IMG/VR virus record: IMGVR_UViG_3300043403_000115
Location: 1 to 33,824 of that record
Strand: one strand, 5' to 3'
Source: a virus
DNA: 33,824 nt
The position numbers and the translations under genes were made by a program. This document shows, in pieces, positions 1 through 33,824 of this stretch. Under the pieces are notes generated by a model that saw nothing but the letters and a program-made list of their open reading frames with translations, was not told where the DNA came from and ran no database searches. Within the stretch, counting starts at the first letter, position 1, and each line of letters begins with the position of its first letter.

Positions 1-46
1 TCAGGGGGTAGGTTTTCTTGGCTTCGGCTTCGTTGAAGTCTGCCAT
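1..46 (-). CDS. N-terminus of an unidentified late gene (runs off left end)
   Basis: Reading leftwards from an ATG at 46-44, the visible residues are MADFNEAEAKKTYPL, with no in-frame stop before the window edge. A GAGG-containing stretch about 6 nt upstream can serve as ribosome site. The gene would follow the large terminase on the same strand, where many phages place the portal gene, but 15 residues are too few to identify it. The start codon directly abuts an 11-bp odd palindrome (47-57). The 87 bp between this start and the terminase stop hold no gene I can support. Confidence 0.45.
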   Translation of the reverse strand, partial: MADFNEAEAKKTYPL

Positions 47-133
47 GCGTTAAACGCCTCGCACCTGTGCCCTGATCTTTGCGGCACCATAGCGCAGCTT
101 GCCACCTTTGGACAAGCCGTCCGGTTGTGGCTG

Positions 134-1588
134 TCAGACGCTTGGCCTCCACGGGCTCGGGCGGGATCCTCCGAGGACTTCCGCCGACGGGGCTGCCACC
201 CGGCTCATGAGGTCCGTCACGCCCCAGATCGCCGCGTCCGCCCTGTCCGGGCTGGATTCGCCCGTGTAGCCCGTCACGGTGATGGCCATCATTTCGTCTT
301 CCATGCTGGGGAACATGCCGACGTGGTAGACCCTGCTCTGTTCGTAGAGGGCCGCGATGGGCTCTGCCCGGACGACCTTGCCGCGCGTCGCGGTGACCAG
401 CTTCACGGGGATGTTGGGGGCCGCGCTCTTGATCACGCTCTCGACCATCGCGCCACCGAAGTTGCCTTCGGCCACCACGCGGTCAGCATCCCAGTCTTCG
501 TAAGCCTTGGCGACGCGGGCCGACCATTGGTTCGGGCTGGCCACGAGGGTGGCGTCTTCGAGGACGTAGAAGCGGTCTTCGGTCTTCGTCTTGCCGAACG
601 TCACCCCGACCACGACGATTCCGATGGCGTCGCTTTTGGACAGGGGGTTGGCCGCGCCCGAGGGGTCGACGCCGACCACCACGCGGTCAAGCCTTGTCGG
701 CATCGACGCGCGCTGGAACATATCGGCGGTCCAGAGGGCTCCCGGCACGTCCATCAGCAACTCGCCCAGCAGTTCCTGCCTGCCGAGACGGGTGCCGTCG
801 TATCGCCCGCGCAGTTCTTCGATGGCGTGCGACGAGAGGTTGGCGAAGTTGTCCATGGTCGACGCGCGGGTGATCACCACGGCGGGGTCGCCTGCCGCGA
901 ATCTGGCGTTCAGGGTGCGAAACAGGGGCAGGGGCTTGGGGGTCGATGTCAACAACATCCGGGGTTGCTGCCCCTTCGGACCCACCCGACGTAAACCGAA
1001 GCTGGCTTGAGTGTAAACCTCATCGGCGGCTTTGCCCATGCCCGCCAACTCATCGATCCATGCGCCGTTGTGTTCCGGGCCGCGCAGACGCTCCGTCGCC
1101 TCGCCCGTGAAGCTGGTTATCCGGCTGCCGTTCATGAAGTCGATGCGCCACGGTCTGCGGATCACCTTGCGGACCCTGTTCGGGAAGCGTTCGACCAGCC
1201 GCATCAGCCCGGACGGGCCGTCAAAGGTCACCTTGTCCAAGTCGTCGAATGTGGGGCTCACGACGGCGTGCAGGAAGCCCGGCCAGCGGTGGACCTGCTC
1301 CCATGACCACTCTGCCCCCGTGCGGGTCTTGCCCGCGCCCCTGCCTGCCTGCAGCAGCCATGTCATCCAGTCGCCTTGGGGAGCCACCTGATCGGTGCGG
1401 GCGAAGAATCGCCACGGCAGGGCCTTCATGACCCATCGCTCGAATTCGGCTTTGCCGGATCCCGGCATGAGGGTGTTGCGGATGTGTTTGCGCAGGGGCG
1501 GGGACGCCAGAGCGTAGTGGGCTGCCCAGCTTGCGTTGTCGGGCGGGGGGGTTTTGTCGCGGTATTGGTGCTTGTCGATCAGGCTCAA
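134..1588 (-). CDS. terL: terminase large subunit (DNA-packaging ATPase/nuclease)
   Basis: The protein has 484 residues, normal for a phage TerL. The N-terminal ATPase has a Walker A (AGRGAGKT, residues 81-88), a Walker B (GAWIDE, 175-180) and the coupling motif LLTSTPKP (212-219). The C-terminal RNase H-like nuclease shows acidic residues in GVDPSG (D308), VVAEGNFGG (E374) and SPDRADAAIW (D449/D451), so both halves look intact. The family cleaves concatemeric phage DNA and pumps it into the procapsid. The start at 1588 overlaps the stop of the upstream terminase-small-like gene by 4 bp (ATGA), which implies coupled translation. No frameshift or odd feature is visible. The family assignment rests on these motifs; the packaging strategy (cos or headful) cannot be told from here. 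Confidence 0.97.
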   Translation of the reverse strand: MSLIDKHQYRDKTPPPDNASWAAHYALASPPLRKHIRNTLMPGSGKAEFERWVMKALPWRFFARTDQVAPQGDWMTWLLQAGRGAGKTRTGAEWSWEQVHRWPGFLHAVVSPTFDDLDKVTFDGPSGLMRLVERFPNRVRKVIRRPWRIDFMNGSRITSFTGEATERLRGPEHNGAWIDELAGMGKAADEVYTQASFGLRRVGPKGQQPRMLLTSTPKPLPLFRTLNARFAAGDPAVVITRASTMDNFANLSSHAIEELRGRYDGTRLGRQELLGELLMDVPGALWTADMFQRASMPTRLDRVVVGVDPSGAANPLSKSDAIGIVVVGVTFGKTKTEDRFYVLEDATLVASPNQWSARVAKAYEDWDADRVVAEGNFGGAMVESVIKSAAPNIPVKLVTATRGKVVRAEPIAALYEQSRVYHVGMFPSMEDEMMAITVTGYTGESSPDRADAAIWGVTDLMSRVAAPSAEVLGGSRPSPWRPSV

Positions 1589-2256
1589 GGCGCGGGCCTT
1601 TTCTGCCGGAAGCGGTCGAGAATGCTCTCGAAACGTCCGTTGATTTCCTCATCGGTCTCGCCCGTGTCGGGCTCATCCAAGGGGTTCCTGCCGTTGTCTT
1701 CGCCCTGATCGCGCCAGCCCATCCGGGCCTTGGTCCAGAAGATCGAACAGGAGGCGAATTTCGGGTGCTTGTGGTCCGATGCCGCCGTGAACAGCGCGTT
1801 CGCGACCTTGAAGTTTGCCTTGGCTACGCCCGCCCGCAGTTCGGTCTCGTATGCCTGCAGTTCCTGCGAGGTCAGGTTCAGGATTTCCATGATCGCCTTG
1901 CGGTCGAGACCGACGCCCGCTGCCCGCTCGACCTGCATGCCGATGGGGGTCTGCCCGACTGACGGCAGGATCATCTCGGGTTCCGGCTCAGGGTCGGGCT
2001 TGCGCATCGCCACGACTTTCGGCTCTGGTTTCGGCTTCGGCTCAGGCTTGGGCTTCGGCGCTGCCTTCGGCTTCGGCTCAGGCTTGGGCTTCGGCCCTGC
2101 CGCATCCACGTTCGGCATGTTGACGAAGTCCATCCGCAGCGGCTCTGTGCGGGGCTTGCCGCCGTGCTGGGTGGTGAAGACGGGCCGAGCCTTGATCGCC
2201 ACCGGAGGCGGCTTCACAGGCGGTCCTGCGGGCGGGACGGGGGCGCTCTCGCTCAT
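1585..2256 (-). CDS. terminase small subunit-like protein with a Pro-Lys-Glu linker
   Basis: This is a 223-residue protein. Residues 1-50 are proline-rich. About residues 54-95 are a low-complexity Pro/Lys/Glu linker built from KPEP repeats. The remaining 120 residues are helical and include ILNLTSQELQAYETELRAG and an SIFWTKARMGWRD segment. That last pattern is typical of small helix-turn-helix phage proteins encoded just before TerL, which bind packaging-initiation DNA. The start at 2256 was chosen because it forms an ATGA overlap with the stop of the upstream gene; a longer in-frame start would intrude into that gene. The small-terminase role is inferred from position and the C-terminal pattern. 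The long charged linker is unusual and partly arises from a 30-bp DNA duplication. Confidence 0.7.
   Translation of the reverse strand: MSESAPVPPAGPPVKPPPVAIKARPVFTTQHGGKPRTEPLRMDFVNMPNVDAAGPKPKPEPKPKAAPKPKPEPKPKPEPKVVAMRKPDPEPEPEMILPSVGQTPIGMQVERAAGVGLDRKAIMEILNLTSQELQAYETELRAGVAKANFKVANALFTAASDHKHPKFASCSIFWTKARMGWRDQGEDNGRNPLDEPDTGETDEEINGRFESILDRFRQKRPAP
2030..2095 (-). repeat. 30-bp direct repeat inside the TerS-like gene
   Basis: Positions 2030-2059 and 2066-2095 are identical 30-mers separated by 6 bp. On the minus strand they encode alternating PK/EP residues of the linker. In-frame duplication by slippage is the simplest explanation, and the linker length may differ between related phages. 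Confidence 0.9.
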
Positions 2257-3335
2257 GCAGCATCCTTCCTCGTCTGGTAGGTCTGCCCGCTCTGGACGTG
2301 GACGGCGGACTTGCCGGTCACAGCCTCCCATCGTTCGATCATCGCGTCACAGGTCTCGGGGTCCGGATCGAAGCAGGCTGCCCTGCGCTGGGTTTGCGAC
2401 GCCGCGATGAGGGCCGCGCCGTTGCTCTCGCCCGCGAAGGGGTCGACGAACCATCCGCCCATGGGGACGTGGTTCCGGACGGGCTGCACGAAGGATTGCA
2501 GGGGGGTCTCTGCCCGGCTTGCCCAGACCGTCGTCTGCTTGCGCCCGCCTGCCCATGCCGGGCCCCCGGCCTTGGCGCAGTAGAGCCCGAGGACATGCGA
2601 GGGCGCGAAGCCTGCCTTGCGCGGCGGCTCTGCGGTCGGGACCACGATCTGCGCGCGAATGTCCATCTTGGCCGCGACTGCCGCGTTCGCTGCGACGTGA
2701 CTGCGCAGCCCTGTCGCCCAGAGGTAGGCGATCTTGGCGGGGATGGTGTCCAGCACGGCGGTCAGCGATTCGGCCTTGAGGGCTTTCGGGACTTCGGTGA
2801 CGACCAGCAGGCACGCGGGCGGGATCATCGCCTCAATGGTTGCCGGGTCGCCACCATCGGCGCAGGCCAGCACGCTTGGCCCAAGCTGCCAGAGGTCGCC
2901 TGCCTGCACGACGGGAAAGGATTCCTCGGGGTCGGCTTCCTCGGGGGGTGGACCGAATTCCGGCAGGTCGAACGCGGTCAGGCTGACGTCGAAATCTGCG
3001 AGGGCCAAGAAACGCAGTTCTTCGTCCAGCACGTCCTTGTCCCACGACGATCCCACTTCGCCCAAGCGGTTGTCGCTGATGATGAGGGCGCGCTTCTCGA
3101 AATCGTTCAGGTCGCTGCGCTGCACGGTCGGGACCGTGGTCAGCCCGAGGGTCTTGGCCGCTTCCAGCCGCCCGTGTCCGATCAGGACGACGCCGCCTTC
3201 GTCGATCACCAGAGGCTGAGTCCAGCCCCACTCAGTAATCGCGCGGGCCAGCGCCCGGACCTGCTCTGCCGAGTGGGTGCGGCTGTTCTGCGGGTGGGGG
3301 CGCAGGCTTTCGATGGGCGTGTCGGTGATGATCAT
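2253..3335 (-). CDS. ParB-like domain fused to a degenerate DNA methyltransferase domain
   Basis: The protein has 360 residues. Residues 1-125 are a ParB/Srx-type domain (PHPQNSRTHS at 14-23, LIGHGRLEAAKTLG at 51-64, SDNRLGE at 87-93). Residues 143-350 align in order with the methyltransferase half of the neighbouring gene at 3332-4561, but key motifs are missing. Where that protein has the catalytic DPPY, this one has TEVP (180-183). Where it has EPFSGSGT, this one has DPFAGESNG, and the TQKP motif is absent. It is therefore probably a non-catalytic paralogue, perhaps a binding or specificity partner of the active copy. The start at 3335 overlaps the upstream stop (ATGA), and its own stop overlaps the TerS-like start the same way, so all four genes should be co-translated. 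Confidence 0.82.
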   Translation of the reverse strand: MIITDTPIESLRPHPQNSRTHSAEQVRALARAITEWGWTQPLVIDEGGVVLIGHGRLEAAKTLGLTTVPTVQRSDLNDFEKRALIISDNRLGEVGSSWDKDVLDEELRFLALADFDVSLTAFDLPEFGPPPEEADPEESFPVVQAGDLWQLGPSVLACADGGDPATIEAMIPPACLLVVTEVPKALKAESLTAVLDTIPAKIAYLWATGLRSHVAANAAVAAKMDIRAQIVVPTAEPPRKAGFAPSHVLGLYCAKAGGPAWAGGRKQTTVWASRAETPLQSFVQPVRNHVPMGGWFVDPFAGESNGAALIAASQTQRRAACFDPDPETCDAMIERWEAVTGKSAVHVQSGQTYQTRKDAA

Positions 3336-4561
3336 GCGATTTCCTCGACGCCTTGGCCCTGTGCGGGTTCCGGGGTGTCGATCTGAACCTCGACGCCCGC
3401 CCGCATCAGCTTGGGCTTCTCGCCCGTCCAGCGCGCCCAGCGTTGCGCGCCGACGTCGCAATAGGCGGGGCTCAGTTCGATAGCGACGCATATTCTGCCG
3501 ATCATCTCTGCGGTGACGATGCACGTTCCGGATCCGCTGAACGGCTCGAAAACGACGTCCCCCGGCAGGGTGCAAGTCAACATCGGACGCCTGAAACTTT
3601 CGACCGGCTTCTGGGTGCCGTGCCCGGTGAACGACTTCGAGTGGCCGATCTCCCAGACTGTCGACAGCGCCGGGCCGAACCACTTTGGCTTTGATCCCTT
3701 GCGGACGGCGAAAAAGCACGGCTCGTGGCCGTGGTGATAATGGCCGCGCCCGATGGCGGCTCGATTCTTGACCCAGACGATCTGCGCCTTCACGTCGAAG
3801 CCCGCTTTGACGAGGCTCTCGTGAACGTCCTGCGCCTTGGTGCCCGCGTGCCAGACGAAGGCCACCTTGCCGGTGAAGCCTGCCCAGACTTCAGCCCAAT
3901 CGGCGCGGTCATCGTTCAGCACCACGCCTTTGGCCGATCCTTCGCCGCCCATGCCTGCCTGCTCTCGCCACGCGGGGTCGTATTCGACGCCGTAGGGCGG
4001 ATCGGTGATCATCGCGACGGGCTTCATCGCCATGCATTGCGCCAACAGGTCCGGGCTGGTCGAGTCGCCGCAGTGTAGCCTGTGCCGTCCGAGGTGCCAG
4101 ACGTCGCCCGCTTGGGTGAGAGGGACGGCAGGCGGCTCTGGGGTTTCGTCTTCGTCCTTCGACTTGCTTTTTTGTGCAACGGGTTCGGGGGTGTCAAATC
4201 CGGTCACGGTGATGTCGAGACCGCCGCTCATGATCGCGCGCAGTTCTTCGCCGAGAATGTCGGCATCCCAGCCCGCGCCGAATTCGTGCAGCCGGTTGTC
4301 CGCGACAATCAGCGCCCGCGCCTGCGCTTCGCTCAGGTCCGACCGGACGACGACCGGGATCGTCGGCAGCCCTGCCGCGATGGCCGCTTGGGTGCGCGCG
4401 TGCCCGATCAGGATCACGCCGTCTTGGGTGATCACGACGGGCTGGGTGGTGCCGAAGGTCTGCATCGCCTCTGCCAGCAGGTCGATCTGGTGTGCGGTGT
4501 GCTTGCGGCTGTTCCTCGGGTGAGGGATCAGGGTCTTGGGGTCGCGTTGTTCGATCTGCAT
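3332..4561 (-). CDS. ParB-like domain fused to a DNA N6-adenine/N4-cytosine methyltransferase
   Basis: This 409-residue protein has an N-terminal ParB/Srx domain (PHPRNSRKHT at 14-23, LIGHARTQAAIAAG at 51-64, ADNRLHEFG at 87-95). A charged linker (KSKSKDEDE) leads to an intact amino-methyltransferase domain. The catalytic DPPY lies at 187-190, TQKP at 316-319, and the SAM-binding EPFSGSGT at 339-346. DPPY before FxGxG is the beta-class order. Such fusions are common in phages and modify phage DNA, often to evade host restriction; the target site cannot be read from the sequence. It lies directly upstream of a degenerate paralogue, with a 4-bp overlap. A GACTTGC hairpin element (4161-4180) lies within the linker codons. 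Confidence 0.93.
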   Translation of the reverse strand: MQIEQRDPKTLIPHPRNSRKHTAHQIDLLAEAMQTFGTTQPVVITQDGVILIGHARTQAAIAAGLPTIPVVVRSDLSEAQARALIVADNRLHEFGAGWDADILGEELRAIMSGGLDITVTGFDTPEPVAQKSKSKDEDETPEPPAVPLTQAGDVWHLGRHRLHCGDSTSPDLLAQCMAMKPVAMITDPPYGVEYDPAWREQAGMGGEGSAKGVVLNDDRADWAEVWAGFTGKVAFVWHAGTKAQDVHESLVKAGFDVKAQIVWVKNRAAIGRGHYHHGHEPCFFAVRKGSKPKWFGPALSTVWEIGHSKSFTGHGTQKPVESFRRPMLTCTLPGDVVFEPFSGSGTCIVTAEMIGRICVAIELSPAYCDVGAQRWARWTGEKPKLMRAGVEVQIDTPEPAQGQGVEEIA

Positions 4562-4568
4562 GGCTGCC

Positions 4569-4844
4569 TCAGTCGTTCCAGCGTTTCGGGATGGTGCCGC
4601 GCATGATGGTTCCGTCGATGTTGGCGACGTAGGGCTTCCCGCCATGGCCGTTCTTGCGCATCGTCCGGACGATCCTGCGCAGGGCGACGATTCGGGTGTT
4701 GCCCGTCAGCCTGCGGGTTCGGGTCTTGCTCTGCACAGCATAGGTCGCCACGGCGTGAAAGATTCCCCTGACCGGCTCGATCTCGATTTCGATCAGCGCC
4801 TGCGCTCGCGTCGCGTCGCGCACACTCTGGGCATCCATGCTCAT
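4569..4844 (-). CDS. small basic protein of unknown function
   Basis: The product has 91 residues and a basic, Arg-rich C-terminal half (TRTRRLTGNTRIVALRRIVR) ending in KRWND. I do not recognise a family. The start at 4844 is supported by a GGAGG site 6-10 nt upstream and an ATGA overlap with the nuclease gene before it. A second in-frame ATG two codons later is possible. It lies in the packaging/methyltransferase operon, 7 bp before the methyltransferase gene. The positive charge would suit nucleic-acid binding, but that is a guess. Confidence 0.75.
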   Translation of the reverse strand: MSMDAQSVRDATRAQALIEIEIEPVRGIFHAVATYAVQSKTRTRRLTGNTRIVALRRIVRTMRKNGHGGKPYVANIDGTIMRGTIPKRWND

Positions 4845-5443
4845 CTGTGAACCTCCGTCTTTGCCCTGTAGCCCCGAAAAATCGCCGACACGGGGCCTTG
4901 GCGGGTTTCGGGCCCCACCATCCGCTTTTCGGGCTGGCGCTGCCACAGCCCCTCGCACAGCGCCTCCTGTAGCGATCTGGTCTCCATCAGGATTGGCGGG
5001 TGGGGATATCCGAACAGGTTTGCCCGGGCGGTCGCGGCGGTGTCCGTCACGATGAAGGTCTGATCCCAACTGCAGCGCAACGTCAGGGTCCGCTCGCCCC
5101 GATCCGACGCCCGGATGGCCCACGCCTCCTGCCCCGAACGGTAGACGCCGTCCTGTGCCTTCAACTCGACCCATGCCCGCCCTGCCTGCCCTGCCCCGAT
5201 GTAGCAATCCGGCAGCCCGGCCTTGGTGCGGTCTTCGATCCGCTCGCCGAACCAGCGCAGGCGGTCGATGATCGGCTGCATGGCCGTCCAGAGGTCGGAT
5301 TCGGTGCGGATCAGTTTGCCCATGCCGGGAAGTGTTAAACACCCGTCCACATCGGCGCAAGAGGCGCGCGCGGTTTGCGCGTATGTCGATTCTGGACCTT
5401 TGGGGCCGATTCCTGCCTCGGGTGGCATATGCCCGACCGTCAT
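4841..5443 (-). CDS. VRR-NUC (PD-(D/E)XK) nuclease
   Basis: The C-terminal 160 residues carry the hallmark of small phage VRR-NUC nucleases: an N-terminal acidic helix (RTESDLWTAMQPIIDRL), then TKAGLPDCYIG followed by AWVELKA. These form the PD...ExK metal-binding core, which is complete. The family cuts structured or recombining DNA. The start at 5443 forms a TGATG overlap with the upstream stop and has AAGG about 8 nt upstream. An alternative start at 5323 (MGKLIRTES) would give the compact 160-residue domain seen in many relatives but has no visible ribosome site. The start is therefore uncertain while the domain is not. Confidence 0.82.
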   Translation of the reverse strand: MTVGHMPPEAGIGPKGPESTYAQTARASCADVDGCLTLPGMGKLIRTESDLWTAMQPIIDRLRWFGERIEDRTKAGLPDCYIGAGQAGRAWVELKAQDGVYRSGQEAWAIRASDRGERTLTLRCSWDQTFIVTDTAATARANLFGYPHPPILMETRSLQEALCEGLWQRQPEKRMVGPETRQGPVSAIFRGYRAKTEVHR

Positions 5444-5760
5444 CAGGCTGCCTTGGCTTCGTGCTGATGCTTGCCCGTGCAGCGCAGGGTGCTGTTCATG
5501 GCATGGCTGCACGGCTCGAACCAGCGACAGGCTTCGCACTTGGCGCAGAACGCCTCGTAGGCTGTCATGCGCTTCGGCGCGGGTTCGGGCCTCGGGATGA
5601 TGCCCTTGCGGATGGCGGCTTCGGTCTTGCAGGCAGCGCGCCGTGCTTCGGCTTCGGCTTCGGCCTTGGGGTCATCGTTTTCGATGGCGGTGAGGACGTC
5701 TGCGAAGGCTTTCGCGGCGGCTGCGGTGAGGTCTGCATCGGTGAGGTCTTGGAGGGTCAT
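5443..5760 (-). CDS. Cys-rich small protein, possible zinc binder
   Basis: The product has 105 residues. The first half is Ala/Glu-rich and probably helical (AEAEAEARRAACK). The C-terminal part has a compact cluster, C72-x2-C75-x2-C78-x5-C84-x-H86, then C94 and H98/H100, which looks like a metal-binding knuckle. I do not recognise the family. The G-rich inverted repeat lies between it and the helicase gene upstream, so it may be transcribed separately or through a structured leader. Its stop overlaps the proposed nuclease start (TGATG). Confidence 0.72.
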   Translation of the reverse strand: MTLQDLTDADLTAAAAKAFADVLTAIENDDPKAEAEAEARRAACKTEAAIRKGIIPRPEPAPKRMTAYEAFCAKCEACRWFEPCSHAMNSTLRCTGKHQHEAKAA

Positions 5761-5788
5761 TTGAGGGCGTTCTTTCGTCTGTTTTCGG

Positions 5789-5948
5789 TTTCCGGGGGGT
5801 CCGGGGGGTTCCGGGGGGTCTGGGAGTCGGCCCCCCCGATTTCACCTTCTCGCGCGTGTGTGTGTATGGATGAATACAACCAGTAGGTAGGCCGTTTTTA
5901 CCAAGGGGGATTACACGACCCCCCGGAACCCCCCGGACCCCCCGGAAA
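5789..5948. repeat. perfect 32-bp G-rich inverted repeat with G-quadruplex potential
   Basis: The left arm (5789-5820) and right arm (5917-5948) are exact reverse complements over all 32 bases. Each arm holds three runs of six G (or C) spaced by TCC and TTCC. On the plus strand a further GGG follows at 5823-5825, completing a four-tract G-quadruplex pattern. The 96-bp middle includes a GT run and an A/T-richer stretch (5863-5913). It is the only sizeable gap among the minus-strand genes, just downstream of the helicase gene. It could be a replication origin, a transcription barrier or terminator, or a recombination site. The structure is certain and the role is inference. Confidence 0.9.
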
Positions 5949-5960
5949 TTTCGTTCGTCA

Positions 5961-7691
5961 TCATTCGAGCATCTCCACCCTGATTGCGGACGTCGTTTTG
6001 CCCTTGTCGTTCTTCATCTTGTCCACCCGAAGCCGCATCCCGTCGGCGCTTCTGTCCGCGAATTTCCGCAGCCGGATGGCGACCATCGCTCCGACCTTGC
6101 CGACGGCTTTTGCGTGCGCTTTGTTGTGATCGTGCTGCTCATCGGGAGTCGGGTTCGGGTGGAGCCTGCGGGTGATCGGGGCCATGGCCTCATCGTCGAT
6201 GTTGAACAGGCTTGCGGTCTCATCTGGGGCTTTCATCAGCATTTGGCCAACCGTGACTGCCGCCGTTCCGTCGCCGTGGTGAATGTCCGTCGAGACCTTC
6301 CGCAGCGCGTGCAGGAATTCCGCCAAGGCTCCCGCATCCCAAGACGGCGCGGTCTCTTTCCACTGGTCAAGCAGGTTGTGTTTCCCGCTCAGGGTCATGA
6401 AAGGCAGGGCGATGCGCCTGAACCACCCCGGAAAGCGTCCGATCTGCCCGGCGTCTGCCACGGGGGTTTCGGTGATGATCCGGGTGAGGGCGACGATGAT
6501 CGACGCGCGGTTGTTCTTCGTCCATTGCCGCAGGGAGACGCGGTTGTAGCTTGGCGGCTTGCCGTCCTTCAGCACCAACCGCACTTCGAGAAGCCGCGTT
6601 GCGGTGTCGCTGAACGGCTGGATGTTGTTCCCGGTCAGGATATTCATCGCATGGCAGGGCGCGTTGACCATCTGGCTTTGCCCGAGGATCCGGGCGCTCC
6701 ACACCATCGACGTCAGAAGCTGGTCGAAGATCGAATTCTTGAGGTTCATCCCGTTCGGGATGTTGTCCCAGATGATCGTGTCGACGTCGGCCATGACGAG
6801 GCTGGTGACCAGCTTCTGCATTTCGGTGTTGTCCTTCTCTGGCCACGGCGTGTCGCCGACGTCTTCGCCCGCGACGACTTCGACCAGCGCGTGCGCCAGT
6901 TCGCTCTTGCCTGTCCCGGCGTCCGGGGCGCTGATCAGGAAACCCGGAAACTTGCCCTCTGCCATCAGGTGTGTCTTCGTCATCAGCATCGTGGCGGGGA
7001 TCAGCAGGGCGCGGACGGCGTCTTCGTAGGTGTCAAACGACGTCTCTCCCAGCCATTCCTCGACCAGCCATTTCAGCAGGTCTGCGGGGGTGTCCGTCAT
7101 TGCCTCGGGCCGCACCTTGGCTGCCATGCTGGCCTTGATCATGAAGCGGCTGGTGCGGTCGTAGCCCTTGTCGCCGTGGACCAGCTTGCCGTCCATGACG
7201 ACGGGGTGGCGCAGGATACCTTTCAGGGTGGGAAATTGGTCGACGCCTGTCTTGATCAGCAGGCTCCGGATCCAGTCGGGGATGGGCTTGGAGACGGGTC
7301 CGTCGGCATTCTGCTTGAAAAACCGGGCGACGCCTTCGATGTGGCCTGTCGCGCTATGCTCGTTTAACGGCACCGGGCGGGCGGTGGTGGCGCGGATGGT
7401 GTCTTCCTCATCCAGAAAGGCTTCGACTTCGGCTTCGACGATCTGCACGGGCTGGTCTGCGAAGCGGTAGACCGTCGGCTGGGTTTGCTTGGAGATCAGT
7501 CCCCGGATTTCGGTGGCGACGTCGGCTCGGGTTTCGGTGTGGACGTCGAATCGAGGAATTTGTGCGGGGCCTGTCGACGGGATGCTCTGGGAATTCATCT
7601 TGTCGAGAAGGGCTTTGGGCAGGCTCATCACGTTCGACTTGGGGGCTGCTCCCTCGGGTGCGCTTTCGGATGAGTCGTTCGGGTCAGCCAT
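5961..7691 (-). CDS. replicative helicase, SF3/VapE-like AAA+ ATPase
   Basis: The protein has 576 residues. About 240 N-terminal residues of unclear fold precede an ATPase core with Walker A SAPDAGTGKS (254-263), Walker B DVDTIIWDN (302-310), a sensor strand MNILTGNNI (349-357) and a following TATRLLEVRL arginine. That layout matches the superfamily-3-like helicase half of phage primase-helicases (D5/VapE type). A C-terminal region of about 200 residues, rich in Lys and Arg, may bind DNA. The start at 7691 overlaps the primase gene by 8 bp, so primase and helicase are encoded as a coupled pair rather than one fusion. They probably act together at the phage replication fork. The helicase call is solid at superfamily level. 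Confidence 0.85.
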   Translation of the reverse strand: MADPNDSSESAPEGAAPKSNVMSLPKALLDKMNSQSIPSTGPAQIPRFDVHTETRADVATEIRGLISKQTQPTVYRFADQPVQIVEAEVEAFLDEEDTIRATTARPVPLNEHSATGHIEGVARFFKQNADGPVSKPIPDWIRSLLIKTGVDQFPTLKGILRHPVVMDGKLVHGDKGYDRTSRFMIKASMAAKVRPEAMTDTPADLLKWLVEEWLGETSFDTYEDAVRALLIPATMLMTKTHLMAEGKFPGFLISAPDAGTGKSELAHALVEVVAGEDVGDTPWPEKDNTEMQKLVTSLVMADVDTIIWDNIPNGMNLKNSIFDQLLTSMVWSARILGQSQMVNAPCHAMNILTGNNIQPFSDTATRLLEVRLVLKDGKPPSYNRVSLRQWTKNNRASIIVALTRIITETPVADAGQIGRFPGWFRRIALPFMTLSGKHNLLDQWKETAPSWDAGALAEFLHALRKVSTDIHHGDGTAAVTVGQMLMKAPDETASLFNIDDEAMAPITRRLHPNPTPDEQHDHNKAHAKAVGKVGAMVAIRLRKFADRSADGMRLRVDKMKNDKGKTTSAIRVEMLE

Positions 7692-9060
7692 TCTTGGTCT
7701 CCATGCTTGCGATGACGACGGCGTCCGTCGCGGGGTTGTAGCGGGGCAGGGGGTTCAGGTGCAGGTCGTCATAGGCATCGTGCTGGGGCTTCATCATTTC
7801 GGTCGCGCGCCAAGCCAAGACGCGGGCAGCCTCGACGGCGTCAGGCGTGTTTTCCTGCAGCCAGTATCCGGCGATGACCGCCGCGATTTCCTGCCAGTTC
7901 AGACGGCACCTTGCGAGGGCCATGGCGAGGGGCATCGCGTTCGACAGGTTCGGTCGGTCGCTTTCGATGGGGCTCTTGCGGTCGATGGTCAAATGGACCG
8001 CCTGCAGGTCTCGGCTAAGGTCGAGAAGGTGCCCCCAGCGGGCATTGGCTGCCCCGAAATCCGCAGGTTCCAGCGCTGGCAGGACGGGGGCCCCTTTGCG
8101 ATGCCATGCTGCGAAGAAATCATGTGGTTGGCGGTGTGCGCAGGATCCGTGGTAGCAGTTCACCCCCGACGGGCGCGACACCCGATAGCCTGATCCGGTC
8201 ACGCTGCCGCCTGTGTGTTCGTCCGCAAAGGGGCATCGGACGGCAATCCAGCCTTGGCTGTTCGGGGCGGCTTCCAGCGTCTGGCCTGTGTCGGACAACC
8301 ACGTCAGGAGGGGGTCATCGCCGCTCTGCACCATGACCGCTTGGCCTGCGCTGACGAGGATGGGGCGGCTCGACTCCATCGGCAGGTCGAAGCCTTGCGG
8401 GCCGAACAACATTTCCGGGTTGGGAACGAAGCGGCGCTTCCAGTCTTCGAAGACAATCCGGGCGGGAAAACCTCTCCCCTTGGGGTCGCTTCCCGGCAGC
8501 CGTGCGAGGCGGATGAGGGCGGTCCTGCCTGTGCTGCCGCCCGCGTCCGCATGCCCCGCCTTGATCAGTGTCCGCATCATCCTGTCGATGGCCGACGCCT
8601 CGCGGAAAGGCTGGGTGAAAACATACCACCACTGTTCGCTGCCCGGCTTGGTCTCGATGATGACCGTGGGCTTCAGCTTCGGTGGGGTCAGGGTCGCGCC
8701 GTGCTTTTCTTCGCCGACGTCGTCCAGAACGATGGCGAGGTTCCCGGTCCAGCTTTCGGCGCGGCGCAGAAACTTCGCCCTGTCTGCGACCGAGTTGATC
8801 CGGAACAGGCCGACGGAGACGTGGGTGAATTTCGGGCCGATGATGGCGGTCTCGCGCCATTCGGTGACGGGCTGCTTGCCGTCGGCGTTGACCCAACTCA
8901 GGGCGGGGCGCTCGTGCGCCCAGTTGATCGTGTTGCCGACCAGATTCTTGACGAAGGCGGTCGGGTCGATATCGTGTGGAACGGTTTGGGGGGTTCCGGC
9001 GTTTTTTTCAGGGTGATTCGGCTTGTCGCAATGGTCTGATTCGTCTAAATTTGGTGCCAT
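7684..9060 (-). CDS. RepB/AEP-type DNA primase with C-terminal zinc motif
   Basis: The product has 458 residues. The central region has AIVLDDVGEE (D113/D114) and, after about 60 residues, GGSTGRTALIRLARLPGS. This fits the archaeo-eukaryotic primase fold of RepB-like and phage primases. A zinc-knuckle-like part follows: a Cys in VRCPFADEHTGGS and the cluster CYHGSCAH at 302-309, familiar from phage primase C-termini. The start at 9060 has a GGAGAG ribosome site 7-12 nt upstream; an in-frame start 28 codons earlier would lie in the leader hairpin and has no ribosome site. It is the first gene of the minus-strand operon, immediately after a terminator-like hairpin. Primer synthesis for phage replication is the expected role. 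Confidence 0.8.
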   Translation of the reverse strand: MAPNLDESDHCDKPNHPEKNAGTPQTVPHDIDPTAFVKNLVGNTINWAHERPALSWVNADGKQPVTEWRETAIIGPKFTHVSVGLFRINSVADRAKFLRRAESWTGNLAIVLDDVGEEKHGATLTPPKLKPTVIIETKPGSEQWWYVFTQPFREASAIDRMMRTLIKAGHADAGGSTGRTALIRLARLPGSDPKGRGFPARIVFEDWKRRFVPNPEMLFGPQGFDLPMESSRPILVSAGQAVMVQSGDDPLLTWLSDTGQTLEAAPNSQGWIAVRCPFADEHTGGSVTGSGYRVSRPSGVNCYHGSCAHRQPHDFFAAWHRKGAPVLPALEPADFGAANARWGHLLDLSRDLQAVHLTIDRKSPIESDRPNLSNAMPLAMALARCRLNWQEIAAVIAGYWLQENTPDAVEAARVLAWRATEMMKPQHDAYDDLHLNPLPRYNPATDAVVIASMETKNG

Positions 9061-9089
9061 ATAGGCTCTCCTGCACGAGGGCTTGTGTG

Positions 9090-9123
9090 AAAAAAACGGG
9101 GCGGGCTGGCGGGCCTGCCCCGT
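9090..9123 (-). terminator. intrinsic terminator/attenuator in the primase leader
   Basis: Bases 9096-9106 pair with 9113-9123 (11 bp, one G-T pair, 6-nt loop). Read on the minus strand the stem is followed by seven T (complement of A 9090-9096), a textbook intrinsic terminator. It ends 30 bp before the primase start. No gene on that strand ends upstream, so it should act as an attenuator of the replication/packaging operon or stop antisense transcripts. Confidence 0.8.
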
Positions 9124-9131
9124 TCGCATTC

Positions 9132-9158
9132 GGGGTTCGGCCATGATGACCGAACCCC
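9132..9158. repeat. 9-bp inverted repeat in the divergent control region
   Basis: GGGGTTCGG (9132-9140) pairs exactly with CCGAACCCC (9150-9158) around a 9-nt centre. It sits directly upstream (minus sense) of the leader terminator, so it may be an operator or a competing leader hairpin. Promoters for the two divergent operons must lie in 9124-9240, but I see no convincing -35/-10 pair there. Confidence 0.7.
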
Positions 9159-9254
9159 TCTCCGAAATCCAGCCGGGACCGGCGCTTCATCGGACTTGCC
9201 TGCCGGTGTTTAACATGGCAGCCTTTTCGGGTCTTTTCTGAAAGGGATGTTGAA

Positions 9255-10193
9255 ATGGAAAGCAAGGCGAAGGTTATTCCAATCACCGCTGCGACGGGGA
9301 CCGTGACGGTCCATCCTGCGGCGGCTGTCTTCCGGTTGTTGTCGGAGGACGACTTGGCGGCTCTGGCTGCCGACATTGGCCAGCAGGGTCTTCTGGAGCC
9401 CATCGTGGTCGATCAGCACTGGCAGATCATCGACGGACGAAACCGGCATGCGGCCTGTCTTCTGGCCGGGGTGGAGCCTCACTTCGTCACGCTCGAGACC
9501 GACGACGAGGACGAGATCAAGGCGTTCATCTGGTCGAAGGGTGGCCTTCGCCGGAACGTGACGCAGGGCCAGCGGGCGATGGCCTTCGCCCTGCTTTACC
9601 CCGAGGGGCATCAGGGGCAGAAGAACCTCGTTCACTCAGTGAACGAGGTTGGCAAAGTCTACGTCGCCTTCGCCCGCAAGGTGCTGCGCTGGACGCCGCT
9701 GGCGGCGGCGGAGGTGCAGATGGGCGCGATGCAGTTGAAAGCGGCCTATGACGCCGCGTGTGTCATCGAAAACGCAGCCAAGGAAGCAAAAAAACAGAAA
9801 GACTTGGAGGCGCAGACCGAAAGTGAAAAACAGGCCAACATGACCGCGACGACGGCGGCGGCTCTGGCCCAGATCGAGAAGGACGCTCCCGATCTTGCCG
9901 AGTCCATCGCCCTCGGGGAAATGACGCTGATCGCCGCGATTCAGGAGTTGGATTCCCGCGCAAAGCTGAAAAGCGTCAATCAGGTCCACGCTGTCAAGGC
10001 CATGGTTCAGGCGGCGCGACTCGGGAATGGGCTGGCGCAAAACTTCGCGTTCAATGCCGAGGCGCTGGTGAGGCTGACCGATTGGATGGGCAAGAACGAG
10101 GCCATGACCATCGACGACCTTGAGGCTGGCCTTGTTCTTTTGGCCGAACACTTTCCGACGCTTCTGCAGATCGTTCGGGAGGTGAAATCGTGA
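9255..10193 (+). CDS. ParB/Spo0J-like DNA-binding protein
   Basis: The protein has 312 residues. Residues 30-80 form a ParB N-terminal domain (LLSEDDLAALAADIGQQG, then LEPIVVD and IIDGRNRHAACLLAG at 58-72). A helical DNA-binding-type region follows (GGLRRNVTQGQRAMAFALLY) and then a Lys/Glu-rich helical C-terminal half. No ParA is encoded next to it. ParB-domain proteins of phages act in plasmid-like partition, in transcription control or as nucleases; which applies here is unknown. It is the first gene of the rightward early operon, with CTGAAAGG 9 nt before its ATG. A perfect 27-bp palindrome is embedded in its own coding sequence, and tandem palindromic repeats follow the operon. The stop overlaps a GTG start (GTGA). 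Confidence 0.83.
   Translation: MESKAKVIPITAATGTVTVHPAAAVFRLLSEDDLAALAADIGQQGLLEPIVVDQHWQIIDGRNRHAACLLAGVEPHFVTLETDDEDEIKAFIWSKGGLRRNVTQGQRAMAFALLYPEGHQGQKNLVHSVNEVGKVYVAFARKVLRWTPLAAAEVQMGAMQLKAAYDAACVIENAAKEAKKQKDLEAQTESEKQANMTATTAAALAQIEKDAPDLAESIALGEMTLIAAIQELDSRAKLKSVNQVHAVKAMVQAARLGNGLAQNFAFNAEALVRLTDWMGKNEAMTIDDLEAGLVLLAEHFPTLLQIVREVKS
9624..9650. repeat. perfect 27-bp odd palindrome inside the ParB-like gene
   Basis: AACCTCGTTCACT (9624-9636), a central C (9637) and AGTGAACGAGGTT (9638-9650) form a perfect 13-bp inverted repeat. It encodes KNLVHSVNEVG in the ParB-like protein. Such symmetry is not expected from coding constraint and suggests a protein-binding site, possibly for the protein itself. 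Confidence 0.85.
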
Positions 10194-10714
10194 AGGTTTC
10201 ATCGCTCAACAAGGAATTGCGGGCGCTCATCATCAAGGCGACCGATGCCTCTTTGAAGGATTTCTCCGGTGCCGCCAGTCAGCCTGTGCTGCGCAACTAC
10301 GTTGAAATGCAAATGATCGAATCGGGGGACTGGGCTTTTGCTGAGTCGATGGCGAAGGCGAGCATCACCCAGCTTCTGAGGTCGGAAGTGGCGGGCATCA
10401 TCAAGGCCCACACCAAGCCGAAATACGACACCGGCCAGCTTTCCTTGCTGGACGAGTTGGAGATGTGGGTCGCGGCTGGTGTCGATGAGCAGAACGGCGA
10501 TCAGCGGGTCAAGATGAAGTATGCGAACCTGTCGAACCTGCAATACGCACTCGCCCAGCACGACGAGAACCTTGGCAAGCAGCAGGCTGCAAATGCCAAT
10601 CTGCACTTGCGCGTCGAGTTTCTCATGATGGCTGGTCTGACAAACGAGAACACCGTGCAGGATGTCGCTTCGGTCGCCGTTGCTCTTGCCGAGGCTCGGG
10701 GATTCACCATCTAG
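10190..10714 (+). CDS. hypothetical protein coupled to the ParB-like gene
   Basis: The product has 174 residues, mostly helical by composition, with no motif I recognise. It begins at a GTG that overlaps the ParB-like stop (GTGA). The upstream GGGAGGTG can act as ribosome site. The two genes form a short operon that ends before the repeat-rich intergenic region. A partner role for the ParB-like protein is plausible from this pairing, but there is no ParA/ParM-type ATPase motif in it. Confidence 0.75.
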   Translation: MKVSSLNKELRALIIKATDASLKDFSGAASQPVLRNYVEMQMIESGDWAFAESMAKASITQLLRSEVAGIIKAHTKPKYDTGQLSLLDELEMWVAAGVDEQNGDQRVKMKYANLSNLQYALAQHDENLGKQQAANANLHLRVEFLMMAGLTNENTVQDVASVAVALAEARGFTI

Positions 10715-10741
10715 CTGCTTTTCACCGTTTCTTCGATTCGC

Positions 10742-10775
10742 GCGGGCGACTTGCATAAAAAAGCAACTCGCCCGC
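10742..10775. repeat. 13-bp stem hairpin with A-rich loop
   Basis: Bases 10742-10754 pair with 10763-10775 with one mismatch, around the loop ATAAAAAA. The inner part, GACTTGC-loop-GCAA, matches the dispersed element at 31008. It lies 27 bp after the end of the 10190 gene. With no T tract after the stem it is not a standard terminator on the plus strand. Confidence 0.8.
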
Positions 10776-10778
10776 GCT

Positions 10779-10854
10779 GCTCCGTGGACTGATTCAGTCC
10801 ATGAACGCCGCTCCGTGGACTGATTCAGTCCATGAACGCCGCTCCGTGGACTGA
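10779..10854. repeat. 31-bp tandem repeats, each with a 17-bp palindrome
   Basis: Two identical 31-bp units (10779-10809 and 10810-10840) are followed by a partial third (10841-10854) that diverges after the first half of the palindrome. Each full unit contains TGGACTGATTCAGTCCA, an 8-bp inverted repeat around a single T. This gives two full sites and one half-site at exactly 31-bp spacing, about three helical turns, so bound proteins would line up on one face. Confidence 0.9.
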
Positions 10855-10977
10855 CCGTGGAGTCTGTGTGGCGTTCACGGGAGGCTTGAGTCCTCTTGGG
10901 TTGGCTTGCTCTCGCTTGGAATGGGCTTGAGTCGGCTTGACTTGGAGCCATTGTAGCCATTCTGGCCACTTTGAGCG

Positions 10978-11018
10978 TTGCTTTTTTCTGCAAGGCCCCT
11001 TGCTTTTTTCTGCAAGTC
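10978..11018. repeat. two adjacent TTGC-TTTTTTCT-GCAA mini-hairpins
   Basis: Copies at 10978-10993 and about 10998-11018 share stem TTGC/GCAA (extended to CTTGC/GCAAG in the second) and the same 8-nt loop TTTTTTCT. They belong to the element family also seen at 4161, 10748, 15697 and 31008. Confidence 0.75.
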
Positions 11019-11061
11019 ACGGTAGCCCTGTGGATTGAATTCACCCTGAAAGGCTGCTGAA

Positions 11062-11847
11062 ATGTCTGATCCCGCTTACAAAACCCCCGAAACCTTGCTG
11101 AATGACCCCGATTCGATGCGCGACGCGCTCGCCGACCGGATCAAGCATCAGGCCATCCACCTTCGCGATTCCGAAGTCTCCAAGCGCGAAAAGTGGGCTG
11201 CCATTGGCGCGGACCTGCTGATGGCGCGGGAGTCCATGCTCTCGACCAATGAATTCGGCGTCTGGGTGGAGGCGTCTGGCATCAAGGAGTTGCCGGGCCT
11301 GCAGACCGCAGCGGCGCGGTCGGACGTGATCTGGCTGGCTGAGTATCCCGCCAAGGCCGACAAGATCGAAGAGTCGATCTCGACCCCGCGCAATATCCGG
11401 CACAAGTGGCGGCTGCTGTTCGCCAGTTCCTGTGTGATCGAAGCCGACGCGCTGGTGGCCATGGAGGCGACCGAGGTTCCCGACGTGGAGGCTGCCGCCG
11501 ATGGGGTGGCCGCGACCACGGGCTCGACCCAGAAGGAAGCCTTCGACGAGATCACCCGGCTCATCGCGGTGTCGGAGGATACCTCTGGCGTCGACCTTGA
11601 GACGTCGGTGGCGAAGGCGCTGCCCAAGCTGAAAAAGGCGCTGCAGGCGGCTGCCGACGCGGGGGTCACCCATTCCATGCTCTGCATCAATGCGGGTGCG
11701 GTCTGGGGTGGGTTCTTCGCTTGGTCGCACCAGCCTGCGCCGTCGAACGTGCAGGAGGCGATGGCCGCGACCGTCGGGACCGCCAAGGACGAGGGCCTGT
11801 CGTTCAAGGACTTCATTTCGCTGGCTGGGGAGGCGTTCACGGCATGA
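11062..11847 (+). CDS. hypothetical early protein
   Basis: The product has 261 residues. The N-terminal half is helical and Lys/Arg-containing (ADRIKHQAIHLRDSEVSKRE, then GADLLMARESMLSTNEFGVW), a pattern often seen in phage proteins with an HTH-like or nucleoid-associated N-terminus. The C-terminal half is Ala-rich. I do not recognise a named family. CTGAAAGG ends 8 nt before the ATG, marking it as first gene of a unit. Its stop overlaps the HD-domain gene (ATGA). The five genes that follow run on with overlaps of 1 to 4 bp to 13792, so it leads a nucleotide-metabolism-flavoured operon. Confidence 0.8.
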   Translation: MSDPAYKTPETLLNDPDSMRDALADRIKHQAIHLRDSEVSKREKWAAIGADLLMARESMLSTNEFGVWVEASGIKELPGLQTAAARSDVIWLAEYPAKADKIEESISTPRNIRHKWRLLFASSCVIEADALVAMEATEVPDVEAAADGVAATTGSTQKEAFDEITRLIAVSEDTSGVDLETSVAKALPKLKKALQAAADAGVTHSMLCINAGAVWGGFFAWSHQPAPSNVQEAMAATVGTAKDEGLSFKDFISLAGEAFTA

Positions 11848-12575
11848 GCGAACAAGTCACCGACCACGACTACCAGCCGTCGCTCAACGTCAACTTTCAG
11901 GGCGACTGCGTGATCTGCGGTCATGGGGCGGGGGCGCACGGCGTCACCCCGCCCGACTGCTCCGATATCCCCGAGCAGTCCGAGGCGTTCTTTCGGTCTG
12001 CCCGCAGGCTGAACCTCACCCGCGCCATGCGGGTGGACGGCGGGCTCAGGGAGTCAAGGGACTGCCGGATTCCCTTGGCGCTGGGGCGCTGCCTCATCGA
12101 TCTGGCCGACCCTCACCCGGACGATGTCGATCTGGACGCGGTGCATGCCCGTCTGGCCGTCATCCGGCGCTTCTCAGGCGATCCGAAGGCTTTGACCGTC
12201 TCTGCCCACAGCCGGGTCGTCTCTGCCCTTGCGCGGGCCGCTGGGGCTTCGGACGAGGTCATCCGCTGGTGTCTGTGCCACGACATGCACGAGGCGTTCA
12301 CGGGCGACATTCCGGCCCCTGTGAAGCGGTATCTCTCAGAGTATACCCCGGCGCTCACCAAGCTGGAGACCGCGCTTGACGTGGCGATCTGCGGTGCGAT
12401 GGGGATCCCTGTGCCGTCCGACGAAGTCCGGTTGCGGGTCAGGTTCTTCGACAAGCTGTCGGAGACGATGGAGTGGGTCCATATCCTTGAACGCCCGGAG
12501 GCGGCTTGGAACGTGCCCTACACGTCGCACAACGTCTCGACGATGTGGAAGGCTCTGCACGGGGTGAAGCCATGA
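11844..12575 (+). CDS. HD-domain phosphohydrolase, YfbR-like 5'-deoxynucleotidase
   Basis: The protein has 243 residues. After an N-terminal extension with a CVICG-type pair of cysteines (22, 25), residues 100-215 show the HD signature of YfbR: H122 in SAHSRVV, H146-D147 in CHDMHEAFTGDIPAPVK with E150 and D155, and D203 in FFDKLSE. The segment HEAFTGDIPAPVK closely follows the YfbR loop around its catalytic acids. Family members hydrolyse deoxynucleoside 5'-monophosphates. In a phage this would adjust dNMP pools, from recycled host DNA or by removing unmodified precursors. The downstream MazG-like gene supports a nucleotide role. The start at 11844 makes an ATGA overlap. Confidence 0.82.
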   Translation: MSEQVTDHDYQPSLNVNFQGDCVICGHGAGAHGVTPPDCSDIPEQSEAFFRSARRLNLTRAMRVDGGLRESRDCRIPLALGRCLIDLADPHPDDVDLDAVHARLAVIRRFSGDPKALTVSAHSRVVSALARAAGASDEVIRWCLCHDMHEAFTGDIPAPVKRYLSEYTPALTKLETALDVAICGAMGIPVPSDEVRLRVRFFDKLSETMEWVHILERPEAAWNVPYTSHNVSTMWKALHGVKP

Positions 12576-12877
12576 CCTATGGGGAAAACCTCGACCAGAC
12601 CATCGCCGAGTGCGACTGCCCTGATCCCGTGGTGTGTCGCGGGTGGGGTGGGTGCAGGGCTGCTGAATTGCCTGAACCCCGTCGCTCGCCTTTGACTGAC
12701 GAAGCCTTGCGGGGGCTGGACGCGATCTATCGTGAGGCTTGGCAGCAGGGCCGTCGGACGGGCTTCGGTGCCGGGGTGGGCGAGAAGGCTTGGCTGCACA
12801 AGACGTGGCCGGGGTTCGGGATCCTGCTGTTTGTGGTCGGGACGCTGTTTGGCATCTTTGTGGGGGCAAATCTCTGA
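12572..12877 (+). CDS. small membrane protein with Cys-rich N-terminus
   Basis: The product has 101 residues. The N-terminal half has four cysteines (CDC, C and C in AECDCPDPVVCRGWGGC). The last 22 residues (FGILLFVVGTLFGIFVG) are one clear membrane helix, giving a tail-anchored layout with the N-terminus probably cytoplasmic. The family is unknown. The gene overlaps both neighbours (ATGA upstream, TGATG downstream), so expression is coupled to the two nucleotide-metabolism genes. Confidence 0.78.
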   Translation: MTYGENLDQTIAECDCPDPVVCRGWGGCRAAELPEPRRSPLTDEALRGLDAIYREAWQQGRRTGFGAGVGEKAWLHKTWPGFGILLFVVGTLFGIFVGANL

Positions 12878-13383
12878 TGTGGTATTACGAGCAATGGACC
12901 GCTCTGGGGCGCTGGTCACCTCGGACGGAGCCCACCCAGCCTTCGGAGATTCTGGCATCCGGATCAAAGCGCAAGATTCGCGCGGTGCGGGAGGTTCCTG
13001 AAAACATGACGGGCTACGACCTGAACGTGCTGCAGGGCTGGTCGGACGCGGTCATCGCCAAGGAGGCGCAGGCGGCGGCTCCCCAGATTGCGGCGGCGCT
13101 CGCGACGGGGCAGGCGACGCTGGTTGCGGAATCGTCCGACACCGATATCGTAAGGGCGGTTGCTCTTGAAGTTGCCCATGAGGTGGAGCGGGCGCGGCGC
13201 AAGCACGCGCCGATGCACTCGCCCCACGAGGGTTGGTCGGTCATCTTCGAGGAATTGGAGGAATTGCGCGAGCATGTCCGGGCCGACACCGGGCGGTCGG
13301 CTGCAGCCCGAAAGGAGGCCCTGCAAATCGCCGCCATGGGCATCCGCTACGCTCTCGACCTGTGCGGGGAGGATGAGGAATGA
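12877..13383 (+). CDS. MazG-like nucleotide pyrophosphohydrolase-related protein
   Basis: This is a 168-residue protein. Residues 90-165 are an all-helical segment of the phage MazG-like type: SPHEGWSVIFEELEELREHV (115-134), with the acidic cluster E125/E126/E128/E129, followed by ARKEALQIAAMGIRYALDL (144-162). In the active family, EExxE and ExxD motifs bind Mg2+ and the enzyme hydrolyses (d)NTPs to monophosphates. Here the second motif is KEALQ, so catalysis is uncertain. The N-terminal 85 residues are poorly conserved in appearance. It follows the YfbR-like gene after one small membrane gene; together they suggest nucleotide-pool control. Confidence 0.65.
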   Translation: MWYYEQWTALGRWSPRTEPTQPSEILASGSKRKIRAVREVPENMTGYDLNVLQGWSDAVIAKEAQAAAPQIAAALATGQATLVAESSDTDIVRAVALEVAHEVERARRKHAPMHSPHEGWSVIFEELEELREHVRADTGRSAAARKEALQIAAMGIRYALDLCGEDEE

Positions 13384-13583
13384 CGACCACTTCCGAGCCT
13401 CTCGTGACCCTTGTCTTCACCAACTCCGACGCCACGCCGAAGGTGTCCGCCCTGCGGCTGACTGCCGAGGGAGTGCCTCTGGTGATGGCTTGGTATGGGT
13501 CGCACCATGCGGGGGATCGCTATTTCGTCACGCTGGACGGGGTGCGGGTCGCCAAAGACCAGAACGGGGAGCCCCTGCCGTGA
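13380..13583 (+). CDS. small hypothetical protein
   Basis: The product has 67 residues and looks beta-rich (VTLVFTNSD, RYFVTLDGVRVAKD). No family was recognised. It starts with an ATGA overlap on the MazG-like gene and ends in a GTGA overlap with the next gene, so it is part of the same coupled operon. Confidence 0.7.
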   Translation: MTTTSEPLVTLVFTNSDATPKVSALRLTAEGVPLVMAWYGSHHAGDRYFVTLDGVRVAKDQNGEPLP

Positions 13584-13792
13584 CCACGCTGATCATCAAG
13601 CTGGAGTCGACGGGATCCGCAACACGGGCTTCGCTGGCTGCCATGACCCCTGACGGGCTGCCCCGGACGGTCACGGGGGTGGGGCGCAATGCGTCGATGG
13701 CGATCACCGAGGTCACGAAAATGGCGCGCAAGGAGGGGCTTTTGGGTTGGGCTTGGTCTTGTCCCGAGGTCGGACTGCGGGGGGTGCTTTGA
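13580..13792 (+). CDS. small hypothetical protein (GTG start)
   Basis: The product has 70 residues and begins at a GTG overlapping the previous stop (GTGA). No motif was recognised. Its stop lies 7 bp before the first operator-promoter element, so it closes the 11062-13792 operon. No hairpin terminator is visible after it, and readthrough into the next unit is possible. Confidence 0.65.
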   Translation: MTTLIIKLESTGSATRASLAAMTPDGLPRTVTGVGRNASMAITEVTKMARKEGLLGWAWSCPEVGLRGVL

Positions 13793-13799
13793 AAAGGTG

Positions 13800-13838
13800 A
13801 AGGCCAGACTTGACAAATCTTTTGCTGAACGCCACCCT
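13800..13838 (+). promoter_or_regulatory. operator-promoter 1 (AAGGCCAGACTT over TTGACA)
   Basis: The operator at 13800-13811 overlaps a perfect -35 box TTGACA (13810-13815). No TATAAT-like -10 sits at 17 bp (CACCCT instead), so strength may depend on an activator. It precedes the HNH-like nuclease gene. Confidence 0.7.
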
Positions 13839-13891
13839 TTTCCTGTCCGGGCTGAGGTTCGGGCAGGCTCTCTAACCTGAAAGGATGCCCC

Positions 13892-14497
13892 TTGTCTGCC
13901 TCTAAAATTCTTGCCGCGCCTGCCGCTCTTGTGACTGCCGCAGGGCTCTGGCTTGCGCCCATCGCCCCCATTGCCACCACGGCGGTGGAGACTGCCATTG
14001 TCGCGGGCCGTGTCGCAGCCCCCGCCATTCCCGTCGCGGCGGCTGCGGTGGAGACCGTTGTTGTAGCGGGCCGCGCTGCCGCTCCTGTGGCTGGGTTCAC
14101 GTTCGCAAAGGAATTGCCCGAGATCACCATGCTCGCTTTCAAGGACTACCGCAGGCGCTTCCTGCGCTCGACGCGCGATGCCTTCGTGAAATCCCGCGAG
14201 CGTCCCGATGGGCTTTTTGTCGACGACCTGACCGGGCAACTGATCACCAAGGCGGAGGTCAGCGTCGACCACGTCATTCCTCTGGCCACGGCGCGCGACG
14301 CGCTCGGGGTCAACACGCGGGAATTCGTGGACTTTGCCAATGATCCGGCGAACCTCATCATCACCACGATTCGGAACAACGCCGCCAAGGGCAAGGCTGA
14401 CTTGCTCACGTCGACCGCCATGTTTCCGGAGGCTACCGTCGATTTGTCCCTGATCGGCAAGCAGGTTGCCGACGCCTACCGCCTCACTCTCCACTGA
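13892..14497 (+). CDS. HNH-like nuclease with Ala-rich hydrophobic N-terminus (TTG start)
   Basis: The protein has 201 residues starting at TTG, chosen because CTGAAAGG lies 7 nt upstream and the nearer ATG runs into a stop after six codons. Residues 1-70 are hydrophobic and Ala-rich with an internal duplication (AVETAIVAGRVAAP and AVETVVVAGRAAAP), resembling a signal or membrane segment. Residues 85-175 look like an HNH/DUF1524-type nuclease: DGLFVDDLTGQ, then VDHVIPLATA (D126, H127), FANDPANL (N150, D151, N154) and RNNAAKGK (N163, K166). That set of D-H, N and K is the usual catalytic constellation. Export or membrane placement is inferred from the N-terminus. It has its own operator-promoter. 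Confidence 0.7.
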   Translation: MSASKILAAPAALVTAAGLWLAPIAPIATTAVETAIVAGRVAAPAIPVAAAAVETVVVAGRAAAPVAGFTFAKELPEITMLAFKDYRRRFLRSTRDAFVKSRERPDGLFVDDLTGQLITKAEVSVDHVIPLATARDALGVNTREFVDFANDPANLIITTIRNNAAKGKADLLTSTAMFPEATVDLSLIGKQVADAYRLTLH

Positions 14498-14508
14498 AAG
14501 GAGTCGTG

Positions 14509-14548
14509 AAGGCCAGACTTGACAAGCCTCTCGGAAAGATTGTATTCC
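14509..14548 (+). promoter_or_regulatory. operator-promoter 2
   Basis: The operator AAGGCCAGACTT (14509-14520) is identical to that of promoter 1. The -35 TTGACA is at 14519-14524 and a -10 TATTCC at 14543-14548 with an 18-bp spacer. An orphan CTGAAAGG (14494-14501) directly precedes it. Confidence 0.82.
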
Positions 14549-14575
14549 AAGCAATCAGCCCTGAAAGGACAAGCA

Positions 14576-15397
14576 ATGCCTAACATTCTCCGTCACGATC
14601 AAACCACCCGCGCCTTGCGGGATATGGCCCTCGCCCAGCTTCGGTCGGATGGCTACACCGTCACCCGCGCCCCCGCTGCGCAGTTCTCCCTGCTGCGGCA
14701 GATTTACATCGTCTCGAAGGGCGATGCGTCCCGCAGCGTCGCCCTGCGCACGTCGACCACGGGCTGGATTGGCTTTCGCCGGGATGGTGATCGGTTTCCG
14801 ACTCTTGATGGTGTCGATTCGGTGCTGCACGTCAATCTTCGCCCGACGCGCGATTCGTTCTGGTTCAAGCTGGTGCCCGTCGGCTTTGTCGTCGAGTATC
14901 TGCGGCTGGTGATGGCTGTCCATGTAGCCAAGAAAAAACCTTCAGAGCCCATCATCTGGATTGCGGGCGACATTTTCCACGCTGACGCGACGGATGATGA
15001 CTTCATCCCGCCGTTGCTTCATTTCCTGCCCGACGGCAAGACTGACGACGAGGACGCCGACCCCGAGCAGATTCGCCCGGAGTTTGCCACGGCGCTCGGG
15101 ATGCCCGACTGGCTGGAGGCCGTGATTCTTGAACGGTCGATGATGGCCGTGACGTCGCCCGAGGACTTGCTGCGCACGATCCTTGTCGATCACTTCGCTC
15201 CCTTGCGCCCTGTCGCGGTCGCGGACACCGTTGTGCCGCTCTCGGTCGGGATCCCGCTCTGGGCCATGACGGCGCTCTCTGCACGGGCCGAAGGGCTGGG
15301 CATGGACGCACCCGAGTTGCTCAAGGTGATGGCCGTCCGGGCGGCGGTCGACGAGGCCACGCCGGGCGTCACCGGGCTCGCACGGGGGCTGATCTGA
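14576..15397 (+). CDS. hypothetical protein with possible C-terminal ribbon-helix-helix
   Basis: The protein has 273 residues. The N-terminal 110 residues look like a mixed alpha/beta domain (TRALRDMALAQLRSDGYTVT, then SVALRTSTTGWIGF), faintly like a restriction-endonuclease-type fold, without a clear active site. The last 45 residues, VVPLSVGIPLWAMTALSARA followed by EGLGMDAPELLKVMAVRAAV, fit the strand-helix-turn-helix pattern of ribbon-helix-helix DNA-binding domains. That makes a regulator possible but unproven. CTGAAAGG ends 7 nt before the ATG. It has its own operator-promoter. The stop overlaps a 34-codon membrane gene (TGATG). Confidence 0.72.
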   Translation: MPNILRHDQTTRALRDMALAQLRSDGYTVTRAPAAQFSLLRQIYIVSKGDASRSVALRTSTTGWIGFRRDGDRFPTLDGVDSVLHVNLRPTRDSFWFKLVPVGFVVEYLRLVMAVHVAKKKPSEPIIWIAGDIFHADATDDDFIPPLLHFLPDGKTDDEDADPEQIRPEFATALGMPDWLEAVILERSMMAVTSPEDLLRTILVDHFAPLRPVAVADTVVPLSVGIPLWAMTALSARAEGLGMDAPELLKVMAVRAAVDEATPGVTGLARGLI

Positions 15398-15501
15398 TGG
15401 GCCGTCGTCGCTTCGACTTCAGTTATGGCGGCTGGCTGGTCTTCACCATCGTTGCTGGCACGCTCATCTGGGCTGCCATCCTGTTTTTCATCTTCACCTG
15501 A
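15397..15501 (+). CDS. 34-residue single-span membrane protein
   Basis: Translated directly: MGRRRFDFSYGG, then a membrane helix (WLVFTIVAGTLIWAAILFF) and IFT. The start overlaps the previous stop (TGATG). Its own stop codon is the TGA within the CTGAAAGG ribosome site of the next gene. The positive N-terminus (RRR) predicts the N-terminus in the cytoplasm. Function is unknown; small single-span phage proteins often act in lysis or superinfection exclusion. Confidence 0.65.
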   Translation: MGRRRFDFSYGGWLVFTIVAGTLIWAAILFFIFT

Positions 15502-15513
15502 AAGGTTCTTCCC

Positions 15514-15645
15514 GTGTGCGACAACTGCAAATCGAAAAAAGGCGTTAGCGCCTTCTGGTGGGTCTTCTGGGCCCTTGTCTGCTGGCCTGTCCTTTTCTTC
15601 GTCCATCGTGAAGACGAGGCCAAGCGGCGGGGGTGCGACTCGTGA
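15514..15645 (+). CDS. 43-residue membrane protein with CxxC (GTG start)
   Basis: It starts at GTG 15514, 8 nt after CTGAAAGG. The product begins MCDNCKSKKG, followed by a Trp-rich membrane helix (FWWVFWALVCWPVLFFV) and a charged tail HREDEAKRRGCDS. The CxxC at residues 2-5 could bind metal or form a disulfide. The stop overlaps the SNase GTG start (GTGA), so it should be made together with that exported nuclease. Confidence 0.62.
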   Translation: MCDNCKSKKGVSAFWWVFWALVCWPVLFFVHREDEAKRRGCDS

Positions 15646-16109
15646 TTCGCCCTTACCTCTCCCCGCTTCTGTCTGTCCTCTGGTGGTCGGCTCTTGCGAC
15701 TTGCTTTTTCATGCAAGTCGTCGGGGCTGCCGATGCCGGGACGGTTTCCGGCCCTGCCACGAAGGTGGTGGACGGCGACACGCTCTGGGTGGGTGGCGTG
15801 AAGATCCGGCTCAATGGGGTGGACGCCCCGGAAATGGACACCGACCTTGGCCGTCGCGCGCGGCTGGCCATGTATGAAATCGTCGACGGGCGGCAGCTTG
15901 CCTGCGACCTGTCGGGGGCCAAGTCCTATGACCGCTTGGTGGGGGTCTGCACCCTCACCACGGGGCCGCAGGCGGGCTCTGACGTGGGCGCTGTCCTCAT
16001 CATGCAGGGCTTTGCTCTGGACTGCCCCCGTTACTCTGGCGGGCGCTATGCGGACTTGGAAACCGCCCGCGCGCAGGCGATGATCCCGTCGTCGAATTAT
16101 TGCGACTGA
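15642..16109 (+). CDS. exported staphylococcal-nuclease-like (SNase) protein
   Basis: The protein has 155 residues with a signal peptide (about 1-31: MIRPYLSPLLSVLWWSALAT, then CFFMQVVGAADA). The SNase core follows: VVDGDTLWV (D44, D46, T47), IRLNGVDAPE (R56, D61, E64) and YDRLVG (R98). These match the Ca2+-binding and catalytic residues of Staphylococcus nuclease (D21, D40, T41, R35, E43, R87), so it should be active. The start at 15642 overlaps the previous stop (GTGA); an in-frame GTG three codons upstream is possible. Part of the signal sequence (TCFFMQV) is encoded by a copy of the dispersed GACTTGC hairpin. The mature enzyme would act in the periplasm or outside the cell on DNA or RNA. 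Confidence 0.88.
   Translation: MIRPYLSPLLSVLWWSALATCFFMQVVGAADAGTVSGPATKVVDGDTLWVGGVKIRLNGVDAPEMDTDLGRRARLAMYEIVDGRQLACDLSGAKSYDRLVGVCTLTTGPQAGSDVGAVLIMQGFALDCPRYSGGRYADLETARAQAMIPSSNYCD
15697..15720. repeat. GACTTGC-type hairpin within the SNase signal-peptide codons
   Basis: CGACTTGC (15697-15704) and GCAAGTCG (15713-15720) pair perfectly around TTTTTCAT. It is the longest uninterrupted stem of this repeat family in the window. Confidence 0.8.
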
Positions 16110-16112
16110 GTG

Positions 16113-16146
16113 AAGGCTGGCCTTGACAAGTCCCGTCGGATGCATC
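16113..16146 (+). promoter_or_regulatory. operator-promoter 3
   Basis: The perfect palindrome AAGGCTGGCCTT (16113-16124) overlaps TTGACA (16123-16128). At 17 bp there is CACCTT rather than a TATAAT-like box, much as in promoter 1. It drives the 16201-17088 operon. Confidence 0.72.
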
Positions 16147-16200
16147 ACCTTCTGATTCATGCGGCGGGGCTGTCCCATCGCTGTCTGAAAGGTTCCTGCA

Positions 16201-16506
16201 ATGACCCCCCTGCCCCTATCCCGCGTCGTCCAGATCGCTCTCGCCCATGCGGCGAACCACGACCACGCGACTGCCTTGACCCAAGTGGTCGGCATTGAAA
16301 CCGTCACCCCGACCGTCTGGGTCGTGAAGACGAAGACCTTCCGGCACACCATGGCAAACACCGGCTGGCTGCTCATCCACCTTCCCGACGCCCTTGCCGA
16401 GACCCACCCCGGTGGCGAGTGCATCTCTGGCTTCTACTGCATCGACTTCGTGACCGAAAACGGCGCGTTCACCGGGGCCAAGAAACTTGCGGAGGGGGTC
16501 GCATGA
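16201..16506 (+). CDS. hypothetical protein
   Basis: The product has 101 residues. Its N-terminal helix (SRVVQIALAHAANHDHATAL) is followed by what looks like strands (VWVVKTKTFRHTM). The family was not recognised. CTGAAAGG ends 8 nt before the ATG, and the gene is first behind operator-promoter 3. Its stop overlaps the next start (ATGA). Confidence 0.72.
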   Translation: MTPLPLSRVVQIALAHAANHDHATALTQVVGIETVTPTVWVVKTKTFRHTMANTGWLLIHLPDALAETHPGGECISGFYCIDFVTENGAFTGAKKLAEGVA

Positions 16507-16724
16507 CCACCCGACGCATTCAGGCCGCGCTGGATGTGGTAACGTCCGAGGGGTTCGTCATCGACGACTATCGGATGTCGCGGCATCTGGTGGTCAAGGC
16601 CACCCACCCCGACGGCGTCGCATCCGTCTTCTGCACGTCCCTCACCCCGTCCGACCATCGCACCTTGCTGAATTTCCGTTCCGAGGTCCGTCGCGCTCTC
16701 AAGAAAGGTTGCCCCAATGTCTGA
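16503..16724 (+). CDS. small hypothetical protein, HicA-like size and pattern
   Basis: The product has 73 residues with an alpha-beta-beta-beta-alpha-like pattern: IQAALDVVTSEGFVIDDY, HLVVKATHPDG, VASVFCTSLTPSDHRTLLNF, RSEVRRALKKG. The size and the turn before the last helix resemble dsRBD-like HicA/YcfA proteins, but the usual catalytic His-containing strand is not obvious. No HicB-like partner follows. The fold call is weak. The start is set by the ATGA overlap. Confidence 0.6.
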   Translation: MTTRRIQAALDVVTSEGFVIDDYRMSRHLVVKATHPDGVASVFCTSLTPSDHRTLLNFRSEVRRALKKGCPNV

Positions 16725-17088
16725 CCTGAACGTCGCCAAGATCAACACCACCTTGCGCATGGTCGCCAAGCTGGGGGCCGAGAGTCATGCGGCGGGCGAC
16801 GCCGCTGCCAAGCAGGCAAAGGCGGCGGGCCACCGTCGGCTGGAAAGGAAGATGCAGACCGTCAACAAGGCGCACCGGGCGACCGGGACCGCCTGCGAGG
16901 CGACGCTCTGGCTGGCGTCCCTCGTGACCGCGCGCATGGCGAAGTCCACCATGGACCGCGACGTGCAGTCTGACCGCTTCCTGAAATTCGCGCTGGACGG
17001 GGTGAGTCTGGTCGACGACCTGAATTTCGAAGCGAACATCGTTGCGGGATTGCAGCCTGATCTTGGGAAGTCGAAGCCTCGCCGTTAA
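16717..17088 (+). CDS. small basic helical protein
   Basis: The product has 123 residues, with an Ala/Lys/Arg-rich, probably helical first half (AAAKQAKAAGHRRLERKMQ) and a basic tail (GKSKPRR). No family was recognised. It overlaps the previous gene by 8 bp, with GAAAGG upstream of the ATG. The stop overlaps the first bases of operator-promoter 4, so the operon ends there. Confidence 0.7.
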   Translation: MSDLNVAKINTTLRMVAKLGAESHAAGDAAAKQAKAAGHRRLERKMQTVNKAHRATGTACEATLWLASLVTARMAKSTMDRDVQSDRFLKFALDGVSLVDDLNFEANIVAGLQPDLGKSKPRR

Positions 17089-17125
17089 GGCTGGCCTTGA
17101 CAATCCAGACCCTCTCTGCTATATT
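17087..17125 (+). promoter_or_regulatory. operator-promoter 4 (best sigma70-like match)
   Basis: The perfect palindrome AAGGCTGGCCTT (17087-17098) overlaps TTGACA (17097-17102), followed 17 bp later by TATATT (17120-17125). This is the clearest full promoter of the set. Confidence 0.9.
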
Positions 17126-17152
17126 CCCTGAGTCAATGAAAGGACTTACACC

Positions 17153-17911
17153 ATGTGGATTCTGTTTTCTAACGATCAAGGCGGCGGATTCGCGTCCGTC
17201 GTTGCCAAGGATGCGGCGGGCAAGCCGTCGGGCCCGGAGGCCGCTGCGATTCTCTCTGTCCGATTCCGTCGGGCCGAAGATGCGGCCAAGCTGTTCCCCG
17301 GCCATCCTTATGTCCCGACCCCGCACGGGGATTACGCGGGCCGGGTGTTTGCCACCCGCACGCAGGTCGCCGAAGTCCTCGCCCGCGAGGCTCTGTCGAT
17401 GAATTACGACAACTTCAAGTCGTCTCTGCCGAAGGCGGACGCTGCCATCTACAACGCCTGCATGGCGGGCTGGTCGGTGTTCGGCAAGCTGCAGCCGGGC
17501 GGGCCTTACGGTCGCACCGCGCAGCCCTCGCGCCAGCCCGATCTCTGGTCGGAGACGTGGGATGACTACAACACGCGCAACCGGGCCGCGCGCCTCTCGC
17601 ACAGTTCGGAGGTCGGTGCCTCGCGCACCGATCCCTTTTGCGACGGATGCGGGGTCCGCTTCGGGGTCTCGCGGCTCTCTGCCGGGCTTTGTCCTGAGTG
17701 CGCTGTCGGACAGGAAGGCGCGCAAGCGCAAGGCGAAGCGGGCGCGGGCGAAGGCCCGGAAGCGTGCTGGTGCTGCGGCTTGACGGCGGACGACCTGCCC
17801 ATCGGCCATGGGTTCGACCTGCACGGGTGCTGCCCTGAGTGCGCGTCCGAGTTTGCGGATGCGGGTTTCACCGAGGCCGAGATTCTGGACGAACGCGACC
17901 AGCTTGCCTGA
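17153..17911 (+). CDS. hypothetical protein with two C-terminal zinc-ribbon-like modules
   Basis: The protein has 252 residues. The first 150 residues have no recognised motif. The C-terminal 100 contain paired knuckles: CDGCGVRFG with GLCPEC (about 163-183), a Gly/Ala/Glu linker, then CWCCG with GCCPEC (about 205-229). Two such modules suggest zinc ribbons for nucleic-acid or protein binding. GAAAGG ends 9 nt before the ATG. It is a single-gene unit between promoter 4 and a GC hairpin. Confidence 0.75.
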   Translation: MWILFSNDQGGGFASVVAKDAAGKPSGPEAAAILSVRFRRAEDAAKLFPGHPYVPTPHGDYAGRVFATRTQVAEVLAREALSMNYDNFKSSLPKADAAIYNACMAGWSVFGKLQPGGPYGRTAQPSRQPDLWSETWDDYNTRNRAARLSHSSEVGASRTDPFCDGCGVRFGVSRLSAGLCPECAVGQEGAQAQGEAGAGEGPEACWCCGLTADDLPIGHGFDLHGCCPECASEFADAGFTEAEILDERDQLA

Positions 17912-17917
17912 CCCCCT

Positions 17918-17943
17918 GCCCTGTCCGCTCGCGCGGGCAGGGC
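17918..17943 (+). terminator. GC hairpin after the zinc-ribbon gene (no U tract)
   Basis: An 11-bp stem (17918-17928 with 17933-17943, one G-T pair) closes a TCGC tetraloop, 7 bp after the stop codon. No T run follows, so it may protect mRNA 3' ends or weakly terminate. Confidence 0.6.
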
Positions 17944-17968
17944 TTGCCTGACCTGAAAGGACGACCCC

Positions 17969-18310
17969 ATGAAACTGACCCCCTGTGCTGCATGCCCGTT
18001 CCGGCGCGACAGCCTTCCCGGCTATCTTGGCGAAGCGACGGGCGACCCCCAGTCGTTTGTTTTTTCCATCTGGTCGGAGGCCGTCCGTCAGCCCTGCCAC
18101 CTTGCCGTGGACTGGGAGTCATCATCCGCGCAACGCGAGGCGCGCAGGGCACCCCTTTGCCGTGGCGCTCTGATTGCAATGCGGAATTGCGCGAAGATGC
18201 CCGTCGACGCGGAGGTCGGACTCGCCGTGCGAAACACTGACCCCGACCGAGAGACGGTCTTCTCCCACATCGGCGAGTTTATCGCCCATCACACCGTGGT
18301 GCTGAAATGA
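17969..18310 (+). CDS. Cys-motif protein (CxxCPFRRD family)
   Basis: The product has 113 residues. The pattern is CAACPFRRDSLPGYLG, then QPCHLAVDW, then CRGALIAMRNCAKMP. This is a common small phage family in which Cys and His residues probably bind a metal; the role is unknown. A related CxxCPYRRD protein lies at 29250. CTGAAAGG ends 8 nt before the ATG. The stop overlaps the next gene (ATGA). Confidence 0.78.
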   Translation: MKLTPCAACPFRRDSLPGYLGEATGDPQSFVFSIWSEAVRQPCHLAVDWESSSAQREARRAPLCRGALIAMRNCAKMPVDAEVGLAVRNTDPDRETVFSHIGEFIAHHTVVLK

Positions 18311-19629
18311 CCTCGACCGACCTTGCCGCCCCCGACTACGTTCGCTGGGGCATTGCTGATCCGAAGAACGCCACCCTTTGGGCGCGGGGGGCGAAGTCGC
18401 AGGCGCGCTGTTTCAACCGCCTGCGCGCCGACGTGCTGGCTGCGCGGGTCATCATCTTCGACGCCGCTGCCTCTGCCATTGTCGGGCGTGTGGCCAGCCT
18501 GCCGCCTGCCGACCTGTTGCGCGCGGCCACGTCCGCCCGCCTGCCATGGCCCACGGCGCTGGTCTCCATCGACTACCACTCCTACCTGAACGAAACGACA
18601 CCGGGCGGTCTTGAGGCCCGGATGGGGGGCACCGAGAATGTGCCCTCCGACATGCCCATCCTGATCACGTCCGACGATTCGGGCTGCAGGGGTCGCGCGT
18701 CGATCATGGGTCAGCTCAAGATCACCCAGACCGAGAAGTTTGTCGGCCTGACCGTGGAGCCCATCGGGGTTTCGTTCGACTTCTCGGGTGAGACCCCTGC
18801 GCAGGGCTCTGCCCGCTGCACCGCCCTTGTCGCCGCTGCCATGAAGACCGACGTCGACCGGATCCTCAAGGATGCCGACGCCAACTTTGCGACCAAGCCC
18901 CAGCCCGTCTCCGAGCAGGTCCGCCAGATCATCAACGGCATCATGCGCGACCGTCCGTCGTCCGACGTCTGGCTGCTCGGGTCGTCCTTCCTGCCGCCGC
19001 TGATCACCATGCGCGACGCGCAGTCGCGGGACTTCGAGGGGTCAGTGGAGGACCGTCAGGTCTGGCTGCGCGACCTGCAGGCCGAGACCGACGCCTTGGC
19101 TGCCGTGGGTCGCATGCTGGCCTGCTCTTGGTCTGCCTATGCGTCGCCGCAGGACTTCAACGGCAGCGAAGGCTGGAACGACGAGATGCTGGTCGATCCC
19201 ATCTTCGAGTCGCGCGGCACGGGGCGGCTCTTGCTGGCCATCATGGCGATTCTCGGGGAGAGCGGTGCTACCGTGATCGAGACCACCCGGACGGGCGGCT
19301 CGAAGATGGTGGGGCACCGTCGGCTGCCGCTCATGACCCAGTCGCACGTCCGTATCGACCTGTCGCGGCTTTCGATCCTGCGCTCTGTCTCGGATGACCG
19401 CGACGGGCCAGCACGCGGGGTCCGGGTGGAGCATAACGTCCGGGGCCACTGGGCGCATTACCTGCGCAACGGCTCGCCCTCTTGCGCGCATGTCTGGACG
19501 CCCGACGGCGAGGCTGGCAAGCGTCAGCGGTGCGCATGCGGGGGCCTGCGGGTGTGGCGCTCCACCCACGTCCGGGGCTCTGCGACGAAGGGCTACGCCT
19601 TCACGTCTCCCGTCGCCGTCACGGCGTGA
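18307..19629 (+). CDS. large early protein of unknown function with C-terminal Cys/His module
   Basis: This is a 440-residue protein. No enzyme motif is seen in the first 370 residues. The C-terminus has HNVRGHWAHYLRNG, CAHVWTP, CACGGLRVWRSTHVRGSA and KGY. This H..RGHW / CxCGG / H.RG arrangement recurs in phage proteins of many hosts and probably binds metal or nucleic acid. It is coupled to the preceding Cys-motif gene by ATGA. Given its size and place in the early region it could be a core replication or takeover factor, but this is inference. Confidence 0.72.
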   Translation: MTSTDLAAPDYVRWGIADPKNATLWARGAKSQARCFNRLRADVLAARVIIFDAAASAIVGRVASLPPADLLRAATSARLPWPTALVSIDYHSYLNETTPGGLEARMGGTENVPSDMPILITSDDSGCRGRASIMGQLKITQTEKFVGLTVEPIGVSFDFSGETPAQGSARCTALVAAAMKTDVDRILKDADANFATKPQPVSEQVRQIINGIMRDRPSSDVWLLGSSFLPPLITMRDAQSRDFEGSVEDRQVWLRDLQAETDALAAVGRMLACSWSAYASPQDFNGSEGWNDEMLVDPIFESRGTGRLLLAIMAILGESGATVIETTRTGGSKMVGHRRLPLMTQSHVRIDLSRLSILRSVSDDRDGPARGVRVEHNVRGHWAHYLRNGSPSCAHVWTPDGEAGKRQRCACGGLRVWRSTHVRGSATKGYAFTSPVAVTA

Positions 19630-19635
19630 TTCGAC

Positions 19636-19671
19636 TTGCTTCCCCCCGCTGGCGATGTAAAGTCCAGCCTT
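19636..19671 (+). promoter_or_regulatory. promoter 6 with operator downstream of the -10
   Basis: A -35-like TTGCTT (19636-19641) and TAAAGT (19658-19663) are 16 bp apart. The operator variant AAGTCCAGCCTT (19660-19671) overlaps the -10 instead of the -35, and the CTGAAAGG ribosome site follows at once. The shifted position argues that the palindrome is a protein site and not part of the core promoter. Confidence 0.6.
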
Positions 19672-19690
19672 GCTGAAAGGAGACGTTTCA

Positions 19691-20293
19691 ATGACTGAAA
19701 ATCCCGACTCTGTTCCGGGCGAGGAGAGCCCCCCACCCATCGGCCACAACTCGGAGGCTGAACCCTCCGGTATGTCGCAGGCACGGCTGGTGATCGCCGA
19801 GAAACTTGCGGCGCTCGCGGTCGAAGCCTTGGCCCTGACCGACGATTCCGACGCCCTGTCCGAGAAGGAAAAGGCGAACGCAAAGCGGCTGAAAGAGATT
19901 CGCGTCAAGGCCCTGCCTGACCTTCTCGCCCAGTTCGGCGCGTCCGCTTGGGAAGGCGACGGGATGCGGGTGGCGCTGGCGACCGTGGTCAAGGGGGCGA
20001 TCTCTGCCGCGCCCGACACCGACAAGGCGCTCGGGCTTCTGCGCCAGTATGGTTTTCCGGGCGGGGTGGTCACGACGATGACCGTCGAGTTCGGGCCGGG
20101 CGAAAGCGACCTTGCGACGCAGATCGCCACGCTGCTCGGGGAGACGTTCCACCGCGAGGTCGCGCTGGAGAGGAAGGTTCACTCATCGACGCTTCAGGCG
20201 TTCGGTCGTGAAAAACTGGCCACAGGCTCGGATCTGGACCTGCGCCAGATCGGGCTCTCATCGTGGCTTGAAGCCACTGTCAAAAGGAAATGA
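19691..20293 (+). CDS. early protein with PIGHNS motif and coiled-coil-like region
   Basis: The protein has 200 residues. Residues 16-21 read PIGHNS, a short motif common at the N-terminus of alphaproteobacterial phage proteins. A charged helix (ALSEKEKANAKRLKEIRVKA) lies at about 55-80. The rest is a compact domain without a known signature. CTGAAAGG ends 10 nt before the ATG. The next gene starts at or just after its stop. The pair with the 20299 gene resembles phage operons for DNA replication or recombination accessory factors; function is not assignable from sequence. Confidence 0.72.
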   Translation: MTENPDSVPGEESPPPIGHNSEAEPSGMSQARLVIAEKLAALAVEALALTDDSDALSEKEKANAKRLKEIRVKALPDLLAQFGASAWEGDGMRVALATVVKGAISAAPDTDKALGLLRQYGFPGGVVTTMTVEFGPGESDLATQIATLLGETFHREVALERKVHSSTLQAFGREKLATGSDLDLRQIGLSSWLEATVKRK

Positions 20294-20298
20294 ACGCT

Positions 20299-21381
20299 AT
20301 GGCTATCGAAGAAATCGACCCCGAAACGGGCGAAGTGAAGACCACGGATCAGTCCGCTGAAATCGCGGCGCTGCAGGCAAAGCTGGCGGCTCTGACGGCG
20401 GCACCGAAGGCTCCCGTCGAGAGCGAAAACCCGAACCCGAACGCCGACGAGGAAGCTGCCGAGGCGGCTGCCATCGCGGCTGCCAAGACCAAGGCGGCGA
20501 ACGACAAGGCAGCGGCCAAGGTTGCGGCTGCGGTTGCCAAGGCTGCCGAGGATGCCAAGGCCACGGAGGCTGCCAAGCTGTCGGATCAGGCGCGGGCGTC
20601 CGGTCCCGCTGGCACGGCGGTCGCTACGGTGGGCGCTGGCGGGGCTCTGGCTGTCGGGGGCTCCATGGACATGGACGCGCTCATCTTGGCCGACGCGGGC
20701 CGTGGCCTGCACTTCGAAGCGCGCGACCTTCAGATTCCGCGCATCGCCTTGCTGCAGGACAACTCCCCGCAGGTCAAAAAGGGGACCATGGCCTATCTGC
20801 AGGGTGCCGAGGCTGGCATGCTGCTGAACACCAACAACAACGCGCTGATGACCGAAGTCTTCATGATCCCGGTCTATTACGCGCGGCGCTGGGTGGCATG
20901 GAAGGCGCGCGACGAAAAGGGCGCAGGCGGCGGTCTTGTCCGTCCCGACGTGTCGGAGGCCGAGTATCTGCGCTGCGAGGAGGTCTCCATCGGCAAGCGG
21001 TCCTACATCGACGCCAAGCACGGGCTGGTCGAAATCGTCGACACCCCGGAGTGGTTCGTCCTCTTGTCCAATGACGGGCTGTTCTACTATCCCGTCGCGA
21101 TCAGCATGCAGGGGACGAAGGCCAAGATCGCGGGCCGGATGAACACCACGATCATGTCGCAGGTCGTCGTGCTGCCCGACGGGCGCGAGGACACGCCTGC
21201 CCCGTGGGCGAACCTGTTCATTCTGGGTTCCAAGCGGGAAGGCGAGGGCTCGGAGGCTTACTTCAACTTCTCTGCGGTCCATCAGGGTCGGACGACGAGT
21301 GCCTCTGCCTACCTCAAGGCGAAGCAGTATGCGGCTCAGTTCGAGGCGGGTCTGGTGGATATCGCTCCCGTGCAGGACTGA
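20299..21381 (+). CDS. conserved phage protein with Ala/Lys-rich arm, possible DNA-binding replication accessory
   Basis: The protein has 360 residues. Residues about 15-110 are a low-complexity Ala/Lys/Glu arm, probably helical. The globular part starts at RDLQIPRIALLQDNSPQVKKG and continues with YLQGAEAGMLLNTN and VFMIPVYYARRWVAW. This is a recurrent caudovirus family sometimes found near recombination or single-strand-binding genes; that role is only suggested by context. An ATG at 20290 overlaps the upstream stop, but AAAAGG lies too close to it. The ATG at 20299, 10 nt from that site, is preferred. A GC hairpin follows the stop. Confidence 0.75.
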   Translation: MAIEEIDPETGEVKTTDQSAEIAALQAKLAALTAAPKAPVESENPNPNADEEAAEAAAIAAAKTKAANDKAAAKVAAAVAKAAEDAKATEAAKLSDQARASGPAGTAVATVGAGGALAVGGSMDMDALILADAGRGLHFEARDLQIPRIALLQDNSPQVKKGTMAYLQGAEAGMLLNTNNNALMTEVFMIPVYYARRWVAWKARDEKGAGGGLVRPDVSEAEYLRCEEVSIGKRSYIDAKHGLVEIVDTPEWFVLLSNDGLFYYPVAISMQGTKAKIAGRMNTTIMSQVVVLPDGREDTPAPWANLFILGSKREGEGSEAYFNFSAVHQGRTTSASAYLKAKQYAAQFEAGLVDIAPVQD

Positions 21382-21390
21382 TCTTCGACG

Positions 21391-21412
21391 CGGGCGGGGG
21401 AAACCTCGCCCG
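21391..21412 (+). terminator. GC hairpin with GAAA tetraloop
   Basis: CGGGCGGGG (21391-21399) pairs with CCTCGCCCG (21404-21412, one G-T) around GAAA, 10 bp after the stop codon. The stem is very stable, but only CT-rich sequence follows it. Confidence 0.6.
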
Positions 21413-21441
21413 TCACTCTCTCTCAAGGATGGAATAACCCC

Positions 21442-21669
21442 ATGTCGACCTTCACCCATCAACAGCGGGCCGCGCGTGAAAAGCTGGTCAGGCGCTACCT
21501 GAACGAGGGGCGCGGCGTGATCTGGATTGCCAAGAAACTGAACATCTCCAAGCAGGCGGTCTCGCAGTTCTGCGAGGTGCGCGGGTGGGGCGACGACGTC
21601 AAGGCGAACGACGCAAGGCTTCGGTCTCCCCGTAAAACGGCGGCGGGCGCGGCAGCGGATTCGGACTGA
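21442..21669 (+). CDS. small helix-turn-helix DNA-binding protein
   Basis: The product has 75 residues. Residues 10-50 form a predicted helix-turn-helix: REKLVRRYLNEGRGVIWIAK, then KLNISKQAVSQFCEVRGWG. IWIAKKLNISKQAVSQFCE is a classic HTH (first helix, turn, recognition helix). The tail is basic and Ala-rich. The gene ends only 8 bp before operator 5, so it is a reasonable candidate for the regulator that binds the AAGGCYRGMCTT palindromes; that link is inference. An AAGG site lies about 12 nt before the ATG. Confidence 0.75.
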   Translation: MSTFTHQQRAAREKLVRRYLNEGRGVIWIAKKLNISKQAVSQFCEVRGWGDDVKANDARLRSPRKTAAGAAADSD

Positions 21670-21676
21670 ATATGTT

Positions 21677-21715
21677 AAGGCTGGCCTTGACAACGACGGC
21701 GCGGAAGTCTAAGTC
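21677..21715 (+). promoter_or_regulatory. operator-promoter 5
   Basis: The perfect palindrome AAGGCTGGCCTT (21677-21688) overlaps TTGACA (21687-21692), with a -10 TAAGTC (21710-21715) after 17 bp. It drives the long 21754-24944 operon. Confidence 0.85.
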
Positions 21716-21753
21716 TCGCCCATGCCCGCTTGGGGCCCTGAAAGGTTCTGACC

Positions 21754-22422
21754 ATGATCGCCGAAATATCCAAGACCACCCCGAAAGCCCGGATCGAAGC
21801 CCTTGTCTCTGCCACAGGCGGGAAGGGTGAATTCGTCCAGTCGCTTGTGGCGCAGTTCACGTCGAAGGGCCACCTGTCGGATAAGCAGTGGCACTGGGTC
21901 GAAAAGCTGACGGGCGAGAAGGCCGCCCCTGCCCAAGCCAAGGCCGAAATCTTCGCCCCGGGCGTCTGGGTCGCGTTCAATGCGGCAGCGCATCTCGACA
22001 ACGAGTGGCCATCCGTCCAGATCAAGGCGGGCGCTGGACGCGCAAAGCTGTTGCTCTGCAAGGGCTCGAAGGGCCCCTATCTCAAGGTCTCCTACACCGA
22101 GGCCACGAAGCCGCGCGCGGCGGACTGGACCTTCGTCGCCATCGCCATCGAATCCGATCTGGTGACGCCCCGCCACAAGGCGCAGGGCTTCGACGACGTG
22201 CTTGAGGCGCTGTCCATGTTCGGCGAGGACATGCTGGGGGCTCTGGCTGCCTTCGGCAAGGCGTTTGGCATCTGCGGGTGCTGCGGTCGCTCGCTCGCGC
22301 ATCCTGCATCGGTGGCGCTCGCCATCGGCCCTGTGTGCAGTTCCCGTCTGGGGCTTGGCGCGCAATGGCGGGCTCTCGCGGTCGAGTTGACCGGGTCGGA
22401 CAAAATCGGAAAGGGTGAATGA
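21754..22422 (+). CDS. DUF6011-like zinc-binding phage protein
   Basis: The protein has 222 residues. The C-terminal knuckle FGICGCCGRSLAHPASVALA (171-190) followed by IGPVC (191-195) matches the CxxCGR-L-x-P-S-x-GIGPxC pattern of the DUF6011 family. C174, C176 or C177 and C195 are the likely zinc ligands. The N-terminal 60 residues include a SNase-unrelated helical segment (LSDKQWHWVEKLTG). Such proteins are common in phage early regions near helicases and have no proven role. CTGAAAGG ends 8 nt before the ATG. Confidence 0.75.
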   Translation: MIAEISKTTPKARIEALVSATGGKGEFVQSLVAQFTSKGHLSDKQWHWVEKLTGEKAAPAQAKAEIFAPGVWVAFNAAAHLDNEWPSVQIKAGAGRAKLLLCKGSKGPYLKVSYTEATKPRAADWTFVAIAIESDLVTPRHKAQGFDDVLEALSMFGEDMLGALAAFGKAFGICGCCGRSLAHPASVALAIGPVCSSRLGLGAQWRALAVELTGSDKIGKGE

Positions 22423-22754
22423 TGACGCGCCACGAATTCCTGAAAGCCTTCGCATCGCGGGGGGCGGTCGGGGCTTACGAGACCCTGTTCGGGCCGCTCT
22501 GGGCTTCCGGCCTGCAGCGCTATGTCCCGCAGCATATGCACGAGTGCGTCATCCTCTGGGTGGCGCTTGGCGATCTGGACGACGACTTCCTGCGCGCCGT
22601 GGTCGAAGGCGACCTGTTTGAAGCCTGCGCGGCGGCGGACGCGACCAACCAGAACGCGCTTTTCCACTATGCGTTCTTTTTCCACAACTACACCCCGTCC
22701 GGGTGTTTCCGTCGCGGGGCTGCTGACAAGTGGAAGGGGGTCTGCGATGCGTGA
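22419..22754 (+). CDS. hypothetical protein
   Basis: The product has 111 residues rich in aromatics (FHYAFFFHNYTPSGCF) with no recognised family. Two adjacent ATGs (22419, 22422) are possible starts; the first overlaps the previous stop and AAAGGG lies 5-10 nt upstream. It overlaps the next gene by 8 bp. Confidence 0.72.
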   Translation: MMTRHEFLKAFASRGAVGAYETLFGPLWASGLQRYVPQHMHECVILWVALGDLDDDFLRAVVEGDLFEACAAADATNQNALFHYAFFFHNYTPSGCFRRGAADKWKGVCDA

Positions 22755-23133
22755 CCTGTCCCTGCCTGTTTTCGAGCCCTACCGAATCCGCTCCGAGGCC
22801 ATGCGCGAGTGGTTCTTCGGGGTGCCTGAGTCCACGGGCGGGGCCTTCCAGCTTCCCTCTGGCCTGCGCCACGGCTCCTACAAGGTCAGCCATTCGCTCC
22901 GGGTCTTGGCTGCCTCTGGGGGCGGTTGGGATCACCTGTCGGTATCTTGCCGCAACCGCTGCCCGACTTGGGATGAAATGATGCTGGTCCACCGGATGTT
23001 CTTCGAGCCCACCGAGATTTCGGCGCAGTATTGCATGCCCGCTTCCGACCATGTGAACGTCCACCCTTACGTCCTGCACCTGTGGCGTCCGCTGGACGCT
23101 GTCTTCCCTGTGCCGCCTCCGGAGTTCGTCTGA
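22747..23133 (+). CDS. conserved phage protein (WDHLSVSCRNRCPTWDEM / LHLWRP family)
   Basis: The product has 128 residues. The signature WDHLSVSCRNRCPTWDEM, then VHRMFFEP, NVHPYVLHLWRP, marks a small phage family that very often sits beside helicase and replication genes. I think Pfam lists it as a DUF (DUF7694), but I cannot check. There is no catalytic motif. The start at 22747 overlaps the previous gene, and the stop overlaps the helicase start (TGATG). Confidence 0.75.
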   Translation: MRDLSLPVFEPYRIRSEAMREWFFGVPESTGGAFQLPSGLRHGSYKVSHSLRVLAASGGGWDHLSVSCRNRCPTWDEMMLVHRMFFEPTEISAQYCMPASDHVNVHPYVLHLWRPLDAVFPVPPPEFV

Positions 23134-24650
23134 TGACCGCGACCCTGCCTGCCGCCTCTCTTTACCCCGTTTCCGGGCCTATGTGGGGGCACCAGTCGCA
23201 GGCGCTGGGGCGGTCGCGCAATCTTGCGCCCTTCGCCTTCACCTTCGACCCCGGCCTTGGGAAGACGTTGACCGTGATCGGCGAGGCGGGGCAGATGTTT
23301 CTCGACGGCGATATCGACACGCTGGTGGTCATCGCGCCGAACAGGGTTTCCCGGCAATGGGTCGAGAAGCAGTTCCCGAAATGGGCGATCTTCCCTTACA
23401 AGGGCTGGGTCTGGCCGAAGGGCGGGCTGTCGTCCGGGGTGAAGACGGCAGCCTTTGAGGCGACGCTGCAGGTCGGGGAAATCCAGCGCAAGCTGCGGGT
23501 CTTTGCTTTCAACTTCGAAGCCATCCGGATCCCGCGAGGCACCAAGGGCCACCCGCCGAAGCTGCCCGACGCGATCCTGCTCTTGGACCGGATCATGAAG
23601 ACGTCTGTCCGGGGCGTGTATTTTTGCGTCGATGAGTCACATCGGACGAAGGACTGGACCGCGCTGCAGACGCGCGGGGTGCTGCGCTACTCGCGGCAGG
23701 GGGTGTTCCCCGCCAAGGTGCGGCGGACGCTGACCGGGACGCCCATCCTGCAGGGGGTTCATGATCTCTGGTCGCAGTATGCCTTCCTCGACCGGAATAT
23801 CATTTCCCGCAAGATCGGGCTGGCTGACAAGGGCGACGCCGACACTTTCCTCGATTTCCGCGCGAATTTTTGCAAGACCGCGCCCGTGCCCGGCAGGCCG
23901 AAGGCCGTCCGGATCGTCGGGGCCAAGAACGAGGCCGAGTTGATGGCGCGCATCGCGCCCTACACGGCGCGAGTGCTGGACACCGAAGTCTTGGACATGC
24001 CCGCGCAGGTCTTCGACGTCTTCGATGTCGAAATGGAGGGCGCGCAGGCCAAGGCTTATGCGCAGATGGACGAGTTGATGATGGCGGGCCTGCGCACCGA
24101 CACGGGCGGGGTGGTGGTGACGGCAAAGATCGTCTTGACCCAGCTTCTGCGCCTGCAGGAGATCGCCTCGGGATTCGTCCGCGATGAGGACGGGACGGTC
24201 CACTGGCTGTCGGACGCCAAGATCGACGCCATCCGCGAGCGGGTGGAGGACTTGGGCGGTGCCCCCGTGGTCGTCTGGGCTCCCTTCATCCCGCTCTTGG
24301 AGCGGCTGGAGGAGGTTTTCGGCGACAAGGGGACGCGGTTTCGGTCGCTGGACGATATCGATGTCTGGCGCAAGAAAGGCGGGCCGCTGATCGCTAACCC
24401 TGCCTCGGGCGGGACGGGTGTCGACGGGATGCAGCTTGCGTCCCGCGCCTTCTATGCCGCGAATTCGTTCTGGCTTGAGCATCGGATTCAGTCGATCAAG
24501 CGGATTCACCGGGGCGACCAGAAGGCTCCCTGTTTCTACACCGACTTCGTCGCCAAGGGGTCCAAGGACGAATGGACCCTGAAAGCCCTTGCCGCGAAGC
24601 GCGACGTGGGGGTGATGACCATCGACACCCTGCGCACGCTCCTGCTCTGA
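23133..24650 (+). CDS. SNF2-type superfamily 2 DNA helicase/translocase
   Basis: The protein has 505 residues. It carries Walker A DPGLGKT (39-45), motif Ia-like VVIAPNRVSRQW (65-76), Walker B DESH (167-170), motif III LTGTP (200-204), and near the C-terminus the SNF2 motifs V-VI with SIKRIHRGDQKAP. All ATPase motifs are present, with DESH in place of DEAH. Phage SNF2-like proteins remodel DNA or help replication and recombination. The start at 23133 follows from the TGATG overlap. It is the main enzyme of the operator-5 operon, together with the DUF6011-like and LHLWR proteins. Confidence 0.9.
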   Translation: MTATLPAASLYPVSGPMWGHQSQALGRSRNLAPFAFTFDPGLGKTLTVIGEAGQMFLDGDIDTLVVIAPNRVSRQWVEKQFPKWAIFPYKGWVWPKGGLSSGVKTAAFEATLQVGEIQRKLRVFAFNFEAIRIPRGTKGHPPKLPDAILLLDRIMKTSVRGVYFCVDESHRTKDWTALQTRGVLRYSRQGVFPAKVRRTLTGTPILQGVHDLWSQYAFLDRNIISRKIGLADKGDADTFLDFRANFCKTAPVPGRPKAVRIVGAKNEAELMARIAPYTARVLDTEVLDMPAQVFDVFDVEMEGAQAKAYAQMDELMMAGLRTDTGGVVVTAKIVLTQLLRLQEIASGFVRDEDGTVHWLSDAKIDAIRERVEDLGGAPVVVWAPFIPLLERLEEVFGDKGTRFRSLDDIDVWRKKGGPLIANPASGGTGVDGMQLASRAFYAANSFWLEHRIQSIKRIHRGDQKAPCFYTDFVAKGSKDEWTLKALAAKRDVGVMTIDTLRTLLL

Positions 24651-24671
24651 ACCCCTGAAAGGATTGAACCC

Positions 24672-24944
24672 ATGCCCTTCGACGTCGACCCCAATCACGG
24701 CGGGCCGGACGACCCCGCGCACAACCGCGACGCGCTCCGGGCGGTCGCGGGTGCCTGTGTCGAAATGGCCGCGATCAATGCCAAGGCGAACGGGCTTTGC
24801 CTGCGGTGTGTCCGTAACATGATCATCGGGCGGCTCATCATCGCTGAAATGCTGGACGTCCCGCCTTCCGACCGGAAGGAAGCCGTGGAGCGGTATCGTG
24901 CGATGCTGAACAACCTTTTCGCCGGAATCCTTGAGGGGCCTTGA
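24672..24944 (+). CDS. small hypothetical protein with CxxC
   Basis: The product has 90 residues, mostly helical, with one CLRCVRN pair. The family was not recognised. It has CTGAAAGG 9 nt before the ATG although it lies only 21 bp after the helicase stop, so it may be independently translated. The stop codon sits within the next -35 box (TTGACT). Confidence 0.72.
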   Translation: MPFDVDPNHGGPDDPAHNRDALRAVAGACVEMAAINAKANGLCLRCVRNMIIGRLIIAEMLDVPPSDRKEAVERYRAMLNNLFAGILEGP

Positions 24945-24970
24945 CTTTGGCCCTCGACCATCGCTCAGTT
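24941..24970 (+). promoter_or_regulatory. possible promoter, no full operator
   Basis: TTGACT (24941-24946) is followed after 18 bp by TCAGTT (24965-24970). Only the right half of the operator (GGCCTT) is conserved. It would drive the 25004 gene. It is weaker than the five palindromic promoters. Confidence 0.45.
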
Positions 24971-25003
24971 GTTCCCGCGCGATTGCGCCCTGAAAGTGTG
25001 TCC

Positions 25004-25417
25004 ATGAATACCCTGACCGTTGCCCCGAAATTCAAGCGTATCTGGCTTCTCCAGCAGCCGACCATCTCCCGTGGGGGGTCGATCCCCGACGTGGGGCCTG
25101 CCTTGGTCCACATGGAGACCGGGGGCGAGTTTCGGACTCTGGTCGCATCTGGGGTCTACGCTCACAATGACACCATGGGGCTTCGTCGCGACATGCAGCG
25201 CCGTCTCGAAGAGGTCGACGCCCCGGAGACCGACGCCTTCCTCTGGGTCGGGGGTGATCCTCTGGTCCTGCTTCTGACCGGGGTGGCGCTTGCCGACCTT
25301 GACCATTCCGAGATCACTTGGTTGAAATACGAGCGTGAAAAGGATCCGGAGACGGGCGTCCGCAATGGCGGCTTTTTCTATCGCCCGATTCTGGTAAACT
25401 TGGAGACGCTGATCTGA
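25004..25417 (+). CDS. hypothetical protein
   Basis: The product has 137 residues with an alpha/beta look (FKRIWLLQQPTISRGG, FLWVGGDPLVLLLTGVALA). The FLWVGGDP strand and the ending (LKYEREKDPETG, YRPILVNL) are seen in other phage early proteins, but I cannot name the family. CTGAAAGT ends 6 nt before the ATG, a one-base variant of the common ribosome site. Confidence 0.72.
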   Translation: MNTLTVAPKFKRIWLLQQPTISRGGSIPDVGPALVHMETGGEFRTLVASGVYAHNDTMGLRRDMQRRLEEVDAPETDAFLWVGGDPLVLLLTGVALADLDHSEITWLKYEREKDPETGVRNGGFFYRPILVNLETLI

Positions 25418-25488
25418 TCCTTCGGGGGACGGGCACCCGATGACCTTCACCCCGCCGCTGGCCCTGCGGCTTCCAAATGGAGACCACC

Positions 25489-25878
25489 ATGAAGAAACTT
25501 ATCATCGCGGCGGCTGTTGCCGCTCTCACCCTCGGCAGCATGTCGTTTGCTGACACCCTCGACACGTCCGCGTCTTCGAACGCTGGTCAGGAAAGCACCA
25601 CCCTTGGTGGCGCTGGCTCTGTCGGCAACGGCGCGGCTCTGTCGGGTTCGTCCGTCGACAGCAAGCAGTATTCGGCTGGCATTGGCCTTGCTGGTTCGGC
25701 TGGCGCTGGTTGCTGCGGCATCGCGGGTTCGGCCACGTCCACCGTTTCGACCGGCAAGGTGACCGCCGTGAACGGCGCGATCTCGGCTGGTCAGGCTGGC
25801 GGCTTCTCGGGTTCCGCCACGGGCGGCGGGTCTTCGGCCACGGCGAAGGCCAAGGCCAAGAGCAAGTATGGCTCGTAA
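25489..25878 (+). CDS. exported Gly/Ser/Ala-rich protein
   Basis: The product has 129 residues. A clear signal peptide (MKKLIIAAAVAALTLGSMSF, then A before DTLDTS) gives a mature protein of about 107 residues. That is almost entirely Gly, Ser, Ala and Thr with GCCGIAG in the middle and a KAKAKSKYGS tail. The low-complexity, repeat-like mature part suggests a structural or surface protein. GGAG lies 7 nt before the ATG; an in-frame ATG four codons upstream is less likely. It is paired with another exported Ala/Gly-rich protein downstream. Function is unknown. Confidence 0.8.
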   Translation: MKKLIIAAAVAALTLGSMSFADTLDTSASSNAGQESTTLGGAGSVGNGAALSGSSVDSKQYSAGIGLAGSAGAGCCGIAGSATSTVSTGKVTAVNGAISAGQAGGFSGSATGGGSSATAKAKAKSKYGS

Positions 25879-25891
25879 GCTGGTCTGAATC

Positions 25892-25920
25892 GGGACAGGG
25901 CGACCCCATCGCCCTGTCCC
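25892..25920 (+). terminator. perfect 12-bp GC hairpin between the two exported-protein genes
   Basis: Bases 25892-25903 pair perfectly with 25909-25920 around CCCCA. It is followed by a CT-rich stretch without a U run. It may set unequal expression of the two flanking genes. Confidence 0.65.
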
Positions 25921-25953
25921 TCTCCCCTGTCACCCATCCAAGGAGATAGCGCC

Positions 25954-26649
25954 ATGCGCGACTACACCAAGACCCTTCTGCCGACCGAGCGGCCTGCCGC
26001 TCACATCGTCCTGTCCTTCTCCCAGCTTATGTTCTGGCTGATCGCCACGTTCTTCGCTGCCTTCCTGCTGTTCACCGTCTTTGTGGGCTCGGCGCGGGCC
26101 GACGACAAGGACTGGTCGACCAATGCCGAAGCCAATGCAGGCGCGGAGGCGAATGTCGCCGTGAACACCGGCGCGGCTGCCTTCGGTGGCGGGGCAACCA
26201 TCAACGAGACGAAGCAGGCTCCCGGTCTGGGCTCGCTTGCCCTCGGGGGTGGCAATCCCTGTGCCTACGCGCCCGCCACGGCGCAAATCTCCGTCCTTGG
26301 TGGGGGTGCCGGGGTCGGCGGCATGAAGATCGACGAGGCGTGCGCTCTCATCGTTCTGGGTGCCGCGTCGAACGACGCCCGCGCTTACAAGGCCGCTGGT
26401 CTGGTCATTGCGGGCCGTAATCCTGCCGCCTGTGCGGCGATGGAGCAGGCTGGCATGGTGGACTGTGTGACCGCCGAAGACCGCCGTCTGCGCCGTTCGT
26501 CCAGTGCTGCCTCGACCACGGTTGCGGCCAAGGACGGGGGCGACGGCAAGTGCCTGCTGACCGGCAAGACGCTGGCCTTCCGGGTGTCGTCCGGTGGTGA
26601 CCGTGATGCCGAGTTGGTTGCCTGCAAGGCGAAATACGGACTGCGCTGA
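25954..26649 (+). CDS. exported or membrane-anchored Ala/Gly-rich protein with conserved cysteines
   Basis: The protein has 231 residues. A long charged N-region is followed by a membrane segment (FWLIATFFAAFLLFTVFVG) and a likely signal-peptidase site after SARA. The mature part has an Ala/Asn/Gly stretch, then a domain with NPCAYAPATAQISVLGGGAG, DEACALIVLGAA, a repeated helical A-G-A-A pattern and further cysteines in VDC and GDGKCLL. Similar Cys patterns occur in exported phage proteins of other Proteobacteria, function unknown. AAGGAGA precedes the ATG. The stop overlaps a 22-codon membrane gene (TGATG). Confidence 0.78.
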   Translation: MRDYTKTLLPTERPAAHIVLSFSQLMFWLIATFFAAFLLFTVFVGSARADDKDWSTNAEANAGAEANVAVNTGAAAFGGGATINETKQAPGLGSLALGGGNPCAYAPATAQISVLGGGAGVGGMKIDEACALIVLGAASNDARAYKAAGLVIAGRNPAACAAMEQAGMVDCVTAEDRRLRRSSSAASTTVAAKDGGDGKCLLTGKTLAFRVSSGGDRDAELVACKAKYGLR

Positions 26650-26717
26650 TGGACCTTGTGGTTCAGTTCCTGATCTTGGCGGTCGTCGTCGGGGTCGCGA
26701 TGGTCCTGATCTTCTGA
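26649..26717 (+). CDS. 22-residue membrane peptide
   Basis: Translated directly: MDLVVQFLILAVV followed by VGVAMVLIF. It is nearly all one hydrophobic helix. The start overlaps the exported-protein stop (TGATG), the junction used throughout this genome, and a true terminator follows. It could be a small partner of the exported protein. Because of its length it could also be chance. Confidence 0.5.
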   Translation: MDLVVQFLILAVVVGVAMVLIF

Positions 26718-26772
26718 GACGCCGCGCGAGGGATTCTGCCCGACAGCTTTATGTCACCCCTTGCGTCACTTG

Positions 26773-26800
26773 CCCGTCCTCGAAAGAGGGCGGGTTTTTT
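26773..26800 (+). terminator. intrinsic terminator
   Basis: CCCGTCCTC (26773-26781) pairs with GAGGGCGGG (26786-26794, one G-T) around GAAA, and six T follow (26795-26800). It ends the exported-protein operon and is the clearest plus-strand terminator in the middle of the window. Confidence 0.92.
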
Positions 26801-26801
26801 A

Positions 26802-26850
26802 ATGTCAGAATTGGGGCCTGTCTCTGACATGTAGCGATCTTGATGTCAGA
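26802..26850 (+). repeat. three ATGTCAGA boxes in alternating orientation
   Basis: ATGTCAGA at 26802-26809, its reverse complement TCTGACAT at 26823-26830, and ATGTCAGA at 26843-26850 have centres 20-21 bp apart. They lie between the terminator and the next promoter. That spacing and orientation suit an operator array, possibly for the ribbon-helix-helix protein encoded at 27227. Confidence 0.7.
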
Positions 26851-26883
26851 ATCTTGCGGTCGAAATCTATCGGGCAAAACCAC

Positions 26884-26913
26884 TTGACTTGCCGGGTCTT
26901 TGCTGGGTATGTC
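26884..26913 (+). promoter_or_regulatory. promoter of the 26943 operon
   Basis: TTGACT (26884-26889) and TATGTC (26908-26913) are spaced 18 bp apart. There is no AAGGCYRGMCTT operator here; the ATGTCAGA boxes lie upstream instead, so this unit is probably controlled separately. Confidence 0.6.
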
Positions 26914-26942
26914 TTGGGCTCTGAACCTGAAAGGACCACCCC

Positions 26943-27230
26943 ATGACCCCCACCCCCCAAGATATCATCAGCGACGCGGACGTCACGCGGGTGCATGGCC
27001 ATGCCAACTTCGGCAGCATGACCCCTCGGGACGTTCTGGCCGACGGCGTGTGGAAGTATTCGATGGGCTACACGGGCGGCTGGACCCAGTTGACCATCCT
27101 GATGGAGCATCACCTCATCACCAAGCCCAAGCCCGGCAGCTACAAGGCCGACTTGACCGTCAAGGGAAAGGCTTACCTGCGGTCGCTGAACACCAAGAAC
27201 CCCGTTCATTCGAGAGGCGAAACCCCATGA
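26943..27230 (+). CDS. small hypothetical protein, winged-helix-like
   Basis: The product has 95 residues. The pattern resembles a small winged helix: SMTPRDVLADGVWKYSMGY, GWTQLTILMEHHLITKP, then SYKADLTVKGKAYLRSL. The LTxKGKAYLRS ending is typical of wHTH wings in phage proteins. CTGAAAGG ends 8 nt before the ATG. It is translationally coupled to the ribbon-helix-helix gene (ATGA). DNA binding is plausible but not shown by any definitive motif. Confidence 0.68.
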   Translation: MTPTPQDIISDADVTRVHGHANFGSMTPRDVLADGVWKYSMGYTGGWTQLTILMEHHLITKPKPGSYKADLTVKGKAYLRSLNTKNPVHSRGETP

Positions 27231-27388
27231 CCAAACCCGACACCGAGAAGCGGTCTTCGACCATTGAGGTCGCGGTCACCGCTGCCGAAAAGGCCGAAAT
27301 CATCCGCGCTGCGCAAAGCGAGGGTCTGCAGACGGGCACCTTCATGCGCGTCGTCGCCCTGCAGTCGGCGCGGGGGGTTGCCCAATGA
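27227..27388 (+). CDS. 53-residue ribbon-helix-helix DNA-binding protein
   Basis: The sequence KRSSTIEVAVTAAEKAEIIR followed by AAQSEGLQTGTFMRVVALQS fits the ribbon-helix-helix fold: strand TIEVAVT, helix A, the SEGL turn, helix B. The length (53) matches Arc/MetJ-type repressors and the mobilisation-protein variety. It is the second gene behind the ATGTCAGA box array, so self-regulation is a natural hypothesis. No toxin-like partner is evident next to it. Confidence 0.75.
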   Translation: MTKPDTEKRSSTIEVAVTAAEKAEIIRAAQSEGLQTGTFMRVVALQSARGVAQ

Positions 27389-27633
27389 CCGCGCAAATGA
27401 ACGACGGCACCTACCTGACCAGCGCCAACTGGGAACATGTCAGGTCCGGGGTGACCTATTGCATTGAGGGCCTGTCGACGCGCGAAAGCGACGGCATGAC
27501 GCTGGTCCATTATCGGGCTGCCATGGGGACCGACACGCCTGTCTGGACGCGGGAAGCCTTCGAGTTTTTCGATGGTCGCTTCGTGCGCCTGTTCCCCGGC
27601 TACCAGCGCAGGGAGGCTCGGGGCGATGAGTGA
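27385..27633 (+). CDS. small hypothetical protein
   Basis: The product has 82 residues, beta-rich by appearance (MTLVHYRAAM, FEFFDGRFVRLFPGY), with no recognised family. ATGA overlap upstream; its end overlaps the next gene by 8 bp. Confidence 0.68.
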   Translation: MTAQMNDGTYLTSANWEHVRSGVTYCIEGLSTRESDGMTLVHYRAAMGTDTPVWTREAFEFFDGRFVRLFPGYQRREARGDE

Positions 27634-27892
27634 CGTCTGGAAATCCTACTGCCCCGAGGACGGGGAGTCAGCCGACGACGCTCGGGTGGTGGTCTCTCGC
27701 GTCCAGCGCCGGATCCTCGACGCCGAAGATGCCGCCGAAATCGCCTGCGAGAATGACTTCAACCACAACGACGGCTGGGAGCGGGGCGAGTCCGCCTTCC
27801 TGCTCTGCATCATCGACCCCAAGGGGATCACTTGGCGCTTCTCTGCCCGCCACGAGCCCGCCGTCAGCCATTCTGTGAGTGCCCTGCCATGA
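27626..27892 (+). CDS. small acidic hypothetical protein
   Basis: The product has 88 residues. The segment DAEDAAEIACENDFNHNDGW followed by ITWRFSARHEPAV resembles small phage proteins of unknown role that carry an acidic helix and a terminal strand. The start is inside the end of the preceding gene, with AGGGAGG upstream. Its stop overlaps the next ATG. Confidence 0.68.
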   Translation: MSDVWKSYCPEDGESADDARVVVSRVQRRILDAEDAAEIACENDFNHNDGWERGESAFLLCIIDPKGITWRFSARHEPAVSHSVSALP

Positions 27893-28095
27893 CCGGCCCG
27901 ATGAAGTCCTGCCTCGTCTGCGAATACGACGCCAAGCCCGGCCCGGACGGCTGCGCTTTCCCCCTGCCCCAGTATGGTGGCCTGCCGCCCTTCATGGTGC
28001 CTGCCGCGATGCCTGACCGCCGCGACGGCGGGGCGCATTGCATCCAATACCAGCGCGCGGGTGGACCGGACTTTCTGGAGGAAATGCAGCAATGA
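27889..28095 (+). CDS. small Cys-containing hypothetical protein
   Basis: The product has 68 residues with SCLVCEYDAKPGPDGC near the start and a later HCIQY, a possible zinc site. No family was recognised. It is coupled to both neighbours by ATGA overlaps. Confidence 0.68.
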   Translation: MTGPMKSCLVCEYDAKPGPDGCAFPLPQYGGLPPFMVPAAMPDRRDGGAHCIQYQRAGGPDFLEEMQQ

Positions 28096-28376
28096 CCGCC
28101 GTTCGTCTTGTGCCGCGCCTGCCTGCCTTGCGCGAGGTCGACCTGTCTCTCAGCGAGGGCCACACCCACCCGGATATCGTGGTCGGTCGCACCTACATGG
28201 TGAAGATCAGCGGCGCTTGGTTTCTGGGGCGATTCGCGAAGGTCTGGTTTGGCCTTACCTTTTCGCCTTGGGGGAACGCCGGGCTGCAGTTCGACGCCCC
28301 CGGCTGCAATGGTTCGCGGTGGCAGCGGGTGATTGAAGTCGATCTGCGGGAGGACGCGCCCTCTGGCGGCGCGTGA
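28092..28376 (+). CDS. small hypothetical protein
   Basis: The product has 94 residues, probably a beta-barrel-like domain (GRTYMVKISGAWFLGRFAKV, LQFDAPGCNGSRWQRVIEVD). No family was recognised. It is the last gene of the 26943-28376 operon. A short hairpin (GGGTGG 28394-28399 with CCACCC 28405-28410, then GTTTT) follows and may weakly terminate. Confidence 0.68.
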   Translation: MTAVRLVPRLPALREVDLSLSEGHTHPDIVVGRTYMVKISGAWFLGRFAKVWFGLTFSPWGNAGLQFDAPGCNGSRWQRVIEVDLREDAPSGGA

Positions 28377-28430
28377 TCGGAATTCGAATCCGTGGGTGGC
28401 GGTTCCACCCGTTTTGGGAAGGCTGAAAGT

Positions 28431-28865
28431 ATGTTTGGAAAACTGAAAGAACGGCTCGGGGGCGGTGCCAAGAAACTGTCGGGCAAGACCGACCTTCTGG
28501 AAGGCATCGCAGCGGCGGCGGCTCGCGTCGCCTCTGTCGATGGCAAGATCGACGAGTCGGAGGTGGAGGCCGTGCTGAACGCCCTCATGAACCACGAGGC
28601 CCTGTCGGCAGCCTTCACCGGCAGCCAGATCGAGACCTGCGTGAACAAGCAGATCGCCCGCGCTCAGGGTGGCATGGCGGGTCGTCTGGCGCTCCGGAAG
28701 GAGGTCGAAGAAATGAAGGCCAAAGGGTCCACCGACGAGTTGGAAATGGCGTTCATGATCGTGATCGACGTCGCGATGGCGGACGGCGATATCGGCGACA
28801 AGGAAAAGGTCGAGTTGGAGACGCTCGGCAAGACCCTTGGGTTCTCTCTGTCGTCCTACCTCTGA
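28431..28865 (+). CDS. TerB-like (tellurite-resistance/DjlA N-terminal type) protein
   Basis: This is a 144-residue protein. Residues 20-140 are helical with the paired acidic motifs of TerB: VDGKIDESEVEAVL (36-49) and ADGDIGDKEKVELE (117-130), each an ADG-x-E type loop, ending in TLGFSLSSYL. TerB-fold proteins bind divalent metal and are linked to membrane stress and phage-defence functions; in phages their job is unknown. An in-frame GTG 13 codons upstream lies in the hairpin and is unlikely. The next gene, a small membrane protein, overlaps the stop (TGATG). Confidence 0.8.
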   Translation: MFGKLKERLGGGAKKLSGKTDLLEGIAAAAARVASVDGKIDESEVEAVLNALMNHEALSAAFTGSQIETCVNKQIARAQGGMAGRLALRKEVEEMKAKGSTDELEMAFMIVIDVAMADGDIGDKEKVELETLGKTLGFSLSSYL

Positions 28866-29023
28866 TGCCCGAGTTTCTCAAATCCCACGCCCGCGAGTAT
28901 CTGATGGTCTTCGCGGTCATGCTGGTCCTGATCCAGATTCTCTTGCCCACCACGCTCGACGTTCTGTTCGACGCCGCGCTGGTCGGGTGTGTGTATCTGG
29001 GCATGCGGCTCGCCAAGGTCTGA
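28865..29023 (+). CDS. 52-residue membrane protein
   Basis: Translated directly: MPEFLKSHAREYLMVFAVML, VLIQILLPTTLDVLFDAALV, then GCVYLGMRLAKV. Two hydrophobic stretches suggest a hairpin in the membrane. The TGATG overlap with the TerB-like gene indicates joint expression, so it may anchor that protein at the membrane. Function is unknown. A perfect GC hairpin follows. Confidence 0.68.
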   Translation: MPEFLKSHAREYLMVFAVMLVLIQILLPTTLDVLFDAALVGCVYLGMRLAKV

Positions 29024-29029
29024 GACCCT

Positions 29030-29053
29030 CTGCCGCCCCTTTGGGGGCGGCAG
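29030..29053 (+). terminator. perfect 10-bp GC hairpin (no U tract)
   Basis: CTGCCGCCCC (29030-29039) pairs with GGGGCGGCAG (29044-29053) around TTTG, 6 bp after a stop codon and before the next ribosome site. It is of the same kind as the hairpins at 17918, 21391 and 25892. Confidence 0.6.
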
Positions 29054-29076
29054 CCACCCCTACCGGAGCATCCTTC

Positions 29077-29253
29077 ATGGACTTTCTTTTCGGCATCCTT
29101 GTTATCGTTTTTGTCATCGGATTCGTCATCGTCCTGCCTGCCACGATGGCGGCGGAACGCGGGCGGTCGCCTGTCGCTTGGGTTTTGGTCAGCGTGTTTT
29201 TTTCGCCCGTCATCGCCATCATTCTTCTGTTGTCCATAGGGGATGAGAAGTGA
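29077..29253 (+). CDS. 58-residue two-span membrane protein
   Basis: Two membrane helices are evident: FLFGILVIVFVIGFVIVLPA and WVLVSVFFSPVIAIILLLS, joined by a short basic loop (AAERGRSP). The ATG at 29077 has a CGGAG site 9 nt upstream. The stop overlaps the GTG of the next gene (GTGA). The layout would suit a holin- or antiholin-like protein, but it is far from the endolysin and on the other strand, so this is only a possibility. Confidence 0.7.
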   Translation: MDFLFGILVIVFVIGFVIVLPATMAAERGRSPVAWVLVSVFFSPVIAIILLLSIGDEK

Positions 29254-29645
29254 CCGACCTGCCCAAGCCCGCCCGCGCGCCTTGCGTGACCTGCCCTTAC
29301 CGCCGCGACGTGCCGTCTGGCATCTGGCACCCCTCGGAGTATGCCAAGCTGCCGCTTTACGACGGCGACATGGCTTCACAGGCCATGGCGGGGGCCATCG
29401 GCATCTTCCTGTGTCACCAGAAGGACGGCTGCCTCTGCGGCGGCTGGGTGAAGACCCACGGGGCCGCAAACCTCTTGGCCCTGCGCATCACCCCTGTCGA
29501 TCCGTCCACCTTCGACTACGATCCGGCGACGCCCGTCTGGTCGTCCGGTGCCGAGGCCGCGCTGCACGGGATCAGGGATATCGCCCACCCGAAGCGCGCG
29601 GCGCGGCGCAAGATCACTTGGCTTGAAAGAAAGGCTGCCCAATGA
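29250..29645 (+). CDS. DUF6283-like Cys-motif protein (GTG start)
   Basis: The product has 131 residues, starting at GTG in a GTGA overlap. The pattern CVTCPYRRDVPSGIWHPSEY, FLCHQKDGCLCGGW and KTHG is that of a widespread actinobacterial/phage family (I believe DUF6283). Conserved Cys and His probably bind a metal or cluster. It shares the CxxCP(F/Y)RRD opening with the 17969 protein but is not a recent duplicate. The role is unknown. Confidence 0.78.
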   Translation: MTDLPKPARAPCVTCPYRRDVPSGIWHPSEYAKLPLYDGDMASQAMAGAIGIFLCHQKDGCLCGGWVKTHGAANLLALRITPVDPSTFDYDPATPVWSSGAEAALHGIRDIAHPKRAARRKITWLERKAAQ

Positions 29646-30049
29646 CGCCCGCCCTCATTCCCTGCCCGTTCTGCGGCGAGTCCATCGACGACGTGGACTT
29701 TGCCCGTGGTGCCTCTGGCTCGATGGCCGTCGAATGCTCCTATTGCCAAGCTGTCGGTCCGTTCGTCATCCGGGGTCGCGCCCCGGCCATCCACGAGCCA
29801 GTCATCGCGGCATGGAACACCCGCGCGCCAGCGCGCGTGAAGCCTCTTGCTTGGCGCGAAATCGACCCCGGCCATCGCTTCATCGGCACGGGGCTCGGGT
29901 TCACCTGTGAGGTCCATCGTCTGCACAAGGGCGGCTGGGAGGCGATCTGGCCTTTGTCGACAGCCGAGTTCCCCGAGAAGGCCGCTGCGCTGCAGGCCAG
30001 TCAGGACACCTATGCCGCGATGGTGCGGTCGTATCTGGACCTTGGCTGA
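29642..30049 (+). CDS. Lar-like (restriction alleviation family) zinc protein
   Basis: The protein has 135 residues. Residues 1-62 match the Lar pattern: LIPCPFCG (C8, C11), CSYCQAVGP (C32, C35), then AIHEPVIAAWNTRA. Lar of the Rac prophage relieves EcoKI restriction, and many phages carry such a domain with unproven function. The C-terminal 70 residues are an extra domain (LAWREIDPGHRFIGTGLGF, AIWPLSTAEF) not found in Lar. Together with the methyltransferase at 3332 it could serve anti-restriction, but that is inference from the family name. The start is set by the ATGA overlap. Confidence 0.72.
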   Translation: MTPALIPCPFCGESIDDVDFARGASGSMAVECSYCQAVGPFVIRGRAPAIHEPVIAAWNTRAPARVKPLAWREIDPGHRFIGTGLGFTCEVHRLHKGGWEAIWPLSTAEFPEKAAALQASQDTYAAMVRSYLDLG

Positions 30050-30050
30050 C

Positions 30051-30224
30051 ATGGGCGGCTGGTCTGTTCCCGTCGATCCGCCCCCGCCCCGGTGGAAATG
30101 CCCGATCTGCGGCAAGAAGTTGCTCGACGCCCGTGGAGTCACTCAGCACATGGCCGACAAGCATGTGAAGCCCCAGCACCAAGAGAGGATCCTCGAATGG
30201 CTGGCTCACCCGACGCGCCTCTGA
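30051..30224 (+). CDS. C2H2 zinc-finger mini-protein
   Basis: The product has 57 residues with one finger: KCPICGKKLLDARGVTQHMA followed by DKHV (C17, C20, H33, H38). The C-x2-C-x12-H-x4-H spacing is like a eukaryotic-type C2H2 finger. The bacterial Ros/MucR type has a longer different fold, so this is probably a simple finger for nucleic-acid or protein binding. It begins 1 bp after the Lar-like gene and overlaps the next gene by 28 bp. Confidence 0.75.
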   Translation: MGGWSVPVDPPPPRWKCPICGKKLLDARGVTQHMADKHVKPQHQERILEWLAHPTRL

Positions 30225-30766
30225 GCCTGCAGGCGCGGCTCGACCTTGCCCGGAGCAATGCCTTCAATGGGGGGTTGCCGGTGCGGCGAAAGGACGGGGC
30301 GCTCTATGCCCTCTTGGCCGAGTGCCTGTCGATCTGCGAGTGGGTGCAGCACGAGGGGCTTGAGACCCAAGTCCGCGACCATCTGCGGGAGCGACTGAAC
30401 GTCGACAAGCAGCCGGGCGTCCGGGCGCGCTATGTCGAGTCGGTCTCCGACGTCTATACCATCGTCTGCCGCTATGTCCTCGGGGACTATGACACCCGGG
30501 CCAACTACACCCGCTATGCCGTGGCGATGCGGGAGGCCGCGCGACGGCAGGTCCGCAGCGACCGTCTGGTGGACTTCCTGCATGACGCGGGGGGCATCAT
30601 GGCCCTCTACAATGCCCGCCCGAACCCGGAGCGATTCCTCACGTCGCGGACGCTGCACCTGAATTCGCCTGTCACCGTTCCCAAGGACGGGACTTTCACC
30701 CTCACCCTGCGGCGCGACTATCGGGGATTCTTCGACGTCGTCGCCCTACCGGAGCCCGCCCCATGA
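30197..30766 (+). CDS. hypothetical protein
   Basis: The product has 189 residues. It appears helical, with LSLQARLDLARSNAFNGGLP, then a central helical part (ALLAECLSICEWVQHEGL, VCRYVLGDYDTRANYTRYA) and a C-terminal strand-rich end. No named family was recognised. The start at 30197 lies inside the zinc-finger gene with AGAGGA upstream. A shorter start is possible but would lose the conserved-looking N-terminus. ATGA overlap with the next gene. Confidence 0.7.
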   Translation: MAGSPDAPLSLQARLDLARSNAFNGGLPVRRKDGALYALLAECLSICEWVQHEGLETQVRDHLRERLNVDKQPGVRARYVESVSDVYTIVCRYVLGDYDTRANYTRYAVAMREAARRQVRSDRLVDFLHDAGGIMALYNARPNPERFLTSRTLHLNSPVTVPKDGTFTLTLRRDYRGFFDVVALPEPAP

Positions 30767-30993
30767 GTCTCTTTCGCAGCCCTGATCCTGCCCGCCTTGT
30801 CTGCATGACGTCCAAGCAGGGCGAGGCCGCGTCGCGCCTTGAGTTGTCCCTGTCTGCACTCGTCACCGAGATCGGCCCGGTCCATGCCAAGATCGCGATT
30901 CTCGACGCGCTCGTGCAGGCCGATCTTGCCATGGACGACCTGCGATTTCTCAGCCGGATGCTCGACCGTCTGGCTGACCACCGGGAGCGGTAG
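30763..30993 (+). CDS. small helical hypothetical protein
   Basis: The product has 76 residues, nearly all predicted helix (LELSLSALVTEIGPVHAKIA, LDALVQADLAMDDLRFLSRM). No family was recognised. It ends the 29077-30993 operon. The GACTTGC hairpin at 31008 follows 14 bp later. Confidence 0.7.
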   Translation: MSLFRSPDPARLVCMTSKQGEAASRLELSLSALVTEIGPVHAKIAILDALVQADLAMDDLRFLSRMLDRLADHRER

Positions 30994-31007
30994 GGTCCGC
31001 AAGAAAT

Positions 31008-31029
31008 GACTTGCATAAAAAAGCAAGTC
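31008..31029. repeat. GACTTGC-ATAAAAAA-GCAAGTC hairpin
   Basis: A perfect 7-bp stem (31008-31014 with 31023-31029) with an 8-nt A-rich loop lies in the 74-bp gap before the next unit. The loop and flanks match the 10748 copy except for one stem base, and differ by one base from the minus-strand reading at 4161-4180. Confidence 0.82.
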
Positions 31030-31067
31030 GAGCGAACACGGCGACTCGAACCTGAAAGGATAGACCC

Positions 31068-31475
31068 ATGATTCCCGTAATTGTCCAAAAGCGCAGCCGT
31101 ATGATCCCCGTCGACCACGGGCTTTATCGGCGGGTGCAGCCCGTCAAGGTTGCCGCCGTGTCCTGCCCCGATGCGAACGAAGCCCTCAGCCTTCTGCTGT
31201 CTTGGTATTGGCGCTGCCGGGACGGCGGCGGGGTGATCCTTAATGGCATCCCGCAATGGGAGGCCGACCTTCTGCACGCCATCGGTGTGCTGGGTCGCCC
31301 GGTCACCTACGGCATCCAGACCGCCCGCCGCGATGCCCTGCCTTCTCTGGTGCAGGTCGCCGACGAGATCAGCGTCGCCCTCACGGGCAGCGAGGTCCGG
31401 GGGGCCGCGTCGATCAGCGCCAAGGGGATCGAATACTTCATGGACCGCGAGCCCTCTTGGGCGGGGGGTGTGTGA
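31068..31475 (+). CDS. hypothetical protein
   Basis: The product has 135 residues with alpha/beta character (ANEALSLLLSWYWRCRDGGG, VILNGIPQWEADLLHAIGVL). No family was recognised. CTGAAAGG ends 8 nt before the ATG, so it is the first gene of the last early unit, although no clear -35/-10 pair is seen between the hairpin and this start. TGATG overlap with the next gene. Confidence 0.72.
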   Translation: MIPVIVQKRSRMIPVDHGLYRRVQPVKVAAVSCPDANEALSLLLSWYWRCRDGGGVILNGIPQWEADLLHAIGVLGRPVTYGIQTARRDALPSLVQVADEISVALTGSEVRGAASISAKGIEYFMDREPSWAGGV

Positions 31476-31879
31476 TGGCAGCCAAGCCGAAATTCACCAC
31501 CCTGACGTCGCTCCACAAGCCGCGCTATGGCGACTGGGCTGGAAACCGCAAGGGCTGGGCTCCCGACCCTGCGATGTGCTGCGAGGAAGTCTATCCGCCC
31601 GGACGGGCCATGATCCCCAGCCAGTGCGCCAAATCGCGCGGCCACGGGCCCGAGGGCGCTTACTGCGCCGTCCATGCCCCGGAAGCCGTCGAGGCCCGTA
31701 GAAACGCCTCTCAGGCTGCCTACGAGGCGAAATGGGAGCCTGACCGCATCCGCGCTGCCCGTGCGGGTGCCACCCCCGCTCTCATCGCTGCCCTGCAGGC
31801 CATCGCGGCGGGCCACAACGACCCCCGCGCGCTTGCTGCTGAAACCCTCGCCACCCTGAACCCGAAAGCCCTCCAATGA
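31475..31879 (+). CDS. hypothetical protein with Cys/His motif
   Basis: The product has 134 residues. It contains AMCCEEVYPPGRAMIPSQCA, then GAYCAVHAPEAVEARRNA, giving Cys/His residues that could bind zinc (C, C, C with H). The C-terminal half is Ala-rich helical. Proteins with the QC...GHGPEGAYC.VHAP pattern occur in phages, function unknown. Confidence 0.7.
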   Translation: MAAKPKFTTLTSLHKPRYGDWAGNRKGWAPDPAMCCEEVYPPGRAMIPSQCAKSRGHGPEGAYCAVHAPEAVEARRNASQAAYEAKWEPDRIRAARAGATPALIAALQAIAAGHNDPRALAAETLATLNPKALQ

Positions 31880-32247
31880 CCCACTCCCACATCGCCCCGA
31901 ACGCCCCCGGCCAGCCTGTCCTGCAGGTTGGCGACTGGGTGGCGATCTACCACCGCGTCTGGCAGCACAACTGCCCCTACTCGCGCCCCTGTCAGGTCAT
32001 CAGCCTCGGGATTCGGGTGAAGCTGTCGCCGATGAAGCCCGACGGCTTTCTGGATCCGAAGTTCTTTGTCCCGACCTATGACGAAATCCTGCACGTCTTC
32101 GCCTCGAAAGAGGAAGGGATGGCCTACTGCACGGCAGCCTTCGTTCTCTGGCAAACCCGGCAGGATGAAATCCGCAAGCTGTCTCAGGCGCGCGATGCCG
32201 ACGTCTTGGCTGCGCTGCACCGGGCTCCGGGGAAGATGACCGCATGA
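31876..32247 (+). CDS. hypothetical protein, SH3-barrel-like start
   Basis: The product has 123 residues. The segment LQVGDWVAIYHRVWQ, PCQVISLGIRVKLSP suggests a small beta barrel as in KOW/SH3-like or regulatory DNA-mimic proteins. A helical tail (EIRKLSQARDADVLAALHRA) follows. No named family. ATGA overlaps on both sides. Confidence 0.7.
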   Translation: MTHSHIAPNAPGQPVLQVGDWVAIYHRVWQHNCPYSRPCQVISLGIRVKLSPMKPDGFLDPKFFVPTYDEILHVFASKEEGMAYCTAAFVLWQTRQDEIRKLSQARDADVLAALHRAPGKMTA

Positions 32248-32693
32248 CCATCACCGCGACCAAGCGCAAGCTGATTTCCCGCGATGCCGCGAAGCACGAC
32301 GGGCTCATCACCTTTGCCTCCCTGCAGGCCATCTCGAATCGCTACCAGACCCCGCACGAAGACGTCCGCAAGCTGCTTGCCGCCATGGGCTACAAGGTCG
32401 AAACCGCACCTGTGCATCCCCGCACCGATCAAGAGCCGATCAAGAAACCGAAGGCCGCGCCTGCCGCGCCCGTGGACACGTCGATTGTTTCACATGAAAC
32501 ATTGGCGACCATCCTCTCGGGCTCCCTGTTCAGGATCCTCGACTCTGATCCGGAGGCCGACCCCAAGAAGGTTTTCGTCATCACCACGCTGGACAAGTTT
32601 CGCCGCGAGCGGGAGGCCATCAAACGGCTCCTGCAGGGGCTTTCCGCCGATCTGCCTGCCGAGGATGCGCGGGAAACCCCCGAGCCCGGTTGA
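32244..32693 (+). CDS. hypothetical protein carrying a parS-like DNA site in its codons
   Basis: The product has 149 residues. The N-terminal 55 residues are basic and helical (ATKRKLISRDAAKHDGLITF, SLQAISNRYQTPHEDVRKLL), resembling small DNA-binding proteins. A Pro/Ala linker, then SHETLATILSGSLFRILDSD and a helical charged end follow. The linker-helix boundary VSHET is encoded by a 16-bp sequence one base away from canonical parS. It is the last plus-strand gene before the terminator. Confidence 0.7.
   Translation: MTITATKRKLISRDAAKHDGLITFASLQAISNRYQTPHEDVRKLLAAMGYKVETAPVHPRTDQEPIKKPKAAPAAPVDTSIVSHETLATILSGSLFRILDSDPEADPKKVFVITTLDKFRREREAIKRLLQGLSADLPAEDARETPEPG
32486..32501. promoter_or_regulatory. 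parS-like site TGTTTCACATGAAACA
   Basis: This 16-mer has perfect 7-bp arms (TGTTTCA/TGAAACA) and differs from the canonical chromosomal ParB site TGTTTCACGTGAAACA at one central base. It is AT-rich in a GC-rich gene. Chance occurrence in a window this size is unlikely. Host ParB or a phage ParB-domain protein could bind it. Confidence 0.72.
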
Positions 32694-32747
32694 CGGCGCT
32701 GGCTGGGGCCCTACAGTCGGGGCTCTTGGTGGATGGGGATGGATGAG

Positions 32748-32781
32748 GGCCCGTCGGTCGAAAGATCGGCGGGCCTTTCCT
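32748..32781 (+). terminator. terminator at the end of the rightward early region
   Basis: A 12-bp stem (32748-32759 with 32764-32775, with two G-T pairs) around GAAA is followed by TTTCCTTT. It separates the plus-strand genes from the convergent lysis genes. Confidence 0.85.
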
Positions 32782-33270
32782 TTACCAGCGCGTGCGGACG
32801 GCGCGGGTGTCGATGTGGGTGAAGCCGGAATACCTGCCCAGCCCGCCCGGCCACAGCGGGTCCAGATCGCGGAAAACCTGCGCAGGGCTGATCCCCCGGA
32901 CGACGAAGTCTGCCGCCGTGCCCAGAAGGTGCTGGCTGTTCCGCGCCCCTCCCACCGCCGCGTTGTGCGACGCCGAACGGAAGCCCGAGTTGATCGTCAC
33001 CGGGACGCCGTAGTGGTCGCGGATGCGCTGCAGGACGTCGATCAGGCGCGGGTCCATTCCGCCCGGAGGCAGGGTGCCCGTGCCCCGGCAGCGGAATTCG
33101 CGTTCGTTGAAGTTGGGGGACAACTGTCCGGGGGCCAGCACGGGCGGCGGGGGTGGGGGTGCCGCCTCGGGTTCATCGCCTTCGCTGATCGGCAGGGTGT
33201 AGTCCTTGTCGCGGTCGAAACCTTCGGTCTCGGCCCATGCCGCAAGCTGTTTCAGAAGGGTGTCGCTCAT
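32782..33270 (-). CDS. endolysin, M15 (D-Ala-D-Ala carboxypeptidase-like) peptidase
   Basis: The protein has 162 residues. After about 50 N-terminal residues ending in a polyproline linker, the M15A domain runs from LSPNFNEREFRC. It shows NSGFRSASHNAAVGG (94-108), SQHLLGTAADF (H114, D121) and FTHIDTR (H152), the three zinc ligands, so it should be active. The family cleaves peptidoglycan stem peptides. The short N-terminal extension (SDTLLKQLAAWAETEG) is not a signal peptide, so a holin is needed for access. It overlaps the holin candidate by 4 bp (ATGA), the usual holin-endolysin order. Confidence 0.92.
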   Translation of the reverse strand: MSDTLLKQLAAWAETEGFDRDKDYTLPISEGDEPEAAPPPPPPVLAPGQLSPNFNEREFRCRGTGTLPPGGMDPRLIDVLQRIRDHYGVPVTINSGFRSASHNAAVGGARNSQHLLGTAADFVVRGISPAQVFRDLDPLWPGGLGRYSGFTHIDTRAVRTRW

Positions 33271-33464
33271 TTGTCTCTCCCTGAAATGAAGCCTGCCAGC
33301 ATCCCGAGGACGACGAGCAGGAGGTCGTTCCACATCTCGACCGATGCGGGGTCAAGCGGCGGGGCGTTGATCGGGGTCCAGATGTAGCGAAAGGACGTGC
33401 CGCTCAGAACCGCAAGCACGACGCCCACGGTCAGAATCACGGCGACGAGGGCCCGGCTGTCCAT
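33267..33464 (-). CDS. holin candidate (two membrane helices)
   Basis: The product has 65 residues, with a membrane helix at 5-23 (ALVAVILTVGVVLAVLSGT) and another near 47-61 (NDLLLVVLGMLAGFISG). It ends in a charged GRDK tail. Size, topology and position directly before the endolysin fit a class II-type holin, although the sequence itself is not a known holin to me. The start forms a TGATG overlap with the tail-fibre-like gene. Confidence 0.75.
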   Translation of the reverse strand: MDSRALVAVILTVGVVLAVLSGTSFRYIWTPINAPPLDPASVEMWNDLLLVVLGMLAGFISGRDK

Positions 33465-33824
33465 CAGCGATACTCCACCCATGCGATAAAACTCGCCGTA
33501 GCATTGATCGTGATGCGATACCACCAGCCCGCTGGGATCACCGCCATGGCATAGGCTGCCCATCCCGCGATCACGTTGCTGTTCCGGGCGAAGACGCTGC
33601 CCGCTGGGTTGTTTGGCCCGGCGTGAATCGTGACCTGAGAGTTCGACGTCGCGCAAACGATCATCGGTCGCCCGAGGGTGTTTTGGTAGTTCACGTCTGG
33701 CAGCCTGCTCGGCAGCATGTTCGTCGGGGTGCCACCGAAGGGGTGGGTCGCGCTCGCTTGCGGGATCTGGTTCGTCCGCGCCCGCGTCGCGGCAGGCGAC
33801 ATGAGGAGATCTGCTCGGGTGCCC
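33464..33824 (-). CDS. C-terminal part of a tail-fibre/receptor-binding-like protein (runs off right end)
   Basis: About 120 residues are visible with no stop at the upstream side, so the gene probably extends beyond the window. The last 70 residues (NYQNTLGRPMIVCATSNSQV, then VFARNSNVIAGWAAYAMAVI and PAGWWYRITI) have the beta-rich pattern of phage fibre or tail-spike C-terminal domains, where 'NTxGRPM' opens a jelly-roll-like fold. An internal ATG at 33802 lacks a ribosome site. Its place before the holin and endolysin supports a tail gene. Confidence 0.65.
   Translation of the reverse strand, partial: GTRADLLMSPAATRARTNQIPQASATHPFGGTPTNMLPSRLPDVNYQNTLGRPMIVCATSNSQVTIHAGPNNPAGSVFARNSNVIAGWAAYAMAVIPAGWWYRITINATASFIAWVEYR

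Follow-up and report, generated by a model that had tools for sequence, protein, structure and literature searches.

The self-loading Rep helicases of SaPIs and the Cch2 helicase of SCCmec bind iterons located directly downstream of their own genes, and do so via their C-terminal domains (PMC7581432). The origins of PICIs likewise lie immediately 3' of the initiator gene and comprise two sets of iterons (PMC6092414). In the plasmid pRN1, the origin is a stem-loop of ~100 nt downstream of the primase-helicase gene, the integrity of which is required for replication; it was described by its authors as an origin without iteron structure, and a similar stem-loop was reported in Bordetella phage BIP-1, for which an origin was proposed (PMC4234260). 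The alpha protein of phage P4, as described in the same source, is a primase-helicase whose winged helix reads the repeats of the origin (PMC4234260). The locus analyzed here belongs to a 33.8-kb IMG/VR virus fragment, the whole of which is referred to as the window, and consists of a perfect inverted repeat just beyond the 3' end of a helicase gene. This repeat is a real, conserved, helicase-linked iteron array. Judging from its sequence and by analogy with the systems above, it is very probably the replication origin of the phage, an origin of the iteron type bound by the phage's own helicase.

Anatomy of the inverted repeat

The two arms of the repeat, each 32 nt long and 100% complementary, are separated by 96 nt (Table 1), and were described exactly, down to the absence of any mismatch, in the initial annotation, which had also correctly placed them downstream of a helicase gene and near a primase gene. 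The helicase-proximal arm and the end of the helicase gene are 12 bp apart, which places the repeat immediately 3' of the proposed initiator gene. Given the base composition, ~6e-12 perfect 32-bp repeats with a spacer of up to 300 nt are expected by chance in the window, and no other inverted repeat that reaches 14 bp within 400 nt was found anywhere in it. The main point missed by the initial annotation is that each arm is made of three 9-10 bp direct repeats. The unit, CCGGGGGG, is repeated in tandem with steps of 9 and 10 bp, and the self-match of the helicase-distal arm peaks at a lag of 9 (0.78); besides the six copies in the arms, there is one further copy in the window, at position 31397. 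Each arm also contains three G6 or C6 tracts and, as had been noted, a GGG at 5822-5824 completes a G-quadruplex pattern on the + strand.

Table 1. Features of the window at and around the inverted repeat.
Feature	Position	Strand	Remarks
Large terminase	134-1588	-	
ParB-like / DNA methyltransferase protein	3332-4645	-	phrog_498
Small Cys-rich ORF, downstream of the repeat	5443-5760	-	Kept in the 65-kb relative
Helicase-distal arm	5789-5820		Iterons CCGGGGGG at 5792-5799, 5801-5808, 5811-5818
Spacer	5821-5916		96 bp, 46% AT; putative strand-opening site
Alternating purine-pyrimidine tract CGCGCGTGTGTGTGTATG	5851-5868		Longest in the window
Helicase-proximal arm	5917-5948		Inverted iterons CCCCCCGG at 5919-5926, 5929-5936, 5938-5945
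Helicase C-terminal domain, proposed iteron reader	5964-6374	-	Winged-helix topology in model, mean pLDDT 87
AAA+ helicase, proposed iteron-binding initiator	5961-7691	-	576 aa; Walker A APDAGTGKS; PHROG matches include 'DNA polymerase/primase'
Primase, RepB_primase-like, directly upstream of the helicase gene	7684-9144	-	

All genes around the repeat, among them a putative nuclease gene, are encoded on the - strand. The repeat therefore sits within one codirectional run, and not where opposed transcription units meet. GC skew, which had been suggested as a check, is uninformative, with no clear switch at the repeat site. Several other repeated elements were observed in the window. Palindromes of the GACTTGC...GCAAGTC type, A/T-rich at the centre, are dispersed over the window (10748-10778, 15698-15728 and 31008-31038, as well as ~4160 and ~11000) and are possibly phage terminators or operator sites. 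The 20-mer GTTAAGGCTGGCCTTGACAA, which has a TTGACA-like hexamer at its end and recurs at 13797, 14506, 16110, 17084 and 21674, is possibly a shared early promoter, and the leader CCTGAAAGGA...CCATGA, found around start codons at 16185, 17949, 21734, 26923 and 31048, is possibly a common translation signal.

The corresponding gap of a 65-kb relative holds a different perfect repeat

The IMG/VR genome G001 (65,305 bp) is largely collinear with the window, and its helicase and terminase are 70% and 82% identical, respectively, to those of the window; it was taken as circular because its ends overlap by 141 nearly identical nucleotides. The comparison of the same gap in relatives, proposed in the initial annotation, could be made for this phage, in which alone among the exact relatives the gap is spanned. 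The gap holds a different, perfectly paired 29-bp repeat with a 113-nt spacer, the sole repeat of its size in G001. The presence of a perfect repeat at this place in both the window and G001 makes it unlikely that the repeat is an assembly artefact of a single contig. The contig of a third relative (L037) stops, at its position 1, just where the Cys-rich gene starts and the inverted repeat is expected to begin. Assembly breaks are common at long inverted repeats, and assemblies may break at such arrays and hide them.

G001 also contains, upstream of the primase gene (L003 3700-4480, corresponding to ~56.1-56.9 kb of G001), a G-rich array of ~780 bp of the GGCGNGGC type with recurring AGGCGGTC and a GC skew of 0.297, which is missing from the short gap of the window at 9145-9254. 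Elsewhere, a search of phage records at the DNA level yielded zero matches, the 25-nt core of the arm had no exact match in viral contigs, and Rfam returned low-scoring microRNA hairpin models only, far below cut-offs. Matches to looser patterns in viral and genome contigs were rejected as collagen-like repeats, short hairpins or chance, and those in Rhodobacteraceae as short terminator-like hairpins. In a viral contig of 72% GC, a long reading frame contains GGGGGGTCCGG repeats at its 3' end (L041, 9816-9970). The sequence CCGGGGGGTCCGGGGGG is present in 6 to 21 copies in three Rhodobacteraceae genomes (L050, L053, L056-L065; reversed control, 0), typically beside a short G/C hairpin and an AAATA motif, and resembles a family of host terminators or repeats; it is conceivable that the phage unit and similar short-hairpin motifs of some Rhodobacteraceae hosts are historically linked.

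Paired arrays recur at homologous helicase genes

Homologs of the helicase were obtained by searching, with a helicase profile, genomes of the family, order and class to which one Rhodobacteraceae genome belongs (Alphaproteobacteria); this succeeded where a peptide-pattern search for the helicase in genome contigs had found none; the three homolog neighbourhoods that were looked at were all prophages. For 49 non-redundant loci with a readable 3' end, arms with a score of 14 or more near the helicase stop codon were counted as paired. Using this definition, paired arms were present at the 3' end of the helicase gene in 30 of the 49 homologs, and none of 47 control windows taken from these loci had them (p 6e-10, an optimistic value given that the homologs come from related genomes and their independence is incomplete). 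A clear paired array is lacking at 19 of the 49 homologs, as well as in large phages such as RcXuper, RpAliso and MD18. Hence, the helicase and the array are not obligately linked.

The mean self-match of the arms at lag 9 is 0.69, versus 0.29 in controls, and 26 of 32 loci score highest at this lag. The units comprise at least 12 distinct sequences, every one of them present in both arms of its locus, and these vary by prophage group (GGGGACCTT, GGGGAACAT, GGGGGCCTT, TGTGAACCT, GTGTGAGGT, GGTGAATGT, GGTGGACGT, ACGGGTTTA, GGGCTTC, GGGTTTG, CCGTATTAA and TTTGGTGGG). The layout is therefore kept in related prophages with differing repeat sequences, and the 9-bp period is common to them. Of 29 scored arms, 26 have the G-richer copy, as read on the coding strand, on the helicase-proximal side. 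In the most closely related prophage group, the 3' tail of the helicase reading frame contains the array, so that the 9-bp unit encodes a tripeptide repeat. The suggestion that a G-quadruplex is a functional part of the element is not supported by this comparison: the repeat of G001 has no canonical G-quadruplex pattern, and many homologous sites carry units such as TGTGAACCT or GGTGAATGT.

The recurrence of the array bears on two other readings of the locus. The terminase gene of the window, ~4 kb from the repeat and on the same strand, would suit a packaging (pac/cos) or recombination site, but prophages whose terminase is of a different type (gpA) still have the array next to the helicase, which makes this reading barely credible. 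A transcription block, regarded as the main alternative in the initial annotation, could take the form of a terminator or of an mRNA-stabilising hairpin between the helicase and the downstream genes. The repeat of the window is indeed intergenic and downstream of a long reading frame, and CCGGGGGGTCCGGGGGG stands beside short G/C hairpins in some Rhodobacteraceae genomes. These genomic elements, however, are short-loop hairpins of another layout, whereas the repeat would form a stem-loop with a 32-bp stem and a 96-nt loop, and no short-loop G+C hairpin followed by a T run, as in an intrinsic terminator, occurs within it. Moreover, the flanking genes are codirectional, the helicase reading frame of the closest prophage group contains the array, and a terminator would leave the covariation between unit and helicase, described below, unexplained. 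A role in transcription is for these reasons very unlikely.

Iteron units covary with the helicase C-terminal domain

The relation between iterons and helicase was analyzed at 13 loci, with iteron units delimited by hand. The similarity between units correlates with the identity of the C-terminal domains when the identity of the AAA+ domains is controlled for (partial r 0.38, permutation p 0.002), and the reverse partial correlation is 0.12. Near-identical AAA+ domains carry different units where the C-terminal domains differ; for instance, the helicases of loci L094 and L095 are 95% identical in the AAA+ domain and 68% in the C-terminal domain, and their units are 74% identical. The primase also varies among loci, being RepB_primase-like in the window, of the Toprim type in L094, L096 and L123, and a Prim-Pol with PriCT_2 in L119; the helicase and the array therefore travel together while primases change.

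The structural model of the C-terminal domain of the window helicase consists of helices followed by a two-stranded wing. Its fold matches are weak and include winged-helix domains of MarR and of ORC subunits, a generic winged-helix similarity only; the SaPI Rep structure is not among the matches, which is uninformative either way. A model of the full-length helicase was set aside (pLDDT 41), its fold search being meaningless. On the basis of the covariation and of this model, it is proposed that the iterons are read by the C-terminal winged helix of the helicase.

The array might instead be a centromere or operator bound by a regulatory protein, ParB-like or otherwise. The window encodes ParB-domain proteins at two places (3332-4645 and 9255-10193), and a ParB-methyltransferase gene is also found downstream of the helicase and array in two prophages. 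The array, however, tracks the 3' end of the helicase gene and the helicase C-terminal domain, and similar arrays exist in pRN1, for which a replication function has been shown and whose record annotates three genes only, leaving such a site most improbable.

A further alternative holds that a cruciform or hairpin, rather than a set of binding sites, is the essential feature, so that what counts is that the arms can pair, whatever their sequence. The arms are perfect in the window, in G001 and in BPP-1, with a symmetry that extends even to the linkers, a single strand of the repeat folds far better than shuffled sequence (z -5.9), and the replication of pRN1 needs the integrity of its stem-loop (PMC4234260). 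Perfect pairing that includes the linkers in the window and G001 favours pairing or gene conversion. Pairing alone, on the other hand, does not require the 9-bp internal repetition of the arms; across ten other loci, paired units are scarcely more alike than unpaired ones (0.86 versus 0.80, p 0.10), and variant units are permuted between the arms in L094 and L096. An element defined by pairing only is thus unlikely. Binding sites are favoured, with pairing as a possible addition, because the repeated units within an arm are left unexplained by pairing.

The spacer and a candidate mechanism of initiation

The initial annotation had pointed to an A/T-richer centre as suited to an origin. This is correct for the window (46% AT, versus 36% AT for the window as a whole) and does not hold in general, since the AT content of the spacer ranges from 25 to 55% across loci, with most close prophage relatives at 25-35%. 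What the spacers share is hence not an AT-rich melting region but an alternating purine-pyrimidine tract: the longest such run of both phage genomes is in the spacer (18 nt in the window and 32 nt in G001), and runs of 28-36 nt are present in nine close prophage loci (L094-L099, L101, L137 and L139), compared with at most 14 nt in control windows. The tract may adopt Z-DNA or may simply ease opening, both being conceivable.

As a replication origin, a possibility already raised in the initial annotation, the array is supported by the recurrence of its layout at homologous helicases in prophages, by its covariation with the C-terminal domain and by its match to published origins located 3' of their initiator genes. 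Helicase binding, melting of the spacer and the start of replication at the array are what we infer from these lines of evidence. Just beyond the 3' end of the helicase gene, the origin would consist of two inverted sets of three 9-10 bp iterons that flank a spacer. The AAA+ helicase would bind these iterons via its C-terminal winged helix, assemble as a ring on each arm and open the spacer, perhaps aided by the alternating purine-pyrimidine tract, and the forks would then be primed by the phage primase.

Comparison with described origins

The array resembles the pri-rep origins of PICIs and SaPIs in its location just 3' of the initiator gene, in its two iteron sets around a centre and in its element-specific iterons, and the proposed reading of iterons by the C-terminal domain of the window helicase, based on sequence and modelling, would parallel that of the self-loading PICI/SaPI helicases. 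Unlike these elements, the array is carried by tailed phages and prophages with terminases, and both the window and the circular 65-kb relative have a large terminase. The phage arms are inverted and have a 9-bp period, the PICI iterons being compared here by description, without spacing or orientation. In place of the AT-rich region of PICIs, the phage centre has a variable AT content, as given above, and an alternating tract. The Cch2 gene of SCCmec is likewise followed just downstream by direct repeats, in that case three 5-nt iterons (PMC7581432), which its helicase binds via the C-terminal domain, as is predicted for the window helicase; unlike the window, with its two sets, Cch2 has a single iteron set. 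Compared with P4, by description only, the difference lies in the primase, of the Toprim type in P4 and RepB_primase-like in the window.

Like pRN1, the window has a large inverted repeat beyond the 3' end of the helicase gene, and this repeat varies in sequence between relatives (PMC4234260). The 9-bp period, which first came to light in the phage arrays, is also present in the stems of pRN1, pHEN7, pRN2 and pDL10 (self-match of 0.60 at lag 9, reached in 0 of 5000 shuffles). BPP-1 shows it as well (11/13), with TTGCCTCGT twice per arm and a 60-nt spacer with a 14-nt alternating tract. A profile of the window helicase family detects neither ORF904 of pRN1 nor the BPP-1 protein, and the resemblance to pRN1 and BPP-1 is hence a likeness of working, not family membership. 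It is possible, and we put it forward tentatively as somewhat short of an even chance, that helicases with a C-terminal winged helix generally use an origin built of inverted arms of 9-bp iterons around a spacer, a design encompassing alphaproteobacterial phages, BPP-1 and archaeal pRN plasmids. If so, the 9-bp step would correspond to one winged helix per unit in an assembling ring, an exchangeable winged helix would set origin specificity, and stem-loop and iteron origins would form one class. The varied units found with near-identical AAA+ motors, as in L094 and L095, make such a recognition code testable. The 9-bp period ties together two origin types previously described as different, and a layout like that of PICI and pRN1 origins is now seen in tailed phages and prophages. 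By analogy, the best explanation of the array is that it works like the origins of PICIs and of plasmid pRN1, both of which lie 3' of helicase genes.
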